64,000 nt of DNA from Vampirovibrio chlorellavorus (GTDB lineage: Bacteria; Cyanobacteriota; Vampirovibrionia; Vampirovibrionales; Vampirovibrionaceae), in the NCBI GenBank assembly GCA_001858525.1, contig LAPX01000013.1, positions 1-64,000 of the forward strand, written 5' to 3'. Within the stretch, counting starts at the first letter, position 1. The number at the start of each line of letters is the position of its first letter. Shown piece after piece: positions 1 through 64,000 of this stretch. Both the position numbers and the translations under genes were made by a program. The notes under the pieces were generated by a model. The model was not told the DNA's origin. It did not search any database and saw nothing but the letters and a program-made list of their open reading frames with translations.

Positions 1-316
1 TAACCGGCGGTTCGGTGACCGGGGGCGGGGTGGGCAAGCCATTGCGAATTTGCACCAGATCATCCACACTAATGCTGTTGGCATTGCCATCCAGTTTGGC
101 GATGTCCGCAAAATTTGTCCGCAGATATCCCGCAATGTTGCTGCTGGGATCTGCTGCTAAAAAGCGTTTGGTGCTGTAGCTGTCGAGATTGGCCTTGGTT
201 AGTTGTCCGTTGTTGACGTTTTCCACGTTCTGAATGTTTAAGAAGCCTTGCAGCAATTCTGCCGGTTTGTTGGCTTTCAGCGTATAACCAAAGGGTGTGG
301 GAAATAAAACAGCCAT
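1..316 (-). CDS. Hypothetical protein, N-terminal part (runs off window start)
   Basis: An open frame on the minus strand starts with ATG at 316, eight bases after a strong AGGAGG Shine-Dalgarno, and stays open to base 1, giving 105 residues with the C-terminus missing. There is no signal peptide or membrane segment. Around residues 82-93 the stretch DGNANSISVDDL resembles an EF-hand or dockerin loop but is one residue short, so calcium binding is doubtful. It is followed by a proline-rich stretch (PTPPPVTEPPV) that looks like an interdomain linker, so a longer multidomain protein probably continues outside the window. I do not recognise the family. The ribosome site and sensible composition make the gene itself fairly sure. 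Confidence 0.7.
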   Translation of the reverse strand, partial: MAVLFPTPFGYTLKANKPAELLQGFLNIQNVENVNNGQLTKANLDSYSTKRFLAADPSSNIAGYLRTNFADIAKLDGNANSISVDDLVQIRNGLPTPPPVTEPPV

Positions 317-430
317 ATTGCCTCCTGAAAGTGGATTATTGAATGTAATCCAATGATGATATACTTCAATAAAAACAAATATATACTGGTTATTTCCTTT
401 GTTTTGGAAAATCGAAAAAAATCCCCGCCA

Positions 431-460
431 AAAAAATCCCCGCCAATCAGGGCGAGGATT
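431..460 (-). terminator. Rho-independent terminator after the CNT transporter gene
   Basis: On the minus strand the sequence reads a 10-bp stem (AATCCTCGCC with GGCGGGGATT, one G-T wobble), a 6-base loop and then a run of T. It lies just downstream of the stop of the nucleoside transporter gene. The rest of 317-488 is AT-rich and should hold the promoter of the reverse gene ending at the window edge; I see no clear -35/-10 pair there. Confidence 0.8.
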
Positions 461-488
461 TTGCGTTTCGGATTTTATTCCGGGCGAC

Positions 489-2024
489 TCAACGAGGTGC
501 TGTTGGGACGCGCGTTTCGGAATGGGGATCCGTGACCCCAATGGGTTGTCCTTGCTTGTTGTAGACCGGAAGGCCGGTGGGTGGTTTGGGTTTTACGGCG
601 GCTGTGGCAACCGGCTGAATGACCGGGGCTTGAGATAATACTTGCTCGCCGCTGGGCAGACGCTTGGCAATCGCAATCAACAAAATAGCAACCAGCATAA
701 TGCTGCCCGCCACCCAGGTATCGCTACCAGCCCCATCCAGACCCACCAGAATACCAGCCAGGGCACTGGATACATAAGAGGCCATGGTGCCGCACAAGAG
801 GGCTTTAAAGCCCAGTTCGGCCAAATCTTTTTTGCGAGAGGGGGCCATTTGCCCGATGCCCCCAATTTGCATGGCAATGGAGCTGAAGTTGGCAAAGCCG
901 CACAGGGCCACGCTGGCAATGGCCAGGGACTTGGGGTTGAGGGTTTGATTGGCAATGGCCGGGGCCAGGCTGGCGTAGGCCACAAATTCGTTGATCACCA
1001 TTTTGGTGCCCATGAGTCCGCCCACAAATTTGGCATCCTGCATGGGGACGCCCAGGGCCATAGCCACCAGCGAAAAGATAGAGCCCAACAGGCCGTTCAG
1101 GGATAAATGGGTGAGATCCAGACCCACCGCTTGCAAACTCAGTCCGGCGGCGGCCAAGGTCAGACCGATTTTACCCACCACAAAGTCCATCAGGTTAATT
1201 AAGGCGATAAAGCCAATGAGCATGGCGCACACGTTCAGGCCAATTTTCAGGCCTTCGCTGGCCCCACGGGAGGCTGCGTCAATCAGGTTGACGCTTTCCT
1301 TCTGGATCTCCAGGGCCACCTGCCCCCGTGTCACCGATTGTTCTGACTCCGGGTAAACCAGCTTGGCAATGACCAAAGCCCCCGGAACAGACATCAGGCT
1401 GGCGGTTAATAAAAATTCCGCGGGAATGCCCATTTGAATGTAAACGGCCATGACGCCCCCGGCGATGCAGGCCATGCTTCCGGCCATGACTGCCAGTAAT
1501 TCGGATCGGGTCATGGTGGCCAAATAAGGTTTTACCAGCAATTGGGCTTCAATTTGTCCTACAAAAATGCTGGCCGCATTGGAAAGTGCTTCCGAGCCGC
1601 TGGCCCCCATAATTTTATAGACGCCCCAGGCCACCCACTTGACCACCCGCTGCATAATGCCCAAGTGGTAAGAAATACTGACCAGCGTGGCCACAAAAAT
1701 AATGGTGGGCACCAGTTTAAAGGCAAAAATAAAGCTGCCCCCCGGCCCAAACAATTGATTGAGTTTATCCGGCTGAGAGACCAAAAAGCCGAAGACGAAC
1801 CCGGCCCCGGCATCGGAAAAGCTGAGCAGTTTTTCAATGCCTTGCCCAATATTATGGAACAGGACTTGTCCTACTTTGACTTTCAGGCAAAACACGGCCA
1901 AAAAGACCTGAAGGGCCAAACCGCTTACAATCAGACGCCAATTAATGGCCTTGCGGTTGTTGCTCATGAGATAAGCCAGCGTCAACAGGGCAAAAATGCC
2001 AATCAGGCCAGTAAATTGGCTCAT
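489..2024 (-). CDS. nupC: Concentrative nucleoside transporter (CNT/NupC family)
   Basis: Integral membrane protein of 511 residues that should import nucleosides with a cation. The CNT signatures are present: the hairpin-1 motif GQIEAQLLVKPYL (residues 156-168), NEFVAY (345-350) and CGFANFSSIA (375-384), all of which line the substrate site in structurally known CNTs. The usual GQ(T/S)EAP is changed to GQIEAQ. A proline-rich soluble tail of about 50 residues makes it longer than typical members (about 400-430). I chose ATG at 2024 (MSQFTGLIGIF), which begins right before the first membrane helix. The frame is open further upstream to 2126, but those residues do not look like a transporter N-terminus. 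It is a single gene with its own terminator, divergent from folC. The family is secure; the exact nucleoside is not. Confidence 0.9.
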   Translation of the reverse strand: MSQFTGLIGIFALLTLAYLMSNNRKAINWRLIVSGLALQVFLAVFCLKVKVGQVLFHNIGQGIEKLLSFSDAGAGFVFGFLVSQPDKLNQLFGPGGSFIFAFKLVPTIIFVATLVSISYHLGIMQRVVKWVAWGVYKIMGASGSEALSNAASIFVGQIEAQLLVKPYLATMTRSELLAVMAGSMACIAGGVMAVYIQMGIPAEFLLTASLMSVPGALVIAKLVYPESEQSVTRGQVALEIQKESVNLIDAASRGASEGLKIGLNVCAMLIGFIALINLMDFVVGKIGLTLAAAGLSLQAVGLDLTHLSLNGLLGSIFSLVAMALGVPMQDAKFVGGLMGTKMVINEFVAYASLAPAIANQTLNPKSLAIASVALCGFANFSSIAMQIGGIGQMAPSRKKDLAELGFKALLCGTMASYVSSALAGILVGLDGAGSDTWVAGSIMLVAILLIAIAKRLPSGEQVLSQAPVIQPVATAAVKPKPPTGLPVYNKQGQPIGVTDPHSETRVPTAPR

Positions 2025-2203
2025 AAAAAACGAGATTCCTCTAAGTCGGTACTCATCTAAAACCCGGGCCATGAAAATTGTTGCAGCATATCCAGTTGCA
2101 TTATCTTCAGGCCAAGTCCGCCCCATAAAATACCAAAAACACGGCCAGCCGGTTAGGGGTGGCTATCCAGCAATCCATAAAAAGGCGTCCGCCCGTATTT
2201 TAT

Positions 2204-2233
2204 TTGCGGTGCCCTGTGCGCTTTCAGTAGAAT
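2204..2233 (+). promoter_or_regulatory. Candidate sigma-70 promoter of folC
   Basis: TTGCGG (2204-2209) and TAGAAT (2228-2233) are separated by 18 bases. A start near 2240 would leave a leader of about 30 bases before the folC ATG. Recognised by eye only. Confidence 0.35.
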
Positions 2234-2269
2234 AATCCCTGTCAGCCTTGTTCATCAGGACGTTGTTTT

Positions 2270-3649
2270 ATGACCCAATTCCAACCCGCCTTCTCTCCGG
2301 CCATTGACTCTTCCGGCATTGAAACTTTGGCGGAAGCCGTTCAGTTTCTGGATGGCCTGGATGTTTCCGCCATGAAACTGGGCCTGGATCGGGTGCGAGA
2401 CCTGCTGGCCACCCTGGACAATCCACAAGATCACTTTCCCATGGTGCATATCGCCGGGACCAACGGTAAGGGGTCAGTTACGGCCATGCTGACGGCTATT
2501 TTGAAGGCGGCAGGCTTAAAAGTGGGCTCTTTTACCAGTCCGCACCTCATTCAGGTGCGAGAGCGCATTGGTATTAACGGCAATCCTATTTTGCCGGACG
2601 ATTTTCAGCACGAAGTACAGTTTCTCAAGCAGCATCTGGAAACCCTCGGCTGGCCCCGAGATCAGTGGCCCACCTACTTTGAGTTCTTGAATGTGATGGC
2701 CTACCAGTTTTTCCGGCAAAAGCGGGTGGATATTACCGTGTTTGAAACCGGTCTGGGCGGGCGGCTAGATTCCACCAATGTGGTGCGTCAACCCAATTTA
2801 ACGGCCATTACCACCATTGGCATGGATCACATGCAACACCTGGGCAACACTTTGGCCGCCATTGCCGGGGAAAAGGCCGGGATCATCAAGCCGGGGGTGC
2901 CGGTGGTGGTGGGCGCCCATATTCCAGAAGAGGCCTTGACGGTCATTCTGGACAAGGCCGCTCAGCAGGATGCCCCGGTGATTTTGGCCAGTGATCAGTC
3001 TTTGGCCGTCAGTCCGCAATCCAACCCCACGGAAGGCTTGTTGCTGGAAGATGCTCAAACCGGGGCCGCTTACCGATTGTCTCTGTTGGGGCCTTATCAA
3101 GGGCAAAATCTGGCCATTGTGCTGGCCTGCGTGGAGCAATTGCGCCAGCAGGGTTTTGCCATTCCTCAGCAAGCGGTATTGGATGGCTTGCAGCGGGCCT
3201 ACTGGCCGGTGCGTTTCCAGTACTTCCCCCAGCAGCACGTGGTGCTGGATGGTTCTCACAACCCGGATGGCTTTGCTTCCCTTAAGGACACCTTGCAGTT
3301 GTACTTCCCGAAGGAGCCCAAGCTGTGGCTGGTCAGCCTGCGCAACAACCGTGATCCCCAAGCGCTGATTGAGGTCATGCAGTCTGCCGGGCAGCCCTTG
3401 GGCATTATGGTCACCCAAGCCTCTCCCAATCACCTGTACCATCCCCCAGAGGCATTGGCTGAGCAGTTGCGAGCGGCGTTTCCCGAGGCCTTCTGCTGGA
3501 TTGAAACCGCCGATACGCCCACGGAAGCCTATACCCGGTTGTTGCAACGCCGGGACGCCATGACCGCTGGTAACTCTGACAAGCCGCTGGTGCTGGTCAC
3601 TGGCTCCTTATATAGTGCCGGGGAAGTTTTGAGTCTGGCTAAGTTTTAA
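2270..3649 (+). CDS. folC: Bifunctional dihydrofolate synthase / folylpolyglutamate synthase
   Basis: Cytoplasmic Mur-ligase-family enzyme of 459 residues that adds glutamate to dihydropteroate and to tetrahydrofolate using ATP. The ATP-binding loop GTNGKGS is at residues 63-69 within HIAGTNGKGSVTAML, followed by the family block TSPHLIQVRERIGING. The central VFETGLGGRLDSTNVV and GMDHMQHLGNTLAAIAGEKAGIIKPG blocks are also typical. Length is normal. Start ATG at 2270 has a modest GGA site upstream. folK lies 19 kb further on, so the folate genes are scattered. Whether it has both activities or only one cannot be told from sequence alone. Confidence 0.96.
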   Translation: MTQFQPAFSPAIDSSGIETLAEAVQFLDGLDVSAMKLGLDRVRDLLATLDNPQDHFPMVHIAGTNGKGSVTAMLTAILKAAGLKVGSFTSPHLIQVRERIGINGNPILPDDFQHEVQFLKQHLETLGWPRDQWPTYFEFLNVMAYQFFRQKRVDITVFETGLGGRLDSTNVVRQPNLTAITTIGMDHMQHLGNTLAAIAGEKAGIIKPGVPVVVGAHIPEEALTVILDKAAQQDAPVILASDQSLAVSPQSNPTEGLLLEDAQTGAAYRLSLLGPYQGQNLAIVLACVEQLRQQGFAIPQQAVLDGLQRAYWPVRFQYFPQQHVVLDGSHNPDGFASLKDTLQLYFPKEPKLWLVSLRNNRDPQALIEVMQSAGQPLGIMVTQASPNHLYHPPEALAEQLRAAFPEAFCWIETADTPTEAYTRLLQRRDAMTAGNSDKPLVLVTGSLYSAGEVLSLAKF

Positions 3650-3714
3650 GAGACTCTCTAATGCCTGCTGGCTGGCCCGATTAGATTCTTTACATAATAT
3701 TTTGTTGTAGTCGG

Positions 3715-3744
3715 TTGTTTGTCATCCATGCAGCCTCCTATACT
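3715..3744 (+). promoter_or_regulatory. Candidate promoter of the 3858-6710 gene group
   Basis: TTGTTT (3715-3720), 18-base spacer, TATACT (3739-3744). It sits in the 208-bp gap after folC and would give a leader of about 105 bases ahead of the ATG at 3858. The same TATACT with an 18-base spacer occurs at 57494. A palindrome AGAGACTCTCT overlaps the folC stop at 3649-3659. Confidence 0.4.
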
Positions 3745-3857
3745 AAAGGGGCTATTCATAGGATGGCCGGAGTTGGGAAATTCTGGCCTCGCCTTCGTTA
3801 CCGAGAGATGCTCAAAACAGTCGGCAGGAAACCAATTAGGCAGGAAGAGAGACAGCC

Positions 3858-5135
3858 ATGCAGAAAACCTTTCTCAAATTTATGATGTTTGAACTGGTGG
3901 AGCGAGTGGCCCGTTTTCGGCTATTGCTGACCGAGTGCGCCAATGCCCTGCTGGAGAGCGCACCGGGGTTGCATCAAAGTCTGCTTGCAGAGTGCCAGCT
4001 TTTGGAAGATCGCCTGCTGGAGCAGAAAAGCGCGCTCAATTCCCTGTTTTCAGAATCGGCCACCAGCAGCAAGCAATCCACAGCCGCGTGCGAAACCCTG
4101 ATGGAAACCACTTACGCGCGCTTGCAGGCCCTCAGTCAGGTGTTGTGCCGCCTGAAAGAATTGACCGTGTCTTCGGAAACCCATTTGTTTCTGAAAGACG
4201 TGTTGCCAGAGACCTTGTTGAAGCAGGCGGGTGAGCATTCGGTGTTTCTGGGGCCGGAAGGGCTTCAGGAGTGGGACTTGCCAGTTTTACCCAACGTGCT
4301 GTTTGATCGGCTCTCCATTTTTCAGAAGAATAACCCCTTGGCCTGGGTGGGCTTATGCCAATCCTATGCCCGGTTTTTACTGGAATCGGCCACGGCACTG
4401 GAGTCCCTCAAGCTGGACTTGCTCAAGGGGCAGAAAAAGTTGGCCGGTGGTCTGACGGAACCCATTGCCGAAGCCCTGATTGGACACGCTATTAACCTGC
4501 GGTTACTGGGGCCCGCTTACTACTTTCAGGCGCTCTCAGAGGCGTTTTTAAACCGGGATCAGGCCTTTTTAAAAGTGATTGAACCGGCCCTGTTCTTTGG
4601 CTTGAACCATCAGAATTTCACCCACAAAAATCTGGTCATTCTGCATGAGGCCTGCGAACGTTCTAAGCCAGAGCCGGCCGCTGAGTTGCAGCCCTTGTCC
4701 GAAGAGGCCCTGGCCAGTCTGTTTCGGGCCGTGGAGAAAGTCATTCCGGCCAAATACGCGTTTAGCGAGAAAAATATGCAGCGGGCCATTCAATTGCAGG
4801 AGCGCTTGAGCGAGGGCATCTTGCTCAGCAGTACCCCGCTCTTCCCGGTGGAAGAGGTGGCGGATAATCTGGCCAAAAACCGGCATAAGGCCGACTTCTC
4901 CATCTATGAGCCCTTGTCTATGTTGACCGAATACCCGCACAGCCCCAAGGAGATTGTGAATGCCGGGTGGTTGCATAAAATGGAGCGTGGCCCCATTTGG
5001 TTGTACACCATTTTTAACGAGGGTCAGCGGGCCGGTTTTGAAACCGTGCTGGGCCTCTTGGAGTATCAGGATCACTTACTGCGCAAATCCATCGAAACCT
5101 CGGAGATTCACCGGGTTTTGGTGTGCGGTCAGTAA
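3858..5135 (+). CDS. Hypothetical protein, helical, 425 residues
   Basis: I do not recognise this protein. It has 425 residues, no signal peptide and no convincing membrane segment. It is rich in Leu, Ala, Glu and Gln, with long predicted helical stretches (for example residues 20-100), so it is probably a cytosolic helical protein. The start at 3858 is preceded by AGGAAGAGAG at good distance. Its stop lies 24 bases before dcd, and dcd is followed closely by tyrA, so the three are probably co-transcribed. That context does not point to a specific function. Confidence 0.75.
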   Translation: MQKTFLKFMMFELVERVARFRLLLTECANALLESAPGLHQSLLAECQLLEDRLLEQKSALNSLFSESATSSKQSTAACETLMETTYARLQALSQVLCRLKELTVSSETHLFLKDVLPETLLKQAGEHSVFLGPEGLQEWDLPVLPNVLFDRLSIFQKNNPLAWVGLCQSYARFLLESATALESLKLDLLKGQKKLAGGLTEPIAEALIGHAINLRLLGPAYYFQALSEAFLNRDQAFLKVIEPALFFGLNHQNFTHKNLVILHEACERSKPEPAAELQPLSEEALASLFRAVEKVIPAKYAFSEKNMQRAIQLQERLSEGILLSSTPLFPVEEVADNLAKNRHKADFSIYEPLSMLTEYPHSPKEIVNAGWLHKMERGPIWLYTIFNEGQRAGFETVLGLLEYQDHLLRKSIETSEIHRVLVCGQ

Positions 5136-5159
5136 GAGCGGAAAGAGCGAGGTTTCCCC

Positions 5160-5798
5160 ATGATTTTAAATGAAGCGCAAATCCTGGAGCGGCTGGTGGA
5201 TCCCGATCCCGAGCGGCGGATTATTATTACCCCCCTGTTAAAGCCAGAGGAACAGTTTGGGCCCACTTCCGTGGACTTGCGGCTGGGCACCGACTTTCAG
5301 GTGATGGCCCGCACCAACATTACCCACATGGATTTAATGAAAGACCCCGATGCCTTGAGCCGGGACGTGCAAAAGCACATGCAGCACGTGAAGGTCAAAC
5401 CCACTGAGCCGTTTATTCTCCATCCGGGAGAATTTGCCTTGGCTTCCACGTTGGAGTATGTCAAGGTTCCCCTGGATTTGGCTGCCCGTCTGGAAGGCCG
5501 CAGCACCTGGGGGCGTTTGGGTTTGCAGATTCACGCCACCGCTGGCTTTGTGGATCCGGGCTTTCGGGGGGCGCTGACCTTTGAGTTGTCCAACGTCAGT
5601 AACATTCCCTTGCCCTTGTACCCCGGGGTACGCATCTCTCAAATCTGCTTCTTCCTCAGCACCACCACCCAGTTGCCTTACGGTAAAAAGCGCTTTACCA
5701 AGTACAGCGGCAAAACCACCACGGCATCTTCAGCGTTCTTTAAAGACCCTGAGTACAGCCGCATTCGGGAAGCCCAAAAACAACACAGCTACCGATAG
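5160..5798 (+). CDS. dcd: dCTP deaminase family protein
   Basis: Enzyme of 212 residues in the dCTP deaminase/dUTPase trimer family, which makes dUTP (or dUMP) from dCTP for thymidylate synthesis. Diagnostic blocks are SVDLRLG (37-43), EGRSTWGRLGLQIHATAGFVDPGF (112-135) and the catalytic glutamate in ALTFELSN (E142). In known enzymes the Ser and Arg of the EGRS..R block contact the pyrimidine. A C-terminal extension with KYSGKTT fits the triphosphate lid of the family. Whether it is mono- or bifunctional (deaminase plus dUTP diphosphatase) is not resolved. It follows the unknown gene by 24 bases and precedes tyrA. Confidence 0.92.
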   Translation: MILNEAQILERLVDPDPERRIIITPLLKPEEQFGPTSVDLRLGTDFQVMARTNITHMDLMKDPDALSRDVQKHMQHVKVKPTEPFILHPGEFALASTLEYVKVPLDLAARLEGRSTWGRLGLQIHATAGFVDPGFRGALTFELSNVSNIPLPLYPGVRISQICFFLSTTTQLPYGKKRFTKYSGKTTTASSAFFKDPEYSRIREAQKQHSYR

Positions 5799-5819
5799 AA
5801 ACGAGCCCGCTTTTTGGCC

Positions 5820-6710
5820 ATGGTAGACACAGAACTTCCTTTTCAGCGTTTAACGGTCATTGGGCTGGGGCTCATTGGTGGTTCGTTGGCCATGGCAGCC
5901 AAGGAGCGCTTTCCGCACTGGCATATCACCGGGGTGGACCCCAATGCGGAGACCCTTCAGTATGCCCTCAAGCACGGGGTCATTGATCAGGCGACGCTGG
6001 AACTGCCAGAGGTCTTTGAGGACAATCAACTGATTGTGATTGCCTGCCATTTAACCCCCAGCTTATCCGTTCTGGAAGCGCTGGCCCCCAAGGTGCGGGG
6101 CAAAAATATCGGGGTGACCGATATTGGCAGTTGCAAGCAAAAAATCGCGGACTTGGGGCAGGCGCTGCTGCCGGATCAATTCATCGCCGGGCACCCCATG
6201 GCGGGCAAAGAGCATTCCGGCATCCAGCATGCCACGCCCCTGCTGTTTGCGGGCAAGGCCTATTTGCTGTGTCCGCATGCGCACACCCCAGCAGACCGCC
6301 TGGAGCCGTTGCAAGCCTTTCTCCAAGCATTGGGCGCTTCGGTCAAACTGATTGACGCGGCCAAGCATGATCGCTATATGGCCTATGTTAGCCACTTGCC
6401 TCAGTTGTACGTGGTCATGCTGACCCAACTGCTATACAAGAACGAGCCGGGCCACTTGGTGGCCTATCACGGGGCGGGTCTGGATGATCAGCTGCGCTTG
6501 GCGGCCAGTTCCTACAGCATGTGGGGCGATATTTTGTTGCAGAACGCCGAGAATCTGGAAGGGGCTTTGCTAGGCTTACGAGACACCGTGGATGAGGCTT
6601 TGACCCTACTGCGTAATCAGGACTCCGAGGGGCTAGCGGCTTGGTTTCAGCGGGCCAATGAGATGCACGCCCATTTTGTGGGTTTTAAAGCCCCATCGCT
6701 GAATCGCTAG
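5820..6710 (+). CDS. tyrA: Prephenate/arogenate dehydrogenase
   Basis: NAD(P)-dependent enzyme of tyrosine synthesis, 296 residues and without a chorismate mutase or ACT domain. The Rossmann loop GLGLIG is at residues 15-20, and TyrA motifs DIGSCK (about 101) and GHPMAGKEHSG (124-134) follow. SHLPQL (near 185) carries the catalytic histidine seen in the family. I took ATG at 5820; an in-frame TTG lies six bases upstream at 5814 and could also be used. It starts 21 bases after dcd and is probably in the same transcript. Cofactor and substrate preference (prephenate or arogenate) cannot be read from the sequence. Confidence 0.93.
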   Translation: MVDTELPFQRLTVIGLGLIGGSLAMAAKERFPHWHITGVDPNAETLQYALKHGVIDQATLELPEVFEDNQLIVIACHLTPSLSVLEALAPKVRGKNIGVTDIGSCKQKIADLGQALLPDQFIAGHPMAGKEHSGIQHATPLLFAGKAYLLCPHAHTPADRLEPLQAFLQALGASVKLIDAAKHDRYMAYVSHLPQLYVVMLTQLLYKNEPGHLVAYHGAGLDDQLRLAASSYSMWGDILLQNAENLEGALLGLRDTVDEALTLLRNQDSEGLAAWFQRANEMHAHFVGFKAPSLNR

Positions 6711-6810
6711 GGCTGACATTCTGTCATTTCCGCTTATTTTCGCGCGGGCGGGAATCCACGCTGATTGAGGCAATTATTGTCCTTTTGACGTCTTTAGCCA
6801 GCGGCGGCCT

Positions 6811-8625
6811 TCAGCGGATGTTCAAAATAATATTGGGCGGGCGGTTGTACAACTCTCGCAGGGTGGTCAAGTCCCGCACGGTGGGGGCTTGAGCCACATC
6901 GGAGCGTAACTCCGGGTAGAGCAGGTCTCCTGGCTTGGAACTGTTACCCTTTAGGCCCAGAGCGTGTCCAAATTCTTTAGCGGCCATGTTTTGAATCAAC
7001 AACTGTGCGGCCTCTGGATTCAGCGTCTTGGTGGGACTCAGCCCCAGAGAGATTTTGGACTCATCCTGTAAAATAGCCAGCTTGCGGTACTGCTGATACT
7101 GTAAACCTGCGGCAGCCGCTTGGGGTACCAGTGAAAAATAACCCGGCGTAAAGGCGGAGGCCATTTGCACCACCGTCAGCAGGGGGCTTCGCTTGGGGGG
7201 CGAGTAGTTTTTGTAAACGTCAGGCACTTTCTCCGGGTCGGCAAAGCGATCGGTGTAGGCTTCGGTCCAGTTCACGATAATATCGGCGGCTTGCGGGTTT
7301 TTGATTTCCAGAAACTTGACGTACCCTTCGGTGCGCTCTTTCCAGATTTCAAAGCCCTTGAGGGCGGCGGTTTTATACTCGGCTTTGTAAAGGGTGTTTG
7401 TGGGTGCGTCCTTGGCGGGCTCTTCAAAGTAAACCCGCAGGGGAAAGCGTCCCCAGCGAACCACTTTGCCATCGGTCACCTTGAAAATCTCATCCAGGTA
7501 ACTGTTTTCCGGATCACTGGAGGGAGATTGGGTCAGGCTAGCGTCCATCGACTCCCCCGTTTGTATGGCGGTCTGAACAGGGTCGCTGCTGTCCATCAGG
7601 CTGCTGTAGACGGTTTTGGTGCGCACGGCCAGCGGGCCGGTTTGGGTCTGTCCCAACACCTGCTGCTCCAGGGTTTCCAGCCGTTGATTGAGGGTGGCTT
7701 TATCCGGCGGGGTGATTTGCAGTTGCGCTTCCATGTCCCGAACCATCTCGTTCACCGACAATTTGGACATACTGGCGGGGGCTTTGCTTCTGGCCTCGGT
7801 TGGGCTGCTGGCAAAACCACCGGGTTTCCCCGAACTGGCCGCACTTTGCCCAGAGGCCAGCAAGCGGTTGGCCACTTGCTGAATGGTAGGAGAGTTATCC
7901 ACGGCCAAGGCCTTGTCCACCCAGCTTTTTCGGTTGGGCAAGTCGTTTTTGCCCTGCCCCAAATAGACATTGGCCAGCGATTGCTTGACCGCCTTGTTGT
8001 TCGGGTCATAGGTCAGGGCCTTTTCCAACAGCGGAACAGCCTCGGCATAGCGCTCCTGAATGGCCAACTGGTAGGCCTCATCCAGGTAGACACCGGCCAT
8101 GGCTTTCTGAAAGGCCAATTCTTGCGGGCTAAGGGCAATGGCCTGCTCCAGCAAGGCCCGCATTTTCTGGTAATCGGCGGTGGTGGGTTGGGCGGTGCTT
8201 TCTTTTAGCGTCATGGCCTGGGCAAAATAGACACTGGCCCGACTGCTTTGAATGCTTTGGGCCGCACTGCTGCCCGGTGTAATGAGGGTCTGGGCTTTGT
8301 TCAGGTACTGAAAGGCGGCCTCAAACTGCTTTTGTTCTTGCAGGCCCACGGCATGGTTGGCGTAAATGACCGCCAGGTTGTTGCGCAGGGTTTTATCGGC
8401 CGGGGCCAGCGGGAGGGCTTTTTCGTAGGCGGCCATGGCGCTGGGGTAGTCCTGCTTGGAGGCCGCCAGATTGCCCTGATTGACCAGCGCTTCCAGGGTG
8501 TCCGTTGCCGCCCATGCGGGTGTATGCCCAAGTGTATAACTGAAGAGGCCTGCCCACAGCAATCCGGCTAAAACGGATCGGAAGCGCCCAAGGCTGATAC
8601 CGGGATGCAGGAAAATGGGATTCAT
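6811..8625 (-). CDS. Secreted TPR protein with degenerate matrixin-like metalloprotease domain
   Basis: Protein of 604 residues. Residues 1-40 are a Sec signal peptide ending ...AWA. Residues 42-260 contain tetratricopeptide-like repeats (YPSAMAAYEKALPL, ERYAEAVPLLEKALTYDPNN). The last 200 residues resemble a matrixin/peptidase M10 fold (RWGRFPLRVYFEEP near residue 395). At the place of HExxHxxGxxH the sequence is KEFGHALGLKGNS (550-562): the first histidine is Lys, the third is missing, and the Met-turn methionine is Leu (DLLYP). It is therefore probably not an active zinc protease. ATG at 8625 has AAGGAG five bases upstream. A homologous domain with an intact site is encoded at 45732-46412. 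A role in protein binding is inference. Confidence 0.8.
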   Translation of the reverse strand: MNPIFLHPGISLGRFRSVLAGLLWAGLFSYTLGHTPAWAATDTLEALVNQGNLAASKQDYPSAMAAYEKALPLAPADKTLRNNLAVIYANHAVGLQEQKQFEAAFQYLNKAQTLITPGSSAAQSIQSSRASVYFAQAMTLKESTAQPTTADYQKMRALLEQAIALSPQELAFQKAMAGVYLDEAYQLAIQERYAEAVPLLEKALTYDPNNKAVKQSLANVYLGQGKNDLPNRKSWVDKALAVDNSPTIQQVANRLLASGQSAASSGKPGGFASSPTEARSKAPASMSKLSVNEMVRDMEAQLQITPPDKATLNQRLETLEQQVLGQTQTGPLAVRTKTVYSSLMDSSDPVQTAIQTGESMDASLTQSPSSDPENSYLDEIFKVTDGKVVRWGRFPLRVYFEEPAKDAPTNTLYKAEYKTAALKGFEIWKERTEGYVKFLEIKNPQAADIIVNWTEAYTDRFADPEKVPDVYKNYSPPKRSPLLTVVQMASAFTPGYFSLVPQAAAAGLQYQQYRKLAILQDESKISLGLSPTKTLNPEAAQLLIQNMAAKEFGHALGLKGNSSKPGDLLYPELRSDVAQAPTVRDLTTLRELYNRPPNIILNIR

Positions 8626-8736
8626 GGGGGCTCCTTAGCGGGGCTGGCTTTTGAGGGCGTCCATTCGATTTTATCAGGATTTTCTTGGCAGGGCTCTGCG
8701 ATTCGGGCTCGGCTATCAGGGTCGGTTGCCTTTGGT

Positions 8737-8742
8737 TATAAT
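8737..8742 (+). promoter_or_regulatory. Consensus -10 box upstream of leuS
   Basis: A perfect TATAAT lies 30 bases before the leuS ATG, giving a leader of about 24 bases that includes GGATGAG as ribosome site. No good -35 is visible. Confidence 0.45.
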
Positions 8743-8772
8743 GGACTCAATTGAATCAATACGGATGAGATT

Positions 8773-11280
8773 ATGGAAACCTCCACTGAGAAGTCTATTT
8801 TACAGATTGACAGCTACCAGCCGCAAGCCATTGAAGCCAAATGGCAAAAGCAATGGGAAGAGACCGGCCTTTATAAGACCGATATCGAAGAATCTCATAT
8901 GCCCAAATACTATGCGCTGTCTATGTTTCCCTATCCATCCGGGCGTTTGCACATGGGCCACGTGCGCAACTACACCATTACCGATGTAATTGCCCGCTTC
9001 AAGCGCATGCACGGCTTTAACGTGCTGCATCCCATGGGCTGGGACAGCTTTGGCCTGCCTGCCGAGAACGCCGCCATCCAGAACAACATCCCTCCAGCGG
9101 ATTGGACGTTTAGCAACATCGATTACATGCGCAAACAGCTCAAACAGCTGGGCCTGGCTGTGGACTGGGATCGGGAAGTGGCCACCTGCAAGGAAGATTA
9201 CTACAAGTGGACGCAGTGGATGTTCCTGTACCTGTACCAGCGGGGCTTGGCTTACAAAAAAGAAGCGCCGGTGAACTGGTGCGAGCAGTGTCATACCGTA
9301 TTGGCCAACGAGCAGGTTATTGACGGCCGTTGCTGGCGGGATGATTCTCTGGTAACCAAGAAAAAGCTGAACCAGTGGTTCTTCAAGACCACCGAATACG
9401 CCGATCGCCTGCTGAAAAATCTGGAGAGCCTGAAGGGCTGGCCAGAGCGGGTCTTGTTAATGCAGAAAAACTGGATTAACAAGTCCATTGGGGCCGAAGT
9501 GGAATTTGCCGTGGAAGGCCGGGATATTAAAATTCCCATTTTTACCACCCGCCCCGATACCATTTTTGGGGTCACCTACATGGTACTGGCCCCGGAACAC
9601 CCACTGGTGGAGCTGCTGGTCAGTGAAGACTACCGGGAATCCGTTCAGCAATACATTGAAAACACCAAGCTGAAGAGCGAAATGGATCGCACCGCCACGG
9701 ACAAGGAAAAAACCGGGCTGCCCTTGGGCATTAACGCCATCAACCCCTATACGGGAGAGGCTATTCCGGTCTGGATTTCCGATTACGTGCTGGTGGAATA
9801 CGGCACTGGGGCGGTCATGGCCGTGCCTGCTCACGATGAGCGTGATTTCGCCTTTGCCCAGAAGTTTCAGTTGCCCATTCGGCGGGTGATCGAGCAGTCT
9901 GGTCAGGCGGGGCAGCCCGGCCAAGCCTTAAAAGCCGCTTACACCGAGCCCGGGGTGTTGATTGCGTCCGGTGAATTTACCGGGCTGGACAGCGAAACGG
10001 CCAAGGAGAAAATCACCAGGCTGGCTCACGACAAGGGCTTTGGCAAAGAAAAAATCCAGTACCGTCTGCGGGATTGGCTGGTTTCCCGGCAACGGTACTG
10101 GGGCACACCCATTCCCATTATTTACTGCGATCATTGCGGGACTGTGCCGGTGCCGGATGAGGATTTGCCGGTGCGCTTGCCCAAGGATGTCGATTTCACG
10201 GTCAAAGGCGTGTCGCCGGTGGCTACCTCGCCTTCGTTCAAAAACGCTCCCTGTCCCAAGTGTGGCACAATGGCCCGGCGAGAAACCGATACCATGGACA
10301 CCTTCGTGGATAGCTCCTGGTACTATTTGCGCTACATCGATCCGCACAATGAGACCAAGCCCTTTGAGCCCCAGCTCATTCACCAGTGGATGCCGGTGGA
10401 TCAATACGTGGGTGGCATTGAGCACGCCATTTTGCACCTCATGTACAGCCGATTCTTTATGATGGCCTTGAGCGACAGCGGCTGGACGGAGCAGGACGAG
10501 CCGTTCAAGAACCTGCTGACCCAGGGCATGGTGCTGAAAGACGGCGCCAAAATGAGCAAGTCCAAGGGCAATATTGTCGATCCCGACGCTATTTTCAAGG
10601 AGTTCGGGGCAGATACGGCCCGATTCTTCATCCTCAGCGATTCCCCGCCCCAAGCGGATTTTGACTGGAAAGAATCCGCCGTGGAAGGCTGCTTTAAGTT
10701 CCTGTGCCGGGTGTGGCGTTGTGTCACCCAGCATCAGAGCGCTATCAGCTTTAGCTTGGCGTTGCCCGCTTACGAGGAGATGTCCGGCGAGACCCGGGAA
10801 CTCTTCCAGTGGACCAACCGTACCGTTGGCGGCATTACCACGGACATTGAGACCCAGTTTCAGTTCAACACGGTCATTAGCAAAATTCGGGAATTTGTGA
10901 ATTACCTGAGTAAATTTGAGCCCGGCGAGGAGCCCAATGCGGTTTACAGCCACGCCATTGCCGCCCTGTTAAAACTGATGGCCCCCATTACCCCGCACTT
11001 GGCCCAGGAACTGTGGGTCATCTCCGGTGGGGATGGTGCTTTGTACACGCAAAGCTGGCCCAAGTGGGACGCGGTAGCCACCCAGTCCGATGTGGTGGAA
11101 ATTGTGGTGCAGGTGAACGGCAAGGTGCGCGATAAGTTCACCGTGGCCAGTGGTTTGCCCCAATCAACACTGGAAGAAATGGCCCGTCAGCGTCCCAAGG
11201 TTATTCAGCAAATTGGCGATCAGCAAGTGGTCAAGGTCATTGTGGTGCCCAACAAGCTGGTTAATATTGTGGCCAAGTAG
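8773..11280 (+). CDS. leuS: Leucine--tRNA ligase
   Basis: Class I aminoacyl-tRNA synthetase of 835 residues that charges tRNA-Leu. The HIGH-type motif is HMGH (60-63) in YPSGRLHMGHVRNYTITD, and KMSKSKGN begins at residue 593. The leucine-specific zinc-domain cysteines (CEQCHTVLANEQV near 165), the CP1 editing domain (about 220-420, with TTRPDTIFG and the Asp in VPAHDERD) and SSWYYLRYIDP are all present. Length is typical for bacterial LeuRS. The gene is complete and stands alone, divergent from the TPR/matrixin gene. Confidence 0.98.
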   Translation: METSTEKSILQIDSYQPQAIEAKWQKQWEETGLYKTDIEESHMPKYYALSMFPYPSGRLHMGHVRNYTITDVIARFKRMHGFNVLHPMGWDSFGLPAENAAIQNNIPPADWTFSNIDYMRKQLKQLGLAVDWDREVATCKEDYYKWTQWMFLYLYQRGLAYKKEAPVNWCEQCHTVLANEQVIDGRCWRDDSLVTKKKLNQWFFKTTEYADRLLKNLESLKGWPERVLLMQKNWINKSIGAEVEFAVEGRDIKIPIFTTRPDTIFGVTYMVLAPEHPLVELLVSEDYRESVQQYIENTKLKSEMDRTATDKEKTGLPLGINAINPYTGEAIPVWISDYVLVEYGTGAVMAVPAHDERDFAFAQKFQLPIRRVIEQSGQAGQPGQALKAAYTEPGVLIASGEFTGLDSETAKEKITRLAHDKGFGKEKIQYRLRDWLVSRQRYWGTPIPIIYCDHCGTVPVPDEDLPVRLPKDVDFTVKGVSPVATSPSFKNAPCPKCGTMARRETDTMDTFVDSSWYYLRYIDPHNETKPFEPQLIHQWMPVDQYVGGIEHAILHLMYSRFFMMALSDSGWTEQDEPFKNLLTQGMVLKDGAKMSKSKGNIVDPDAIFKEFGADTARFFILSDSPPQADFDWKESAVEGCFKFLCRVWRCVTQHQSAISFSLALPAYEEMSGETRELFQWTNRTVGGITTDIETQFQFNTVISKIREFVNYLSKFEPGEEPNAVYSHAIAALLKLMAPITPHLAQELWVISGGDGALYTQSWPKWDAVATQSDVVEIVVQVNGKVRDKFTVASGLPQSTLEEMARQRPKVIQQIGDQQVVKVIVVPNKLVNIVAK

Positions 11281-11306
11281 GCGGTCAAAGGGGCTTGTGA
11301 AGTAAT

Positions 11307-11483
11307 TCACACTTCTTCTGGCAGAAAGCAATCTGTTTGCTGAAGGCGGGCTTTCACCGCTGAAAATCCGGCGTGGGGCAACCCATGGACTTGTTGCTGA
11401 TAAAATTGCACCACGTTCAGCACATCATCCGCGCTCAGGTGAATCATGCGTCTGCCGGTGGGGTTGTCCAAAATACGGGCCAT
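11307..11483 (-). CDS. Small hypothetical protein, 58 residues
   Basis: A short frame antisense to the gap between leuS and rsmH: ATG at 11483, stop TGA at 11307-11309, with GAAAGAG about nine bases upstream of the start. The product begins MARILDNPTGRRMIHLSADD and ends DCFLPEEV. Its composition is that of a normal soluble protein with one amphipathic helix (VLNVVQFYQQQV), not of a random frame. No family is recognised. It fills most of an otherwise empty 286-bp gap, which favours a real gene, but conservation is untested. Confidence 0.55.
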   Translation of the reverse strand: MARILDNPTGRRMIHLSADDVLNVVQFYQQQVHGLPHAGFSAVKARLQQTDCFLPEEV

Positions 11484-11596
11484 GGAAGCGGGCTCTTTCT
11501 TTTAATTCGGTGCCGGTCTATAGTGGACTATAGCCCGTTTCAGCGCTGACCCCCATCCTGAATCCGGTGGATTATTGTGCCTCAGAGGTAATTGGT

Positions 11597-12541
11597 TTGT
11601 CTCCCGAACGCCCCCAACATATCCCGGTTTTGCTCGATTCGGTCCTGGAATGCCTTCAGTCGGAGCCGGGAAAGACCTACGTGGATGCCACTTTGGGTGC
11701 CGGTGGACACTCCGAGGCCATTTTGCAACGCATTCAACCAAACGGCACTCTGTTTGGGATTGATCAGGACCCCAGCGCCTTAAAACTGGCCGTCGACCGC
11801 CTGTCTCCTTTTGGCAGTGCTTTTCAGCCGCTGGCCGGTAACTTTTCAGACATCGCCCGCTTGATGCCGCCTGAGGCCTTGCCCATTACCGGCGGCATTC
11901 TGGCCGATATCGGGGTGTCTTCCATGCAGCTGGATCAGGCGGAACGGGGCTTCAGCTTCAATAAGCAGGCTCCGCTGGATATGCGCATGAACCCACAGGG
12001 CGCCTTAACTGCTGCCACGGTGGTAAACACTTACAGCGAGGCTGATTTGGTGCGGCTTTTCTCCGAATACGGGGAAGAGCACATGTCCAAAACCCTGGCC
12101 CGAGAGATTGTGAGCTACCGCAAGACTAGCCCGTTTCACACCACGCTGGACTTGGCAAATTTTATTGCAGATCAATACAAGCGGGTGGGCAAGCACGAGA
12201 AGATTCATCCGGCCACCCGGGTGTTTCAGGCCCTGCGAATTGAAGTGAACGATGAGTTGGGCAGCCTGCAACGCTTTTTAGAGCGTGTACCGCCCTTGCT
12301 GGCCCCCGGGGCCAAGCTGCTGGTCATCAGTTTTCACTCGCTGGAAGATCGCATTGTGAAGGACTTTTTTAAAACCCAGAGCCGGGATTGCATCTGTCCG
12401 CCCCGGCTGCCCATTTGCCAATGCGGCCACCGGGCTACTTTCAAGCTGCCTAAAGGACAGCCGTTGGCCGCTACCCCTGAAGAACTGAAGCTCAATCCCC
12501 GCTCTCGCAGCGCCAAGCTGAGGCTGGGCATTCGCATTTGA
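11597..12541 (+). CDS. rsmH: 16S rRNA (cytosine-1402-N4) methyltransferase
   Basis: SAM-dependent RsmH (MraW), about 314 residues, which methylates C1402 in the decoding centre of 16S rRNA. The start block HIPVLLDSVLECL, the SAM loop DATLGAGGHSEAIL, GIDQDPSA, DIGVSSMQLDQAERGFSF and the C-terminal FHSLEDRIVKDFF are all diagnostic. I prefer TTG at 11597 because AGAGG (11584-11588) sits eight bases upstream and the N-terminus then matches family length. A GTG at 11567 in the same frame gives 10 more residues. It is not followed by ftsL/ftsI here, unlike the usual dcw cluster arrangement. Confidence 0.96.
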   Translation: MSPERPQHIPVLLDSVLECLQSEPGKTYVDATLGAGGHSEAILQRIQPNGTLFGIDQDPSALKLAVDRLSPFGSAFQPLAGNFSDIARLMPPEALPITGGILADIGVSSMQLDQAERGFSFNKQAPLDMRMNPQGALTAATVVNTYSEADLVRLFSEYGEEHMSKTLAREIVSYRKTSPFHTTLDLANFIADQYKRVGKHEKIHPATRVFQALRIEVNDELGSLQRFLERVPPLLAPGAKLLVISFHSLEDRIVKDFFKTQSRDCICPPRLPICQCGHRATFKLPKGQPLAATPEELKLNPRSRSAKLRLGIRI

Positions 12542-12552
12542 CTGATTGAGGC

Positions 12553-12576
12553 AATAAAAAACCCGCCGGAGCGGGT
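12553..12576 (-). terminator. Rho-independent terminator of the 12701-13270 prepilin gene
   Basis: Minus strand: ACCCGC, loop TCCG, GCGGGT followed by six T. The stem lies just after the rsmH stop and may also slow forward transcription, but the T run is only good for the reverse direction. Confidence 0.75.
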
Positions 12577-12700
12577 AAATCTTTGTCTGAGTAGATTTGA
12601 AAAGTAGGTAGATAGAAGTAGTGGAAAAACTTTGTCGCTTGCTGCTGACAATTGCATAAAAACGTTCCACGACATTTCGATGTTAGTGTTTAACGAAATG

Positions 12701-13270
12701 TTACGGCTGCCACAAGGAATTCCAAAGGGCCAGATTTGCCGCATTCCCAAAAGATAGGGTGGCTGAAATTCGACGTGGGCCCACCCCGCCGCAGGTATAG
12801 TCGCTTTTGTTGATGATTAAGCTTAATCGATCATCGCCGTCGAGATTGGGGCCGCTATCTCCGTTCCAGTCAATTAATATGCCGTCCACGTAACAACCCG
12901 GGCTACCCCAGTTGGGTACCCACCCATCGAAGCTGGCAAGAATGGCTCCGTTGTGAAGCACAGCGCCGGGATAAGTATTGTAACTGTAGCAGCCTTGGGT
13001 TTGGGTATTGGTTTTGCAAACCTTCACGGCGTTGATGTTATCCAGAAAGATGTTGGTACTGGAGTCTGTGGAGCCCCCAATGTCAATTTCTTCGTATTTA
13101 ATTTGCTCCAGAGTGGCAATGGTTTCTTTCAAAATGGCTTTTTTCATTCCATTTTGTTGACTGGCCAGTATTTTAGGAATGGTGAATGTGGCAATCTCGC
13201 CCAAAATCAGTAGAGAAACAAGCAACTCTGCCAAGGTAAAGCCCTTTTTCTGAGGCCTTGCTGGCGCCAT
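12701..13270 (-). CDS. Type IV prepilin-like / pseudopilin protein
   Basis: Protein of 189 residues with a short basic leader (MAPARPQKKG), the prepilin peptidase site G/F, Glu at mature position 5 and a hydrophobic helix (FTLAELLVSLLILGEIATF), so it should be processed by a PilD-type peptidase and anchored or assembled at the inner membrane. The rest is a polar globular domain with four cysteines and a Gly/Asp/Asn-rich segment (DWNGDSGPNLDGDD) typical of many bacterial pseudopilins. ATG at 13270 has AGGAG eight bases upstream; a GTG at 13279 is in frame. No pilus assembly genes are adjacent. The start of its mature part is nearly the same as that of the protein at 36940-37557. Confidence 0.85.
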   Translation of the reverse strand: MAPARPQKKGFTLAELLVSLLILGEIATFTIPKILASQQNGMKKAILKETIATLEQIKYEEIDIGGSTDSSTNIFLDNINAVKVCKTNTQTQGCYSYNTYPGAVLHNGAILASFDGWVPNWGSPGCYVDGILIDWNGDSGPNLDGDDRLSLIINKSDYTCGGVGPRRISATLSFGNAANLALWNSLWQP

Positions 13271-13338
13271 CAGGTCCACTCCTGTCTTATGCTGAAATAA
13301 GTATCGACAGCAAGGATTACAACTTTAATTTGGGGCGT

Positions 13339-14772
13339 TTAGCTCATTAAATCGTAGATGATCCAGCCAAAAATGGTGCGGGGCGGCTCGTTGGGATTGA
13401 GTAAATCCTGAATCTGGTCCTGCCCGGTGCGAGTGGTGCCATCCATCCAGTTGCGATGATCCATGCCGGCAAACAGGCGGGTGTTGCTGTTGCCTTTCAG
13501 CTTTTTCAGGGTTTCCCACAGTTTATCCGTGGAAATGGCGGCGCCTTGCTGGGTGGAAATATACCGGCCCAGCCACAGGGTACTGCTGATGGGGCTAATG
13601 CCGTCGTTAAACATCATCATGGAAATTCTGGGAGGTGTTTGCGCGTAGGGTGTACCGGATGAGGCTCCGGGTGCATTGATGGCGGGGGTCAAAGTGGTTG
13701 GTTTGCCACTGTTATCGGCAATGGCCACCATGGCGTTGCTGGCCACGGTTTGGTTGATCAGGGGAGCGTCCGCTTTGGTGGTTTCGCTGCCCGGTGTGGG
13801 GCGTCCTGTGGCCAGCGGCAGTTTGGCGATGGTATGGCGCACCACCGAAAACAGAACATTCCGCCGGAAGAGATTGCCCACCATCACTTTTTCTTTGGGC
13901 GTGTGCGCGGCATTATCCAGTTTCTCGGACATCAGGGCCGGGTCTACTTCCAGCCCGAAGTAGCTGCCATAAGTGACAAAGCGTTTTTTGTTGGCCAGGG
14001 CGTAGTCCTTGCTGCTGATGGCGGTGGCGCTTTGGGCCAGCTGCTCCGCAGGAAGCGCCCCGTCAAAATTGTCCCAATGGAAGTCCTCTTTAAAGCTGGG
14101 GTACAGCTTTTTGGTGATGCCATAGGCCAGCTTTTGGCTCATGCGCATCAGCGAAAATCGGGATTCCGTCTTGATTTGCTGCCTGACCCAGTCCGGGTTA
14201 GCCAGGGGGGACCCGTGAAAGGGTGTGGCAATGGTAATCACTTCATCGGTATGACGGTCCAGATAGGGGTCTTGTAAGGCATTGCGAGTCAGCAAACCGC
14301 CTTCGCTGTAGGCCAGTATTTTAATGGGCTTTTCCTGATGGGCTTCGATAAAGTGTTTTAGGGTGAGTTGCAGGTTATTGCTGATGTCTGGCACGCTGCG
14401 GCTGCTATCGTAGTGATACAGGTAGATTTTATAGCGGCTCATCAGGTTGGAATCCTTGTTGGCCACATCCAGAAAGCGTTCCCAGTTAAATTCCGTACCG
14501 GCGGATGCCCCAATGCCATGAATTAAAATGAGCGGAGTGCGATTTCCCAACGGAGAGGCATCATAGCCATTCAGGCCGCTGCGAACTTCTTTTTGAAGAA
14601 CCTGAACCGTCATCTGGGCTTCTTGCAGATTAATGCCAGCGCCAGCGGGCTGATAAGTCCTTTGGGCAAAGGCGTCCGGAAGTATGGGACTGGCCAGCAG
14701 CAACCCTTGGCACAGCAGGGACAGACACCATTTAGCAGCGGCGCGTTTGCGCGTTAAAACAGAACAATCCAA
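13339..14772 (-). CDS. Secreted alpha/beta hydrolase (lipase/PGAP1-like)
   Basis: Protein of 477 residues with a signal peptide (residues 1-36, ending DAFA) and an alpha/beta hydrolase core. LILIHGIGASAGTEFNW is the oxyanion-hole strand, and the nucleophile elbow is AYSEGG, Ala replacing the first Gly of GxSxG as in many lipases. ATPFHGSPLAN follows, as in triacylglycerol lipases and PGAP1-type hydrolases. A late HRNWMDG may supply the catalytic His. The start is a TTG at 14772 with only a weak AGG site; no better start precedes the signal peptide. The real substrate (lipid, ester, acyl-protein) is unknown. It sits 68 bases upstream of the prepilin gene on the same strand. Confidence 0.8.
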   Translation of the reverse strand: MDCSVLTRKRAAAKWCLSLLCQGLLLASPILPDAFAQRTYQPAGAGINLQEAQMTVQVLQKEVRSGLNGYDASPLGNRTPLILIHGIGASAGTEFNWERFLDVANKDSNLMSRYKIYLYHYDSSRSVPDISNNLQLTLKHFIEAHQEKPIKILAYSEGGLLTRNALQDPYLDRHTDEVITIATPFHGSPLANPDWVRQQIKTESRFSLMRMSQKLAYGITKKLYPSFKEDFHWDNFDGALPAEQLAQSATAISSKDYALANKKRFVTYGSYFGLEVDPALMSEKLDNAAHTPKEKVMVGNLFRRNVLFSVVRHTIAKLPLATGRPTPGSETTKADAPLINQTVASNAMVAIADNSGKPTTLTPAINAPGASSGTPYAQTPPRISMMMFNDGISPISSTLWLGRYISTQQGAAISTDKLWETLKKLKGNSNTRLFAGMDHRNWMDGTTRTGQDQIQDLLNPNEPPRTIFGWIIYDLMS

Positions 14773-15022
14773 GCGAAAAACACCTATCGTTTCTGGAGGA
14801 ACCTGAGAAAACCGGTCGCAGGAAACGGAAAGAGACCCTCACTCAATGAATCTGTGAACCAAATCCGTTTATTCTCTAAATATAGTCGAGATTTTACGAC
14901 ATCGCCCCGGTCAAATAGCCGAGGTATTAAGATTATGTTAAGATATTTGGCGTTGAAATTCAAGCCTTTTTGTTTAAAACAATCATTTTAAACCTGTTTT
15001 TTCGGTTTCTCCAATGAAACCC

Positions 15023-16414
15023 CTATTCCAACAGGGGCTTTCCCTTGGTTTCAGCGCCAAAAAGGGCAGCCCCCACCGAGGCCAGGTAAGCCAGGGCGAA
15101 TATAAAGGCGGCCACCCCGTAGTCGGACAGGGAGGCGTTCCCAAACCAGTGGGCACCCAATTGTTGTTTGCTGATGAGCTGAATGAGATCTCCCACGTAA
15201 AAAACGGCAATGGCCGTGGTAAAGCGGCCTACATTAAGGCAAAAGCCCGTGGCGGATGCCCGGATGAGGGTGGGGAACAGCTCTGGTAAATAGATGTACA
15301 TGGCCGCCTGAATCAGGCCGATGAAGTAACCCAGCAAAGCGGTTTGCCAGTAAATGGCTTCTGAAAAACTGGTATTGCTTAAAAACAGTAATCCAGACGC
15401 AAACAGGCAACCCAGGGAAGAAAAGATGATGGTGCTGCGTCGCCCTAGCCAGTCCGAGAAAAAGCCAGCCATGCTGCAGCCAATCACGGCAGCCACGCCT
15501 TGATACATGGTCACAATTCCCCGCTCTGTTCCCGTGCCGCTGGTTTGCAGTAAGTCCTGCACCCACAGAGGAATCCAGGCCAAGGAAGCCCAGTACCCGA
15601 CCAGTAAACCGCCGAAGGCCAGACCGCCGATAATCAGGCTTTTGGCATGGGCCGGTTGAAATAAGGCTTGCCAGTGAGAGGCGGGCTTCTCCGCTTGCAG
15701 GCTGCGCTCTTTGGCTTCTAGCCAGCGGTCAGACTCTTTCAGGGATGTTCTGAGGAAAATGACCAGCAGGGCTGGCAAGGCCCCAATCCAGAAGGTGGCT
15801 CGCCAGTCCTGAAAAAGGGTATTGATAGAGCCTGCGATGAAAACGCCCGCCTGATAAGAGGTAATGAGCACCCCAATGGCAATGGCCCTCGAGCGGGCTG
15901 GCCAAACTTCGGTTAAAAACGTGGAGATGCTGACCAGTTCTCCACCAATGCCAAGACCCGTCAGAAACCGACAGACGGCCAATTGCTCCCAGTTTTGAGC
16001 AAACCCGGCCAACCCTGTAAACAGTGCGTATAGCAAAATGGAAAAGACCATGGAGCGCACCCGGCCCAGTTTGTCCCCAATGACCCCGAAGAGAATCCCG
16101 CCAGCCATCCAGCCCAACAGGAAGATGCTGGTGACGTAGGAGGCGATGGGGCCAATGACCGATTTGTCCGAACTGCCCGTTAATTCACCGATGGCGGTGG
16201 GCATGGCCACGGACATCAGGGTGGAGTCCATCCCGTCAAAGATACCGCCCAGCCAGCACCCTAAAAATACCAGTAAGTGATACCGGCTTATGCCTTCCAG
16301 CCAGCCAGATTGGCATTTTGTGGGTGCTGGCTCCGGGTTGGACGCTTCTGATGGGGATTCTGGTGTATTTTCCGTGTTGGGCACTTCTGATACCTTTCTT
16401 GACAATGGCCTCAA
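15023..16414 (-). CDS. MFS transporter (sugar/metabolite porter type)
   Basis: Inner-membrane transporter of 463 residues with about 12 membrane helices. After a polar N-terminal 45 residues comes the helix-1 segment GGIFDGMDSTLMSVAMP, then the MFS loop 2-3 motif GDKLGRVRSM and LTGLGIGGELVSISTFLTEVWP, which resembles sugar-porter/SV2-like and metabolite:H+ symporters. The central loop and the second-half motif DWLGRRSTI are present. TTG at 16414 has GAGG seven bases upstream. The stop codon falls in a GC-rich hairpin (about 15020-15037), which may weakly terminate. The substrate cannot be told. Confidence 0.85.
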   Translation of the reverse strand: MRPLSRKVSEVPNTENTPESPSEASNPEPAPTKCQSGWLEGISRYHLLVFLGCWLGGIFDGMDSTLMSVAMPTAIGELTGSSDKSVIGPIASYVTSIFLLGWMAGGILFGVIGDKLGRVRSMVFSILLYALFTGLAGFAQNWEQLAVCRFLTGLGIGGELVSISTFLTEVWPARSRAIAIGVLITSYQAGVFIAGSINTLFQDWRATFWIGALPALLVIFLRTSLKESDRWLEAKERSLQAEKPASHWQALFQPAHAKSLIIGGLAFGGLLVGYWASLAWIPLWVQDLLQTSGTGTERGIVTMYQGVAAVIGCSMAGFFSDWLGRRSTIIFSSLGCLFASGLLFLSNTSFSEAIYWQTALLGYFIGLIQAAMYIYLPELFPTLIRASATGFCLNVGRFTTAIAVFYVGDLIQLISKQQLGAHWFGNASLSDYGVAAFIFALAYLASVGAALFGAETKGKPLLE

Positions 16415-16847
16415 TAGCGGGCCTCGTCAATGGGTTGTATGAAACAGACAATAATCAATCAGGGGATTTTACGGCAAAGGCTGTCCGAAAGAGGATAGTG
16501 CAATTGTTTTTGCCCCGTCAATGCAATGAAAAGACAGGCCAGCTTCAGAGCAAGCAGGGGTTTTCCTGCGTGATTTTGGAGCGTTTTTTTCCGCACTTCC
16601 GCACCGGGAACCTCTGGCACTTGCCAGAACCCTATTTTTCGATCATATTGTTTGCCAAGGAAATGTCTAGCCTGAATGAGCCCCTTGCGACTAAATTGCA
16701 CTAAAATAGTAGAGGAGCCCTTTTCATTGCAGGGTTCTTGTTTTTCATAATCCATGCAGGCAAACCCCTCTATCAGCGGCGCAGGCCCGCATTTCCGAGT
16801 TTATGCTTATCGTTAAATCGTCAGTCAAGTTGGAGCGTTAGTCACCG
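16415..16847. other. 433-bp intergenic region between divergent genes
   Basis: Two short open frames occur here (forward to 16704, reverse 16459-16755) but neither has a ribosome site or sensible composition. A possible forward promoter is TTGCCA (16621-16626), 17 bases, CATATT (16644-16649), about 200 bases before the glucan phosphorylase. I see no RNA gene. Confidence 0.4.
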
Positions 16848-18464
16848 ATGCCCTTACCGAAAGTAGCCTATTTTTCGATGGAAATAGCCATTGATCAGTC
16901 TTTACGTACCTATTCGGGGGGCTTAGGGTTTCTGTCCGGAAGCCACATGCGTTCCGCCGGGCATTTGAACCTGCCCATGGTTGGTGTTGGCGTTCTCTGG
17001 GCTGAAGGGTATGGCGATCAGCAGGTCGGCGCCGATGGTAACGTTGAAATCGTTTACGTAAAGCGTCAATACCCCTTCCTGAAAGACACAGGCATTGTGG
17101 TGGAAGTGGAAATTTACGGCCAGCCGGTCAAAATCAAAGGCATGTTGCTGGAACCGGAAACCTTCGGCACGGTACCCATTTACTTCCTGACCACCGATAT
17201 TCCGGAAAACACCGCCGAGCACCGCAGCTGGACGGATAAGTTATACGATGGCGACGAGCGCATCCGTGTGGCCCAAGAAATCATTCTGGGGATTGGTGGC
17301 TTGCGCGTCCTGAAGGCCGCCAAGGAAAACTGTGACCTGATTCACCTGAACGAAGGCCACGCCTTGCCTGCCGTATTTGAATTGATGGAAGACTTCAACG
17401 GTGATCTGGATCGGGTGCGTCACTCCACCGTGTTTACCACCCACACCCCGGTGGCCGCTGGCAACGAAACCCACAACGTCCACTTGCTGGCTGAAGCAGG
17501 CTTCTTCGGAAAAATGCCGGTTCAGGAAGCCATCCGCCTGGGCGGAGAAGATTTCTCCCTAACCGTAGCTGCCTTGCGCATGAGCCGTTTGGCCAATGGC
17601 GTTTCCCAATTACACGGTCTGGTGGCCAACAACATGTGGCATTGGGTGGACAATCGCTGCCCCATCATCGCCATTACCAATGCCACCAACCTGCAATACT
17701 GGCAAGATCCTCGCTTCCTGAACGTGGAAGATCCCGATCGCCTGTTGGCCATCAAGCGGGAAATGAAGGTCGAGCTGTTCGATTACATTAAGGAAACCAC
17801 GGGCAAGCAGTTCGATCCCGATGTGTTGACGGTAGTTTGGGCGCGTCGCTTCACCGAATACAAGCGTCCGGCCTTGATCCTGCAGGATCTGGAACGCATT
17901 AGAAAGCTGTTCAACGAAAAGAAAATCCAGCTGATTTACGCCGGTAAGTTCCACCCGAAAGATACCACTGGCCGCCAAATCTTCAACGAAGTACTGGCTC
18001 TGGCTCGTGAGATCCCTGAAATTGCCGTTCTCACCGGCCCCGGATACGAGCTGGAACTGAGCGGGCTGCTCAAACGCGGTTCCGATGTGTGGTTGAACAC
18101 CCCGGTCCGTCCACTGGAAGCTTCCGGTACCTCCGGGATGTCCGCCAACATGAACGGCGCCATTCACTTCTCCATCTATGATGGCTGGGCCGTGGAAGGC
18201 ACGTTTGACAACATTAACGGCTACCTGATTCACGAGAAAGATGGCGATGCCATGGAGTACCTGAATGTGGAAGATCGCCACAAACAGGATTACGAAATCA
18301 TGATGCGCATCCTGGAAAACGAGATTATACCCACCTATTACAACAACAAAAAACAGTGGGCTAATCTGATGATTCACGCCATCCGCACGTCCCAGAGCTA
18401 CTTCGATTCCGACCGTATGGCCATCGAGTACTTTGTGCGCCTGTATAAATCTATTGAGATTTAA
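16848..18464 (+). CDS. Short-type alpha-glucan phosphorylase homologue (GT35) lacking the PLP lysine
   Basis: Cytosolic protein of 538 residues similar to the short maltodextrin/alpha-glucan phosphorylases. Family features are AYFSMEIAIDQSLRTYSGGLG at the start, HLNEGHA, FTTHTPVAAGNETH and RRFTEYKRP. The cofactor region, usually EASGTSGMK, reads EASGTSGMSANMNG (from residue 424), so the Lys that forms the PLP Schiff base is Ser432. Other GT35 residues around it (NGA...S..DGW) are kept, so a sequencing error looks unlikely. Without the Lys normal phosphorolysis is doubtful; it could be a changed enzyme or a regulatory protein. It is followed after 78 bases by ftsE. Confidence 0.88.
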   Translation: MPLPKVAYFSMEIAIDQSLRTYSGGLGFLSGSHMRSAGHLNLPMVGVGVLWAEGYGDQQVGADGNVEIVYVKRQYPFLKDTGIVVEVEIYGQPVKIKGMLLEPETFGTVPIYFLTTDIPENTAEHRSWTDKLYDGDERIRVAQEIILGIGGLRVLKAAKENCDLIHLNEGHALPAVFELMEDFNGDLDRVRHSTVFTTHTPVAAGNETHNVHLLAEAGFFGKMPVQEAIRLGGEDFSLTVAALRMSRLANGVSQLHGLVANNMWHWVDNRCPIIAITNATNLQYWQDPRFLNVEDPDRLLAIKREMKVELFDYIKETTGKQFDPDVLTVVWARRFTEYKRPALILQDLERIRKLFNEKKIQLIYAGKFHPKDTTGRQIFNEVLALAREIPEIAVLTGPGYELELSGLLKRGSDVWLNTPVRPLEASGTSGMSANMNGAIHFSIYDGWAVEGTFDNINGYLIHEKDGDAMEYLNVEDRHKQDYEIMMRILENEIIPTYYNNKKQWANLMIHAIRTSQSYFDSDRMAIEYFVRLYKSIEI

Positions 18465-18491
18465 GCCACCCTTCTTTGGCGGTAAACAGGA

Positions 18492-18497
18492 TATAAT
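18492..18497 (+). promoter_or_regulatory. Consensus -10 box upstream of ftsE
   Basis: TATAAT occurs 45 bases before the ftsE ATG in the short gap after the phosphorylase gene, suggesting that ftsEX has its own promoter. No clear -35 at 16-18 bases. Confidence 0.35.
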
Positions 18498-18542
18498 AAA
18501 ACGTGATCCTTCTTGCGTTGTTGCCGGGAAGCCATTGAAGAC

Positions 18543-19217
18543 ATGATTAAATTTATCAACACCACCAAGCGTTACGGCAATACTTATGCGCTGAACGACG
18601 TGAGTTTTGAGATCGAAATGGGCGAATTCGTCTTTTTCGTAGGCTCTTCCGGCGCCGGTAAGTCCAGCATTATGAAGCTGATTTACCGTGAGGAAACTGC
18701 CACCTCGGGCACCGTTCTGGTGGGCCGGGTGGATATTTCCAAGCTCAAGCCGGATCAGGTTCCCAAGCTGCGTCGTCGCATGGGTATTGTGTTTCAGGAT
18801 TTCAAATTGCTGCCCGGTCAAACGGTGTTTGACAACGTGGCCTACGTGTTGCGGGCTTTGGGCGTGGGCCCTACGGAAATCCGCAAGCGGGTGCTGGGTG
18901 CGTTAAAAGTGGTTGGCCTAATCGATAAGGTGGATGCCTTTGTGGAGGAATTATCCGGGGGAGAGCAGCAGCGGGTGGGCATTGCCCGGGCCATCGTGAA
19001 CGGTCCCTCACTGGTGATTGCCGATGAGCCCACCGGAAACCTGGACCCCACCAACTCCATGGAGATTATGAATCTGCTGGAGCAGATCAATCAGCGCGGC
19101 ACCACCATTCTGATTTCTACGCACAACCATCAAATCGTCAACCAAATGCGCAAACGGGTCATCACCATGCAAAATGGCGAATTAATCCGCGATGTGCATG
19201 AGGGCGTCTACGAATAA
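18543..19217 (+). CDS. ftsE: Cell division ATP-binding protein FtsE
   Basis: ABC ATPase of 224 residues that pairs with FtsX at the division septum and, in known systems, couples ATP use to activation of peptidoglycan hydrolases. Walker A is GSSGAGKS (34-41), the signature is LSGGEQQR, and Walker B is LVIADEPTGNLD. Q-loop VFQDFKLL and switch His in STHNH are intact. The N-terminus MIKFINTTKRYG is the usual FtsE start, so I use ATG at 18543 rather than the upstream in-frame ATG at 18513. ftsX starts 17 bases after the stop, so the two are an operon. Confidence 0.95.
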   Translation: MIKFINTTKRYGNTYALNDVSFEIEMGEFVFFVGSSGAGKSSIMKLIYREETATSGTVLVGRVDISKLKPDQVPKLRRRMGIVFQDFKLLPGQTVFDNVAYVLRALGVGPTEIRKRVLGALKVVGLIDKVDAFVEELSGGEQQRVGIARAIVNGPSLVIADEPTGNLDPTNSMEIMNLLEQINQRGTTILISTHNHQIVNQMRKRVITMQNGELIRDVHEGVYE

Positions 19218-19234
19218 TTGTTGAAGGAGTGTCT

Positions 19235-20110
19235 ATGAGCTCTCATTTCATGGACAATATGGCCACCGAAATCCGCATTGCCACCCGGATTTTACAGGAA
19301 ACCTGGGGTGGAATGACTCGTACCGGCTGGATGAACCTGATTATCGTGGTTACGATGGCCTCCATTCTCAGTATTTTCGGTACTTTGTCCGTCTTTGTAC
19401 TGGAAACCCAACTGTTTGTGGAAAATATCGGCTCGGCCCTCAAAATTTCCGTGTATGCCAAGGACAATGTGGATATCACCGATGTTCAGGCCGAAATTAT
19501 CGCCTTGCCCACCGTCAAGAGCGTGGAACTGGTGACCAAGGAAGAAGCCTGGGATGATATGAAAAAGAACTACCAGGTGCCGGACATTCAAAACCCCCTG
19601 CCCAACACCTTCCACGTGCAGGTGAAAGATCAGGAGCAGATTAAACCCACCGTGGCCAAGCTGAAAACGCTAGACGGGGTGGAGGAAGTGAACTACGCCA
19701 AAAGCGTTCTGGACAAGCTGCAAGGGGTGTCTCGCCTGACATCGGCTGTGGGACTGGCCGTCAGTATCTTTTTGGGAACGCTGACCTTTTTTATCATCAG
19801 CAATACCATTCACTTGCTGATTGAGGCCCGTGGCCGAGAAATCGAGATTATGCGAATGATGGGCGTGGGCAACTGGTACATTCGGCTGCCATTCTTGTTG
19901 CAAGGGGCCTTTTACGGACTATTGGGGGCTTCTATCGCCCTGGTGCCGCTGATGGCCGTTAATCACTACATCTCTTTGCTGTTTAATTACTTCCAGTTTT
20001 CCACCAGTAATTACAGTTCAGGGGTGGTCACGCTGGTATTATTTCTGATGGGCGTGATTGTGGGCAGTGGCGGGGCCGCCGCATCCACCCGCAAATACCT
20101 CAGAATTTAG
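19235..20110 (+). CDS. ftsX: Cell division protein FtsX
   Basis: Membrane partner of FtsE, 291 residues. One membrane helix (about residues 33-60) precedes an extracytoplasmic domain of about 100 residues (LKISVYAKDNVDITDVQAEI...), then three helices at the C-terminus with the conserved GREIEIMRMMGVGNWYIRLPF cytoplasmic segment. ATG at 19235 has AAGGAG five bases upstream; an earlier in-frame GTG at 19229 overlaps that site and is unlikely. No peptidoglycan hydrolase gene is adjacent, so the effector of this FtsEX is elsewhere. Confidence 0.94.
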   Translation: MSSHFMDNMATEIRIATRILQETWGGMTRTGWMNLIIVVTMASILSIFGTLSVFVLETQLFVENIGSALKISVYAKDNVDITDVQAEIIALPTVKSVELVTKEEAWDDMKKNYQVPDIQNPLPNTFHVQVKDQEQIKPTVAKLKTLDGVEEVNYAKSVLDKLQGVSRLTSAVGLAVSIFLGTLTFFIISNTIHLLIEARGREIEIMRMMGVGNWYIRLPFLLQGAFYGLLGASIALVPLMAVNHYISLLFNYFQFSTSNYSSGVVTLVLFLMGVIVGSGGAAASTRKYLRI

Positions 20111-20395
20111 GTCGTTTTGCGCCTTCGGCCACGGTGCGCAAGGCTTGCTGAAACTGAAATGATGGCATATGATTTTGGCGGATCACTCTATTCAAAAAAA
20201 CAGCCGCATGGCCGTTTGCTGTGATTCTCAAAAGGCACCCCGCCGCCGAACCGAAAGGCTGGCATCGCACGCCAAATTCCCTTTTTCTCCACTTATCGGT
20301 CGTGGAAGCTCTGATGATAAATTGGAGCGTACGGATTAGACGCAGTTTAGCCTATAGCAGTATTCAATGTAGCCAATCAGCAGGATGAATTTGTA

Positions 20396-21232
20396 ATGAG
20401 CACGCCTGAATCTCCCGAACAAAACGCAAATACCCCCACAGAGGCTGGACAGTCCGGTCTGGCTTTCTGGTATCTTCAGTACTGGCCCGCAATTTTGGTG
20501 GGTGTATTGTTAAGCATGGCCATTATGGGTATGGGGGGGCCGCAGGTCCCTGCCTTCCTCATCTGGTTGCCGCCCTTTTTGGCATTGGTGTTCTTGCTGA
20601 TTGCCGTAATCGCGGCCCCTCGCCCCAAAAAACATCACGAAGCCCCCTGGGATCGCCGGGAGCGGGAAGCGGCTGAGCGCCTAAATCTGGGCGCTGTCCC
20701 TCAGGAATCCGCCGAGGCCCCCGAGGCCGCAGAAGCAGCCGCCCCGGTTGAAGCAGTGGCCGAAGCCCAACCCGCCGTGGAAATGGTGGCTGGCGATGTG
20801 GATGTGCTGGTACTGTGGGGCTCTGAAACCGGAACCGCCCAAGGTTTGGCCGAAATGACCGAAAATCGTCTGAAAGAGGCCGGTAAAACCGCTCGGGCCG
20901 TTAGCATGGGCCAGGTTAAACTGGAACAACTGCCCGGCTTCAACAAAGTTCTCATCTTAACCAGCACCTGGGGCGATGGCGAGCCGCCTTCCAATGGGAT
21001 TGATCTGTGGGAAGCCTTCCAGAAGAAGACTGTGGATATGAGCAAAACCGGATTTAGCGTGCTGGCGCTGGGCGATACTGCTTACCCCGAGTTTTGCAAA
21101 TGCGGCAAGGACTTTGATGGTTTCCTGGAAAAAATGGGCGCCAAGCGCATTTACCCCCGCGTGGATTGCGACCTGAACTACGAAGCCAATTACGAGAAGT
21201 GGTACACCGGAGTACAGCAAGCGCTGGGCTAA
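20396..21232 (+). CDS. Membrane-anchored flavodoxin-domain protein (CysJ-like)
   Basis: Protein of 278 residues: two membrane helices (about 23-47 and 54-73), a charged then Ala/Pro/Glu-rich linker (74-133), and a flavodoxin domain (135-278). FMN-binding loops are WGSETGTAQG (phosphate loop), TSTWGDGEPP and ALGDTAYPEFCKCGKDFD; the end GAKRIYPRVDCDLNYE closely resembles the flavodoxin half of sulfite reductase flavoprotein CysJ and P450 reductase-type proteins. The FAD/NADPH reductase half is absent. The linker should place the flavin domain in the cytoplasm beside the membrane. Redox partners are unknown. A 285-bp gap precedes it, in which I see no gene or clear promoter. It ends in its own terminator. 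Confidence 0.88.
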   Translation: MSTPESPEQNANTPTEAGQSGLAFWYLQYWPAILVGVLLSMAIMGMGGPQVPAFLIWLPPFLALVFLLIAVIAAPRPKKHHEAPWDRREREAAERLNLGAVPQESAEAPEAAEAAAPVEAVAEAQPAVEMVAGDVDVLVLWGSETGTAQGLAEMTENRLKEAGKTARAVSMGQVKLEQLPGFNKVLILTSTWGDGEPPSNGIDLWEAFQKKTVDMSKTGFSVLALGDTAYPEFCKCGKDFDGFLEKMGAKRIYPRVDCDLNYEANYEKWYTGVQQALG

Positions 21233-21261
21233 ACGGCTGTCCCTGCTCAATTTGATTCAAG

Positions 21262-21291
21262 CGGCTCCTGACCTTTCGGGAGTCGTTTTGC
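21262..21291 (+). terminator. Rho-independent terminator after the flavodoxin gene
   Basis: CGGCTCC (21262-21268) pairs with GGAGTCG (21279-21285, one G-T wobble) and is followed by TTTT, 30 bases after the stop codon. Confidence 0.75.
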
Positions 21292-21389
21292 GTTGTCTTG
21301 GTTTTTTACAGCGGATTCTTGTTTCCCAAGGGTTCTGCTTGAGGGGGGACTTTGTTTTTGCTATGGTTTACTACGTGTTGCACATTCAA

Positions 21390-21422
21390 GAACGCTTACG
21401 AAAACAAGAATGTTTACGAAAA
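21390..21422. repeat. Two 15-bp direct repeats in the miaB leader
   Basis: GAACGCTTACGAAAA (21390-21404) and GAATGTTTACGAAAA (21408-21422) differ at two positions and are 18 bases apart start to start, just upstream of the miaB start. They could be a protein binding site or a small slippage duplication. Confidence 0.5.
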
Positions 21423-21444
21423 AAGGTTGGTTAGAAGACGTCTG

Positions 21445-22848
21445 ATGACTACCATTGCTCCCCCCCGCAAGGTCTACCTGGAAACGCTGGGCTGCCAGAT
21501 GAACTTCAACGATTCTGAAGTGATGCTGGGCTTGCTTAGAACCGAGGGCTTCGAGCGGGTGGAGGATCGCACTCAGGCGGATTTGCTGATTGTGAACACC
21601 TGCCAAATTCGGGGCTCGGCGGAAGACAAGGCTTTTAGCTACCTGGGGGCCTGGGGCAAACTGAAGGCCAAGAACCCACGCATTAAAATCGCCATGGCGG
21701 GCTGTGTTTCCCAGCAGAACAAGGAAACCATCTTCAAGCGGGCGCCTTATGTGGATATCGTTTTCGGCACCCAGAATATTCACGAGTTACCGGAACTGGT
21801 TCGCAAGGCTTTCAACGGGGAAAACAACATTCTGGCCGTGGATCGTCAAAAGCCTCGCAGCACCTACGATTACATTAACGATGTGGCGCCCGTGCGAGAG
21901 AGTGACATTTCCGCCTGGGTCACCATTATTGAAGGCTGCGATTATTTCTGCACTTATTGTGTCGTGCCATACACTCGGGGTCGTCAAATCAGTCGTTCCC
22001 CGGAATCTATTATCCGGGAAGTGTTGAATCTGGCTGCGCATGGCTTTAAGGAAATCACCTTGCTGGGCCAAACCGTGGATTCTTACGGTAAGGACTTTGA
22101 GGATCGCCAATATGGGCTGGCCGAATTGCTGGAAGAGTTAAGCGAGATTTCGGGCATCGAGCGCATTCGCTTTATGACCTCTCATCCGCTGGATTTGAAT
22201 GACCGCATTATTCAGGCGGTGGCGGATCTGCCCAAGGTTATGGAGTACATCCACATTCCCATGCAGGCCGGCGATGATGAGATTCTGGCCCGCATGAAAC
22301 GGGGTTATACCGCCCAGCAGTATTACGATCTGGTTCATAAAATTTATGACAAGGTGCCCAACGTGGCCGTCAGTGGCGATTATATCGTGGGATTTCCCGG
22401 CGAGACTGAGGCCCAGTTCCAGCGCACCGTGGAATCCGTGGCTTTGTCGGGCATTCATAATGCCAATACCGCGGCTTATTCCCCTCGCAAGCAAACGCCT
22501 GCGGCCATTTGGGAAGCCCGTGGGGAAGAAATCCCCGAGGCGGTCAAAGAGGAGCGCTTGCAAATCCTGATTGCGGCCATTCGGGAGCAATCGTTCAAGA
22601 TGAATCGCCCATACCTAGACCAGACCGTGGAAATTCTGGTGGAAGGCAAGAGCAAGCGCAATCCCAGCCGCTTGACTGGCCGCACCCGCACCAATAAGGT
22701 GGTGAATTTCGATACACCGTTCAGCGAAGATGCGCTGGTGGGCCAGCTGGTGTCCGTGAAAATTACGGAAGCCCTGCCCTTTTCCCTGTTGGGAGAAATG
22801 GTGGGCTCCGATCCGCTGCAAGTTCCAAACGGAATGCAAACGGTCTGA
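21445..22848 (+). CDS. miaB: tRNA-2-methylthio-N6-dimethylallyladenosine synthase
   Basis: Radical SAM methylthiotransferase of 467 residues that adds the methylthio group to i6A37 in tRNAs. The N-terminal UPF0004 domain has cluster cysteines C17, C53 and C87, and NTCQIRGSAEDK is the MiaB form of this motif. The radical SAM cluster is C165, C169, C172 in EGCDYFCTYCVVPYTRG. A C-terminal TRAM domain covers about 395-455. ATG at 21445 (MTTIAPPRKVYLETLGCQMN) gives the normal family start; an in-frame start at 21352 would add 31 residues of unlikely composition. folK follows after 66 bases. Confidence 0.96.
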   Translation: MTTIAPPRKVYLETLGCQMNFNDSEVMLGLLRTEGFERVEDRTQADLLIVNTCQIRGSAEDKAFSYLGAWGKLKAKNPRIKIAMAGCVSQQNKETIFKRAPYVDIVFGTQNIHELPELVRKAFNGENNILAVDRQKPRSTYDYINDVAPVRESDISAWVTIIEGCDYFCTYCVVPYTRGRQISRSPESIIREVLNLAAHGFKEITLLGQTVDSYGKDFEDRQYGLAELLEELSEISGIERIRFMTSHPLDLNDRIIQAVADLPKVMEYIHIPMQAGDDEILARMKRGYTAQQYYDLVHKIYDKVPNVAVSGDYIVGFPGETEAQFQRTVESVALSGIHNANTAAYSPRKQTPAAIWEARGEEIPEAVKEERLQILIAAIREQSFKMNRPYLDQTVEILVEGKSKRNPSRLTGRTRTNKVVNFDTPFSEDALVGQLVSVKITEALPFSLLGEMVGSDPLQVPNGMQTV

Positions 22849-22914
22849 AGCACTTTCCATCCAGCAATGAACGAATGAGACCATGACACCAGAGAGGCAA
22901 GAGGAGATAGAGGC

Positions 22915-23469
22915 GTGAAGCAAACAGCGCGGGCGTATGTGGCGTTGGGTAGCAACATGGGAGAACGGGCGGCCCAGGTACGGCAAGCCTTGGGGCTTTT
23001 GCAGGCGCACGGGGCCATTCGGTTGCGGCAAATTTCCCGCTTTTTTGAAACTGAGCCGGTGGGCATTCGAGAAAATCGGGACCCACAGTGGTTTGTAAAC
23101 GCCGTGGTGGGCATTGATACGGAATTTACCCCTGAGGAGCTGCTGAACGTTTGCCTGTCCATTGAACGTCGACTGGGCCGCAAACGGGATTTGGAAGCCC
23201 CTGCGGAACCGGGTGTTTACAACTCGCGCACCATGGATATCGACATTCTGTTTTACGAGGACCGGGTCATTGACGAGCCCAACCTGACGGTGCCCCATCC
23301 CCGCATGCACCAGCGCAGTTTTACTCTGTTGCCCATGCTGGATATTGCCCCCCAATGGGTGCATCCGGTTTTGCAACAGACCATGCAGCAACTCTACCAG
23401 CAATTGGATCACACCCAGAGTGAGCCCGGGCCCACCGATCAACCCGCCTTGACCGCCGCGACGGTTTGA
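22915..23469 (+). CDS. folK: 2-amino-4-hydroxy-6-hydroxymethyldihydropteridine diphosphokinase
   Basis: HPPK of folate synthesis, 184 residues, transferring pyrophosphate from ATP to the pterin. YVALGSNMGER (8-18), the SRFFETEPVG block, FVNAVVGIDT, and the Mg-binding SRTMDIDILFY plus VPHPRMHQRSFTLLPM are all present. The start is GTG at 22915 with a strong GAGGAGA site. It has a polar C-terminal tail. The gene it feeds, folC, is at the other end of the window. Its 3' side faces mutS2 across the foldback element. Confidence 0.95.
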   Translation: MKQTARAYVALGSNMGERAAQVRQALGLLQAHGAIRLRQISRFFETEPVGIRENRDPQWFVNAVVGIDTEFTPEELLNVCLSIERRLGRKRDLEAPAEPGVYNSRTMDIDILFYEDRVIDEPNLTVPHPRMHQRSFTLLPMLDIAPQWVHPVLQQTMQQLYQQLDHTQSEPGPTDQPALTAATV

Positions 23470-23525
23470 GTCGTCTATTTTTTTGCTGAGCTATTCTAAA
23501 ATTAAGGCTCCTATCGCTTGAAATG

Positions 23526-23694
23526 CTGAAACTCCGGTGAAGTCCTCTCCTCCCCAGATGTTTGTAACTGTTTGAGTACAGCGAGTTAAACGATAGAGGC
23601 TTGGCACTATTGCCAGAAGCCGCTCTAAGGTTTGTTCGAGCTGCACGCAGTTGTAGAAACGTATGGGGAGGAGAGGACTTTACCGGAGTTTTAG
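23526..23694. repeat. 169-bp foldback (near-perfect inverted repeat) element
   Basis: Outer arms 23526-23556 and 23664-23694 are inverted copies, 29 of 31 bases identical (core ACTCCGGTRAAGTCCTCTCC). The interior continues as an imperfect palindrome (left TGTTTGTAACTG, right CAGTTGTAGAAAC; left CAGCGAGTTAAAC, right GTTTGTTCGAGCTG), down to a perfect centre GGCACTATTGCC-type hairpin near 23603-23614. The whole could fold as one long rod. It lies between the convergent 3' ends of folK and mutS2. No protein is encoded and I see no clear target duplication. It may be a MITE-like element, a structured RNA or a double-sided terminator. Confidence 0.85.
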
Positions 23695-23721
23695 TAGGCG
23701 TTTAGCCCCTAGAAATGTATT

Positions 23722-26154
23722 TTAGCTGGCCAGCTCAATGATGGTTTTGCCGTCGCCCCCCTGGGTGGCCTGAGCCGGGTAATAGCGCTTGACGTAGCTG
23801 GAGCCGGATAAGTACTGCCGAATTTGCTTTTTCAAGGCCCCGGTACCTTGACCGTGCACAATGGCCACGGCCTGATAGCCCGCCATCATGGCTTCATCCA
23901 GAAACTTTTCTACCTGAAGCAAGGCGTCATCGGCCCGCTGGCCCCGCACATCACAGCTCAGGCTCGGGTCAAGCGGCTCATCCAAAACCGAGGCCCCTTC
24001 GTCCACCCGTTTTTTACGCTCCAGATTCTTGGCTTTGGGTTGCTGCTTTTGGGGCAACCGGGATTTGTAGGGACGCTCCAGATCCGACACTGGTACGGTC
24101 ATGCGCATAATGCCCACTTGCAGGGTCACTTCCTTGGATGCGTTGTCGATGGCAATGATCTCGCCGGTCACTTCCAGTTGACGGCTTGTCACCGTTTCGC
24201 CCAGTTTTAAATCCGAAACTTTCAGGCGGACCACATCGCCAATGCTTTCCCGGCTCTCGAAAAAGGCCTCATCCGCTTTTTTGCCCATGGCCCGCAGCTT
24301 GCCCGCCATTTTTTCCGGGTATTTGACCTGCCCTTGCAGGGTGGCTTTGCGCATTTCTTTTAGCTGGTTTTCCAAGTCATGGATGCGGCTTTTCAGGCTG
24401 GTCTGAAACTGTTTGAGGGTTTGTCGCTTATCCGCTTCCAGCTTTTGCCGCTCGAATTCCAGTTTTTCATAGGTCTCTTGCGCTTCCAGCCGGTAGGATC
24501 GAGCCCGTTGCAGTTCTTCTTCCAGTTGCCGATTGCGGGTTTCCAGCTCTTGCAGCAAGTCAGAAGATTCTCTTGCGGGGGCGCTCAGCCCGGCTCTGGC
24601 CCGACGAATGACAGTATCCTTTAATCCCAGTTTCTCGGCGATGGTAATGGCATTGCTGGCCCCGGGCACCCCAATCATCAGGCGATAGGTGGGGCTGAGG
24701 GTTTCGGCGTCAAACTCCACGCTGGCGTTCACAAAGCCCTGATGCTGGTGGGCATCCAGCTTCAGTTCGCCCAAGTGGGTGGTGACGATGGTTAAAGCGC
24801 CTTTTTGGTAAAGCTCATCCAACACCGCTTTGGCCAAGGCGGCCCCTTCGGCGGGGTCGGTCCCGGCAGCGATCTCGTCAATCAGCACCAAGCCTTGGCG
24901 CAGATCGGTTTCATCGGCCAGAAAGGACTTCAAACGCTGGATATGGGCGGAAAACGTGGACAAACTCTGGGCGATGCTCTGTTGATCGCCAATATCCACC
25001 AGTACGTTGGTAAACAGAGACATGCGAGAGTGCTCGCCCACGGGCAGGTGCAGTCCGGCCCGCAACATGCAGGCAAACAGGCCCACGGTTTTCAGCAGAA
25101 CGGTTTTGCCGCCGGTGTTGGGGCCGGTGACCACCATGGTGCGATCCCCGGTGAGGCCCAGCTGAATGTCATTGGCCACCACGGACTTGAGCGGGTTTTT
25201 TCGGGTTTGCAATACCAACAGGGGATGCCGGGCTTGCTTCAGATCAATCAGCTGTTCGGCTTGAATAACAGCCACCGGATTGGCGTTCAGCAGTCGGCTA
25301 AGGCGCGCGGCGGCCAATCGGCGATCCAGTTTGCCCAGCGCTGCCACCAACGCTTCCAGGGCTTCCCAGTGGCCGTGCAGGTACAGGGAAATTTGTTTGA
25401 GAATGCGTTCGACTTCTTTTTGCAAATCGGCTTGTAGGCCTTGCAGGGCGTTGTTCAGGGTGACCAGAATCTGAGGTTCCACGTACACGGTGGAACCGGT
25501 GGCCGATGCCCCGTGGATGACTCCGGGCAGCTTGTTTTTATACTCCGCTTTCACCGGGAAAACCGAGCGACCATCCCGTTCGGTGACAATGGCGCTTTGC
25601 AAGGCCTGTGCGAAATCCGGGTTTTGCAGAAAGTGCTGGATTTTTTGCTGCATGGCCTGCTTTTGGTGGCGCAGTTTCTGGCGCAGGCTGAACAGTTCCG
25701 GGCTGGCCGAATCCTTGATGTTGCCGTCGCTTTCCACGAAGTTTTGTAGATAATCCAGCACGTCATCGGGAATGATGGACTCGTTTAGCAGATCGGACAG
25801 GTAATCCAGCTGGTTTTCACTGCGCAGTCCCCGGGAAAAATGCCGAATCAGGCGCCCCCCCAGATCCACCACCCGCATGGTGGACCGAATTTCCTGCAGG
25901 TTTAAAAAGCCTTCTTTGGCTAAACGTTTGACCACCGGGTTGATATCGGGCAGCATGGTGTCGCTGATGACATCCCCGTGGCGAATGAGCAGGGTCTTGA
26001 GCCCTTCCACCTCCTGCTGGTGCTGGATGATGGCATCGGTGTCTTCAAAAAAAGGCTGAGCTTCCCACTGCTGAATGCCATAGGGCGTTAAACACTCCTG
26101 AAGCAATTGTTCAAAAAGCGCGGGCCATTCCAGTAAATCAAGCGAATCCAGCAT
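23722..26154 (-). CDS. mutS2: Endonuclease MutS2
   Basis: MutS-family ATPase with a Smr nuclease domain, 810 residues. In known bacteria MutS2 suppresses recombination or splits collided ribosomes. The lever/core region has VFPVKAEYKNKLPGVIHGASATGSTVYVEP; Walker A is TGPNTGGKT (about 340), Walker B VLIDEIAAGTDPAEG. A coiled-coil-like stretch (about 520-620) precedes the Smr domain (about 735-810) with DVRGQRADDAL and HGQGTGALK. No mismatch-recognition domain is present, as expected. ATG at 26154 matches the family N-terminus; a TTG at 26172 has a better AGAGG site. The start overlaps the end of the GT9 gene, so they are probably translationally coupled. Confidence 0.95.
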   Translation of the reverse strand: MLDSLDLLEWPALFEQLLQECLTPYGIQQWEAQPFFEDTDAIIQHQQEVEGLKTLLIRHGDVISDTMLPDINPVVKRLAKEGFLNLQEIRSTMRVVDLGGRLIRHFSRGLRSENQLDYLSDLLNESIIPDDVLDYLQNFVESDGNIKDSASPELFSLRQKLRHQKQAMQQKIQHFLQNPDFAQALQSAIVTERDGRSVFPVKAEYKNKLPGVIHGASATGSTVYVEPQILVTLNNALQGLQADLQKEVERILKQISLYLHGHWEALEALVAALGKLDRRLAAARLSRLLNANPVAVIQAEQLIDLKQARHPLLVLQTRKNPLKSVVANDIQLGLTGDRTMVVTGPNTGGKTVLLKTVGLFACMLRAGLHLPVGEHSRMSLFTNVLVDIGDQQSIAQSLSTFSAHIQRLKSFLADETDLRQGLVLIDEIAAGTDPAEGAALAKAVLDELYQKGALTIVTTHLGELKLDAHQHQGFVNASVEFDAETLSPTYRLMIGVPGASNAITIAEKLGLKDTVIRRARAGLSAPARESSDLLQELETRNRQLEEELQRARSYRLEAQETYEKLEFERQKLEADKRQTLKQFQTSLKSRIHDLENQLKEMRKATLQGQVKYPEKMAGKLRAMGKKADEAFFESRESIGDVVRLKVSDLKLGETVTSRQLEVTGEIIAIDNASKEVTLQVGIMRMTVPVSDLERPYKSRLPQKQQPKAKNLERKKRVDEGASVLDEPLDPSLSCDVRGQRADDALLQVEKFLDEAMMAGYQAVAIVHGQGTGALKKQIRQYLSGSSYVKRYYPAQATQGGDGKTIIELAS

Positions 26155-27208
26155 AGATTCTGATTGTCTCAATGACAGCCTCTGGCTGCAAGTTTTTCAT
26201 GCAGGCAAAATCAAAGTGGCAAGGCTTGGCCAAATCACAGGGGCGACAGGCCAGCGGTTGCTGCACGATGCGACTGTTAGGCGGCCCCCACTTCAGGGCG
26301 TTCATGGGGCCAAACAGGGCCACCACCGGCACCCCCGTGGCCGCGGCCATGTGTAAGGTGCCCGAATCCACCCCCACCACCAGATGCATCTGCTTTAAAA
26401 AGGCCATGCTTTCCAGCAGGGAAAACTGTCCGCAGTGAATGTGCACCCGCTTGCGGTAGGCCGATAGAATATTGGTTTTCAGGGCCTCATAGAGTGGCGC
26501 ATCGGAGGGGGCACCCAGACAATGCACATGGCAATCCTTGCGGGTCAGCAGCCACTCCACCAGATGCTTGGCATGCTCGTTGGGCCATTGCTTGGCCGGG
26601 TTGGAACTGGTCAGGTGCACCACCACGTGCCGCTTGACAGAGGGATCCGCGGCTTTAATGTCCGCCAGCACCGCTGTGGCTTTGGCCGCTTCCTCGGGTG
26701 CCCACCAGCTTTCCAGGTGACTGTCCTGCACCGGAATGTTAGCCGCCTCTAGCAGGGAGAGAAAGCTGTCCACTTCGTGATCGTTCTTGCGGTAGGGCAC
26801 AGCCCGAGTCAGCAACAAGCTGCGGGCCTCGGTGTTAAAGCCAATGCGCTCGGGTATCCCCGCCAAAAAGGCCAAGGCCGCCGATGAGAAAGAGCGCTTG
26901 AGGACAAAGGCGGTATCGTACTGTCGGTTACGCAGCAGGCTGACGTAATGCCAAAAGGATTTGGGCCGTTCCGCCCGGTTTTCGTAGCGATGTTTGCGGG
27001 TGGTATCAAACCACAGAAGCTCATCGAGATAAGGACAGTCTCGCAGCACTTCGCCGGAGTTGGGGGCCACCAGCATATCAATCTGGGCATCCGGGTAGGC
27101 GGCCCTTAGATTGCGCAAAAAAGGGACCGTCAGCAGGGTGTCCCCGATAAAGCGATAGCGAATGACCAGAATTTTACGGCGGGGCTTAACGACTGGAGGA
27201 TTGGACAT
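26138..27208 (-). CDS. Glycosyltransferase family 9 (heptosyltransferase-like)
   Basis: Cytosolic GT-B enzyme of 356 residues. ILVIRYRFIGDTLLTVPFLR at the start and GVDSGTLHMAAATGVPVVALFGP near residue 285 are the hallmarks of ADP-heptose:LPS heptosyltransferases. A C-terminal CRPCDLAKPCHFDFACM cysteine cluster is common in this family. It overlaps the end of lpxK by 23 bases and overlaps mutS2, so the order lpxK-GT9-mutS2 reads as one transcript. The neighbour lpxK supports a role in LPS core assembly. The sugar donor and acceptor are not determined. Confidence 0.92.
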   Translation of the reverse strand: MSNPPVVKPRRKILVIRYRFIGDTLLTVPFLRNLRAAYPDAQIDMLVAPNSGEVLRDCPYLDELLWFDTTRKHRYENRAERPKSFWHYVSLLRNRQYDTAFVLKRSFSSAALAFLAGIPERIGFNTEARSLLLTRAVPYRKNDHEVDSFLSLLEAANIPVQDSHLESWWAPEEAAKATAVLADIKAADPSVKRHVVVHLTSSNPAKQWPNEHAKHLVEWLLTRKDCHVHCLGAPSDAPLYEALKTNILSAYRKRVHIHCGQFSLLESMAFLKQMHLVVGVDSGTLHMAAATGVPVVALFGPMNALKWGPPNSRIVQQPLACRPCDLAKPCHFDFACMKNLQPEAVIETIRIYAGFA

Positions 27209-28349
27209 GTCCGGCTCCTGCTTGGGGATGTTTATGCAACTGGGTCAGGAATTCATCGTAAAACCAGCGACCATCCAGCAAAGGTACCATTTGCAAGGTG
27301 TAGACCTGCCCCTGAATGTGTGGGGGCAGCAGATTGCGCACTTTGGTCAGGTCTTTATCGGTGGTCACCAGAATGGGATTCTGAGATTGGGCGGTTTGGG
27401 CCAGAGCCATCAGCCTTTCCACATCGGCGGTGCTGTACACATGGTGATCTTCAAATTGTACGTGCTGGATAACGTTCAGCCCCAGGCTCCTCAAGTCCTG
27501 TTCAAACTGGCTGGCCTGGGCAATGGCCGAAAAGGCAATGACCGGGCGCTGCTTGAGATCCTCAATGGCAATGTTGTGGCTTTGCAGGGAGGTGAAATCG
27601 CCCATGGGCCGAAGTCCGGCGGGCTGAAAGGGCACCGGTAAAATCTGGATGGGCGACTTGGGAGGAATGGGGCCAAAGCGCTGGCTCCAGCCTTGTACGG
27701 TATTCAGGGTGGTCTCGTTCACGGTTTTGGTGATGAAGATCACATCGGCCCGGCCCAGCTCGGACAGCGGTTCCCGCAGGGGGCCCGCGGGCAGTAACTG
27801 GTTATTGCCCAGCAACTGGTGCCCATCCACCAGTAGAATGTTCATATCACGCTCCAGTTGAATGTGCTGGAAGCCGTCATCCAGAATCACGAAGTCCGGG
27901 CGATAGTCCCGCAGGCTGCGTTGTAAATTCTGCACCCGGTTTTTGCCTACAATAACAATGGCTTCGGGCACCTGTTCCTGAATCAGATAGGCTTCATCCC
28001 CGTATACGGGGTCCAGCGCCCGGGAATAATCCACCTGCTGCTCCGCCCCATAGCCACGGGATAGCACCACCACGGTTTTGCCGCTTTGTACCAGCCCCTT
28101 GGCCAGGGCAATAACAATAGGGGTTTTGCCGGTGCCCCCCGTGGTCAGGTTGCCCACGCTAATAACCGGCACAGGGGCCTGATAGCAATTGCGCAAGCCA
28201 TACTGATAGGCCAGTAACCGGCACTGGACGCCCAATTGATAAAACCAGCCCAGGGGAAGCAGGGGTAAAAGCCAGGGGCTCAGCGAGCCACCGGGGCGGT
28301 AGTGTTGGCGGGTCATCCAGAGTTTGAAGGACTTCAACACGATGATCAT
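27186..28349 (-). CDS. lpxK: Tetraacyldisaccharide 4'-kinase
   Basis: Lipid A 4'-kinase, 387 residues, phosphorylating the disaccharide precursor at the inner membrane. An N-terminal hydrophobic segment (about 20-45) anchors it. The P-loop is GNLTTGGTGKTP (66-77), followed by LSRGYGA, GDEAYLI and VILDDGFQHIQLERDMNILLVD, all diagnostic. ATG at 28349 (MIIVLKSF) has AGGA very close; an ATG 33 bases later at 28316 is also possible, and longer in-frame extension to 28448 is unlikely. It is direct evidence for lipid A synthesis and a diderm envelope. It is divergent from the YkgJ-like gene. Confidence 0.95.
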   Translation of the reverse strand: MIIVLKSFKLWMTRQHYRPGGSLSPWLLPLLPLGWFYQLGVQCRLLAYQYGLRNCYQAPVPVISVGNLTTGGTGKTPIVIALAKGLVQSGKTVVVLSRGYGAEQQVDYSRALDPVYGDEAYLIQEQVPEAIVIVGKNRVQNLQRSLRDYRPDFVILDDGFQHIQLERDMNILLVDGHQLLGNNQLLPAGPLREPLSELGRADVIFITKTVNETTLNTVQGWSQRFGPIPPKSPIQILPVPFQPAGLRPMGDFTSLQSHNIAIEDLKQRPVIAFSAIAQASQFEQDLRSLGLNVIQHVQFEDHHVYSTADVERLMALAQTAQSQNPILVTTDKDLTKVRNLLPPHIQGQVYTLQMVPLLDGRWFYDEFLTQLHKHPQAGAGHVQSSSR

Positions 28350-28464
28350 TCCTGGGTTGAGATGCTGTGGCTGCGGAACCAGACTGTGTTCAGGCCCGGC
28401 CGATGTGGGATTGAATTTCCAGACAGACTGATCACAGGCGACACACAAGCATTACAATGGTTTT

Positions 28465-29208
28465 ATGGACAATTATTATGGCCGATTATCGGTCACAAAA
28501 CAACAATACAAGGAACTAGTCCATCAGTCGAAAGACCTTTTGGAACGTCAATTAATGGCCCTTCGGGACTCTTTTTCCTGTGACGCCTGCGAGGGGGCTT
28601 TGTTAAAGACTTTGGATGAGGCTATTCAGGCACAGCACTCAGGTTGTGGTTATACCCAGTGGCAAAAAGAAGCCTTGCGGGTTTTGGAAACGGACTTGGG
28701 CGCGGAAATTTTGCAGCGCCTTCAGCAGATCAGCGCCTATCGGGATCAGTTTGCCTGCCACTTGTGCGGGGCTTGCTGTCGCTTGGCCAGTCAGGATGCC
28801 GATTATGCCACCTTGCGCCAGCGGGCTGAAGCCGGGGACGACTTTGCACGCCAGTTCACCAGCGTGTTTTTACCTTATGCCTCCCGAGAAGCGGCCCGAC
28901 AAAAAGCCCCGGATCTGGTGGCGGCCGTGTTGGCGGAAACGGTGGAAGAACCGGAGGGGGCGGAGCGTGTGTTCTTCTACCACTGCCCTTACGTGGGGGA
29001 AGATCATCGCTGCACGGTGTATGGTACCGAGAAGCGACCGGGCATTTGCCAAAGTTATCCGGAAACGCCGCTGGTGTTCATTCAGTCTCAATGTGCCTGG
29101 CAACCGTGGAAGCAGGAAACACACCCGCAAACCCTGATGGCCCATGCCTTGCTGCACGTCAGTGAACAACTCCGCCAGCGTTTGCAGTTGGCTCTGGCGG
29201 CGGATTAG
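28465..29208 (+). CDS. YkgJ-type cysteine cluster protein
   Basis: Protein of 247 residues with the zinc/iron-chelating cysteine motif of the YkgJ family: FACHLCGACCRL (near 96-107), then FYHCPYVGEDHRCTVYGTEKRPGICQSYP (near 171-199). The N-terminal 90 residues are helical and have a further CDAC pair. The family is proposed to bind a metal or iron-sulfur cluster; its role is not established. No Shine-Dalgarno is visible. A TACAAT -10-like box at 28453-28458 lies only six bases before the ATG, so the mRNA might be leaderless. Confidence 0.82.
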   Translation: MDNYYGRLSVTKQQYKELVHQSKDLLERQLMALRDSFSCDACEGALLKTLDEAIQAQHSGCGYTQWQKEALRVLETDLGAEILQRLQQISAYRDQFACHLCGACCRLASQDADYATLRQRAEAGDDFARQFTSVFLPYASREAARQKAPDLVAAVLAETVEEPEGAERVFFYHCPYVGEDHRCTVYGTEKRPGICQSYPETPLVFIQSQCAWQPWKQETHPQTLMAHALLHVSEQLRQRLQLALAAD

Positions 29209-29270
29209 GGCATCGCTTTCAGTTGCTTGGAGCCTGTGCCGCTGAATGGTGCCGGGAGACTCACCCAAGG

Positions 29271-32200
29271 TTACGGCTTAGGGGCGGGAGCGGCGGGCTT
29301 GGCTTTGCTGGTGCCGTCTTTACTCTTTTTGTCTTTTTCAGATTCAGAGGCACTCATTTTTTGAGAGATGGCCTGCAGGGTCTGGAAGTTTTCCAGAGCG
29401 TCCGCCATCGGGTTCCAACCGGCCTCTGTGGTTAATCCCATCAGTTCCGCATCCGAGATATGCTCCAGAATAGCTTGTATGCTCTGCCGCTGGGCCAGTT
29501 CCAGTTGGGTCAGTTGGGTCATTCTATCATTGCGGACATCCACGATTTTTTTCAGGTGTGCTTCGGAAAACAGCCCGTTGTCGGCTAACCCTTCGTTGAT
29601 CATGAACATAATAATTCGCTGACATTCCAGTTCGTGATACCGTAATGCGTTAAAACGCGGCGGGGTGGGCAATTTGGCAATTTGTTCGTAAACGGTGCGA
29701 ATTTCCTCAAAGCTGGCCTTCTGCCGCAGAATATGATCCCGGATGCTGTTGACCAGCCCCAGATTCAATTCATCGCTTTCTTTCACAAAATTCAGATAGC
29801 TTTTACCGTTCCCCATCAGGGAGCGAGAGATTTTACCCTTGAGTCTGAAGAGGTGCACCAGATAATCATGCTCATCCGGGGTGAGCTTCATCAGGGCGGG
29901 CGGCTTTTTGCCGGTCACTTGCAGTTGTTCCATCAAACGGCGCAGGCTGGTGGCGGCAATGTAATGACCCGCATCGGCGGTGTAGGCTTTTTGATAATAA
30001 TCCAGCGCCTGGGCGTCCCGGCCTTCTTCTTCGGCCACTTGGCCCAGTGTGGCCAGGGCGTTGGGGTCGTTGGGCAAAATCAGTAACACGGTTTTGGCTT
30101 CGTTTCGGGCTTGCTCATTATTCCCGGCTAAGAAGAGGGCTTGGGCTTTCATCCAGTGCGCTTTCCCATTCAGCGGGTCGGTTTGCAGGACCCTCTCGGC
30201 CATGTTCAGGGCTTCTGTGGCCCGATTATTCTCCAGGTAGTAATTTCCCAGCGTGAGTTGCAGTTCCGTTTGGATGGCGGGGTTGGTGGCCACACCAATG
30301 CCTGTTTTCAGGGCGCTTTCCGCCTTTTGCCAGTAAGCTTTCGATTTTTCAAGGCCGAGCGGTGGCTTTTGCCACAGGGCCTGATCGGCCAGACGGGCGT
30401 AGATCTGATACTGCAGGTGGCGGCTACTCCCCTGACTGGGATTGAGGGCCATGGCATGCTGAGCGGCTATTAGGGCCGGGCCATACTGACGCTTGCGCAT
30501 GAGGTAATAGGCTTTTAGGCGGCTGGCGGTGGCATTGTTTGCACTCAGTGAGTTGATTTGACCGTAATGGCTATCCAGATAGGCCCAATCCAGCTTGGTG
30601 AGGGCGGCTTCATAGACGGCTAAAATGGCCTGGGGGTTACCCGGCTGAATCCTCAGGGCGTTTCGGAAGGCGGTACTGGCCTCGGTTACATTTTGGGCCT
30701 GCATGAGCCCTTTGCCCATGAGTAGCCAGCCCGTGGCGTCTTTCGGGCTTCTCGTCAAACGTTCCTGGGCGCTGGCCAGCCATAATTTCCCTTGTAAGGT
30801 ACTCATCCAGGGCTTGCTGCGGGCAAATGCTCTTCCGGAGAGCGTGCCCAAGGCCTGCTGATAGGCTTGTCTGGCCCCCTCCGCCTGTTTGTTTTGCAGA
30901 TACAGATCCCCCAGCAATTCGGCGCTTTGGAAGTCCTGTGAATTCAGGGTCAAGGCTTGACGCAAGGCTGTGATGGCTTGGGGGCCGGAGCAGCTTTGCC
31001 CCAGTGCTTTGTAAAGTGGCGGGTATGCTTCCCCCTGCTGCCGGGTGAGGGCTTGCAGTTGCTGGCAGGTGGTGGGTTTTGCCTCAGGAATCTGGTAGAC
31101 CTGGGCCAAGGCTTGCTCCACGTCTGCGGCCATGGCGGCGGACAGTCGGGCTTGAGGCATGGCCGTGCTTATCCAGTCTGCCACCAGCGGGGCTAGTGTC
31201 TCATCCTTGCTTTCAGCTTGGGCAAAGGCCTGTTGGGCCAGTTGGTATTGACCCACCGCCACCAGCTTTTCTCCCAACTGGTAGAGGGCCACCGGATGCG
31301 AGGCTTTGGATAGGGCTTGCTGAAAATAGGCCCGGGCCGATGGCCCTTGGCCTCCCGCTTGTGCTTCCACGCCTCGGGTAAAAAGGCCGTCGGTGCTATT
31401 TCCCGAGAGATCCTTGGGAGGCGGGGTTACCCGGTAATGCTGAATGGCTTGCTGAGACAGGCTTTGAATATCCACCCGGTTGATGTCGGTGGGCTCAATG
31501 GTCAGATGGGTCACGCCGCCTTTGGGCTCCACTTTTAACACGCTCTGGGCCGAGGCTATGGCCTGCACCACATCCACTCGAATTTTCCCCATCACCGCGC
31601 TGACCTGCTCGGTCAGGCGCAGCAAATCCCCGGATTCACTAAGGGCACTATCGGCCAGCTTGATATGGGTGGCATCGGGCAGTGGTTCCGGGTTGGTGGC
31701 ATCTAGCGGCACCCACTCCCCGTTTTGACTGGTGCCAATGTAGGCTTCCGTCCACATGTGAAAAACAAATTTCCCCAGATCGGAGTCATCATCTGGCAGA
31801 TAAATCAGGCCAATGGCCACCCGGGCCGGAATACCCAGTGACCGCAGCAGGGAGGTCAGCAGCACGGCGTGCTCGGTGCAGTCGCCTTGTTTGCGTTCAA
31901 AGGTCTCTTTGGCCGAGGCAAAACCCAGGCTGAAATCCTTGGAGGCAATATTCTGGTACACCCATTGCTGTAGCTTGCGGGCGGCGTAATAGGCCCGATT
32001 TTCTGAGCCAATGATCCGCAAAGCGGTTTGATCCAGCTCAGCATCGTGTACTTGCAGGTAGGGGGTGGCTTCCAGATAGCGATTGTCGATGCGCACGGGG
32101 AAGGTGGCCAGTGAGTTGGCCGGTTCTTGCTGGCGAACCTGCAAATAAACCGCAGAGGGGTCCAGTGCGGCTTGCTCGCCATCCGGGGCGTTAACAAACT

Positions 32201-33113
32201 GCTGATTCAGGGTTTCCGGCAGTAGGGCTTTCAAGTCCAGCGTTTGTCCCCGGATGGGGCTGAGTTTGAACAATGCTTTGGCCGTGGTGCGGGGCTGGGG
32301 AATGGCGTTGCTCACAATGGTGGAGGCTTGTATCAGATCCACCGTTTGCCGATCCATTTCCTGGACTTCCCGCTGAGAGGCGTAGACCATCTCCAGTCCG
32401 GCCTGATTGCCCAGCGATTGCGATTTGTACAACTTGCCCTGTTCATCCCGCCATTCGTAGATTTTTTGTTGCTCACTGGCTGGATTGCTGAGTTCAAACT
32501 TGCGAACCGGCTTGACTTCGCCGGTGGCCAGCGCCAGCTTCTCCCGTTGAAGCGGCTTGACAGTGGTGTTGACCACTTGCGGTTGCACACCCAAGTGCAG
32601 GGTTTGGTAGTTGAACTGGCTCCCGGCCTTGTCCTGATAATGCTGCCGGTAAACCTGCTTGATTTTTTCTCCGCCCGGAAACAGAAAATGCTCCTTGGCG
32701 ATGGGGGCCTGCCCCACGCTCTCGGTATTGTCCCTTAGCATGCGCAGATCGATGCCATCCTGATCCAGATGGCCGTCCGCTTCCAATAGCGCTTCATCGC
32801 CCAAGGTGTAGCGATAGCTGAAGCTCACCGCGTCATGCGCTTGGGGACTTTCCACAAACCGGCTGATGGAATTGACCTCAAAGGGGCTGCCCTGTCGGGT
32901 GAAATGATTCACGTGGCTGATTTCGGTAATGGTGCTGGCCGGATTATCCGGGGCCGGAAAGCTGTGAATGCCCACTTTGCCGATGGCTTGCCCATTGGCT
33001 TTCAGGGTGTACCAGTCGGTTTCGGCCCAAACCGTCACAGGCGTGGCCAAACCTATCCATAGGCTTAGTGACAGGCCAATGCTCGCTTGAAAAGGGCGAT
33101 GTCGCTTGGGCAT
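29271..33113 (-). CDS. Large exported transglutaminase-like/TPR protein
   Basis: Protein of 1280 residues with a signal peptide (1-30, ending VWA). Residues 31-330 form an N-terminal region resembling the DUF3857-type part seen with transglutaminases. The transglutaminase core is about 375-480, with the Cys of GDCTEH (C412), the His of FHMWTEAYI and the Asp of VPLDATNPEP, so the catalytic triad looks intact. Residues 590-1080 contain many TPR-like repeats (for example NPQAILAVYEAAL, ALNMAERVLQTDPLNGKAHW), followed by a helical C-terminal region and a Lys/Pro-rich tail. In bacteria such domains often act as cysteine proteases rather than crosslinkers. Substrate unknown. It stands alone upstream of the GH9 gene's 3' end. 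Confidence 0.85.
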   Translation of the reverse strand: MPKRHRPFQASIGLSLSLWIGLATPVTVWAETDWYTLKANGQAIGKVGIHSFPAPDNPASTITEISHVNHFTRQGSPFEVNSISRFVESPQAHDAVSFSYRYTLGDEALLEADGHLDQDGIDLRMLRDNTESVGQAPIAKEHFLFPGGEKIKQVYRQHYQDKAGSQFNYQTLHLGVQPQVVNTTVKPLQREKLALATGEVKPVRKFELSNPASEQQKIYEWRDEQGKLYKSQSLGNQAGLEMVYASQREVQEMDRQTVDLIQASTIVSNAIPQPRTTAKALFKLSPIRGQTLDLKALLPETLNQQFVNAPDGEQAALDPSAVYLQVRQQEPANSLATFPVRIDNRYLEATPYLQVHDAELDQTALRIIGSENRAYYAARKLQQWVYQNIASKDFSLGFASAKETFERKQGDCTEHAVLLTSLLRSLGIPARVAIGLIYLPDDDSDLGKFVFHMWTEAYIGTSQNGEWVPLDATNPEPLPDATHIKLADSALSESGDLLRLTEQVSAVMGKIRVDVVQAIASAQSVLKVEPKGGVTHLTIEPTDINRVDIQSLSQQAIQHYRVTPPPKDLSGNSTDGLFTRGVEAQAGGQGPSARAYFQQALSKASHPVALYQLGEKLVAVGQYQLAQQAFAQAESKDETLAPLVADWISTAMPQARLSAAMAADVEQALAQVYQIPEAKPTTCQQLQALTRQQGEAYPPLYKALGQSCSGPQAITALRQALTLNSQDFQSAELLGDLYLQNKQAEGARQAYQQALGTLSGRAFARSKPWMSTLQGKLWLASAQERLTRSPKDATGWLLMGKGLMQAQNVTEASTAFRNALRIQPGNPQAILAVYEAALTKLDWAYLDSHYGQINSLSANNATASRLKAYYLMRKRQYGPALIAAQHAMALNPSQGSSRHLQYQIYARLADQALWQKPPLGLEKSKAYWQKAESALKTGIGVATNPAIQTELQLTLGNYYLENNRATEALNMAERVLQTDPLNGKAHWMKAQALFLAGNNEQARNEAKTVLLILPNDPNALATLGQVAEEEGRDAQALDYYQKAYTADAGHYIAATSLRRLMEQLQVTGKKPPALMKLTPDEHDYLVHLFRLKGKISRSLMGNGKSYLNFVKESDELNLGLVNSIRDHILRQKASFEEIRTVYEQIAKLPTPPRFNALRYHELECQRIIMFMINEGLADNGLFSEAHLKKIVDVRNDRMTQLTQLELAQRQSIQAILEHISDAELMGLTTEAGWNPMADALENFQTLQAISQKMSASESEKDKKSKDGTSKAKPAAPAPKP

Positions 33114-33247
33114 TGATGTGATCCGGTTACTGTGGGCTGTTCCGTTCCTGCAATACCCTCAGCTTACCGAATTTCACCCAGCCCGCCATCGGAAGGATGG
33201 AGGAGCCGACTGCTTTTGCGGAATTGAGAATTAATATTTTTTTAAAA

Positions 33248-35110
33248 TTACTTCCCGCCTTTTTTAGCAGGGCGCAAGCGTTCCGGGGCCAGTTTAAAGT
33301 TTAGCGGGCTATTGGGTTCGCCGGATTTTTCTTTGTCCGCTTGGGCGCTGGTGTTGTAGGCATCATTCAGGGCGGTCAGCACAAAGGCCAGGCTGGCGTT
33401 GTTCAGTAAGCGGCTTTCGTTGGAGCCGGTGGCCTCGGCGTCATCCACATAGCTGCGGGCCCCCACGCCTTTGGGTGTTTTGCCATCGGTGGCTACTGCA
33501 TTGGGGCCATCCACCAACAGACCCGGTATTACTTTATCCATGACCTGTGACCAACGATGGGCCGGGTGTTTTACGGATTGCCCTTCCACCCCGGTGACAT
33601 AGGTCATGGCCAAGGGGTTCAGGCCATAAAAATAGGTGACACTGCGGCTGGCCGCCTGCCGGTAGCTGACATCCCCACTCAGCCGATAGGCGCTGAGCAA
33701 GAGGGTAATGCGCTCCACAATTTCCGGGTTGGAGCTTTCCCCGAACTGGGACAGCCCGGTGCCGTAGATATCACTTTGCATGCTGGATTTCAGCCCATCT
33801 GTCAGACGCAGGATGTTATTTTTCAGGGAATTGGCTACCGTGGCATCCTGATTTTTGGCATAGAGCAGGTAATCGGTAATGCCCAGTAGGGCTGGATTCA
33901 TCCAGGTGAAGCGTTGCAGGGGTACTTCTCCCACATGGGTTAAAAAGTAGCGATGATAAGGTTCTTTGCCGGTGCTGATGTATAACTCAGCGGCGGCCCA
34001 CACCCGGTAGGGCAAGTCGCCCTTGCCTTTGGGAGTCAAGAATTCTCCAGAGCCCGAAAAATCACTATCGGAGCGCTGGTAAATCACACCGGGGTGGGTT
34101 TCCAGAAAGCTCCAGGCTTTTTCCGCGGCCCGCAAGGCTTTGACGCTGTAACCCAAATCCGCGGACTGGAAGTCCCGCACGGCCATGGCGAATACAGCGG
34201 CGGCATTGGCCGTATCCTGGGTGGTAATGCCATAGACATAGCGGGTTTGCTCATCGTCTGTGGGGCCCACTTTGCCCGGCCATTTTTTTCCGGATACTTT
34301 GCGGTACATTGAGCCATCCTTGCGCTGCATGGCCAGCAACCAGTCCAGTCCGTTTTTGACTTCGTGGTGTAGATCATCGGTGGCGCCGTAGCCGGGCTCA
34401 AACAGGGGGTAATCCATGCGGAAATACTGGAAGGCTTTGGGGCTCCACTCGTGCATGGCCATCAACCGGGCTGCGGACAGGGCTGTAGAGGTGACGTATT
34501 TGGTGTAATCGCTGCCGTTGTGCCAGCCCCCCACCACGTCCAGGGTTTCTCCCAGGCTCAGGCGGGCAGTGGTCATGTCATCCAGTTGCTCGGCGTCCCG
34601 CAGGTGGCAAGCGCCCCGGTAAATTTTCAGGATGCGATCTTCAATTTCGCTGCCGCAGCGCTGAAAGTAGAAACTGCGCACCACTGGCTTGAGGTTGTCC
34701 CAGTAGAGATAGTCATTAATCTGGATTGGTTTGGATTTAACGTCGCTGCCTTCCACCCGTAATTCGTAGGTGCCGGGCATCTGGAAATCGGAAAAGTCCA
34801 GCAGCAGGTTTTTGGTGCCGGGGCCTTGCTGGGTTTCATCCTGAAAGGCCTGAATATTATCCACTTTATAAACCGTGGCCCCTAGCAATACCGGAAATTT
34901 GGGATTGCGTTTGGTGGGGTCAAATAGTACCACTTCAATTTTTTGATCTTCGGGTACATCTTCCAGAATGGCCACTTTGGCCCCTTGAGGATGATAACCG
35001 ATGGCCGACTGACGGAAGGCCATGGCAGCGGCATCGGGAACCAGGCTGATGAAAGCGGACAGGGTAAAAACGGCAAAGGCACAGGCCTTTCGGGTCAGAA
35101 ATGGGGACAT
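33248..35110 (-). CDS. Secreted glycoside hydrolase family 9 (endoglucanase-like)
   Basis: Protein of 620 residues. A signal peptide (about 1-29) is followed by an N-terminal Ig-like CelD domain (about 33-130) and the (alpha/alpha)6 GH9 domain (about 140-595). Catalytic-region motifs are GGWHNGSDYTKYV (194-206; usual GGWYDAGDYGKYV), the HPAHRWS histidine block, and DDAEATGSNESRLLNNA, whose Glu565 aligns with the catalytic acid. Asp201 matches the catalytic base, but the helper Asp of DAGD is Asn198. The family cleaves beta-1,4-glucans such as cellulose; related substrates are possible. ATG at 35110 has AGAGG upstream. The export signal has no twin-arginine, so the Sec route is likely. Confidence 0.9.
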   Translation of the reverse strand: MSPFLTRKACAFAVFTLSAFISLVPDAAAMAFRQSAIGYHPQGAKVAILEDVPEDQKIEVVLFDPTKRNPKFPVLLGATVYKVDNIQAFQDETQQGPGTKNLLLDFSDFQMPGTYELRVEGSDVKSKPIQINDYLYWDNLKPVVRSFYFQRCGSEIEDRILKIYRGACHLRDAEQLDDMTTARLSLGETLDVVGGWHNGSDYTKYVTSTALSAARLMAMHEWSPKAFQYFRMDYPLFEPGYGATDDLHHEVKNGLDWLLAMQRKDGSMYRKVSGKKWPGKVGPTDDEQTRYVYGITTQDTANAAAVFAMAVRDFQSADLGYSVKALRAAEKAWSFLETHPGVIYQRSDSDFSGSGEFLTPKGKGDLPYRVWAAAELYISTGKEPYHRYFLTHVGEVPLQRFTWMNPALLGITDYLLYAKNQDATVANSLKNNILRLTDGLKSSMQSDIYGTGLSQFGESSNPEIVERITLLLSAYRLSGDVSYRQAASRSVTYFYGLNPLAMTYVTGVEGQSVKHPAHRWSQVMDKVIPGLLVDGPNAVATDGKTPKGVGARSYVDDAEATGSNESRLLNNASLAFVLTALNDAYNTSAQADKEKSGEPNSPLNFKLAPERLRPAKKGGK

Positions 35111-35351
35111 AAGATGCTTCAGCCTCTGGCTACCAACACAGTGGAACCATCTTAGGCAAGATGCCTCACCCTGTCAAAATGATAGCTTAACTTTATAAAG
35201 CTTATGCCTTACACATTTCCCCTTGATACACCTCTGCTTTTCGGATTGTTACTATTAATCCACGCTTCATCGCTACATTCACCAACAGTAGCAATTTCTC
35301 ATAGCTGTTTGTCTATTTTGTCCAATTTGAATTATTTTTAAGGAGACACTT

Positions 35352-35618
35352 TTACCAAATATTTTTTCTACTAAAAGCATCGTTTTGAGGGCCGTATGGA
35401 TTGGAACTCACATAAGAAAGGGTGCTTGGTTGGTTGAGAAAAGCGGGGGCTTGGTTGATTGAGGGCTTATTTTTATGCGCTTTTAACTTTCGGGACAGGT
35501 AACCCGCTGACATTGCAGCTAAAACTGTAGCTCCTAAACTACTACCACTCCCTGCTGATAATCCAGCAGCAAAGGCAGAAGGTGAAAAGTGAAAGTTGTT
35601 CGTAGAATTACTACTCAT
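35352..35618 (-). CDS. Small hypothetical protein in AT-rich island
   Basis: Frame of 88 residues, Ser/Ala/Gly-rich at the start, with one weakly hydrophobic segment (about 22-42, LGATVLAAMSAGYLSRKL) that could span a membrane, then a basic and Asn/Pro-rich tail. No family is recognised and the Shine-Dalgarno is poor. The surrounding bases 35111-35740 are visibly richer in A and T than the rest of the window, which suggests acquired DNA or a weakly constrained spacer. The 35111-35351 stretch downstream holds nothing else I can support. Confidence 0.45.
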   Translation of the reverse strand: MSSNSTNNFHFSPSAFAAGLSAGSGSSLGATVLAAMSAGYLSRKLKAHKNKPSINQAPAFLNQPSTLSYVSSNPYGPQNDAFSRKNIW

Positions 35619-35746
35619 ACTTTAAAAACCCACAATCGTTAAATGACTTAATCTATTACTACTAAAAAAACTATCAATCGGCGAGTTTAAAATTCTTCTA
35701 TTAATAGTTCCTATCTTTAACAAAAAAATACGAACAGGCAGGCGTC

Positions 35747-35893
35747 TAAAGCGTGGGGAGGTCTGGAGGGTGGACAGGGCTTGCCCTGGACTTTGTCCCA
35801 TCTCCAGTGGGGTCTAAGGGGCAACGCCCCTTAAAAAACTGGCGCTAAGGAGCAACGCCCCTGAAAGGAAAATCACAGCTTAAAGCGTGGGGA
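35747..35893. repeat. Hairpin-rich intergenic repeat flanked by 13-bp direct repeats
   Basis: TAAAGCGTGGGGA occurs at 35747-35759 and again at 35881-35893, the second copy containing the stop of the GGDEF gene. Between them are a nested hairpin (TGGAG...GGAC...CAGGGCTTGCCCTG...GTCC...CTCCA) and two near-identical 19-base hairpins of the form CTAAGGGGCAACGCCCCTT. It is non-coding and looks like a small dispersed repeat or a transcript-end structure. Confidence 0.6.
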
Positions 35894-36782
35894 CAATTTC
35901 ACTGAACAGGCAAACCCGGGGTAGATCATCCGCATCCGCTTTGCTTTGGTAGAGGGCATGCCGTCCGTACCGCAGCAGGGTGTCGGCATCCTCACAACGC
36001 GCATCCACCACCGGATAGGCCACCAATCCGGCACTCACCAGCACTTCTTCAGTGTAGCCGCCGTGACTGAACACCTGTGCGTTCAGTGTTTTCACCATGC
36101 GGGCGGCCAGGGTCTTGGCCCCGGCTTCGGCGCTCCGGGGCAGTAAAATGCCGATTTCATCATCCCCAATGCGAGCCATCACGTCCTCATGCCGAATCAT
36201 CCCGATGATCTGCTCGCCCAAAAAGCGCAACAGGCCATTTACAAACTGATAGCCATAGCTATCCAGATAGATTTGATAGCAGTCCAGCCCCAGCACCACC
36301 AGGGATAATTCTGCTTGATGCCGCTTGGCCAGAGACAACTCTCCGGTGAGGCGGGTCATAAAGTACTGACGACTAAACAGATTGCTCACTTCATCCCGCT
36401 GAGAGGATTCCGATAAGGTAGCCAGCAATTGCGCCTGTCGCATGGCTCCACCCAGACTGTTAAGCCACTCAAAGTCACTGCCCGTGGCAAAAACCCAATG
36501 GCAGTCGATGTCCAGAATAGGCAATGGCGAGGCGTGGCTTCCTTCGGGCAAAAGGCCAATCAGGGCTGTGGCGGTGCGGGCGAACCGACAGCGCTCCAGT
36601 AGGGGTACCAGCTCGGACACTGGTAAATCAGAGAAGATGACCGCTTGCGGGGCATCCCACAACTGCTCCAATAAGGCTGTTTCAGACTCAGGCGTTTTGA
36701 TCGGGAACCGATCGCCCAAAAGAGCGTTTAATCGGGCTATGACCGTTTCAGGCCGTTGGCATAACACGTAAATTTCAATCAT
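35880..36782 (-). CDS. GGDEF-domain protein with degenerate active site
   Basis: Protein of 300 residues: an N-terminal receiver-like region (1-125) without the usual phosphorylated Asp pattern, then a GGDEF domain (about 130-295). The signature reads RIGDDEI in place of RxGGDEF, and the upstream substrate loop is LDCYQIYLDSYGYQFVNG, also altered. Diguanylate cyclase activity is doubtful; it may bind nucleotide or act as a scaffold. A TATAAT lies seven bases before the ATG (36790-36795, minus strand) and no Shine-Dalgarno is visible, so a leaderless transcript is possible. Confidence 0.82.
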   Translation of the reverse strand: MIEIYVLCQRPETVIARLNALLGDRFPIKTPESETALLEQLWDAPQAVIFSDLPVSELVPLLERCRFARTATALIGLLPEGSHASPLPILDIDCHWVFATGSDFEWLNSLGGAMRQAQLLATLSESSQRDEVSNLFSRQYFMTRLTGELSLAKRHQAELSLVVLGLDCYQIYLDSYGYQFVNGLLRFLGEQIIGMIRHEDVMARIGDDEIGILLPRSAEAGAKTLAARMVKTLNAQVFSHGGYTEEVLVSAGLVAYPVVDARCEDADTLLRYGRHALYQSKADADDLPRVCLFSEIVPTL

Positions 36783-36789
36783 GTTTACT

Positions 36790-36795
36790 ATTATA
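36790..36795 (-). promoter_or_regulatory. Perfect -10 box adjacent to the GGDEF start codon
   Basis: TATAAT on the minus strand ends seven bases before the ATG at 36782. Transcription would start at or near the A of the start codon. No clear -35. Confidence 0.4.
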
Positions 36796-36939
36796 AATCG
36801 CTTTTCGGGGCTAACCGAGATTTATAGGTTTTTTACCCGAAAGAAGGCAAGCGCTTATGAAGCAAGGTTCAAGTTAAAACTGGCTTTCGGTTAAAGCAGA
36901 TGAGGCCTGATGTGATAATGCGAGCATGGGCTGTGTTAT

Positions 36940-37557
36940 TTAAAAACGAAACCAAGAGGGATCATAGCTGGGGCTGGGGTTAACACCACAACCAGTACTG
37001 ATGCAACTATTGGGTTTCACTTGTCCTCGTGTCGTAAGTTGTCCGTTGTAATAGAGGCTAAATTGTACGGATTTTCCAGAATTGTCGGTTGTAATTCCGC
37101 TGTAAGTACCGTCCGGATCAAAGTCAAATTCGATCATATATTGGGCTGTCGTTCCGCCAAAGCTGGCGCTGTCCTGAAACCACAGTATGCCGCCTCCATG
37201 CAGAGAAACACAGGGGAAAGTTGAATTGCAAGTCCTGCTGCTATAACCAGGGAGGGAGTCGATCAATCGGCCATCGGTAATGAGGGCCACGTAATTCATA
37301 TAAGGCGTCAAATCGGAAGGTTTGGTGGTGCTGGTCACAATGCCGTCTTGCTGGGCTTTTTGATAAGCACCACTAATCATGGCCGCCACGTCCTTGGCTC
37401 GGGCTAGACTGCTTGAGTTTTGGTTTGCGCCCAGGATTTTAGGAATGGTAAACGTCGCAATCACGCCCAGAATGGCTAGAGAAATCAACAGTTCTGCCAG
37501 GGTAAACCCTTGCATGGGAGGAAGCATTAACTTCCAGGGCGATTTGTCTTTCGTCAT
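36940..37557 (-). CDS. Type IV prepilin-like / pseudopilin protein
   Basis: Protein of 205 residues. Leader of 17 residues ending PPMQG, then FTLAELLISLAILGVIATF with Glu at mature position 5, so a prepilin peptidase substrate. After the helix (TIPKILGANQNSS) it has a globular domain with four cysteines and a Ser/Gly/Tyr-rich end (NPSPSYDPSWFRF). I keep ATG at 37557 because the leader then contains lysines; ATG at 37527 has a closer GGAAG site. Its first 25 mature residues nearly match the 12701-13270 protein but the globular part is different. No assembly genes nearby. Confidence 0.83.
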   Translation of the reverse strand: MTKDKSPWKLMLPPMQGFTLAELLISLAILGVIATFTIPKILGANQNSSSLARAKDVAAMISGAYQKAQQDGIVTSTTKPSDLTPYMNYVALITDGRLIDSLPGYSSRTCNSTFPCVSLHGGGILWFQDSASFGGTTAQYMIEFDFDPDGTYSGITTDNSGKSVQFSLYYNGQLTTRGQVKPNSCISTGCGVNPSPSYDPSWFRF

Positions 37558-37678
37558 GGGCGTTTAAAGAACCTTTCTGTGGCGTCTCGATTAAAACATT
37601 CCCGTCGTTTTAATATCGAATGATTGCTTAAATACTTTAGTTTATGGGGGAGGACTTGTAACATTTCTTTGCGTTTTC

Positions 37679-38122
37679 TTAACCGCTTAAATCCGTTAAC
37701 ATGCCCGCATAGCGATGCAATTTGTCGGATAAACGGGCCAGCTCCACCGGGGTGAGTTGCAAAATCAACGCTTCGGAGGACAATTCCACCAGCTCTACCA
37801 TGCCGGTTTGCGCGTTCAAGCGGAACTCATAGCGTTTTCCCGTTTGCAGAGACACATTCATGATGCCCCGCATTTTGGCAAACAGCCGAATTTGCTCGGC
37901 CTCTTCCTCAGAAAAAGCCTCGCCCTGATCCTCTTCATCCTCATTGGCCTGCTCCCGACGCCGCTCCTCTTCCAGAGCCTTGATGGCTTCTTCGCTGGAC
38001 AGTTTTTGAATCAGAGGCTTGCCCGCTTGTTCCGCACGGGCCAAGTTGCCCGCTGTGTAGGGGTTCAGCGGGTCGGTGTATGGATTGACCTGGGAGGGTC
38101 TGGGTAAGCCTTCAAATCCCAT
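37679..38122 (-). CDS. Hypothetical protein, acidic, 147 residues
   Basis: Unrecognised cytosolic protein. Residues 40-80 form a very charged predicted helix or coiled coil (EEERRREQANEDEEDQGEAF), followed by a compact part ending LTPVELARLSDKLHRYAGML. No signal peptide and no membrane segment. Divergent from the 38233 gene across 110 bases. The Shine-Dalgarno is weak. Protein-like composition supports it as a real gene, but nothing points to a function. Confidence 0.65.
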   Translation of the reverse strand: MGFEGLPRPSQVNPYTDPLNPYTAGNLARAEQAGKPLIQKLSSEEAIKALEEERRREQANEDEEDQGEAFSEEEAEQIRLFAKMRGIMNVSLQTGKRYEFRLNAQTGMVELVELSSEALILQLTPVELARLSDKLHRYAGMLTDLSG

Positions 38123-38232
38123 GGTTTTGGGGCTTTCTGTTATTGGGCTTTTTACGAAATACGCTACTACTTGTATCTTCTCGGCGGATGGGCTAAATTC
38201 TTTAGTAAGTATTCACAATTGATACATTTCCC

Positions 38233-38655
38233 ATGGACTTTGCTCTGTATCACATCCTGACCCAACAACTGTCGCCGCCTCCTGATCTCTCACTGGTAAA
38301 ACAAGGGCAATTGCTGCCCGAGGAATGGCCCGTGGTGCTGGAGAAAATTTCCACTTTCCGCAAAAAAGTGCAGTTTTTTACCATCACCGATGGCAAAACC
38401 CCTTTAATCTGTTATTCCAGTGTGCCGGATTTGTACGATCGCATCACCGCCACCGAACTGGGAACCATCATCCATTTGCTGGGCGCCCGCACGGTCTTTG
38501 ATCAGCAACATCGCTGTTATGTGCTGCACATTGAAGATTTTGTCACCCTGAAGCAGTATGACGAGCACTTGCGGAAAATCCGGGAAGCGGAAGCCCGCCG
38601 ACTGGCGGATTTGGCCGATGAAATGGCCGAATACCACCGCACCCACCAGGATTAA
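38233..38655 (+). CDS. Hypothetical protein coupled to nadD
   Basis: Protein of 140 residues, unrecognised. It has a mixed alpha/beta N-terminal part (VQFFTITDGKTPLICYSSVPDLYDRI) and a helical, charged C-terminus (KIREAEARRLADLADEMAEYHRTH). There is no Shine-Dalgarno before ATG at 38233. Its stop TAA overlaps the nadD ATG by one base, so the two are very likely translated from one mRNA. The coupling does not reveal its function. Confidence 0.7.
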   Translation: MDFALYHILTQQLSPPPDLSLVKQGQLLPEEWPVVLEKISTFRKKVQFFTITDGKTPLICYSSVPDLYDRITATELGTIIHLLGARTVFDQQHRCYVLHIEDFVTLKQYDEHLRKIREAEARRLADLADEMAEYHRTHQD

Positions 38656-39299
38656 TGGGGTCTATGTCGCCAGTCTCCGGCGCTTGCTTTTACTTTGGGA
38701 CGTTTAACCCCATTCACAGCGGGCATCTTATGGTGGCTCAATCCGCCTTGACCCAGTTTGGCACCCAGTTTGGCTTTGAACGGGTGACTTTCATTCCCGC
38801 TGGCAATCCCCCGCACCGGCATCAAGAGCCGGATATGCTGGACGCTTCGCTTCGGTTAAAAATGGTGCGGCTGGCCACTGCGGATAATCCAGCTTTTGCG
38901 GTGAGCGATATCGAATTGCATCGCCCCGGCAAAAGTTACACCGTGGATACCCTGCATGCTCTTATTCAACAGTATGACTTGCGACAGCCGGTTCCTTTTA
39001 TCATCGGCGCCGATGCGCTGGCCCAGTTGGCCACCTGGCACCAGCCGGAACAACTCATTGAAAGAGTCCACTTTCTACAGGCCCCCCGTCCGGGATTTGA
39101 CTTTGTGCGGCAAGTGACGCTGCACAGCGGAAAGACACTCTCACTCAATACTTCGTCCATCCAGATGCCACCCATGGCTATTTCTTCCAGCTGGATTCGC
39201 CAATCGCTGGCCTCCAACCCAAAGGGGCCGCAAGGCTTGCGTTATTTCCTGCCTCCATCGGTGGATCTGTTTATTCAGTGGAATGGGCTTTATTCGTAA
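38655..39299 (+). CDS. nadD: Nicotinate-nucleotide adenylyltransferase
   Basis: NAD synthesis enzyme of 214 residues that joins nicotinate mononucleotide with ATP. The nucleotidyltransferase motif is FGTFNPIHSGHL (near 12-23); IPAGNPPHR, FIIGADALAQLATWH and the C-terminal ISSSWIR (ISSTxIR in the family) are all present. ATG at 38655 overlaps the preceding stop; a second ATG at 38664 is in frame. Length is normal. Confidence 0.94.
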   Translation: MGSMSPVSGACFYFGTFNPIHSGHLMVAQSALTQFGTQFGFERVTFIPAGNPPHRHQEPDMLDASLRLKMVRLATADNPAFAVSDIELHRPGKSYTVDTLHALIQQYDLRQPVPFIIGADALAQLATWHQPEQLIERVHFLQAPRPGFDFVRQVTLHSGKTLSLNTSSIQMPPMAISSSWIRQSLASNPKGPQGLRYFLPPSVDLFIQWNGLYS

Positions 39300-39387
39300 A
39301 GTTATTTTAATTTTTCGATTCATGGGCTCAACTTTGGGGAAATGCTGCCGATACAGAATTTAGCCATAACCAGTGGGGTTTTCTGTG

Positions 39388-39825
39388 ATGACACAAGCAG
39401 GGTCACTCAAGCGTTGCCGGTCCGTCAAACGCAAGGCGCTGCCCGGACAAAACCTGGTTGAGCTGGTTCTCACCTTACCCTTTATGCTGGTCCTCATCTT
39501 TTTTATCATCGACTCCGGCCGAGCCTGGATGGCTTATGAAAGCGCTAAAATGGCCGTTCGGGACGCTGCCTACACCGCTTCCATCTTTCAAAACCCAGAG
39601 GTCGGACAACAGCAACTCAATTTTAAAATTGTTGCCAGCGGTTTGAAGGGTTCTGGCCAGGTGAGCCAGGTACCCAATCAGCATGCCTATCGGGCCAGCA
39701 TTACAGTACAGTTCACGCCGCTATTCGGAGACTTGGCCATCCCCACTATCTCAGGCCCCATTCCCTTACTGCCCGTCACTATCCCCATCACCTACTCCAA
39801 CGTGACCGATGTGGCCCTGTATTAA
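39388..39825 (+). CDS. TadE-like pilus assembly protein
   Basis: Protein of 145 residues with a basic N-terminus, then the TadE-type segment GQNLVELVLTLPFMLVLIFFII with DSGRAWMAYESAKMAVRDAA after it, as in TadE/TadG minor pilin-like proteins of tight-adherence systems. The remainder is a small beta-rich extracytoplasmic domain. ATG at 39388 follows GTGGGG; an in-frame GTG at 39373 is also open. No other tad genes (ATPase, TadB/C) are next to it, so its secretion partner lies elsewhere. Confidence 0.8.
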   Translation: MTQAGSLKRCRSVKRKALPGQNLVELVLTLPFMLVLIFFIIDSGRAWMAYESAKMAVRDAAYTASIFQNPEVGQQQLNFKIVASGLKGSGQVSQVPNQHAYRASITVQFTPLFGDLAIPTISGPIPLLPVTIPITYSNVTDVALY

Positions 39826-39845
39826 CCACTGGTGAGAACTGCCCC

Positions 39846-40325
39846 TTAGTGCCCTTTGGCGCTGCGGTTCTCTTCCACCGGGTGCTGCTTGCACATGGCA
39901 AACACCTTTAACTGCACGTCCACAATGTCAAACCCCCGGTTCTGGGCCAACGTTTCAGCGAATTGCATGATGACATCGCTTTCAAACTCTTCAGTGGTGC
40001 CACAGTCCAGACAAATAATGTGATGGTGCGGGGATTTGGGGTTGCGGGCTAGCTCGTAGTGCTTGTGGTCTTCAGCAAAGTCCAGTTCCCGCAGCACACC
40101 CAGCGAGGCCAACAGCTTCAAGGTGCGATAGGACGTGGCCAGACTGATATCGGAATTTTCCAGGCGCAGGGTCTTCTGAAGCTCTTCCGCGCTTAAATGC
40201 TCCCCTTCCGGCAGCTCGTAAAACAGATCCAGAATTTTTTCCCGCTGAGGGGTCAGGCGGAATCCTTTTTGGCGCAGGATTTCGGACAGTTCTGCCCGGG
40301 TTTGTATGGTGGGGGTGTCGGTCAT
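39846..40325 (-). CDS. fur: Fur-family transcriptional regulator
   Basis: Metal-responsive repressor of 159 residues. Winged helix: FRLTPQREKILDLFYELPEGEHLSAEELQKTL and SLATSYRTLKLLASLGVL. Dimerisation/metal domain: HKHYELARNPKSPHHHIIC with HHH and CLDC; the second CxxC found in many family members is absent, only one Cys near MCKQH. Iron (Fur), zinc (Zur) or peroxide (PerR) sensing cannot be settled. I use ATG at 40325 (MTDTPTIQ); an in-frame ATG at 40376 lies upstream of the likely -10. Divergent from tatA. Confidence 0.9.
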   Translation of the reverse strand: MTDTPTIQTRAELSEILRQKGFRLTPQREKILDLFYELPEGEHLSAEELQKTLRLENSDISLATSYRTLKLLASLGVLRELDFAEDHKHYELARNPKSPHHHIICLDCGTTEEFESDVIMQFAETLAQNRGFDIVDVQLKVFAMCKQHPVEENRSAKGH

Positions 40326-40388
40326 CGGTTCAGCGCGTTTCTTTTTCTGCCTGTTTTTTTGTAGAATATACCACATGCGCTAAATTTT

Positions 40389-40401
40389 AGAATACCATTC
40401 T
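40389..40401. promoter_or_regulatory. Candidate operator between fur and tatA
   Basis: AGAATACCATTCT is a perfect 5-3-5 palindrome about 65 bases upstream of the fur start. A second TAGAATA half lies at 40363-40369. It may be an autoregulatory site, but it does not match the classic Fur box well. Confidence 0.25.
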
Positions 40402-40509
40402 GGCAAATTTGACGGGCCAATTGCCTCCGTCAATCATCCACCCCCTGCCCGGTTAGCGCTTCAATCCGATTCCTTGACCTTATTGCAGCAATCCATAAAG
40501 GCACCCGCC

Positions 40510-40701
40510 ATGCACGCTGAGCCCTACCTTCTCTTCATTAACCTGGGAGTTCCGGAACTCTCCATCATTGTTTTACTGGTCCTTATTTTGTTTGGCCCCG
40601 GCAAGTTGCCCGGTGTCATGAAGTCTCTGGGGGACGGGGTGCGCCAGTTCAAGGATGCCGCCAGCGGAGAGGCTGCCAAAAAGGCCGATAAAACCGAATA
40701 A
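40510..40701 (+). CDS. tatA: Sec-independent protein translocase TatA
   Basis: Small membrane protein of 63 residues: a periplasmic-side start, one helix (LSIIVLLVLILFG), the FGPGKLP hinge and an amphipathic helix (GVMKSLGDGVRQFKDA), the standard TatA/E layout. It forms the pore of the twin-arginine export system. I chose ATG at 40510 with AAAGG upstream; the open frame from 40474 would add 12 residues. tatC is 9.7 kb away, and no tatB is recognisable in the window. Confidence 0.9.
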   Translation: MHAEPYLLFINLGVPELSIIVLLVLILFGPGKLPGVMKSLGDGVRQFKDAASGEAAKKADKTE

Positions 40702-40758
40702 ACGGCTTCGGCACCCAGCAAGGCCTGACTTCGGATAGTCTCTAAAGGCAAGTTTTTC

Positions 40759-40775
40759 AGAGAGTCTCTTATAAT
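40759..40775 (+). promoter_or_regulatory. Palindrome abutting a -10 box before the AsmA-like gene
   Basis: AGAGAGTCTCT (40759-40769) is immediately followed by TATAAT (40770-40775), 25 bases before the start at 40800. Related palindromes occur at 3649-3659 and 46926-46936. No good -35. Confidence 0.35.
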
Positions 40776-40799
40776 AATGGGAAGAGTCGAAACTGAAGG

Positions 40800-43700
40800 A
40801 TGGGGGTTACAGTGAAGCCAGCGACCCAGCGAATCGCCCTATTGGCGCTTTCCATCGGCATCGCCGGTTACGTCCTGCTGAAATTCATTCCCGCTTTCAT
40901 TGATACGGCAGACATGAAGACCCAAATTGAGGATGGCCTGCACGAGTCCACCGGCGTGCATTTCCAAATCAAGGCCCTCACCCTGGAGCCGACCCTCTTT
41001 CACGGCATTCAGGCCCACCTGAAAACCACGGCCATCACCGATATTCAGCATCATCCACTGGGGCGCATTCAAAACATCACGGTGCAGATTCGCTATTTGC
41101 CGCTGTTCACTCGCCAAACCCCTGAAATCGCCAAGATCCACCTCGATCACGTGCTCATTCCGGTGGGCCAATACAGTTTGTTTAAATCCCTCAAGCTCAA
41201 GCTGGTTAAGCCCAAAAAGACGGGCTTTCTTAACCCGGCCGAGCTGAAGGACGCTGAACTGCTGTTGACCGATTATCTGGTGGAGGACAGCAAGCCGGCC
41301 CCCAGCAGCCGGGTCGATTTCCCGGGCATACAGCGCTTTCGCATTGAGGGTAAAGTATTGTCCCTGCGTCACTTAGAGTCTCAGCGCCCCCTTTCGTTGC
41401 AGGCTCAGGGTCAACTGGCTTACATGGCCAAACGGCCTAAACAGCCAAAAGCCAGTCGAATCCTCATTGCCCCCTATCAGCTGCTGGTGGAAGTGCCTCA
41501 GTCCGTTACTGAGCCCAAACACGTATTTCAGATCACCGATTTCAGTCGCTTGGAACTGACCCTGGGCGGACAGCGGGTTCCCATTGCCTTGATCTACCGA
41601 TACGCTCCCCCACAACTGGCGGAGGCCCACCTGAAGAGCGCCGGACTCAATCTGTCGCAAGCCCAGGCTTTGGCCTTCCAGTTGGCCAATACCATTGGCC
41701 CGCCCCTGCCAGCCTTGCCCTATCGGCTTACCGGTATCACCAGCGCGGATGCCCTCTTTAAGTTCTTTGTCACTCAGGGGAAGCTGGGCCTGAAGACCGC
41801 TCAGGGAAAGCTGAATCTTCAGCAAGTGGCCCTGTACCGTTCGAACAATCCAAACATTCCCCTGCTGAACAACCTGCACGGAGACATTCGCCTGAAGGAT
41901 CAGCAAATACAACTTCATGACGGAGAATTGCTGGCGCAGGGCCTGCCCTTTCGTGTGTCTGGCTGGTACCGACTGGACAGTCAGCGAATGGAAGCGGTTC
42001 TGTTTGGGCGCAACCTGAAGATGGATGCCCTGACGGAAAAGGCGGCGCGCTGGGGTGTTCCTGCATCGGCGCTCAAGGGCCGTACCGTGCGGGGACTGCT
42101 GGATCTCAGCGCCTACCTCAGTGGCACTTTGAACAACCCTAAATACAAGGGGCTGTTGGTATTGCGTAATGGCGCTTTCTCCGATACCAGCCTTGGGCTT
42201 CAGACCCAAAAACTGCAAGGGCGCCTGGCGTTCAATGGAACAGGCTTTATCGCACCGCTCATCGCCTATGCCGGGCAACTCCTCATCCCGCAGGGGAGTC
42301 TGAAATTACCCCAACAGGGTCTGACCGTGGAACAGTTTCAAGGCAAAGTCGATTTTAAGGGGCAGGCCCGTCCCTTGTCCGGCAAGCTGGCAGTGCCCGA
42401 TTTACAGGGCTTGCTGGCCTTTCAAAAGGGCCGTTATCAGGACCCCAAGTATCCGGCACCCGTCACCGATTTACACGGAACCCTTCATTTGCTGGGACCG
42501 TGGATTCAACTGGATGACATCCGGGGCACATTGGGGGGCAGCGTTTTCAAGGCCCAGGGCAAGCTGGCCACCAATTTAAAGCAATATCAGTTGCAACTGA
42601 CCGGAAAAGACATTGATATTCCCCGCTTCAGCCGGGAAGTATTGGTCAAATTTCCAGAGCTCCAGCCCTTTGCTGATGCCATCAAGCCTTACAGCGGTTT
42701 GGCTAACCTGAATATGACCATCCAGACCGGCTTACAGCTCGCTGGAGCGCTGGATATCAAATCGCTGGCCTTGCAAACCGCGGATCCACACAGTCCCATT
42801 CAGGCGCCCCATTTGGCCCTGCGCTTTAACGGCAACACCCTAACACTGGCCGATACCACCGTTTTATACGGCCCACTGGCTGCCCGCATTGGCGGCACGG
42901 CCAATACCCAGGGCGCTTACAATGTTCGTCTGAACACCGACCCCATTCCCGTGGCCTTTGTCCGGGATCAGCAGTTGTGGCTGGAGGCCCTGAGTGGCCT
43001 TGATTTTCCTGAAATCTGGAATACCGCAGGCGATTTTAGTTTGTCTGGCACCGTGAGCAACCGGCAAAAAGCCCTGAATGCCCAGTTTCATGAGGCAGGC
43101 CTGTCTTGGGCGGGTGGGGATTTCCCGCTGTATGACCTGAACGGGGCGCTTCAGTATCGGCAGCAGGGTAAGGCCGTTCCCACCCTGCAAAGCCAGAACC
43201 TCACTTTCAAGTACGGCAACTCTCCCATGAGCCTGAGCCTGCAGCAGGGGCCGGGCACGCATGCCGAGTTGCAGGGGATGCTTTCTGACTTGCTGGTGAA
43301 TCATTGGCTGGTCAGCCCGCAAAGCAACGCTGCTCCCTATCAGGCCATGCCCTTTAAAATCAATGTCAATGGCAAGCTAGTGGCCCTGCCCGGCCAGCCG
43401 GGTTCGGGGAAAAATGATCTGGCGTCTACTGTTTTTGTGGGCCTCAGCCAGAATTTCCGGCAAGCCTACGCCGGGGTGACCCCCTCGACGCCCTCGTCCC
43501 CACCCGGTACGACCGCTGTGGGCCCTGCACAGGCCACGGTGCCCAGCAAGGAAAGTGCCCCCAATATCCTGGGAGACGCCGCCAAGCGGGATAACTTGCA
43601 AAATATCAACGCCATTAACGCTGCCAATACGGCGCTGGGGGCCGCTTCTAACACCGTGGAAAGAGTCCGGCAAACCGTGGGCAAAAGCCTGGATCTGGGG

Positions 43701-45344
43701 TTGACTACCCTGAAAAAACCGGGCCAGTTTATTACTCAAAAATTGCTGGAAAAACCCCATGAATCCGTGGAAACACAGGCCATTGAACCTGAAAAATTAC
43801 CGGCTCCTTTGCAACTTGAGAATACAAGTGAAGACAGCGGCCGAGCCTTCTTAAACGGCCAATTCAAGTTGATTGGCAACGAACTGCGCCTGACACAGGC
43901 CAACTTGCACCTGTTTGATGGGGGCGACATTGTGGCTGAAGGCAGCCTGCAACAGTTGAATCAGCCGGAGCAGTCCCCCTATCGCCTCCATGTGGTCACT
44001 GTGCCGGAAGTCAATCTGGCCGGTATCAGTCAGGGAGCGTTGAAAAACAGCTTTTTTCAGGGAGCTAAAGGCACTTTTGGGGCCGATTTAACCCTGTCGG
44101 GTGGGGGAGAGAACCCCCGGCAGCTGAACGGCTGGCTGGCCTCCAACCGGTTGGAGGTTCCTTACCTCACCTTGCAGGACATCACCGCCCGGCTGGACTT
44201 TGCCGGGGAGACCGCTCAAATTGATGTGCCCAGCTTTAAAGTGCCGGGTGTCACCGCCCGCATGACTGCTCGCTCCGAGAACGTCTTTGAAATCCCCGTT
44301 CCTCTGGAAGCGGTGACCGTGAATGGCAGCTTTGTCAGCATTGAAAGTCTCAGTGAATTTAACAACACCATTGTGAAGCCCATTCTTATCGATCAGGTGG
44401 CTCATAATTACCTGCGGCCCTGGCAACAAGGCGATCCGACCTCTGCCGTGCAATTCCGCAACGGCGATTTGCAGGTGGATGAAGTCATCTACCAAAACGT
44501 TATTCTGAGCAATTTACGCAGCAAGCTGTCCCTCAATGGCAACAGCTTTCTGGAGTTGACCGATACCCGGCTGGATGCCGCCGGGGGGCAGGTCAGTGGC
44601 TATCTATCCCTCAGCCCCAACGAGAACAGCTTTACCACCCTGGATCTCAATGCCAACGGGGTCAAGGCCAACGCTTTAACCAAAGCCTTGTTGAACGTCA
44701 CCAACCAGATTTTCGGGGATCTCAGCGGCACGGTTCGCTTTACCACCTTTGGGCAATCCGATATAGATATGCAGAAAAACGCCAACGGGACAGTCAGCCT
44801 GAAGGTTACCAATGGTCGTTTACCAGCCATTGCCAAGGTGGAAACCCTCTTGGCCACGGCCAACGTCTTTCGGGGCGGGGTGCTGGGCTTTAACCTGAAC
44901 AACCTGTTCCGCTCCCTGACCTTTTACGACACCAACTACTTTGCCGAGCTGAGCGGCGATATGCTGATTAACAACCAGATTTTATACACCCAAAATCTGG
45001 TTAGCGATGGGGTCAATCTGGATTTGCTCATTCAGGGCAGTCTGCGGATGGACAACGGGAACGCCAACATGCTGATTAACGGGCGCATGAGCCAGAATAT
45101 TGCCGGGAAACTGGGCGCTTTCGGTAATTTAAGCCTGGGACGCTTGCTGAGTTACGTGCCTGCTCTGGGCAATCTGGGGGAACACCGGCCTGGCCTGCTG
45201 GGGTACATTCCGGGGGTGGGTTATGTGCCAGGCTTTGGGGGCCCAGCCAAGAAGTTTAATCGTTTTCAGGTGCGATTGGTGGGTCAGCCGGATGATCCCA
45301 ACGCTATTCAGGATTTTCGCTGGATTCGACCCCAAAATCTATAA
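40800..45344 (+). CDS. AsmA/TamB-like envelope protein
   Basis: Very long protein of 1514 residues with one N-terminal membrane helix (about 12-32) and a long beta-rich periplasmic region with weak repeats, as in the AsmA/TamB/YhdP group thought to bridge the periplasm for phospholipid transport. AsmA-like features include the N-terminal LKALTLEP.LFHGIQAHLKTTAI type repeats and a C-terminal LSLNGNSFLELTDTRLDAAGGQVSGYLSL...NGRMSQNIAG...FQVRLVGQPDDPN segment. A Pro/Ser/Thr-rich, low-complexity part lies near 895-920. The ATG at 40800 sits directly on AAGG; the GTG at 40812, with GGGGG five bases before it, may be the true start. It follows tatA by 98 bases. Confidence 0.85.
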   Translation: MGVTVKPATQRIALLALSIGIAGYVLLKFIPAFIDTADMKTQIEDGLHESTGVHFQIKALTLEPTLFHGIQAHLKTTAITDIQHHPLGRIQNITVQIRYLPLFTRQTPEIAKIHLDHVLIPVGQYSLFKSLKLKLVKPKKTGFLNPAELKDAELLLTDYLVEDSKPAPSSRVDFPGIQRFRIEGKVLSLRHLESQRPLSLQAQGQLAYMAKRPKQPKASRILIAPYQLLVEVPQSVTEPKHVFQITDFSRLELTLGGQRVPIALIYRYAPPQLAEAHLKSAGLNLSQAQALAFQLANTIGPPLPALPYRLTGITSADALFKFFVTQGKLGLKTAQGKLNLQQVALYRSNNPNIPLLNNLHGDIRLKDQQIQLHDGELLAQGLPFRVSGWYRLDSQRMEAVLFGRNLKMDALTEKAARWGVPASALKGRTVRGLLDLSAYLSGTLNNPKYKGLLVLRNGAFSDTSLGLQTQKLQGRLAFNGTGFIAPLIAYAGQLLIPQGSLKLPQQGLTVEQFQGKVDFKGQARPLSGKLAVPDLQGLLAFQKGRYQDPKYPAPVTDLHGTLHLLGPWIQLDDIRGTLGGSVFKAQGKLATNLKQYQLQLTGKDIDIPRFSREVLVKFPELQPFADAIKPYSGLANLNMTIQTGLQLAGALDIKSLALQTADPHSPIQAPHLALRFNGNTLTLADTTVLYGPLAARIGGTANTQGAYNVRLNTDPIPVAFVRDQQLWLEALSGLDFPEIWNTAGDFSLSGTVSNRQKALNAQFHEAGLSWAGGDFPLYDLNGALQYRQQGKAVPTLQSQNLTFKYGNSPMSLSLQQGPGTHAELQGMLSDLLVNHWLVSPQSNAAPYQAMPFKINVNGKLVALPGQPGSGKNDLASTVFVGLSQNFRQAYAGVTPSTPSSPPGTTAVGPAQATVPSKESAPNILGDAAKRDNLQNINAINAANTALGAASNTVERVRQTVGKSLDLGLTTLKKPGQFITQKLLEKPHESVETQAIEPEKLPAPLQLENTSEDSGRAFLNGQFKLIGNELRLTQANLHLFDGGDIVAEGSLQQLNQPEQSPYRLHVVTVPEVNLAGISQGALKNSFFQGAKGTFGADLTLSGGGENPRQLNGWLASNRLEVPYLTLQDITARLDFAGETAQIDVPSFKVPGVTARMTARSENVFEIPVPLEAVTVNGSFVSIESLSEFNNTIVKPILIDQVAHNYLRPWQQGDPTSAVQFRNGDLQVDEVIYQNVILSNLRSKLSLNGNSFLELTDTRLDAAGGQVSGYLSLSPNENSFTTLDLNANGVKANALTKALLNVTNQIFGDLSGTVRFTTFGQSDIDMQKNANGTVSLKVTNGRLPAIAKVETLLATANVFRGGVLGFNLNNLFRSLTFYDTNYFAELSGDMLINNQILYTQNLVSDGVNLDLLIQGSLRMDNGNANMLINGRMSQNIAGKLGAFGNLSLGRLLSYVPALGNLGEHRPGLLGYIPGVGYVPGFGGPAKKFNRFQVRLVGQPDDPNAIQDFRWIRPQNL

Positions 45345-45538
45345 GATCATTCTGTAGAGCCCGACTTTGCATTTCTTTGAAATGTAACATTTCTATAATT
45401 TATATATAAAATGCCTTCAGTTCAGTGACCAATCAGCCGAAGGACACCATAAGGTCAGAGTAGTTTTCAGTCAGAATGACACCCCTGACTGGTTCATTCC
45501 CTCGCATTATCAACCGTGGCAATCGCCAGGAGTGCATT

Positions 45539-45715
45539 ATGTCCACACGTCCCGCGCAAAACAAGATGTCTGCCAAACGGGCCAGCAAACTGGCCAGACA
45601 GACCCACTCGGATCTCTTCAATATTTTCGATGAGTTCACCGGCATTATCTCCGGAGAACTGAAGTCGATGAATCTGGAGCAGTTTGAGGCCGAAAACCCG
45701 CAAAAGCCGTCTTAA
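45539..45715 (+). CDS. Small hypothetical protein, 58 residues
   Basis: ATG at 45539 has AGGAG seven bases upstream, one of the best ribosome sites in the window. The product is basic in its first half (RPAQNKMSAKRASKLARQ) and acidic in the second. No signal peptide, membrane helix or known family. It ends 17 bases before the matrixin gene, so both are probably on one mRNA. The upstream gap 45345-45538 is AT-rich, with several TATAAT-like boxes near 45392-45410 that could be its promoter. Confidence 0.65.
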   Translation: MSTRPAQNKMSAKRASKLARQTHSDLFNIFDEFTGIISGELKSMNLEQFEAENPQKPS

Positions 45716-45731
45716 CAGCAATCGGTTGAAG

Positions 45732-46412
45732 ATGAACATTCCCCCGCAGTCTCGACAGCCCAAGTCCACAGGCCAGTCCGCCCCGCCTTTATCCGTGAAT
45801 AATTTTAAGCTGGAAACCCTGCGCCAAAGCATTGAGCACAATCCGCTGGCCGCCCTCGGTGCCTTGGGTGCCTGGCGAGCGGAATCCACACAAACCACAG
45901 CGCAAGCGGTGCGGTGGCCTCTGGAGCAGATGCCTCTGAGTGTTTGGCTCCCCGCATCGACGGATCAGAGCTTGCCCGGCGTGCCATCCCTTTTTGCCGC
46001 CCTGCGCCAATGGGAAATGGGCACGGATGGACTGATTCGCTTTCGACTGATGGACCCCAACACAGAGTCCGTGGAGCAAGCCCACATTGAATTCTGTTGG
46101 TCCCGAGAAACAACCAAAGGCCGAGATTACGAAGTGGGCCACGCCAACCGGGAGGTGCAGGGCAGCCGTATTCGCCGGGTGACCATTACCCTGATTCAGG
46201 AACCCCTGATTGATGGGCATCTCTCCCCAGCCCAGAGACAGTCTCGCCTGCTGGCCACCGTAATGCACGAAGTGGGCCACGCTTTGGGGTTGGAGCACTC
46301 AGAAAGCAGTCAGGATGTTATGTTCTATCGGGGGTGGCGTCGGGAGCAACTCAGCCCCAACGATCTTCGACGGATCAAAGATCTCTATCAGCAGGGCAGA
46401 ACTCAGGCCTGA
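45732..46412 (+). CDS. Matrixin-family zinc metalloprotease domain protein
   Basis: Protein of 226 residues whose C-terminal half carries a complete metzincin zinc site HEVGHALGLEH (179-189) followed by the Met-turn DVMFY, as in peptidase family M10. Upstream is the usual strand region (MPLSVWLP..., TDGLIRFRLMDP..., AHIEFCW). No signal peptide is visible with ATG at 45732 (MNIPPQSRQ), and the first 25 residues are polar and Pro/Gln-rich, so either it acts inside the cell or export is non-classical. An earlier in-frame start (45684) adds no signal either. Its fold matches the dead domain of the protein at 6811-8625. Confidence 0.85.
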   Translation: MNIPPQSRQPKSTGQSAPPLSVNNFKLETLRQSIEHNPLAALGALGAWRAESTQTTAQAVRWPLEQMPLSVWLPASTDQSLPGVPSLFAALRQWEMGTDGLIRFRLMDPNTESVEQAHIEFCWSRETTKGRDYEVGHANREVQGSRIRRVTITLIQEPLIDGHLSPAQRQSRLLATVMHEVGHALGLEHSESSQDVMFYRGWRREQLSPNDLRRIKDLYQQGRTQA

Positions 46413-46480
46413 AAAACGCTCTGCAATGAACGCTGTTTAAGCTTTCTGTAAAACACTGGATCAAGTCGGATCAGTTCGCG

Positions 46481-46834
46481 TTAATGGTACGCCCGGTGGT
46501 GGGCATCTGGCTCAATGTAAGCGGGGGAATCAGGATCGCAGAACAACTCGTATAACAGCGTATCTGGCTCCAGGTCGCTTAAGGCCCAGCGATTGAAACG
46601 GTACCGTTTGGGCGTCATGCTGATGGGCTGGATCAAGTGATTTTCCTTCAACACCCGCAGCTTTTTTTTGACCGTTTCCAGCCGGTAATTCAACTTGCGG
46701 GCCAAATCCGCCGCCGAGGGCAGACTATCCTCTAGCAAGTTCCCGGCCATGTTATCGGCATTGTAGGCTTCAGTCCCGGCCAGAATCTCTCGGGCCAGTT
46801 GGGTAAAAATTTCAGGTTCGCTCGGGCTGGGCAT
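46481..46834 (-). CDS. Putative winged-helix DNA-binding protein
   Basis: Protein of 117 residues. Residues 38-85 form a helix-turn-helix with wing (PSAADLARKLNYRLETVKKKL, then LKENHLIQPISMTPKRYRFN), similar to small MarR/ArsR-type or replication-initiator wHTH domains. No ligand or metal site is obvious. It is monocistronic and reverse. The palindrome AAGAGTCTCTT (46926-46936) lies about 90 bases upstream of its start and could be its own operator; that is inference. Confidence 0.65.
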   Translation of the reverse strand: MPSPSEPEIFTQLAREILAGTEAYNADNMAGNLLEDSLPSAADLARKLNYRLETVKKKLRVLKENHLIQPISMTPKRYRFNRWALSDLEPDTLLYELFCDPDSPAYIEPDAHHRAYH

Positions 46835-46954
46835 AGTTTCATTATAACGCCAGCCCCTGCCATCAAAACGGCGGAGCTACATTGAGCGATTCAGGTCAGA
46901 ACCGGTGGCCTGTGGACGCTTTTCGAAGAGTCTCTTAGTAGAGGGGCAGTCCTG

Positions 46955-47911
46955 TTATTCATCCTCATCCGGGCTGCGGTGATCAAAAATCTTCACCACT
47001 TTCACCGGCTCCGGGGGGATCTCTGCCGCTGGGGGCTTGGGTGTGGCCGAGTCTGTGGCGGGCTGGGGTTTGGTGGCGTTTTTGGCCGGGGGAGAAGCCT
47101 GTGTTTTGGTTTCCGGTTGTTCCGGCAAGGGTTGTTGCTTTTGCCGGTCCGTTTCCCGTTTCAGGGCTTTTTCCAGCTTGCGAACTTTGGCCGAGGCGGC
47201 CTTGGGGGGGCGCTCAAAGGGACGGATATTCTCCGTGGCCCCAGCGCGTTTATCCGGGTTGAGCACTTGGCGCAAGGGGTTGGTCCGGCCTGTTTTCCCG
47301 CGGGTGGGTGCCACGGATTTACCGCCCGAATTGTTAGTGCCTCGGGTGCTAGTGCTGGTTCTGGTGCTTGTGCGCCCACTGGGCTGCCGGTTCGCCGGTT
47401 TTTTGTGGGATTGCTTCAACTGCGCTTCTTTCCAGGCCAATCGCCACAGACCTTCCAGTCCGTAATAATGGCCAGCCGTGCCCCAGCGTAGCCCCAACAC
47501 GGTGATTATCAGTAAGCTGCTCAGCCCCAGCAAGGCCGGATTGCTTTGCGGGGCGGCCAAAAGCAAGTTGAGGGCCAGAAACAGGGCCAGCCAACTGGTT
47601 AGAGAAATCCCCAGACCCAGCACAAAGCTGCCCCCAATCAGCATTTCCATATCAACGACGGTGCGCAGCACGGCGTTAAAATTGGGCAGAATCAGCGTCT
47701 GCAAAAAGTCCCCATACAGCGGCAGCGGGTTATTCATGGCCCATGTTTGCCACTGGGCCTGCCATTGCGGGGCCAACTGGGGATGGTTCAGCTGGTACTG
47801 TCCCACCAGTAAAAATCCCAGGCCCACGGAGACCCGCAACAAGGCCAAGGCCTGATGATCTCGGGGGCCTGTGGATAGGATTCTGCTCAACTGCCGCATG
47901 GCTTGAAGCAT
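46955..47911 (-). CDS. DoxX-like membrane protein with long disordered tail
   Basis: Protein of 318 residues. The first 160 have about four membrane helices, with LLRVSVGLGFLLVGQYQL and VVDMEMLIGGSFVLGLGISL, like the DoxX/TQO small-subunit group, which are quinone-linked or stress-related membrane proteins of mostly unknown role. Residues 165-318 are basic, then Pro/Lys/Glu-rich and clearly disordered, ending in an acidic stretch (DHRSPDEDE). The fusion of DoxX-like and charged tail is unusual. Short direct repeats (TCTCTATCTGGG) occur upstream of its start. Confidence 0.72.
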   Translation of the reverse strand: MLQAMRQLSRILSTGPRDHQALALLRVSVGLGFLLVGQYQLNHPQLAPQWQAQWQTWAMNNPLPLYGDFLQTLILPNFNAVLRTVVDMEMLIGGSFVLGLGISLTSWLALFLALNLLLAAPQSNPALLGLSSLLIITVLGLRWGTAGHYYGLEGLWRLAWKEAQLKQSHKKPANRQPSGRTSTRTSTSTRGTNNSGGKSVAPTRGKTGRTNPLRQVLNPDKRAGATENIRPFERPPKAASAKVRKLEKALKRETDRQKQQPLPEQPETKTQASPPAKNATKPQPATDSATPKPPAAEIPPEPVKVVKIFDHRSPDEDE

Positions 47912-47927
47912 GATTTAGAACCAACTT

Positions 47928-47968
47928 TCTCTATCTGGGCTCTCTCTATCTGGGGCTCGCTCTCTGGG
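47928..47968. repeat. Short imperfect tandem repeat TCTCTATCTGGG
   Basis: Two close copies (47928-47940 and 47943-47955) and a shortened third lie between the DoxX-like gene start and the DUF4127 promoter region. Of the rest of the 262-bp gap I note only a 6-bp hairpin CCGTCT...AGACGG near 48053-48072 and an AT-rich stretch that may carry promoters. Confidence 0.5.
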
Positions 47969-48173
47969 GAACGGCATCATTATACCCGATTCCGCATAAT
48001 CTCGATCTCAATCCGGGGCAAGTAACCCCATTCCCGAAAGGCCTAACGTCGGCCCGTCTGTAGTAAGAAGACGGTCTGTATTAGAATAAGGGGAGCTTCT
48101 ATAGATCCCTTGTTTTCGGATCACTGATTTCGGATTTTTGGTTTCGTTATCCGCCTTCGGCGCTGGAACAGAT

Positions 48174-49628
48174 ATGCCTTTCTCCCACAAACGCGTTTAC
48201 CTCATTCCCCTGGATAGCCGCCCGGTTTGCTACGATATGCCCAAGCGTCTGGCGGAAGTGGCCGGGCTAGAGCTGGGCATGCCCGCTCCCAATTTGTTGG
48301 GACACCTTAAAAAACCGGCCAATTTCAAAACGCTGTCTCGCTGGGTGAAAAACCACCTGTTTGAGAACGATCCCCTGATCGTGGCACTGGATACCATTGC
48401 CTACGGCGGACTCATCGCCTCCCGGGTGAATGAAGATCCGCTGGAAGCTTTGCAACAGCGGGTGCAAAGCTTTTTTCAGCAAATTAAAGTGGATGCCTGC
48501 TACGCTTTTTCCTCCATCTTGCGCATTCCCAACTACAACGTCGATGAGGAAGAACCCGCTTACTGGAACCAGTACGGTCAAGCCCTGTATCAATACTCCG
48601 CCCAACTGCACGAAACCGGGCAGGCGGAAGCCGGAGACATCCCGGAGGCGGTGCTGAAGGACTTTATGGCCCGCCGGGACAAGAATTTTGCCCTGAACGA
48701 GAGTTATCTGAGTCTGCTCTTTGAGGGCACCCTTGATTACTTGACCTACTGTCAGGATGATACCGGCGCTTTCGGGCTCAATGTGCAGGAAGCCCAGAGC
48801 CTGAGCAAGCAACTGCAAAAGCGCAAGCTGGAGCACGCCCACATCCAGACCGGCGCCGATGAAGTGGCTGCCTGTATGCTGGCCCGCTGGATGGTGTTGC
48901 AACACGCCGAACCCGTTAAAGTGTACCCCTTCTACAGCTCGGAAACTGGTCGCCATTTGGTGGCCAAGTTTGATGGCCTGCCCATTGAGACGGTGGTGGA
49001 AAAAGCCATTCGGGCCTGCGGTGCACAGGTGGCTAAAAAGTCGGCGGAGGCAGATTTGTGGGTCATGGTGCATACCCCGGAAGACCGTCAGGGCGATCAC
49101 TGTAGCCGGGAGCAGGCCAAGGTTCAGCCGGAGCAGCTGGAAGAAGTGCAAAAGGTATTGCAAAAGGCCTTGCAATTGGGCAAGCCCATTGCCCTGGCCG
49201 ATGTGGCCTACGCCAACGGGGCCGACCCTCGGCTGATGGACAAGTTAGTCTCTCAGTTTGAGGATTTAACCGGCCTGTACGGTTACGCCGCCTGGAATAC
49301 CCCCGGTAACGCCATTGGCACCACCGTGGCTATGGGCCTGGTGCGGCTGATGGCCGAGCGCCAGAACACGTTTAACGCACAGGCTTTCTGCCAGCTCATG
49401 TTGATTCGTCTGGCCGATGACTGGTTGTATCAGGCCGATGTGCGGCACACTGTGCGCCAGAGTATGAACGGCAACGCCCACCGACAAGCCCCCGATGAAG
49501 CCCTGTTGAATGTCCTCATGGCCGATGGTCTGTTTCTGCTAAAAAACCGGCTGGGGCTGGAAAAACAGTCCGTGCACTGCCGCTACCCTTGTCAGCGCAC
49601 CTTTGAAATTGAAGTGGGCATGAAATGA
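48174..49628 (+). CDS. DUF4127 family protein
   Basis: Protein of 484 residues matching the DUF4127 pattern: YLIPLDSRPVCYDMPKRL at the start, LLGHLKKPAN, then ALDTIAYGGLIASRVNED. No signal peptide or membrane helix, so cytosolic. Conserved Asp and His residues suggest a hydrolase or isomerase, but the family has no established activity that I know of. ATG at 48174 has GGAACA upstream. The stop overlaps the start of the next gene (ATGA), so it is translationally coupled to the RNA methyltransferase and then tatC. Confidence 0.85.
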   Translation: MPFSHKRVYLIPLDSRPVCYDMPKRLAEVAGLELGMPAPNLLGHLKKPANFKTLSRWVKNHLFENDPLIVALDTIAYGGLIASRVNEDPLEALQQRVQSFFQQIKVDACYAFSSILRIPNYNVDEEEPAYWNQYGQALYQYSAQLHETGQAEAGDIPEAVLKDFMARRDKNFALNESYLSLLFEGTLDYLTYCQDDTGAFGLNVQEAQSLSKQLQKRKLEHAHIQTGADEVAACMLARWMVLQHAEPVKVYPFYSSETGRHLVAKFDGLPIETVVEKAIRACGAQVAKKSAEADLWVMVHTPEDRQGDHCSREQAKVQPEQLEEVQKVLQKALQLGKPIALADVAYANGADPRLMDKLVSQFEDLTGLYGYAAWNTPGNAIGTTVAMGLVRLMAERQNTFNAQAFCQLMLIRLADDWLYQADVRHTVRQSMNGNAHRQAPDEALLNVLMADGLFLLKNRLGLEKQSVHCRYPCQRTFEIEVGMK

Positions 49629-50395
49629 ACCTGCCCAGCCAGCAATTAATGAAAGACACCGCCGCCCTCCAGCAAAAAAAATGGCGCGATGCGGAAGGCT
49701 TGCTGTTGGTGGAAGGGCGTCATCCCATTGAAGAGGCCCACAAGGCCGGGTTGACCTTGCGCCATTGGTTTATGCTGACGGACGCCCCGGCAGAGAGCCT
49801 GCCCAAGGGGAGCTTGCCGAAGCCCCCTTTCCAGATCAACCCCCAGCAAATGGGCAAGTTGGCCACTACCGCTTCGGTTCCGCCCTGTCTGGCCGTGTAT
49901 GAGGCCCCGCCGCAACAAAACTCCCCACAAGCCTTGGGTGATTTTTTGGTGGTGCTGGATGGGGTGCAGGACCCCGGAAACGTGGGCACCCTGATTCGCT
50001 CTGCGCTGGCCTTTGGGGCCGATGCCCTCATACTGACCAATGACAGCGCCGATCCTTACAACCCCAAGGTCATTCGGGCCTCCGCCGGGCTGGTGTTTGC
50101 CCTGCCCATCATCACGTTGTCTCCTAATGCGCTGCTGGCCCAGTTGCAGCAGCAAGGGCATGCCATTTTGGCCACCACCGGCCACGCAGATTCTTCCCCC
50201 TACCGTCAGGCCAATTTCCGGGGACGCTGCGCCTTGGTGCTGGGCAATGAGGGCCGTGGGGTCAGCGAAGCCTTTCTGGCCCACCCACAGGCTCACCGAT
50301 TGACCATTCCCATGCACGCTGCCGTGGAGTCCTTGAATGTGGGAATCTCCGGCTCCATTGTACTGGCCGAGGCCGCCGCCCAACGAGGACAATAG
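49625..50395 (+). CDS. TrmH/SpoU-family RNA 2'-O-methyltransferase
   Basis: SPOUT-class methyltransferase of 256 residues with an N-terminal RNA-binding domain (LLLVEGRHPIEEAHKAG, 1-95) and a knotted SAM domain. The three SpoU motifs are VVLDGVQDPGNVGTLIRSA, LVLGNEGRGVSEAFLA and IPMHAAVESLNVGISGSIVL. It should modify a ribose in tRNA or 23S rRNA; which one is not clear (RlmB and TrmH look alike). It overlaps the DUF4127 gene by four bases and tatC follows after two bases. Confidence 0.93.
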   Translation: MNLPSQQLMKDTAALQQKKWRDAEGLLLVEGRHPIEEAHKAGLTLRHWFMLTDAPAESLPKGSLPKPPFQINPQQMGKLATTASVPPCLAVYEAPPQQNSPQALGDFLVVLDGVQDPGNVGTLIRSALAFGADALILTNDSADPYNPKVIRASAGLVFALPIITLSPNALLAQLQQQGHAILATTGHADSSPYRQANFRGRCALVLGNEGRGVSEAFLAHPQAHRLTIPMHAAVESLNVGISGSIVLAEAAAQRGQ

Positions 50396-50397
50396 GC

Positions 50398-51213
50398 ATG
50401 GACGATCCGGTCACTCCCCCCCAATACTTTGAACGCTCCGGCACCGATCCGGGGATGACCGTGTCCGCCTCCCTGCCGGAGGTGGTTCAGTCGGAGTCCT
50501 CCATTGACTGGGCGTTGCTGAGCATGCCCATGGTGGATCACATTACGGAGCTGCGGAACCGTATTTTAATTTCCGCGGGTACACTGGCTCTGACCCTGTG
50601 TCTGGGGTTTGCTTACGCCCTGCCCCTCATTCAGGTGTTTCAGGGGATGGCCCCGGCCAACATTCGTTTTGTGCAGCTGGCCCCCGGTGAAGTGCTTGTT
50701 TCCAGCCTGCGGGTGTCGTTTTATGTGGGCTTTGCCCTGGCCCTGCCGGTGATCCTGTATCACCTGCTGCGCTTTGTGCTGCCCGGCCTGACTCATCGGG
50801 AAAAGAGTATGGTCACCTGGTCTATAATTGGGGGCACCCTGTTGTTTCTGGCCGGACTGGTGTTTGCCTACTACTTTGTGGTGCCCTCTGCCCTGGGTTT
50901 TCTGGTGGATTACGGGCAAAGCGTGGCCCAAACCCAGCTGAGCATCGAGAGCTACATTGGCTTCTGCTCCGGCCTGCTGTTTATGACCGGGTTGATGTTT
51001 GAACTGCCCATGGTGCTGTTTTTACTGTCCTTTACCGGGCTGATTACCTCTGAAAAACTGATTCAGGAGTGGCGCTGGGCCATTGTGATTATTTTCATCG
51101 TCTCGGCCATTGTGACCCCCACTCAGGACCCCTTTTCCATGAGTCTGGTGGGGCTGGCCATGGTGGCCTTGTACGGGCTGAGTATTCTGCCCATTAAGTG
51201 GGCTGGGCGCTAA
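50398..51213 (+). CDS. tatC: Sec-independent protein translocase TatC
   Basis: Polytopic receptor of the twin-arginine export system, 271 residues with six membrane helices. Conserved features are MVDHITELRNRIL at the end of the polar N-terminus, FVLPGLTHREK, the FELPMVLFLL helix and ITPT-like VTPTQDPFSM. A 45-residue polar N-terminal extension is longer than the E. coli protein. It begins two bases after the trmH-like gene. tatA lies elsewhere in the window (40510). The protein looks complete and functional. Confidence 0.95.
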   Translation: MDDPVTPPQYFERSGTDPGMTVSASLPEVVQSESSIDWALLSMPMVDHITELRNRILISAGTLALTLCLGFAYALPLIQVFQGMAPANIRFVQLAPGEVLVSSLRVSFYVGFALALPVILYHLLRFVLPGLTHREKSMVTWSIIGGTLLFLAGLVFAYYFVVPSALGFLVDYGQSVAQTQLSIESYIGFCSGLLFMTGLMFELPMVLFLLSFTGLITSEKLIQEWRWAIVIIFIVSAIVTPTQDPFSMSLVGLAMVALYGLSILPIKWAGR

Positions 51214-51389
51214 ACTACAATGTTTACATCCGTTTTTCAGGCGCATTTGGCATCCATCTGAGCCTCACACCAATGGAGTAATACCGACGGGGGAAACACT
51301 AGCTGTCCAGTTAATTGATGGGCAAGCGCCTTTTCTATAACCTTCTCTATACCTTGGCAATCGTCCAAAGTCGGAAGGAGGGAGCACCC

Positions 51390-51947
51390 ATGCGTCAACC
51401 ATTTCACTTCGATCCACAGAAAATTGAGCATGTTTCGGGAATTTTTAGTTCCACCAGTCAGCTGAATGAGGCTTTGGACAGCCTGGAGCGGATTGGACTG
51501 GGCAAGGATGTCAGCTTGCTGATGAGTGAAGAGACCCGTTCTTACTACGGAGAGGAACCGACTCACCCGGTACACGGGGTGGAAGGCTTCGAGCATACCA
51601 ACAAACTCCCGGAAGGGGCTGCCACGGGTGGCTTAACCGGCGGACTGCTGGGTGCCATTCTGGGTGGGCTGACTATGGTGGGAACCATTCTGATTCCTGG
51701 GGTGGGCTTGCTGGTGGCCGGGCCACTGATTGGCATTCTCAGCGGGGGGGCCCTTGGGGCCGCAGCGGGCAGCCTGCTGGGTGCTCTGGTGGGGGCCGGT
51801 ATTCCAGAAACAGAGGCCAAATTCTACGAGGATTCCCTGAAGCATCGGGGAAATGCCCTGTTGATTGCCCATGTACCCAAAGAGATGGTCTCTGACGTGA
51901 AGGATATTTATCGCCACTGTGGGGTGCAATCCCTGAAAGTGAGCTAA
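51390..51947 (+). CDS. Low-temperature-induced / general-stress-type glycine-rich protein
   Basis: Protein of 185 residues. The N-terminal part (VSGIFSSTSQLNEALDSLERIGL, 13-35) resembles the YflT-type stress-protein domain; the middle (70-140) is a Gly/Ala-rich double hydrophobic segment (GGLTGGLLGAILGGLTMVG, LVAGPLIGILSGGALGAAAG), the C-terminus again a small alpha/beta part. This layout matches cyanobacterial low-temperature-induced proteins of unknown function. ATG at 51390 has AGGAGG nine bases upstream, so the earlier in-frame start at 51315 is unlikely. Confidence 0.78.
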   Translation: MRQPFHFDPQKIEHVSGIFSSTSQLNEALDSLERIGLGKDVSLLMSEETRSYYGEEPTHPVHGVEGFEHTNKLPEGAATGGLTGGLLGAILGGLTMVGTILIPGVGLLVAGPLIGILSGGALGAAAGSLLGALVGAGIPETEAKFYEDSLKHRGNALLIAHVPKEMVSDVKDIYRHCGVQSLKVS

Positions 51948-52160
51948 GCCCCACGCTGGCCATGAGGCCACGTGGATACCCGGTGGATGGGGCATTGTTG
52001 TCTCGCCATCGCTGATGTAATCATTACCTACCAACGCAAACACCAGGGCGGTCCGGCATGGGACTGCCCTGTGTGCGTTTGCCTCAGGACAAGCCCTGTG
52101 TAGCCCCTCCGAGAGGCCGCATGGAGCGTCGTTCCAGACTTGGGCGATCAATTTCCCGGG
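51948..52160. other. Strongly structured intergenic region (301-bp gap to 52248)
   Basis: Right after the stop, GCCCCA (51948-51953) pairs with TGGGGC (51988-51993) around an inner TGGCC/GGCCA hairpin. Then comes a long GC-rich stem: arms 52032-52054 and 52060-52081 with a 5-base loop. A smaller CCTC-CGA-GAGG hairpin lies near 52106. The 52165-52200 stretch is AT-rich and should hold the promoter of the secreted protein gene. This may be a terminator set, a leader or a small RNA. Confidence 0.55.
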
Positions 52161-52248
52161 ACAGGCTGGTTTTATTTTTATATCACTTTTATACCAGTTT
52201 GACCTGACTGCGTCCCTTCGCCGTCGTCGACTTCTACGAGGGCTTTTT

Positions 52249-53397
52249 ATGCGTCGATTTCCTCAATTTTCTTTCTCGGTGCTGCTGAGTGTGATAACCA
52301 TTTGGTTGGTGGGGGCATTGCCTGCCATTTCCCAGCAAGCCGATGATGCCTTTTTCTTTCCCCAGGAAAGTTTTGTACAAATTAACCCCACCTTGCCCAA
52401 TTCCAGATTGAATTTTGACGATGACTCCCAGGAGTCCTGCTGTGCCAAGGATTATTCGGCATCCGGTCAGCCGGTGGCCTCGCCCGCTCAAAGTCTGGCC
52501 CCGGTGGATGGTCGTACCGCCAGCGCCAAGGGTGTTTCTTCCTTTGCCCGTTCCGAATTTGAACGCGCTAACCCTCGCTATCAGGAGAATTTGACTCCGG
52601 CTTATCTGGTTGCCTGCGAACGCTTTGCCCAACTGCCGGAGTTGGCTTCCAATATGGCCAGCCCCAGTGCTTTCAGCGATCGGGGTGGAAAAAGTACCTT
52701 GCCCATTGTTTCCTATAGCACCAATGTGTCTATTCGCCCAGGTGCGGAGTACTTCTCTGACCCGCGGTTTACCAATACCAGCGATTTCCATGTGGAAACC
52801 ATCGGCGGTAATAGCCAGTTGCGTTTGCAGGACGTACGCAGCTATTCGGTCTGTATGGCCCGGGGCAACAACGTGGCCATGGTGGCTAACACCGAGGATG
52901 CCTCACTCATCACCTACAACGGTAGCGATCACTTATATCTGTCGGGCAATAACATCAACATGTTCACCCGCACTGGCGCCGGAGAAGACCTGATTGAGCT
53001 GTATCAGGCCAGTCCTGCCCAAACCAGTGGTTCGTTTACCGCTTTTAACATCTATAAAACAGCCATCAGTGGCGGCTCCGATACGGATACTCTGGTGCTT
53101 AAGGCTACCCCGCCTGGTACCAAGTGGTGCCACATCGGCGGTTACCGCATGTACGGGGAATACTTCTACGTGGTGGAGTTTGCCTTGCCCCCCACCGTGA
53201 CCGAAGGCCCTCGTCGTCAGCGGGTTAATATCGGCCAATCGGTGGAGTACGTTAGTATCAAGGGTAAAAAGTATCTGCTGAATGACTTTCTGGTTCATGG
53301 CGACCCGGTGGATACCGTGGCCCGCAGCATCCCCATTGGCGATCCCTTACCCCGAGTGGCCATTCGCCAGTCCGCCAGCGGTTTCAGAAATCGTTAA
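52249..53397 (+). CDS. Secreted hypothetical protein, 382 residues
   Basis: Signal peptide at residues 1-30 (MRRFPQFSFSVLLSVITIWL..., cleavage near AISQQA). The mature part is Ser/Thr/Asn-rich with a beta-strand pattern from about residue 200 (GNNVAMVANTEDASLITYNG, NIYKTAISGGSDTDTLVLKA), vaguely like parallel-beta or RTX-type repeats but without a clear nonapeptide. Four or more cysteines are scattered. No catalytic motif is recognised. It is single, followed by a 54-bp palindrome. A surface or matrix role is only a guess. Confidence 0.75.
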   Translation: MRRFPQFSFSVLLSVITIWLVGALPAISQQADDAFFFPQESFVQINPTLPNSRLNFDDDSQESCCAKDYSASGQPVASPAQSLAPVDGRTASAKGVSSFARSEFERANPRYQENLTPAYLVACERFAQLPELASNMASPSAFSDRGGKSTLPIVSYSTNVSIRPGAEYFSDPRFTNTSDFHVETIGGNSQLRLQDVRSYSVCMARGNNVAMVANTEDASLITYNGSDHLYLSGNNINMFTRTGAGEDLIELYQASPAQTSGSFTAFNIYKTAISGGSDTDTLVLKATPPGTKWCHIGGYRMYGEYFYVVEFALPPTVTEGPRRQRVNIGQSVEYVSIKGKKYLLNDFLVHGDPVDTVARSIPIGDPLPRVAIRQSASGFRNR

Positions 53398-53426
53398 TTT
53401 CCATCGCTAGGCCAAGACCACCCATT

Positions 53427-53480
53427 CATGCTAAAAAGCAGGGAGTCATCCACGGAGATGAGTGCCCGCTTTTTAGCATG
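53427..53480. terminator. 54-bp palindrome, possible bidirectional terminator
   Basis: CATGCTAAAAAGC (53427-53439) and GCTTTTTAGCATG (53468-53480) are perfect inverted 13-mers, with GGG/CCC and CATC/GATG pairing inside. It lies 30 bases after the secreted protein gene and about 100 bases from the end of the convergent methyltransferase gene, with T runs inside both arms. Confidence 0.6.
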
Positions 53481-53581
53481 GAGCCTATTTTTTACGCAGT
53501 ATCATCAGGGAGAGAGTCAGTCACCGCCGCAGCCATCGCCACGGTTGAATGATGGTGGACAAGTTTTCGCTTTTTACCTTG

Positions 53582-54349
53582 TTATAGCCTGCGAAAGCTC
53601 CACAACACCTTCGGAATGAGATCCCGGTATAAGCTGGGAAAGGGGTTAAACGGGGCGGCGTTTTCCAGTTGAAAGCCCGCTGCGGCAAAGGCTTCCTTTA
53701 AGCGTACTTCCGGATGGTACTGAAGGGCCATGTCCTCTTCGCTGAGCTGTTGCCAGCCCGCTGGGGTGGCCTGTTCCACCATGGCCCGGTGTCTGGCCCG
53801 CCCGGTGCTTTCCTCAAAGGCGCAGGCCCGCGTCACCCGGCGGGTCTCATCCTCCCAAACCACTGTGGGCGGGTGGTTAAAGTAGCCCTGAAAGGTTTCC
53901 AGTCGATCGGAATCCAGCACAAGCAGACCACCGGGACGCAAAGCCTGATGCACCGATTGGATAAAGGCTTCCACCTGGTGCCATTCCGTGAGGTGATTGA
54001 TGGTGTTGCACAGGCAAATGGCCGCATCCAGCCGCATTCCCTCAGGCAAGGCAAAGGACTGAATGTTTCCCGGTTCCCAGTGCAGGCGCGCCTGAATCTC
54101 AACGGGTAACGCTTGCTTTTTGTGGTTGGCGATGGCCATCATGGCTGGGGACAGTTCCACCCCGTAAACTTGCCAACCCTTTTGGGCGAACAGAATGGAC
54201 ATGAGTCCGGTTCCTGAGCCCAGATCCCCCAGTTGCCCCGGTGGCTGGATACCCGCCTGTTGGAATACCGCCTGAATCTCTTCGCAAGTGGTTTCGGGTT
54301 GCTCAAAGGCGGCGGTCGCTTCATACAAAAAGGCGGTTGTGTTATACAC
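53582..54349 (-). CDS. Class I SAM-dependent methyltransferase
   Basis: Protein of 255 residues. Motif I is LGDLGSGTGLMSILFA, motif II VYGVELSPAMMAIA, followed by DAAICLCNTINHLT and ALRPGGLLVLDSDR. The starting MYNTTAFLYE resembles the YDxxA...Y block of small-molecule methyltransferases. The C-terminal half has a beta insert typical of enzymes acting on small substrates or nodulation-type factors. The acceptor is not known. Single reverse gene, divergent from 54610. Confidence 0.87.
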   Translation of the reverse strand: MYNTTAFLYEATAAFEQPETTCEEIQAVFQQAGIQPPGQLGDLGSGTGLMSILFAQKGWQVYGVELSPAMMAIANHKKQALPVEIQARLHWEPGNIQSFALPEGMRLDAAICLCNTINHLTEWHQVEAFIQSVHQALRPGGLLVLDSDRLETFQGYFNHPPTVVWEDETRRVTRACAFEESTGRARHRAMVEQATPAGWQQLSEEDMALQYHPEVRLKEAFAAAGFQLENAAPFNPFPSLYRDLIPKVLWSFRRL

Positions 54350-54609
54350 GAGAGAACGGCTCCGGCAAATCAGTTCTGCATTGATCCTCTATCGACCAGC
54401 CCGGTCATTTCTGTAACTGGATTTGTTTTGATGGACGTATTGGCCGTTTCACTGCCATTGGTTTCCTGACCCGTTTGAACGGGATGCCTGAAACGCTCAC
54501 CCTTCAACCTTGTTCCGCCCAGCCGTTTGCTCATTCCGCTGTTTGCTCCATTTTGCAAATTTCCTCATCTTCTTTTTCATCACCACTCAACCACAGGATT
54601 CTTTTATTC

Positions 54610-55215
54610 ATGCGTAGTTCCAGCCTGCCCTTGCCCATTGTTTCTCCCCGGTTAAGCCATTCCTCCCCGGAAAGTTTTCACGAGGCGCTGAGCAAATCGG
54701 ACGCCTCGGAAAGGGTGGGGCATTGGGGACGTTTGTCTCTGAAAGAATACGCGGCTGATCCCCCATACGAGTCCCCACCAGCCAAAGATTACTGGGCCCC
54801 CGGTCACAAACAGCCCAACACCGTTCCCAAGACTCTTCCCGAGAGTCAGGCAGCCTTTAGGCGGGATTTGCGGATTCTGGGCAACCCTTTTGTGCGGGCC
54901 AAAACAATCGAACTCGTGATGGAAAACCCGGATACGCCCTTTGATGTGCTTTCTCAAGTGACCTTGGGTGGGGTGTCCGATGCCGGGCTGTCGCATTTGG
55001 CCCATCGCCATACCGCCAAATTGGCACTTAGCCGCAAAAGACCGGCCCAGCGGGATCCTGTGCTGCGTGTTCGCCAGTGGGTCAATCGCACCAAGCAACC
55101 TGTTCCCTCTCGTTTCCAGCAGGAATTTTTAAAGCAGCAGCAGGCCGCACAAAAACAAGCTGAGGCAATGGACGCCCTGCAATTGGCCTTTCGCAAACTA
55201 AAGCTCAGCGATTAA
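54610..55215 (+). CDS. Hypothetical protein, basic, 201 residues
   Basis: Unrecognised protein. Polar, Ser/Pro-rich first half, then a basic helical part (HRHTAKLALSRKRPAQR, FQQEFLKQQQAAQKQAEA). ATG at 54610 has AGGA about 11 bases upstream; the frame is open from 54475 but that extension is low complexity. No membrane helix. Its last 11 bases overlap the end of purK on the other strand. Confidence 0.6.
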   Translation: MRSSSLPLPIVSPRLSHSSPESFHEALSKSDASERVGHWGRLSLKEYAADPPYESPPAKDYWAPGHKQPNTVPKTLPESQAAFRRDLRILGNPFVRAKTIELVMENPDTPFDVLSQVTLGGVSDAGLSHLAHRHTAKLALSRKRPAQRDPVLRVRQWVNRTKQPVPSRFQQEFLKQQQAAQKQAEAMDALQLAFRKLKLSD

Positions 55216-56344
55216 GACGCTCACGGGCTTGTTGGGCCAGCTGAAAGGCGGCTTCTACGGAGTTACCCAGTGCGGTCAGGTGTCCCATTTTACGACCGGC
55301 ACGGGCTTCCTGCTTGCCATACAGGTGCAAGTACACAGGAGACAAGCCCAAAGCGGTCTGCCAGTCGGGCTCTCCCTTCATCCATAAATCCCCCAGCAAA
55401 TTGGCCATGGCAGCCGGTTGGCGCAAACTGGGGTCTCCCAGAGGCAAGCCGCAGACCACCCGCAATTGTTGTTCAAATTGATCGCACACCGCCGCTTCAA
55501 TGGTGTAGTGCCCGGAGTTATGAGGCCGTGGGGCCAGCTCATTGACCAGTAACTCCCCTTGCTGGGTGATGAAAAATTCCACGCAGAGCAAGCCCCGCAT
55601 GTTTAACGCTTCCAGAATGCGCCGGGTGAGCTGAATGGCCTGTGCTTCCAATGCCTCTGACACTTGGGCTGGAGCCAGAGTGAAATCCAGAATATGATGG
55701 CGATGCCGATTTTCCACCGGGCGATAGGCCTGAAAGGTCCCGTCCTCGGCCCGGGCGGCGATCACAGAAATCTCCCGTTCCAGCGCCACAAAACGCTCCA
55801 TCACGCAGGCTTGCCCGGCAAAGGCTTCATAAGCGGCCAAGGCTTGGGCTTCGGTTTCCAGACGAACCTGCCCTTTGCCGTCATAACCAAAGCCAGCGGT
55901 CTTCAGCACGGCAGGTAAACCCAACTGGGCCATGCCCGCTTGCAGCTCCTGAATATTGTTGACCGGCACAAAGGGCACCACCGGGATTCCCAGATCGGAT
56001 AAAAACTGTTTTTCCCGCAAACGGTGCTGGGTAATTTCCAGCACGGGTGGCTGGGGATAGACGGGCACATCCTGCTGCAAGGCGGCTAAGGCCTGTACTG
56101 GAATGTTCTCAAACTCAATGGTCACCACATCCACGCCTTGGGCAAAGCGCTTCAGGGCGGTTAAATCGGTGTAATCGGCGGTGATTTCCAAATCAGCCAC
56201 CTGCCCGGCGGGGGTATCCCGCTCCGGAGAGAACACATGCACCCGGTAGCCCAAGCGTTTGGCGGTAAGTGCCAACATGCGGCCCAACTGACCGCTGCCT
56301 AAAATGCCCAGTGTACTGCCGGGTAAATGCACTTGAGAGGTCAT
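55205..56344 (-). CDS. purK: 5-(carboxyamino)imidazole ribonucleotide synthase
   Basis: ATP-grasp enzyme of 379 residues that makes N5-CAIR from AIR, ATP and bicarbonate in purine synthesis. [14 protein letters not shown] (12-25), [31 protein letters not shown] and [16 protein letters not shown] are diagnostic. It overlaps purE by four bases and is its direct downstream partner. Complete and of normal length. Confidence 0.97.
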
Positions 56345-56877
56345 ACCGGCAAATGTCGCCCCTGTAGAACGGTTTCGGTCTGTTCCTGACGGTAGCGGGT
56401 CAGCTCCTCCCGCAAGGCAGGGTGGGTATTGGCCAAAATGGCCACTGACAGAAGGGCCGCGTTAATGGCTCCGGCCTTGCCGATGGCCATGGTGCCCACT
56501 GGCACGCCTGCGGGCATTTGCACAATAGAAAGCAGGGAGTCCATGCCGTTGAGGGCTTGGCTTTGCACCGGCACGCCCAATACCGGAACCATGGTCTGGG
56601 CGGCGGTCATACCGGGTAAGTGGGCGGCCCCACCGGCCCCGGCGATAATGACCTGAATCTTCCGCTCCTCCGCCTGAGCCGCAAACTCGGCCAGCCACTG
56701 AGGCGTCCGGTGGGCGGATACGACCAGACACTCATGCGGCACGTCAAAGCGGTTCAGCATTTCGTGGGCATGGCGCATGGTTTCCCAATCGGACTGGCTG
56801 CCCATGATAATGGACACCAGTGGCTTGTCCTGAGACTTTTCAGGGGCTTTTTCGGAGAAGGAAGCGGAAGTATTCAT
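56341..56877 (-). CDS. purE: N5-carboxyaminoimidazole ribonucleotide mutase
   Basis: Class I PurE of 178 residues that moves the carboxylate from N5 to C4 of the purine precursor made by Pur[35 protein letters not shown] and [27 protein letters not shown] cover the active site. ATG at 56877 is used; an in-frame TTG at 56883 has a better-spaced AAGGA. It overlaps purK, so the two form an operon, with osmC 28 bases upstream perhaps joined. Confidence 0.97.
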
Positions 56878-56904
56878 AGTCAAATCAAGGTCCTTGGTTT
56901 GGGC

Positions 56905-57342
56905 CTAGTGGGCGGCTTGCAGCAATTTGGCGTTCAGTTTAATTTGCGGGCCAGCCAGAGCTTTGGAAATGGGGCAGCCCTTTTTGGCGGCTTCGGCTTG
57001 CTCGTTGAACTGTGCTTCGTCAATGCCGGGGATTTCAGCTTCGGTTTCCAGCTCGATGGTGGTGATTTCAAAGCCTTCGCCGACTTTTTCCAGGTGAACT
57101 TTGGCCACGGTGTGAACGCGGGTGGGGTTGAAGCCAGCCTTGCTCAGACCAGCGGACAAGGCCATGGAGAAGCAGCCAGCGTGAGCGGCGGCAATCAACT
57201 CTTCAGGGTTGGTGCCGGTGCCATCTTCAAAACGGGAGGGAAAGGAGTAGCTGCCTTTGAAAGCGCCGCTGCCCAGCTCAACAGTTCCTTTGCCTTCACG
57301 CAGGTTACCTTGCCATTCGGCTTGTGCGGATCTCATTACCAT
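56905..57342 (-). CDS. osmC: OsmC-family peroxiredoxin
   Basis: Thiol peroxidase of 145 residues of the OsmC branch, reducing organic hydroperoxides. The two reactive cysteines are C57 in AAAHAGCFSMALS and C123 in KKGCPISKAL, and GTNPEELIAAA precedes the first, as in OsmC. ATG at 57342 has an AGGAG site nine bases upstream. It probably helps with oxidative stress. It may share a transcript with purE and purK. Confidence 0.94.
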   Translation of the reverse strand: MVMRSAQAEWQGNLREGKGTVELGSGAFKGSYSFPSRFEDGTGTNPEELIAAAHAGCFSMALSAGLSKAGFNPTRVHTVAKVHLEKVGEGFEITTIELETEAEIPGIDEAQFNEQAEAAKKGCPISKALAGPQIKLNAKLLQAAH

Positions 57343-57462
57343 AATATGTCTCTCCTCTCGGGATGCTAACGGCCCGATTTTAGTACGAATGCGCCCATAT
57401 AGATAGGGCAGACCATTAGGCCTTTATTTGTCGGATTTATTGGGTTGAAGATTCAGGGCGGA

Positions 57463-57499
57463 AATCTCATTGAGATTCGTTTTGCCTTTCTGCTATACT
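57463..57499 (+). promoter_or_regulatory. Promoter with overlapping palindromic operator, leaderless type
   Basis: TTGAGA (57470-57475), 18-base spacer, TATACT (57494-57499): close to the sigma-70 consensus. The perfect palindrome AATCTCA-T-TGAGATT (57463-57477) covers the -35, a typical repressor position. The ATG at 57507 is only seven bases after the -10 and has no Shine-Dalgarno, so the mRNA should be nearly leaderless. Confidence 0.6.
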
Positions 57500-57506
57500 C
57501 TAGCGC

Positions 57507-58049
57507 ATGACAAAAGCAGTGATTAGTGGTATTGGCCCGGATCAACCGGGCATCGTGGCGGCAATCGCCGACATCCTCTACAAACGGGGATGCAATATTG
57601 TGGACTCCACCATGACCCGGCTGGCCAACGAGTTCGCCGTGATTCTGATTATTAACGCCCCGAACTCGGTGCGTTTTCCAGATTTAAAGGCCGAATTTGC
57701 CACTCTGGAAGAGAGCCACAACATGACCGTGGTTATCAAGCCCATTCCCGACAACATTGGCATGGATTTCCACAAGCCGGAGAATCCGTACATGATTTCT
57801 GTGGCCGGGCAGGATCAGGCGGGCATTACCTACAAAATTTCGCGCAAGCTGGCCGAAATGGATATTAACATCACCGATTTGAACGCCCAGTGCATTCAGG
57901 GCGATGAAGGCCCGGTTTACATCATGATGGTGGAAATCGATATTCCAAGTTCTATGGCCGTGGGTTCCTTGCAAAAGGAAATTCAGGACATCGCCCAGGA
58001 AATTGGTCTGGAAATTCAGTTACGCCCCCTGGAAGCCGTGGCCCTGTAA
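57507..58049 (+). CDS. Two-ACT-domain protein (GcvR-like regulator)
   Basis: Protein of 180 residues made of two ACT domains (about 1-85 and 93-178). Each has the amino-acid-binding turn: GIGPDQPGIVAAIADILYK and VAGQDQAGITYKISRKLAEM. This is the layout of the glycine cleavage system repressor GcvR and its relatives, which bind amino acids and act on other regulators. No DNA-binding domain is present. No gcv genes are in the window, so the target is unknown. def follows 13 bases after the stop. Confidence 0.88.
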   Translation: MTKAVISGIGPDQPGIVAAIADILYKRGCNIVDSTMTRLANEFAVILIINAPNSVRFPDLKAEFATLEESHNMTVVIKPIPDNIGMDFHKPENPYMISVAGQDQAGITYKISRKLAEMDINITDLNAQCIQGDEGPVYIMMVEIDIPSSMAVGSLQKEIQDIAQEIGLEIQLRPLEAVAL

Positions 58050-58062
58050 GCAACGGTACTGT

Positions 58063-58680
58063 ATGAGCGTTCTGAAAGTCTTGAAATTCCCTCACCCCAT
58101 CCTGCGGGAGAAATGTGAGCCGGTCATCAGTTGGGACAACAGCTTGCAACAGCTGATCGATGATATGACCGAGACCATGTACGCCGCCTATGGCTCGGTG
58201 GGGTTGGCCGCTTCTCAGGTGGGAGAAACCACTCGCCTGATTGTGCTGGATACCAGCAGCAAAACCACCCGTGAAGACTATAAGGTGCTGATCAATCCCA
58301 CCATTGTGGAGGCTTCCCGGAACAAGACCATGCGGGAAGGCTGTCTGAGCTTTCCGGAGTATCTGGCCAACATTAAGCGAGCCACCAAAGTTACCTTTAC
58401 GGCCTTTGATCGGCATGGGGAGCTGAAAACCTACACGGTTCAAGGGCTGGAGGCCATTGCCATTCAGCACGAGATTGATCACCTGGATGGGGTGTTAATG
58501 ATTGATCGCATCAGTTCCTTGAAAACGGATTGGATTCGCCGCCAACCCAAGGGGGAAACCGCCCTTGAGTTTACCCAGAATACCCCCACGGGTAATGCCT
58601 ACGTGGAGCCTTCAGAAGGCCAGCCGCTGGCCATTCAATCCGCGCTTGCCGCACCCATTAGCGACCCCAACCGACGGTAA
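58063..58680 (+). CDS. def: Peptide deformylase
   Basis: Metalloenzyme of 205 residues removing the N-formyl group from new proteins. Motif 1 is GSVGLAASQ (44-52), motif 2 EGCLSFPE with metal-binding C94, motif 3 QHEIDHLDG with H136, E137 and H140, all intact. A 45-residue C-terminal tail after the core is extra and polar. ATG at 58063 (MSVLKVLKFPHP) is the family start; the frame is open from 58003 but that part is inside the previous gene. The acyl-CoA ligase gene starts eight bases after it. Confidence 0.95.
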   Translation: MSVLKVLKFPHPILREKCEPVISWDNSLQQLIDDMTETMYAAYGSVGLAASQVGETTRLIVLDTSSKTTREDYKVLINPTIVEASRNKTMREGCLSFPEYLANIKRATKVTFTAFDRHGELKTYTVQGLEAIAIQHEIDHLDGVLMIDRISSLKTDWIRRQPKGETALEFTQNTPTGNAYVEPSEGQPLAIQSALAAPISDPNRR

Positions 58681-58688
58681 TAGCCCTT

Positions 58689-60278
58689 GTGAACACTCTT
58701 TCCCCTTCCACCACCAATTTGGCCCGATGCATTTTTGAGGTGGCGGAAAGTCGTCCAGACCATCCGGCCTTGGTGGGACGCGGCGGGGTGCTGTCCTATG
58801 AGGCTTTGGCCCAGAAAATGACCCGCCTGGCAGGGGCTGTGGAGCAACTGGGCTTGCAAACCGGCGATCGGGTGGCGTTGTTGCTTTATAATACGCAGAC
58901 TTTTGTGGTGGCCTACTTTGCCCTGCTCAGTCTGGGTATTGCCGTGGTGCCGGTGAATACTCGCCTGACCGCCAGTGAGATTGACGTCATTCTGGAAGAC
59001 GCCCAAGCCAAGTTGCTGATTAGCTCGCTGGAGTTTTTCAACACCATCACCCAGTTGCAGGCGGACTGCTTGCAAGGCTTGGTGCTTGATACGGAGTTGC
59101 TGGCCAGCGAAGAGGAATTGGATCCGCTACTGGATGCCTTCCCCTTGGGGTGTGCCTTGTACCGCTTAAATGAATTGCTGGCCCGGAAACTGGAGTCTCA
59201 GCAGCCGGTGCCTTACGATTTGCCCGGGCATACCCCGGCAGCCTTGATCTACACCTCGGGTACCACCGGGAAGCCCAAAGGGGTTATTCTCAGTCATCGC
59301 AATATAGAAGCGGACGCCCAAGCCAACGTGGCGGTCATTGAGGCCGTTCCGGACGATCGATTGATCACCATTTCCCCCTTGTTTCACGTGTTTGGGCAAA
59401 CCAACATTCTGGTATCGGCCATGATGGCCGGGGCCACCGTGGTACTGGTGCGCAAGTTCAGCCCCAAAACGGTGCTGGAGACCATTGAGCGTCATAAAGT
59501 GACCTTTATGGCCGCTGTGCCCACCATGTACCTGATGATGCTGACCCATTTGCGGGAGAAAACCTTTGACCTGTCCTCCTTGCGGGTCTGCCACTCCGGG
59601 GCGGCTCCCATGGCCGTGGATACCTTCCACGAGGTGGAGCAATACTTCGGGGCTCCGGTGCAGGAGGGCTACGGACTGTCAGAAGCCTCTTCCATTGTCT
59701 GCTCCAACCCGTTGCATGGTCCCAGAAAACCTGGCTCCGTCGGCTTACCCCTGCCAGGGGTTCAGGTGAAAGTCCTGCGGGATGATGATACGGAAGCGGC
59801 GGTGAATGAAATCGGCGAGTTGCACGTGCAAGGCGAGATCGTTATGCAGGGGTATCACCAGCGCCCGGAGGAAACGGCCAAAAGCCTGCGTCAATTCCCG
59901 GATGGCACCTGGCTGAAGACCAAGGATTTGGGCTACAAGGACGAAGAAGGCTACATTTACATCGTGGATCGCACCGATGATCTTATTAACATCGGCGGAG
60001 TGAAAGTTTACCCCCGAGAGATTGAAGAGGTGCTGTTCAAGCACCCGGCCGTGCAAGCGGTGGCCGTGACCGGAGTGCCTTCTACCTTGCACCACGAGGC
60101 CATTAAGGCCTTTGTGGTCACCAAAGCGGATCAAACATGCTCCAAGGAAAGTTTGATGGAGTTCTGTCGCCCGCATCTGGCGGACTTCAAGATTCCCAAG
60201 TATTACGAGTTTGTGGAAGCCATCCCTCAGGGGGCCACCGGCAAAATCCTGCGCAAAGACCTGCGCCGGGATATTTAA
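58689..60278 (+). CDS. Long-chain acyl-CoA synthetase-type AMP-dependent ligase
   Basis: Adenylate-forming enzyme of 529 residues activating a fatty or other carboxylic acid. Motifs: YTSGTTGKPKGVILSH (the P-loop-like A3), EGYGLSEAS (A5), ...LKTKDLGYKDEEGYIYIVDRTDDLINIGGVKVYP (A7-A8) and the C-terminal lysine of QGATGKILRKDLR. Start GTG at 58689 is eight bases after def, with a weak site. The chain length and role (fatty acid uptake, siderophore or other) are not known. Likely co-transcribed with def. Confidence 0.93.
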   Translation: MNTLSPSTTNLARCIFEVAESRPDHPALVGRGGVLSYEALAQKMTRLAGAVEQLGLQTGDRVALLLYNTQTFVVAYFALLSLGIAVVPVNTRLTASEIDVILEDAQAKLLISSLEFFNTITQLQADCLQGLVLDTELLASEEELDPLLDAFPLGCALYRLNELLARKLESQQPVPYDLPGHTPAALIYTSGTTGKPKGVILSHRNIEADAQANVAVIEAVPDDRLITISPLFHVFGQTNILVSAMMAGATVVLVRKFSPKTVLETIERHKVTFMAAVPTMYLMMLTHLREKTFDLSSLRVCHSGAAPMAVDTFHEVEQYFGAPVQEGYGLSEASSIVCSNPLHGPRKPGSVGLPLPGVQVKVLRDDDTEAAVNEIGELHVQGEIVMQGYHQRPEETAKSLRQFPDGTWLKTKDLGYKDEEGYIYIVDRTDDLINIGGVKVYPREIEEVLFKHPAVQAVAVTGVPSTLHHEAIKAFVVTKADQTCSKESLMEFCRPHLADFKIPKYYEFVEAIPQGATGKILRKDLRRDI

Positions 60279-60320
60279 CAGGATATTGAAAGCGTACGGA
60301 AGCACAAGGAAAGCCTGACT

Positions 60321-60893
60321 ATGTCTAACACCATGTCTAACACCCGGGCCATGCAAGATGAGTTGTTCCAGATTATCAAGCGCCTGTCCTTTAAAACCGG
60401 CGACTTTATTCTGGCCTCCGGGCAACGCTCTAGCTATTATGTGGATTGCCGCCTGAGTACACTGGATGGGCGGGGAGCCTATCTGATCGGGCAATTGCTC
60501 TATGATCGCCTGGTGAATCTACATCCTGATGCGGTGGGCGGGATGACCCTGGGTGCCGATCCCATTGTCAGCAGCATTTTGTACCGCAGTGCTGAAGTGG
60601 GTAAGCCCATGGCTGGCTTTATTGTGCGCAAAGAGGCCAAAGGCCACGGGGCTGGCAACCAGATTGAGGGCAACATGGCCCCCTGGATGCGGGTGGTACT
60701 GGTGGAAGACGTGGTCACTACCGGGGGCTCTACGCTGAAAGCCATTGAAGCCATACGCAAAGCTCACCCCAGTGTTGAGATTGTGGGGGTGTTGGCCATT
60801 ATCGATCGGAATGCAGGCGGAGCAGAAGCCTTTAGTCGTCTTGGGATTCCGTTTCAGGCGATTTACAACGTTCAAGCATTTCTGGCGGAATAA
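60321..60893 (+). CDS. pyrE: Orotate phosphoribosyltransferase
   Basis: Pyrimidine enzyme of 190 residues that adds orotate to PRPP to give OMP. The PRPP loop is VVLVEDVVTTGGSTLKA and the N-terminal FKTGDFILASGQRSSYYVDCR is typical. ATG at 60321 follows AAGGA; the 12-base start ATGTCTAACACC is repeated in tandem (60321-60332 and 60333-60344), so a second ATG and two copies of MSNT exist. The 3' end runs 62 bases into the convergent zinc-ribbon gene. Confidence 0.96.
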   Translation: MSNTMSNTRAMQDELFQIIKRLSFKTGDFILASGQRSSYYVDCRLSTLDGRGAYLIGQLLYDRLVNLHPDAVGGMTLGADPIVSSILYRSAEVGKPMAGFIVRKEAKGHGAGNQIEGNMAPWMRVVLVEDVVTTGGSTLKAIEAIRKAHPSVEIVGVLAIIDRNAGGAEAFSRLGIPFQAIYNVQAFLAE

Positions 60894-61215
60894 AGCGCTG
60901 CCAGTCTCCATCCAGGTTGTTGATAAACTGATGGGCGGACAGGACATCATCTTCGGTGATGGGGTCGTACTCGGCCAGGCGCATCAATTCTTCATCGGTC
61001 AGTTCCGGATCGGGGAAGGTGTGATCCCGCTGGGAGGCTTCCACGCCGACCATGGCCACCCCATTCTGGGTGTCGCAGTGGGTGCAGTAGACGTTCACGA
61101 TGTAAATGCCCTCTTCCTGCCGCAAGAGTTGAATATCTTCTGGCGTGAAGCTGTGTGAGCAGAAATTACAGCGCATGCGACTGAAAAAGCTTTGGATCAG
61201 TTGGAAGGCATCCAT
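60832..61215 (-). CDS. Zinc-ribbon hypothetical protein
   Basis: Protein of 127 residues with two CxxC knuckles (C16/C19 in RCNFCSH, C44/C47 in YCTHCDT) making a four-cysteine zinc ribbon in the first 50 residues, then an acidic, helical part. It might be a transcription or translation-associated small protein; no family identified. ATG at 61215 has AGAGG eight bases upstream. The last 62 bases are antisense to the end of pyrE. Confidence 0.8.
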   Translation of the reverse strand: MDAFQLIQSFFSRMRCNFCSHSFTPEDIQLLRQEEGIYIVNVYCTHCDTQNGVAMVGVEASQRDHTFPDPELTDEELMRLAEYDPITEDDVLSAHQFINNLDGDWQRFIPPEMLERCKSPETESQDD

Positions 61216-61322
61216 TATGCACCTCTCGATCATTTCTGTGGGACGAGCGCGACTATCTCTTGATTATAGACCTTATTATGGGAATATAAAGGTGGTTTCA
61301 CAAAAAAATAAGATTTAAGCTG

Positions 61323-61769
61323 ATGCCCACCCCCTCTGACTCTCCAAAACCGCTCCCCTTGCTGCATAGCATGGATCTGGATGTGAATATTTTTGACACG
61401 GACTGCTACGGCGTGATGTGGCATGGCGCCTACACCAAATGGCTGGAAATGGGCCGGGTGAAATTGCTGGAAGCTCAGGGCTATATCTTTCCCAAGCCGG
61501 GCGATCCGGAGGGTTACGTGTTTCCGGTGGTGGAGCAAAACCTGAAGTATAAACGTTCTGCCCCTTACGGGGATAAACTGGTTTTGAGTACCCGGTTGGC
61601 CGTGGATGGCTACAAGCTGTTGTTCCTGCAAAATTTTCGCAGTCAGCAAGCGGATCAGGTGACTTTGGAAGCGGTGACCACCGTGGTGGTGGTGGATGCC
61701 CAGTGGCGGGTGCAACGTCGTTTGCCGGAAGCCCTGAAGGCCATCATCGGTTTGTCTGGCATTGCCTAG
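61323..61769 (+). CDS. Acyl-CoA thioesterase, 4HBT hot-dog family
   Basis: Protein of 148 residues with the 4-hydroxybenzoyl-CoA thioesterase signature DTDCYGVMWHGAYTKWLEMGR (DTD...GVxxHxxY), in which the first Asp is the catalytic one. The later KRSAPYGDKLVLSTRL matches YbgC/FadM-like hot-dog enzymes. It should hydrolyse an acyl-CoA. It sits near the acyl-CoA ligase but in a separate transcription unit, divergent from the zinc-ribbon gene. Confidence 0.87.
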   Translation: MPTPSDSPKPLPLLHSMDLDVNIFDTDCYGVMWHGAYTKWLEMGRVKLLEAQGYIFPKPGDPEGYVFPVVEQNLKYKRSAPYGDKLVLSTRLAVDGYKLLFLQNFRSQQADQVTLEAVTTVVVVDAQWRVQRRLPEALKAIIGLSGIA

Positions 61770-61823
61770 TTCAAAGCGCCTGAAAAGACCACTGAAGCGT
61801 CATGTGAGCCACGGTTCATTCGT

Positions 61824-63161
61824 TTAGCTGGGCAATGCGGGTGTATCCACTTGATGGTTGTAGGTGCTTCCCTTGTGCTCGGTTTTATCCCAGCGGGTGC
61901 GGCGTTCCTTTTGCCATAGCACCTTCACCATAATGCCAAACACCAGCGGTATCCACAAAATGGTCAGATAAATCGAGGTGACTGCTGTCCACTTGAGGGC
62001 TTCCCAGAAAGGCGGGCGGTTAAAGCGAATAATAGCCACGATAATGGCCGAACCAATGCCCAGGCAAAAAATGGGAATGACCAACAGGGAGGAAATAATG
62101 CGGGTGGAGGTCGGATCGGCCATAATGACGCCCCAGCCCAGCTGAATGAGGTCCATGACCAGCCACAGGGGCAGCAAAAATTCCAGAAAGTAAGCCACCA
62201 TATCCAGGGTGGTGCGCAAGGAAGCCTTGCGGGACTTGAGCAACGGGCCAGCGTATTCCAGATACCGGAACAGGGTGCCTTCCGTCCAGCGCCGCCGCTG
62301 CTTGAGCAAGCCGCCAAATTCAACAATGCCTTCCTCAAAAACCGGCACTTTGTGGGCAAAGCGAATATCCCAGCCCTCAATGTGCAAGCGGGTGGACAGA
62401 TCCAGGTCATCGGTCAGGGTGTTGACGTTCCACCCGTGAACTTCTTCCAGGGCTTCCCGCTTGACCAATTGACCGTTGCCGCGTAGTTCTACCGCGCCTC
62501 GCACACTGTCTCGGCCGTACTGGAAGTGGGAATCCAGTGAGTATTCGTAGTTCTGGCACTGGGTCAGCCAGTTTTCGTTGCCATTGGCGATGATTTTACG
62601 GGCCTGCACCGCGCCCACGTTTTCATCCGCTAAAAAGGGAACAATGCGGCGCAGGAAATCAGGCTCCACGTAAGCGTCAGCGTCGAATACACAGATAACT
62701 TCCCCATCGGTCAGGGTCAAGGCTTCGTTTAATACGGCGGGCTTTCCCGGAATGGCATCGGTGGGGCGCAGGTGATAGCGGAAGGGTAAGGGCAGCGTTT
62801 CTCCCAGCCGGGTCAGGATGGCCGGTGTCTGATCGGTGCTGCGGTCATCCATAATGAGCAGTTCATAATCGGGATAATCCAGCTTTAGCAGGTTATAAAT
62901 GGTGTTCTCGATAACCACTTGCTCGTTGTGGGCGGAAATAACCACGGAAACCTTGGGCAGGTAGTTCATATTCAGCGGTTTGGGGCGTTTGGCCTCCATA
63001 CGCTTATGGTGCACCATGGCCAGCGTCATCAGCCAGGTGTAGAGGATCATGAACACCAGCAACAAAATAACCGACGAGTAGCGGGGCATGACCTTTCCGG
63101 TCAAAAACACCACCAGCCAGATCACGGCAATCATACTCAGGAGAAGGATTTTTTCTTTCAA
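61824..63161 (-). CDS. Membrane glycosyltransferase family 2 (PgaC/BcsA-like)
   Basis: Processive-type GT2 of about 445 residues. Two N-terminal helices precede a catalytic domain: VVISAHNEQVVIE, MDDRSTD, FDADAYVEPDF (DxD), TDDLDLS and QRRRWTEG (QxxRW), as in poly-N-acetylglucosamine, hyaluronan or cellulose synthases. Three or four more helices follow at the C-terminus. TTG at 63161 (MKEKILLLSM) has CAGGA seven bases upstream and gives a sensible membrane start; a TTG at 63206 is also in frame. Product unknown. It follows the MurG-like gene in the same direction. Confidence 0.9.
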   Translation of the reverse strand: MKEKILLLSMIAVIWLVVFLTGKVMPRYSSVILLLVFMILYTWLMTLAMVHHKRMEAKRPKPLNMNYLPKVSVVISAHNEQVVIENTIYNLLKLDYPDYELLIMDDRSTDQTPAILTRLGETLPLPFRYHLRPTDAIPGKPAVLNEALTLTDGEVICVFDADAYVEPDFLRRIVPFLADENVGAVQARKIIANGNENWLTQCQNYEYSLDSHFQYGRDSVRGAVELRGNGQLVKREALEEVHGWNVNTLTDDLDLSTRLHIEGWDIRFAHKVPVFEEGIVEFGGLLKQRRRWTEGTLFRYLEYAGPLLKSRKASLRTTLDMVAYFLEFLLPLWLVMDLIQLGWGVIMADPTSTRIISSLLVIPIFCLGIGSAIIVAIIRFNRPPFWEALKWTAVTSIYLTILWIPLVFGIMVKVLWQKERRTRWDKTEHKGSTYNHQVDTPALPS

Positions 63162-63224
63162 GAGATTTTCCTGCCTGCTTCTAAACCTGATTAACTGTAA
63201 CCACAATGCCCATTTCGCACTTAA

Positions 63225-64000
63225 TTAATAGGCGGACAACCGATGGGCAAATTCTTTTAAATGATTGGCCGCCCGTAAAGCACCATGAATCTCAGCCGCC
63301 ATTGTAGCAAACTCACGGGTGCGAGACTCAAATTCTGGATCGCCCAGGAGCTGTTCGATGTTGGCGCACAAGCCCCGCTGCGAGCTGTCGCATAGCTCTT
63401 GATAGGACATGGTGAGGGAGACGCCCAATTCCGACATGCGGCTGGCGTTGTTTTCCTGCTCAATCTGCTGGCTGTCCGGAATGATTAGCGACGGTTTGCC
63501 CAGTGTCAGCAGTTCCATGGCCGTGCTGTGACCGGCCTGAGTGATGACCAGATCGGCGGCCTTGAAGTAGGGTGCGGCCTCTTTGACGAAGGGGTGAATC
63601 TGGGCGTTTTCCGGCACGTTGGCGGTGGTAAAGCTGGAGATGATAATGAAATCGAGATGGCTCATGCGCCGGGCCGCCTCAATAATGGCATCAAACAGGG
63701 GACGTCGGTACTCATGTCCCCCCAAAGAGGCCACGATCAGCGGCTTGTGGCTGGGCTTGGTGATGGCTTGCACTTCATCCGCCTGCCAGGCGACCAAGGG
63801 GCCCACAAAGCGGGTGCGTTTTTTGACCTGGTAATTATCGGAAAGATTGGGCAGGCATATGGTGTAAGGCGGGCTGAAATCGGGGATGAGAATCTCCTCG
63901 GCGCTGGACAGCCACAGTTTCATGACCCACTCGAAGGAGCGGCCAAACAGCTTGACCAAGGCGGAATCCCGCTCGAAAAAGGGATAAAAGGCGCTTTGGT
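63225..64000 (-). CDS. GT28/MurG-like glycosyltransferase, partial (runs off window end)
   Basis: Reverse frame open to the last base, so the N-terminal part lies beyond the window; 258 residues are visible. The visible part is the C-terminal half of a GT-B enzyme of family 28 (MurG, diacylglycerol and UDP-GlcNAc transferase relatives): LIVASLGGHEYRRPLFDAI, AADLVITQAGHSTAMELLTLGKPSLIIPD is the donor-binding block, here with Q-A-G-H-S-T as in MurG-type enzymes. 63 bases of gap separate it from the GT2 gene, which suggests a common role in an envelope or exported glycan. Confidence 0.88.
   Translation of the reverse strand, partial: QSAFYPFFERDSALVKLFGRSFEWVMKLWLSSAEEILIPDFSPPYTICLPNLSDNYQVKKRTRFVGPLVAWQADEVQAITKPSHKPLIVASLGGHEYRRPLFDAIIEAARRMSHLDFIIISSFTTANVPENAQIHPFVKEAAPYFKAADLVITQAGHSTAMELLTLGKPSLIIPDSQQIEQENNASRMSELGVSLTMSYQELCDSSQRGLCANIEQLLGDPEFESRTREFATMAAEIHGALRAANHLKEFAHRLSAY

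Follow-up and report, generated by a model that had tools for sequence, protein, structure and literature searches.

Metallopeptidase domains that have been inactivated and are kept for binding are described for ADAM11/22/23, AEBP1, Ebp1, and Goe in the portions of PMC11266112 considered here (the abstract and the section on other pseudometallopeptidases), where Ebp1 and Tma108 also provide precedents for binding through a pseudo-active site. Those proteins are eukaryotic and belong to M12, M14, M24, or M13, whereas the protein analyzed here is bacterial and of the M10 type. A word search of these same portions returned no M10 or bacterial metzincin example, and prokaryotic M16B homologues were mentioned. 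In the part of Lenart et al. (2013) drawn on here (PMC3650047), substituted HExxH motifs in zincins are non-random, with His to Arg/Lys and Glu to Gln replacements above expectation, and the role of the Lys/Arg replacements is described as not clear. The Lys, Arg, and HQ families reported below fit this trend; however, that study surveyed whole domain families and CLCAs, and in the same part of its text the string "cyanobacteri" had no occurrence and the TPR-matrixins of the class treated here were absent.

With respect to architecture, BepA of Escherichia coli is a periplasmic M48 protease with TPRs, which shows chaperone-like activity beside proteolysis according to the consulted part of PMC8423444. 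The protein analyzed here would similarly combine a metallopeptidase domain with TPRs at a predicted location outside the inner membrane. We draw a functional analogy only and claim no homology. BepA, unlike our protein, has an intact zinc site, and M48 was not among the 23 Pfam families listed for our protein at E ≤ 1. The fold of our C-terminal domain is that of karilysin and vertebrate MMPs, which were among the best solved-structure matches by profile and by model. In contrast to these, two of the zinc His (the first and the third) are missing from our protein, as is the Met of the Met-turn, and it carries N-terminal TPRs and a helical insert of ~40 residues.

The window, i.e., the whole 64,000-nucleotide stretch that was analyzed, comprises positions 1-64000 of contig C7 of Vampirovibrio chlorellavorus, and the genome searched amounted to 3,030,228 bases in 28 contigs. 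The features of the gene and of two further genes are listed in Table 1. We consider it probable that the gene encodes an exported pseudoprotease consisting of an N-terminal TPR solenoid, a small helical module, and a C-terminal matrixin domain that has lost its catalytic zinc site but whose fold is kept under selection, and that this protein works by binding.

Table 1. Coordinates of the putative pseudoprotease gene, its parts, and two other genes in the window.
Feature	Residues	Position	Strand	Basis and remarks
Gene for TPR protein with matrixin-like domain (putative TPR-pseudomatrixin)	1-604	6811..8625	-	604 aa, ATG start; ORF, Pfam TPR and Peptidase_M10; orthologues in 9/10 family genomes
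Hydrophobic N-terminus, putative Sec-type signal sequence	about 1-40	8506..8625	-	Hydropathy peak VLAGLLWAGLFSYTL
TPR-type helical solenoid	42-260	7846..8502	-	Pfam TPR families; AlphaFold helices 44-260, pLDDT mostly about 87-97
LEqqvLGqtqtGpL-type helical module	291-344	7594..7755	-	Alignment of orthologues, paralogue and relative sequences
Matrixin-like domain	376-604	6814..7500	-	PF00413; karilysin/MMP-1 profile matches; karilysin structural match
Conserved helical insert within the matrixin-like domain	481-522	7060..7185	-	Model helices H481-492 and H496-522
Broken zinc motif KEFGHALGLKGN	550-561	6943..6978	-	ORF translation and orthologue alignment
Met-turn position, Leu	569	6919..6921	-	Column L 4, M 4, R 1 among 9 orthologues
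leuS, divergent neighbor (context, outside the function)		8773..11280	+	Adjoins the gene at 7/9 orthologous loci, the window's own included
Intact matrixin cousin, HEVGHALGLEHS, without hydrophobic N-terminus		45732..46412	+	ORF, ATG at 45732; compared, unlikely as a partner

A hydrophobic N-terminal segment was present in the window protein and in all nine orthologues, itself included, as judged by hydropathy only, which agrees with the signal peptide named in the preliminary description; by eye, cleavage would occur after AWA. The orthologue of genome G003 (L051) has the N-terminus LMLLAACASA, which is lipobox-like by eye, and some orthologues may be lipoproteins. No Pfam name was returned for the helical module at residues 291-344. 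A module of the form LExxvFGxxxxGxLxxR was repeated, by eye, in several matrixins of the class, both intact and broken (window 7594-7755, C23:40k, L026, and L027).

We analyzed the fold of the C-terminal half by profile and structure comparison. Peptidase_M10 (PF00413) matched residues 409-593 with 28.9 bits against a cut-off of 24, and several TPR families matched the N-terminal half. All 14 members of alignment A3 matched PF00413 at E ≤ 0.1. A profile built from the nine orthologous domains retrieved karilysin (3.2e-8) and the fibroblast collagenase MMP-1 (9.6e-8) among solved structures, establishing the homology. The AlphaFold model of the window protein, made with 14 sequences, had a mean pLDDT of 78.4 and a pTM of 0.42. 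In it, residues 44-260 form a TPR-like solenoid and residues 376-604 a metzincin-like domain, and the pLDDT is below 50 at 1-39, 261-278, and 346-369. The model superposed on karilysin with Z 13.1 and rmsd 2.6 over 142 aligned residues, spanning model residues 378-594. The best 50 Foldseek PDB matches were TPR and other helical-repeat proteins with no matrixin, and the matrixin structural matches were taken from a second look at Foldseek's matches. On these profiles and the predicted structure, the C-terminal domain belongs to the M10/matrixin fold family, and the unrelated fold that would have overturned the preliminary description was not what the prediction gave. Of the 42 columns in the helical insert, seven were invariant among the nine orthologues, and the model has a pLDDT of about 53-78 over much of it, giving modest confidence there. 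We had also considered that the loss of the substrate-binding edge strand preceded that of the zinc site; this idea was dropped, because the region is strandless in the model but has a pLDDT of about 53-74, and "NYTPPK" could align with the edge-strand region of MMPs, hence no claim is made.

Next, we examined the zinc site. Residues 550-570 read KEFGHALGLKGNS...DLLY, which departs from the active M10 pattern HExxHxxGxxH (HExxHxxGxxGH in most relatives). K550 stands for the first zinc His, E551 and H554 are kept, N561 stands for the third His, and L569 for the Met-turn Met; the translation thus reproduces exactly the three substitutions that had been noted before. The KEFGH variant, whose search in relatives had been suggested, was common to all four sequences found in the genus. 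Across the nine orthologues, the site was broken in eight, differently by genus. The motifs were KEFGHALGLKGNS..DLL in the window protein (G000), KEFGHALGLKGSS..DLL in both G004 and G001, KEFGHALGLKGTS..DLL in G003, YQFGHTLGLKGIS..DLM in G007, HHMGHALGLKAES..DIM in G006, YEFGHALGLKGAS..DIM in G005, and YEFGQILGLKGLS..DIR in G008. Only G009, with HEFGHALGIKAHS..DLM, retained all zinc ligands together with the Glu and the Met; some members of the orthologue family may therefore still be proteases. Counted by position, the third His was lost in eight orthologues, the first His in seven, the Met in five, the Glu in two, and the second His in one. Thus, only the third His was lost in all eight broken orthologues, and the other losses were scattered. 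Its column (561) was the most variable of the 229 domain columns, with eight residue types in nine sequences. Ranked from the most variable, the first-His column was 87th, the Met column 105th, the Glu column 142nd, and the second-His column 186th, indicating that these four columns alone do not show a loss of constraint. Since the second His (8/9) and the Glu (7/9) were rather well kept, the decay of the site is partial. Invariant in the nine domains were N546, A549, G553, L556, G557, K559, S562, D567, and P571.

Orthologues without internal stops were found in nine of the ten family genomes, one in each (E ≤ 1e-10); the exception was G002, which is 76% complete. When 289 genomes of the class were searched with a profile (E ≤ 1e-12), these nine were found and, in addition, four f4 and two f11 genomes. 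The proteins of G004, G003, and G001 were 57-89% identical to the window protein. Residues 537-560, corresponding to the old catalytic helix, were identical in G000, G004, and G003, and 23 of the 24 were shared by G001. For G000 against G004, the only clearly unsaturated pair (other pairs were near saturation), dN/dS by NG86 was 0.045 in the matrixin domain, 0.113 in the TPRs, and 0.177 in the linker; YN00 gave 0.056, 0.150, and 0.094, respectively. In these sequence comparisons, no other part of the protein is as constrained as the matrixin domain, which is under purifying selection. The open frame in all nine orthologues together with this strong constraint led us to reject a sequencing error or a pseudogene.

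Trees were built with the catalytic positions masked. The nine orthologues formed one clade (100/99), which was sister to eight intact f4/f9 matrixins (97/90; 98/88 in the 57-row tree). These nearest relatives (L026, L027, L028, L034, L040, L074, L077, and L079) differ from the orthologue group in that all eight keep HExxH...H...M, and they are shorter, with no TPR region seen by eye. Because the sister clade was intact throughout, the ancestor of the window family was probably intact as well. In a scan of the nine orthologues and five f4/f9 proteins, each TPR family matched at most 9 of these 14 sequences. An AU test did not reject the eight broken orthologues as one clade (p 0.547), so that one and several losses of the third His were not separated, and a LeuS tree left the deep branches of the family unresolved. 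The branching of family f8 differed between the trees, with support of 51/0 and, in the 57-row tree, 87/72. The trees contain long branches (the genome's own paralogues, f6_G200, and HQ_G009); four long rows, own_cousin45k, own_C8_52k, own_C26_201k, and own_C8_78k, were left out of the 57-row tree, which took 7 of the 10 g68 and 7 of the 8 HQ sequences. One sequence, f2_G016_L045, was absent from the trees, as the motif expression had missed it. The rows were chosen from hits and motif searches; therefore, the broken share of 34/61 is not a rate.

By the alignments and the model, the window protein is a peptidase homologue that lacks catalytic residues, with a fold maintained by selection, and it probably no longer cleaves peptides. 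A kept fold, a site broken in eight of nine orthologues, and a domain under stronger constraint than the rest of the protein point to a maintained pseudoprotease, probably a binding or scaffold protein of the envelope. This supports the earlier description of a TPR-bearing pseudoprotease that probably lies outside the inner membrane. Mechanistically, the protein would leave the cytoplasm through Sec and reach the periplasm or a site farther out. There, the TPRs might grip one partner, and the matrixin face, to which the old catalytic helix, the insert, and the C-terminal helix would contribute, might grip another. The protein could thereby serve the cell envelope, or the apparatus for secretion/predation, as a scaffold or a chaperone-like adaptor.

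Two other readings concern the fate of the domain itself. The residues lost differ by genus, resembling decay after function loss, as would be expected if a former protease were kept only for its TPR half with the dead domain as a passenger. We regard this as quite improbable, since the matrixin domain is more constrained than the TPRs by the dN/dS values above, and 9 of 24 columns in its C-terminal helix region are invariant across the nine genomes. It is more improbable still that the protein is an enzyme with a rebuilt active site, using other metal ligands or acting as a metal-free hydrolase. The conservation of Glu551 and His554 in the genus, and the fixation of Lys550 in its four sequences, would favor such an enzyme. 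However, the other genera have Tyr or His at position 550, G006 and G007 lack Glu551, and G008 lacks His554. The alternative ligand set raised earlier was also looked for: there was no invariant His or Cys in the nine orthologous domains, and hence no conserved replacement set was seen.

A further reading casts the protein as an inhibitor of, or a decoy for, an active matrixin: its dead domain would capture substrates or the partner of an active paralogue that is exported, such as the TPR-matrixin C26:199k. Pseudopeptidases sometimes regulate active cousins (the same portions of PMC11266112), and active paralogues with signal-like N-termini, as seen by eye, are present in the genome. Nevertheless, no active matrixin gene was seen paired with the gene at its locus, where the conserved neighbor is leuS, and the properties of the copy at 45732 also stand against this reading, which we consider unlikely in general. 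That copy, proposed in the preliminary description as a possible partner, is a real ORF whose HEVGHALGLEHS...M motif is intact. With 10 matrixin loci in the genome, the presence of two in one window is unremarkable, and the copy is one of nine besides the window gene. By motif, seven loci, the copy among them, are intact, one is a Met-turn variant, and the remaining two, encoding the window protein and C23:40k (HQLGH), are broken. The alignment of the two domains that had been reported held through the family profile; however, a direct search of the genome with the window domain at E ≤ 1 did not return the copy, and the nearest paralogue was C26:199115. Best matches of the copy occurred in all ten family genomes, all with HExxH, two of them (G002 and G007) spanning a stop codon. 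None of these ten relatives had a strongly hydrophobic N-terminus: the highest 15-residue mean was 0.44-1.24, compared with 1.67-2.81 in the nine window orthologues, suggesting, on hydropathy only, that the copy probably resides in another compartment. The two genes were near each other only in G000 and G004; elsewhere, they were on another contig (distance unproven) or more than 500 kb apart on the same one. Both are nearly universal in the family (9/10 and 10/10), and their co-occurrence says nothing either way. Because the two proteins probably sit in different compartments and their genes show no linkage in most relatives, a dedicated pair is unlikely, and we rejected a special pairing with this copy; one of the exported active paralogues could be a partner. 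Within window positions 40800-46412, the copy adjoins a long protein that looks TamB-like, and a similar protein end lies beside the relative of the copy in G009 (L113).

The probable pseudoprotease at this locus is accompanied by other broken matrixins in the class. In the same genome, C23:40423-41697 (L064, L118) has HQLGHAIGLWGHS, in which the catalytic Glu is replaced by Gln and the zinc His residues are kept. Its orthologues occur in 8 of the 10 family genomes, all eight with HQxxH and the zinc-binding His kept. In family f8, a TPR-matrixin was found in 10 of 11 genomes (L029, L030, L036, L038, L039, L041, L085, L086, L088, and L089), each time with RExGHxLGLWGFS (RExxH...F). The motif extends to RExGHxLGLWGFSPNP in 10/10, a stronger conservation than in the window family. 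The f8 domain matched Peptidase_M10 at E ≤ 1 in all six sequences scanned, the first with 23.8 bits, just below the cut-off of 24, and the f8 profile aligned with the window family profile at 97.8% probability; a structure model of f8 with pLDDT 56.5 was left out of the evidence. A pattern search of 386 genomes of the phylum gave 15 with a hit, ten being genus g68 of f6, whose ten sequences (L132-L141) have QEIGHxxGLxG[KA]S (QExxH...K/A) and C-terminal TPR-like repeats by eye. Two hits lay outside the class (G306 and G323), and their ORFs were not matrixin-like by eye. The search used exact degenerate patterns, in which the first position covered neither CGY arginine nor any tyrosine codon; absence beyond the class therefore carries little weight.

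In the 57-row tree, the broken state needs seven changes, at least four of them forced by well-supported branches, a count that does not tell loss from gain. On general grounds, regain of a zinc site would be improbable. For the class of Vampirovibrio as a whole, the case is evenly balanced that matrixins joined to TPR or related helical modules repeatedly became conserved pseudoproteases, in at least four orthologous families (that of the window protein, the HQxxH family of the same genome, f8 with RExxH...F, and g68 with QExxH...K/A), and serve as a general non-catalytic capture module of the envelope. If so, protease counts of such genomes are overstated, and the window family, in which a single member is intact and eight are broken in various ways, would allow stepwise tracing from protease to binder.

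Most described pseudopeptidases are eukaryotic and belong to families outside M10, and we did not find broken matrixins of this class in the open-licence literature as searched by title or the start of the abstract. Here, several of them are retained by V. chlorellavorus, a cyanobacterium that is predatory and does not photosynthesize, and by its relatives, one family forming a natural series from intact to fully broken, so that the role of a protease fold after it stops cutting becomes testable with natural variants. Annotation pipelines may count such pseudoproteases as proteases. In the part of PMC4451040 consulted, the published V. chlorellavorus genome is given 106 (table) or 108 (text) proteases/peptidases, discussed for prey ingestion; the window protein may be listed under a peptidase name in its supplementary peptidase table.

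Single broken matrixins were also observed, namely REIGHSLGLRGHS in G165 and HQIGHALGIGGHS in G200, listed as L142 and L127, respectively. Within the V. chlorellavorus genome, the matrixin at C28:153586-154008 (L060), HETTHAIGLIHGHS, keeps its zinc ligands (HExxH...H) and has DALY, with Ala for the Met-turn Met.
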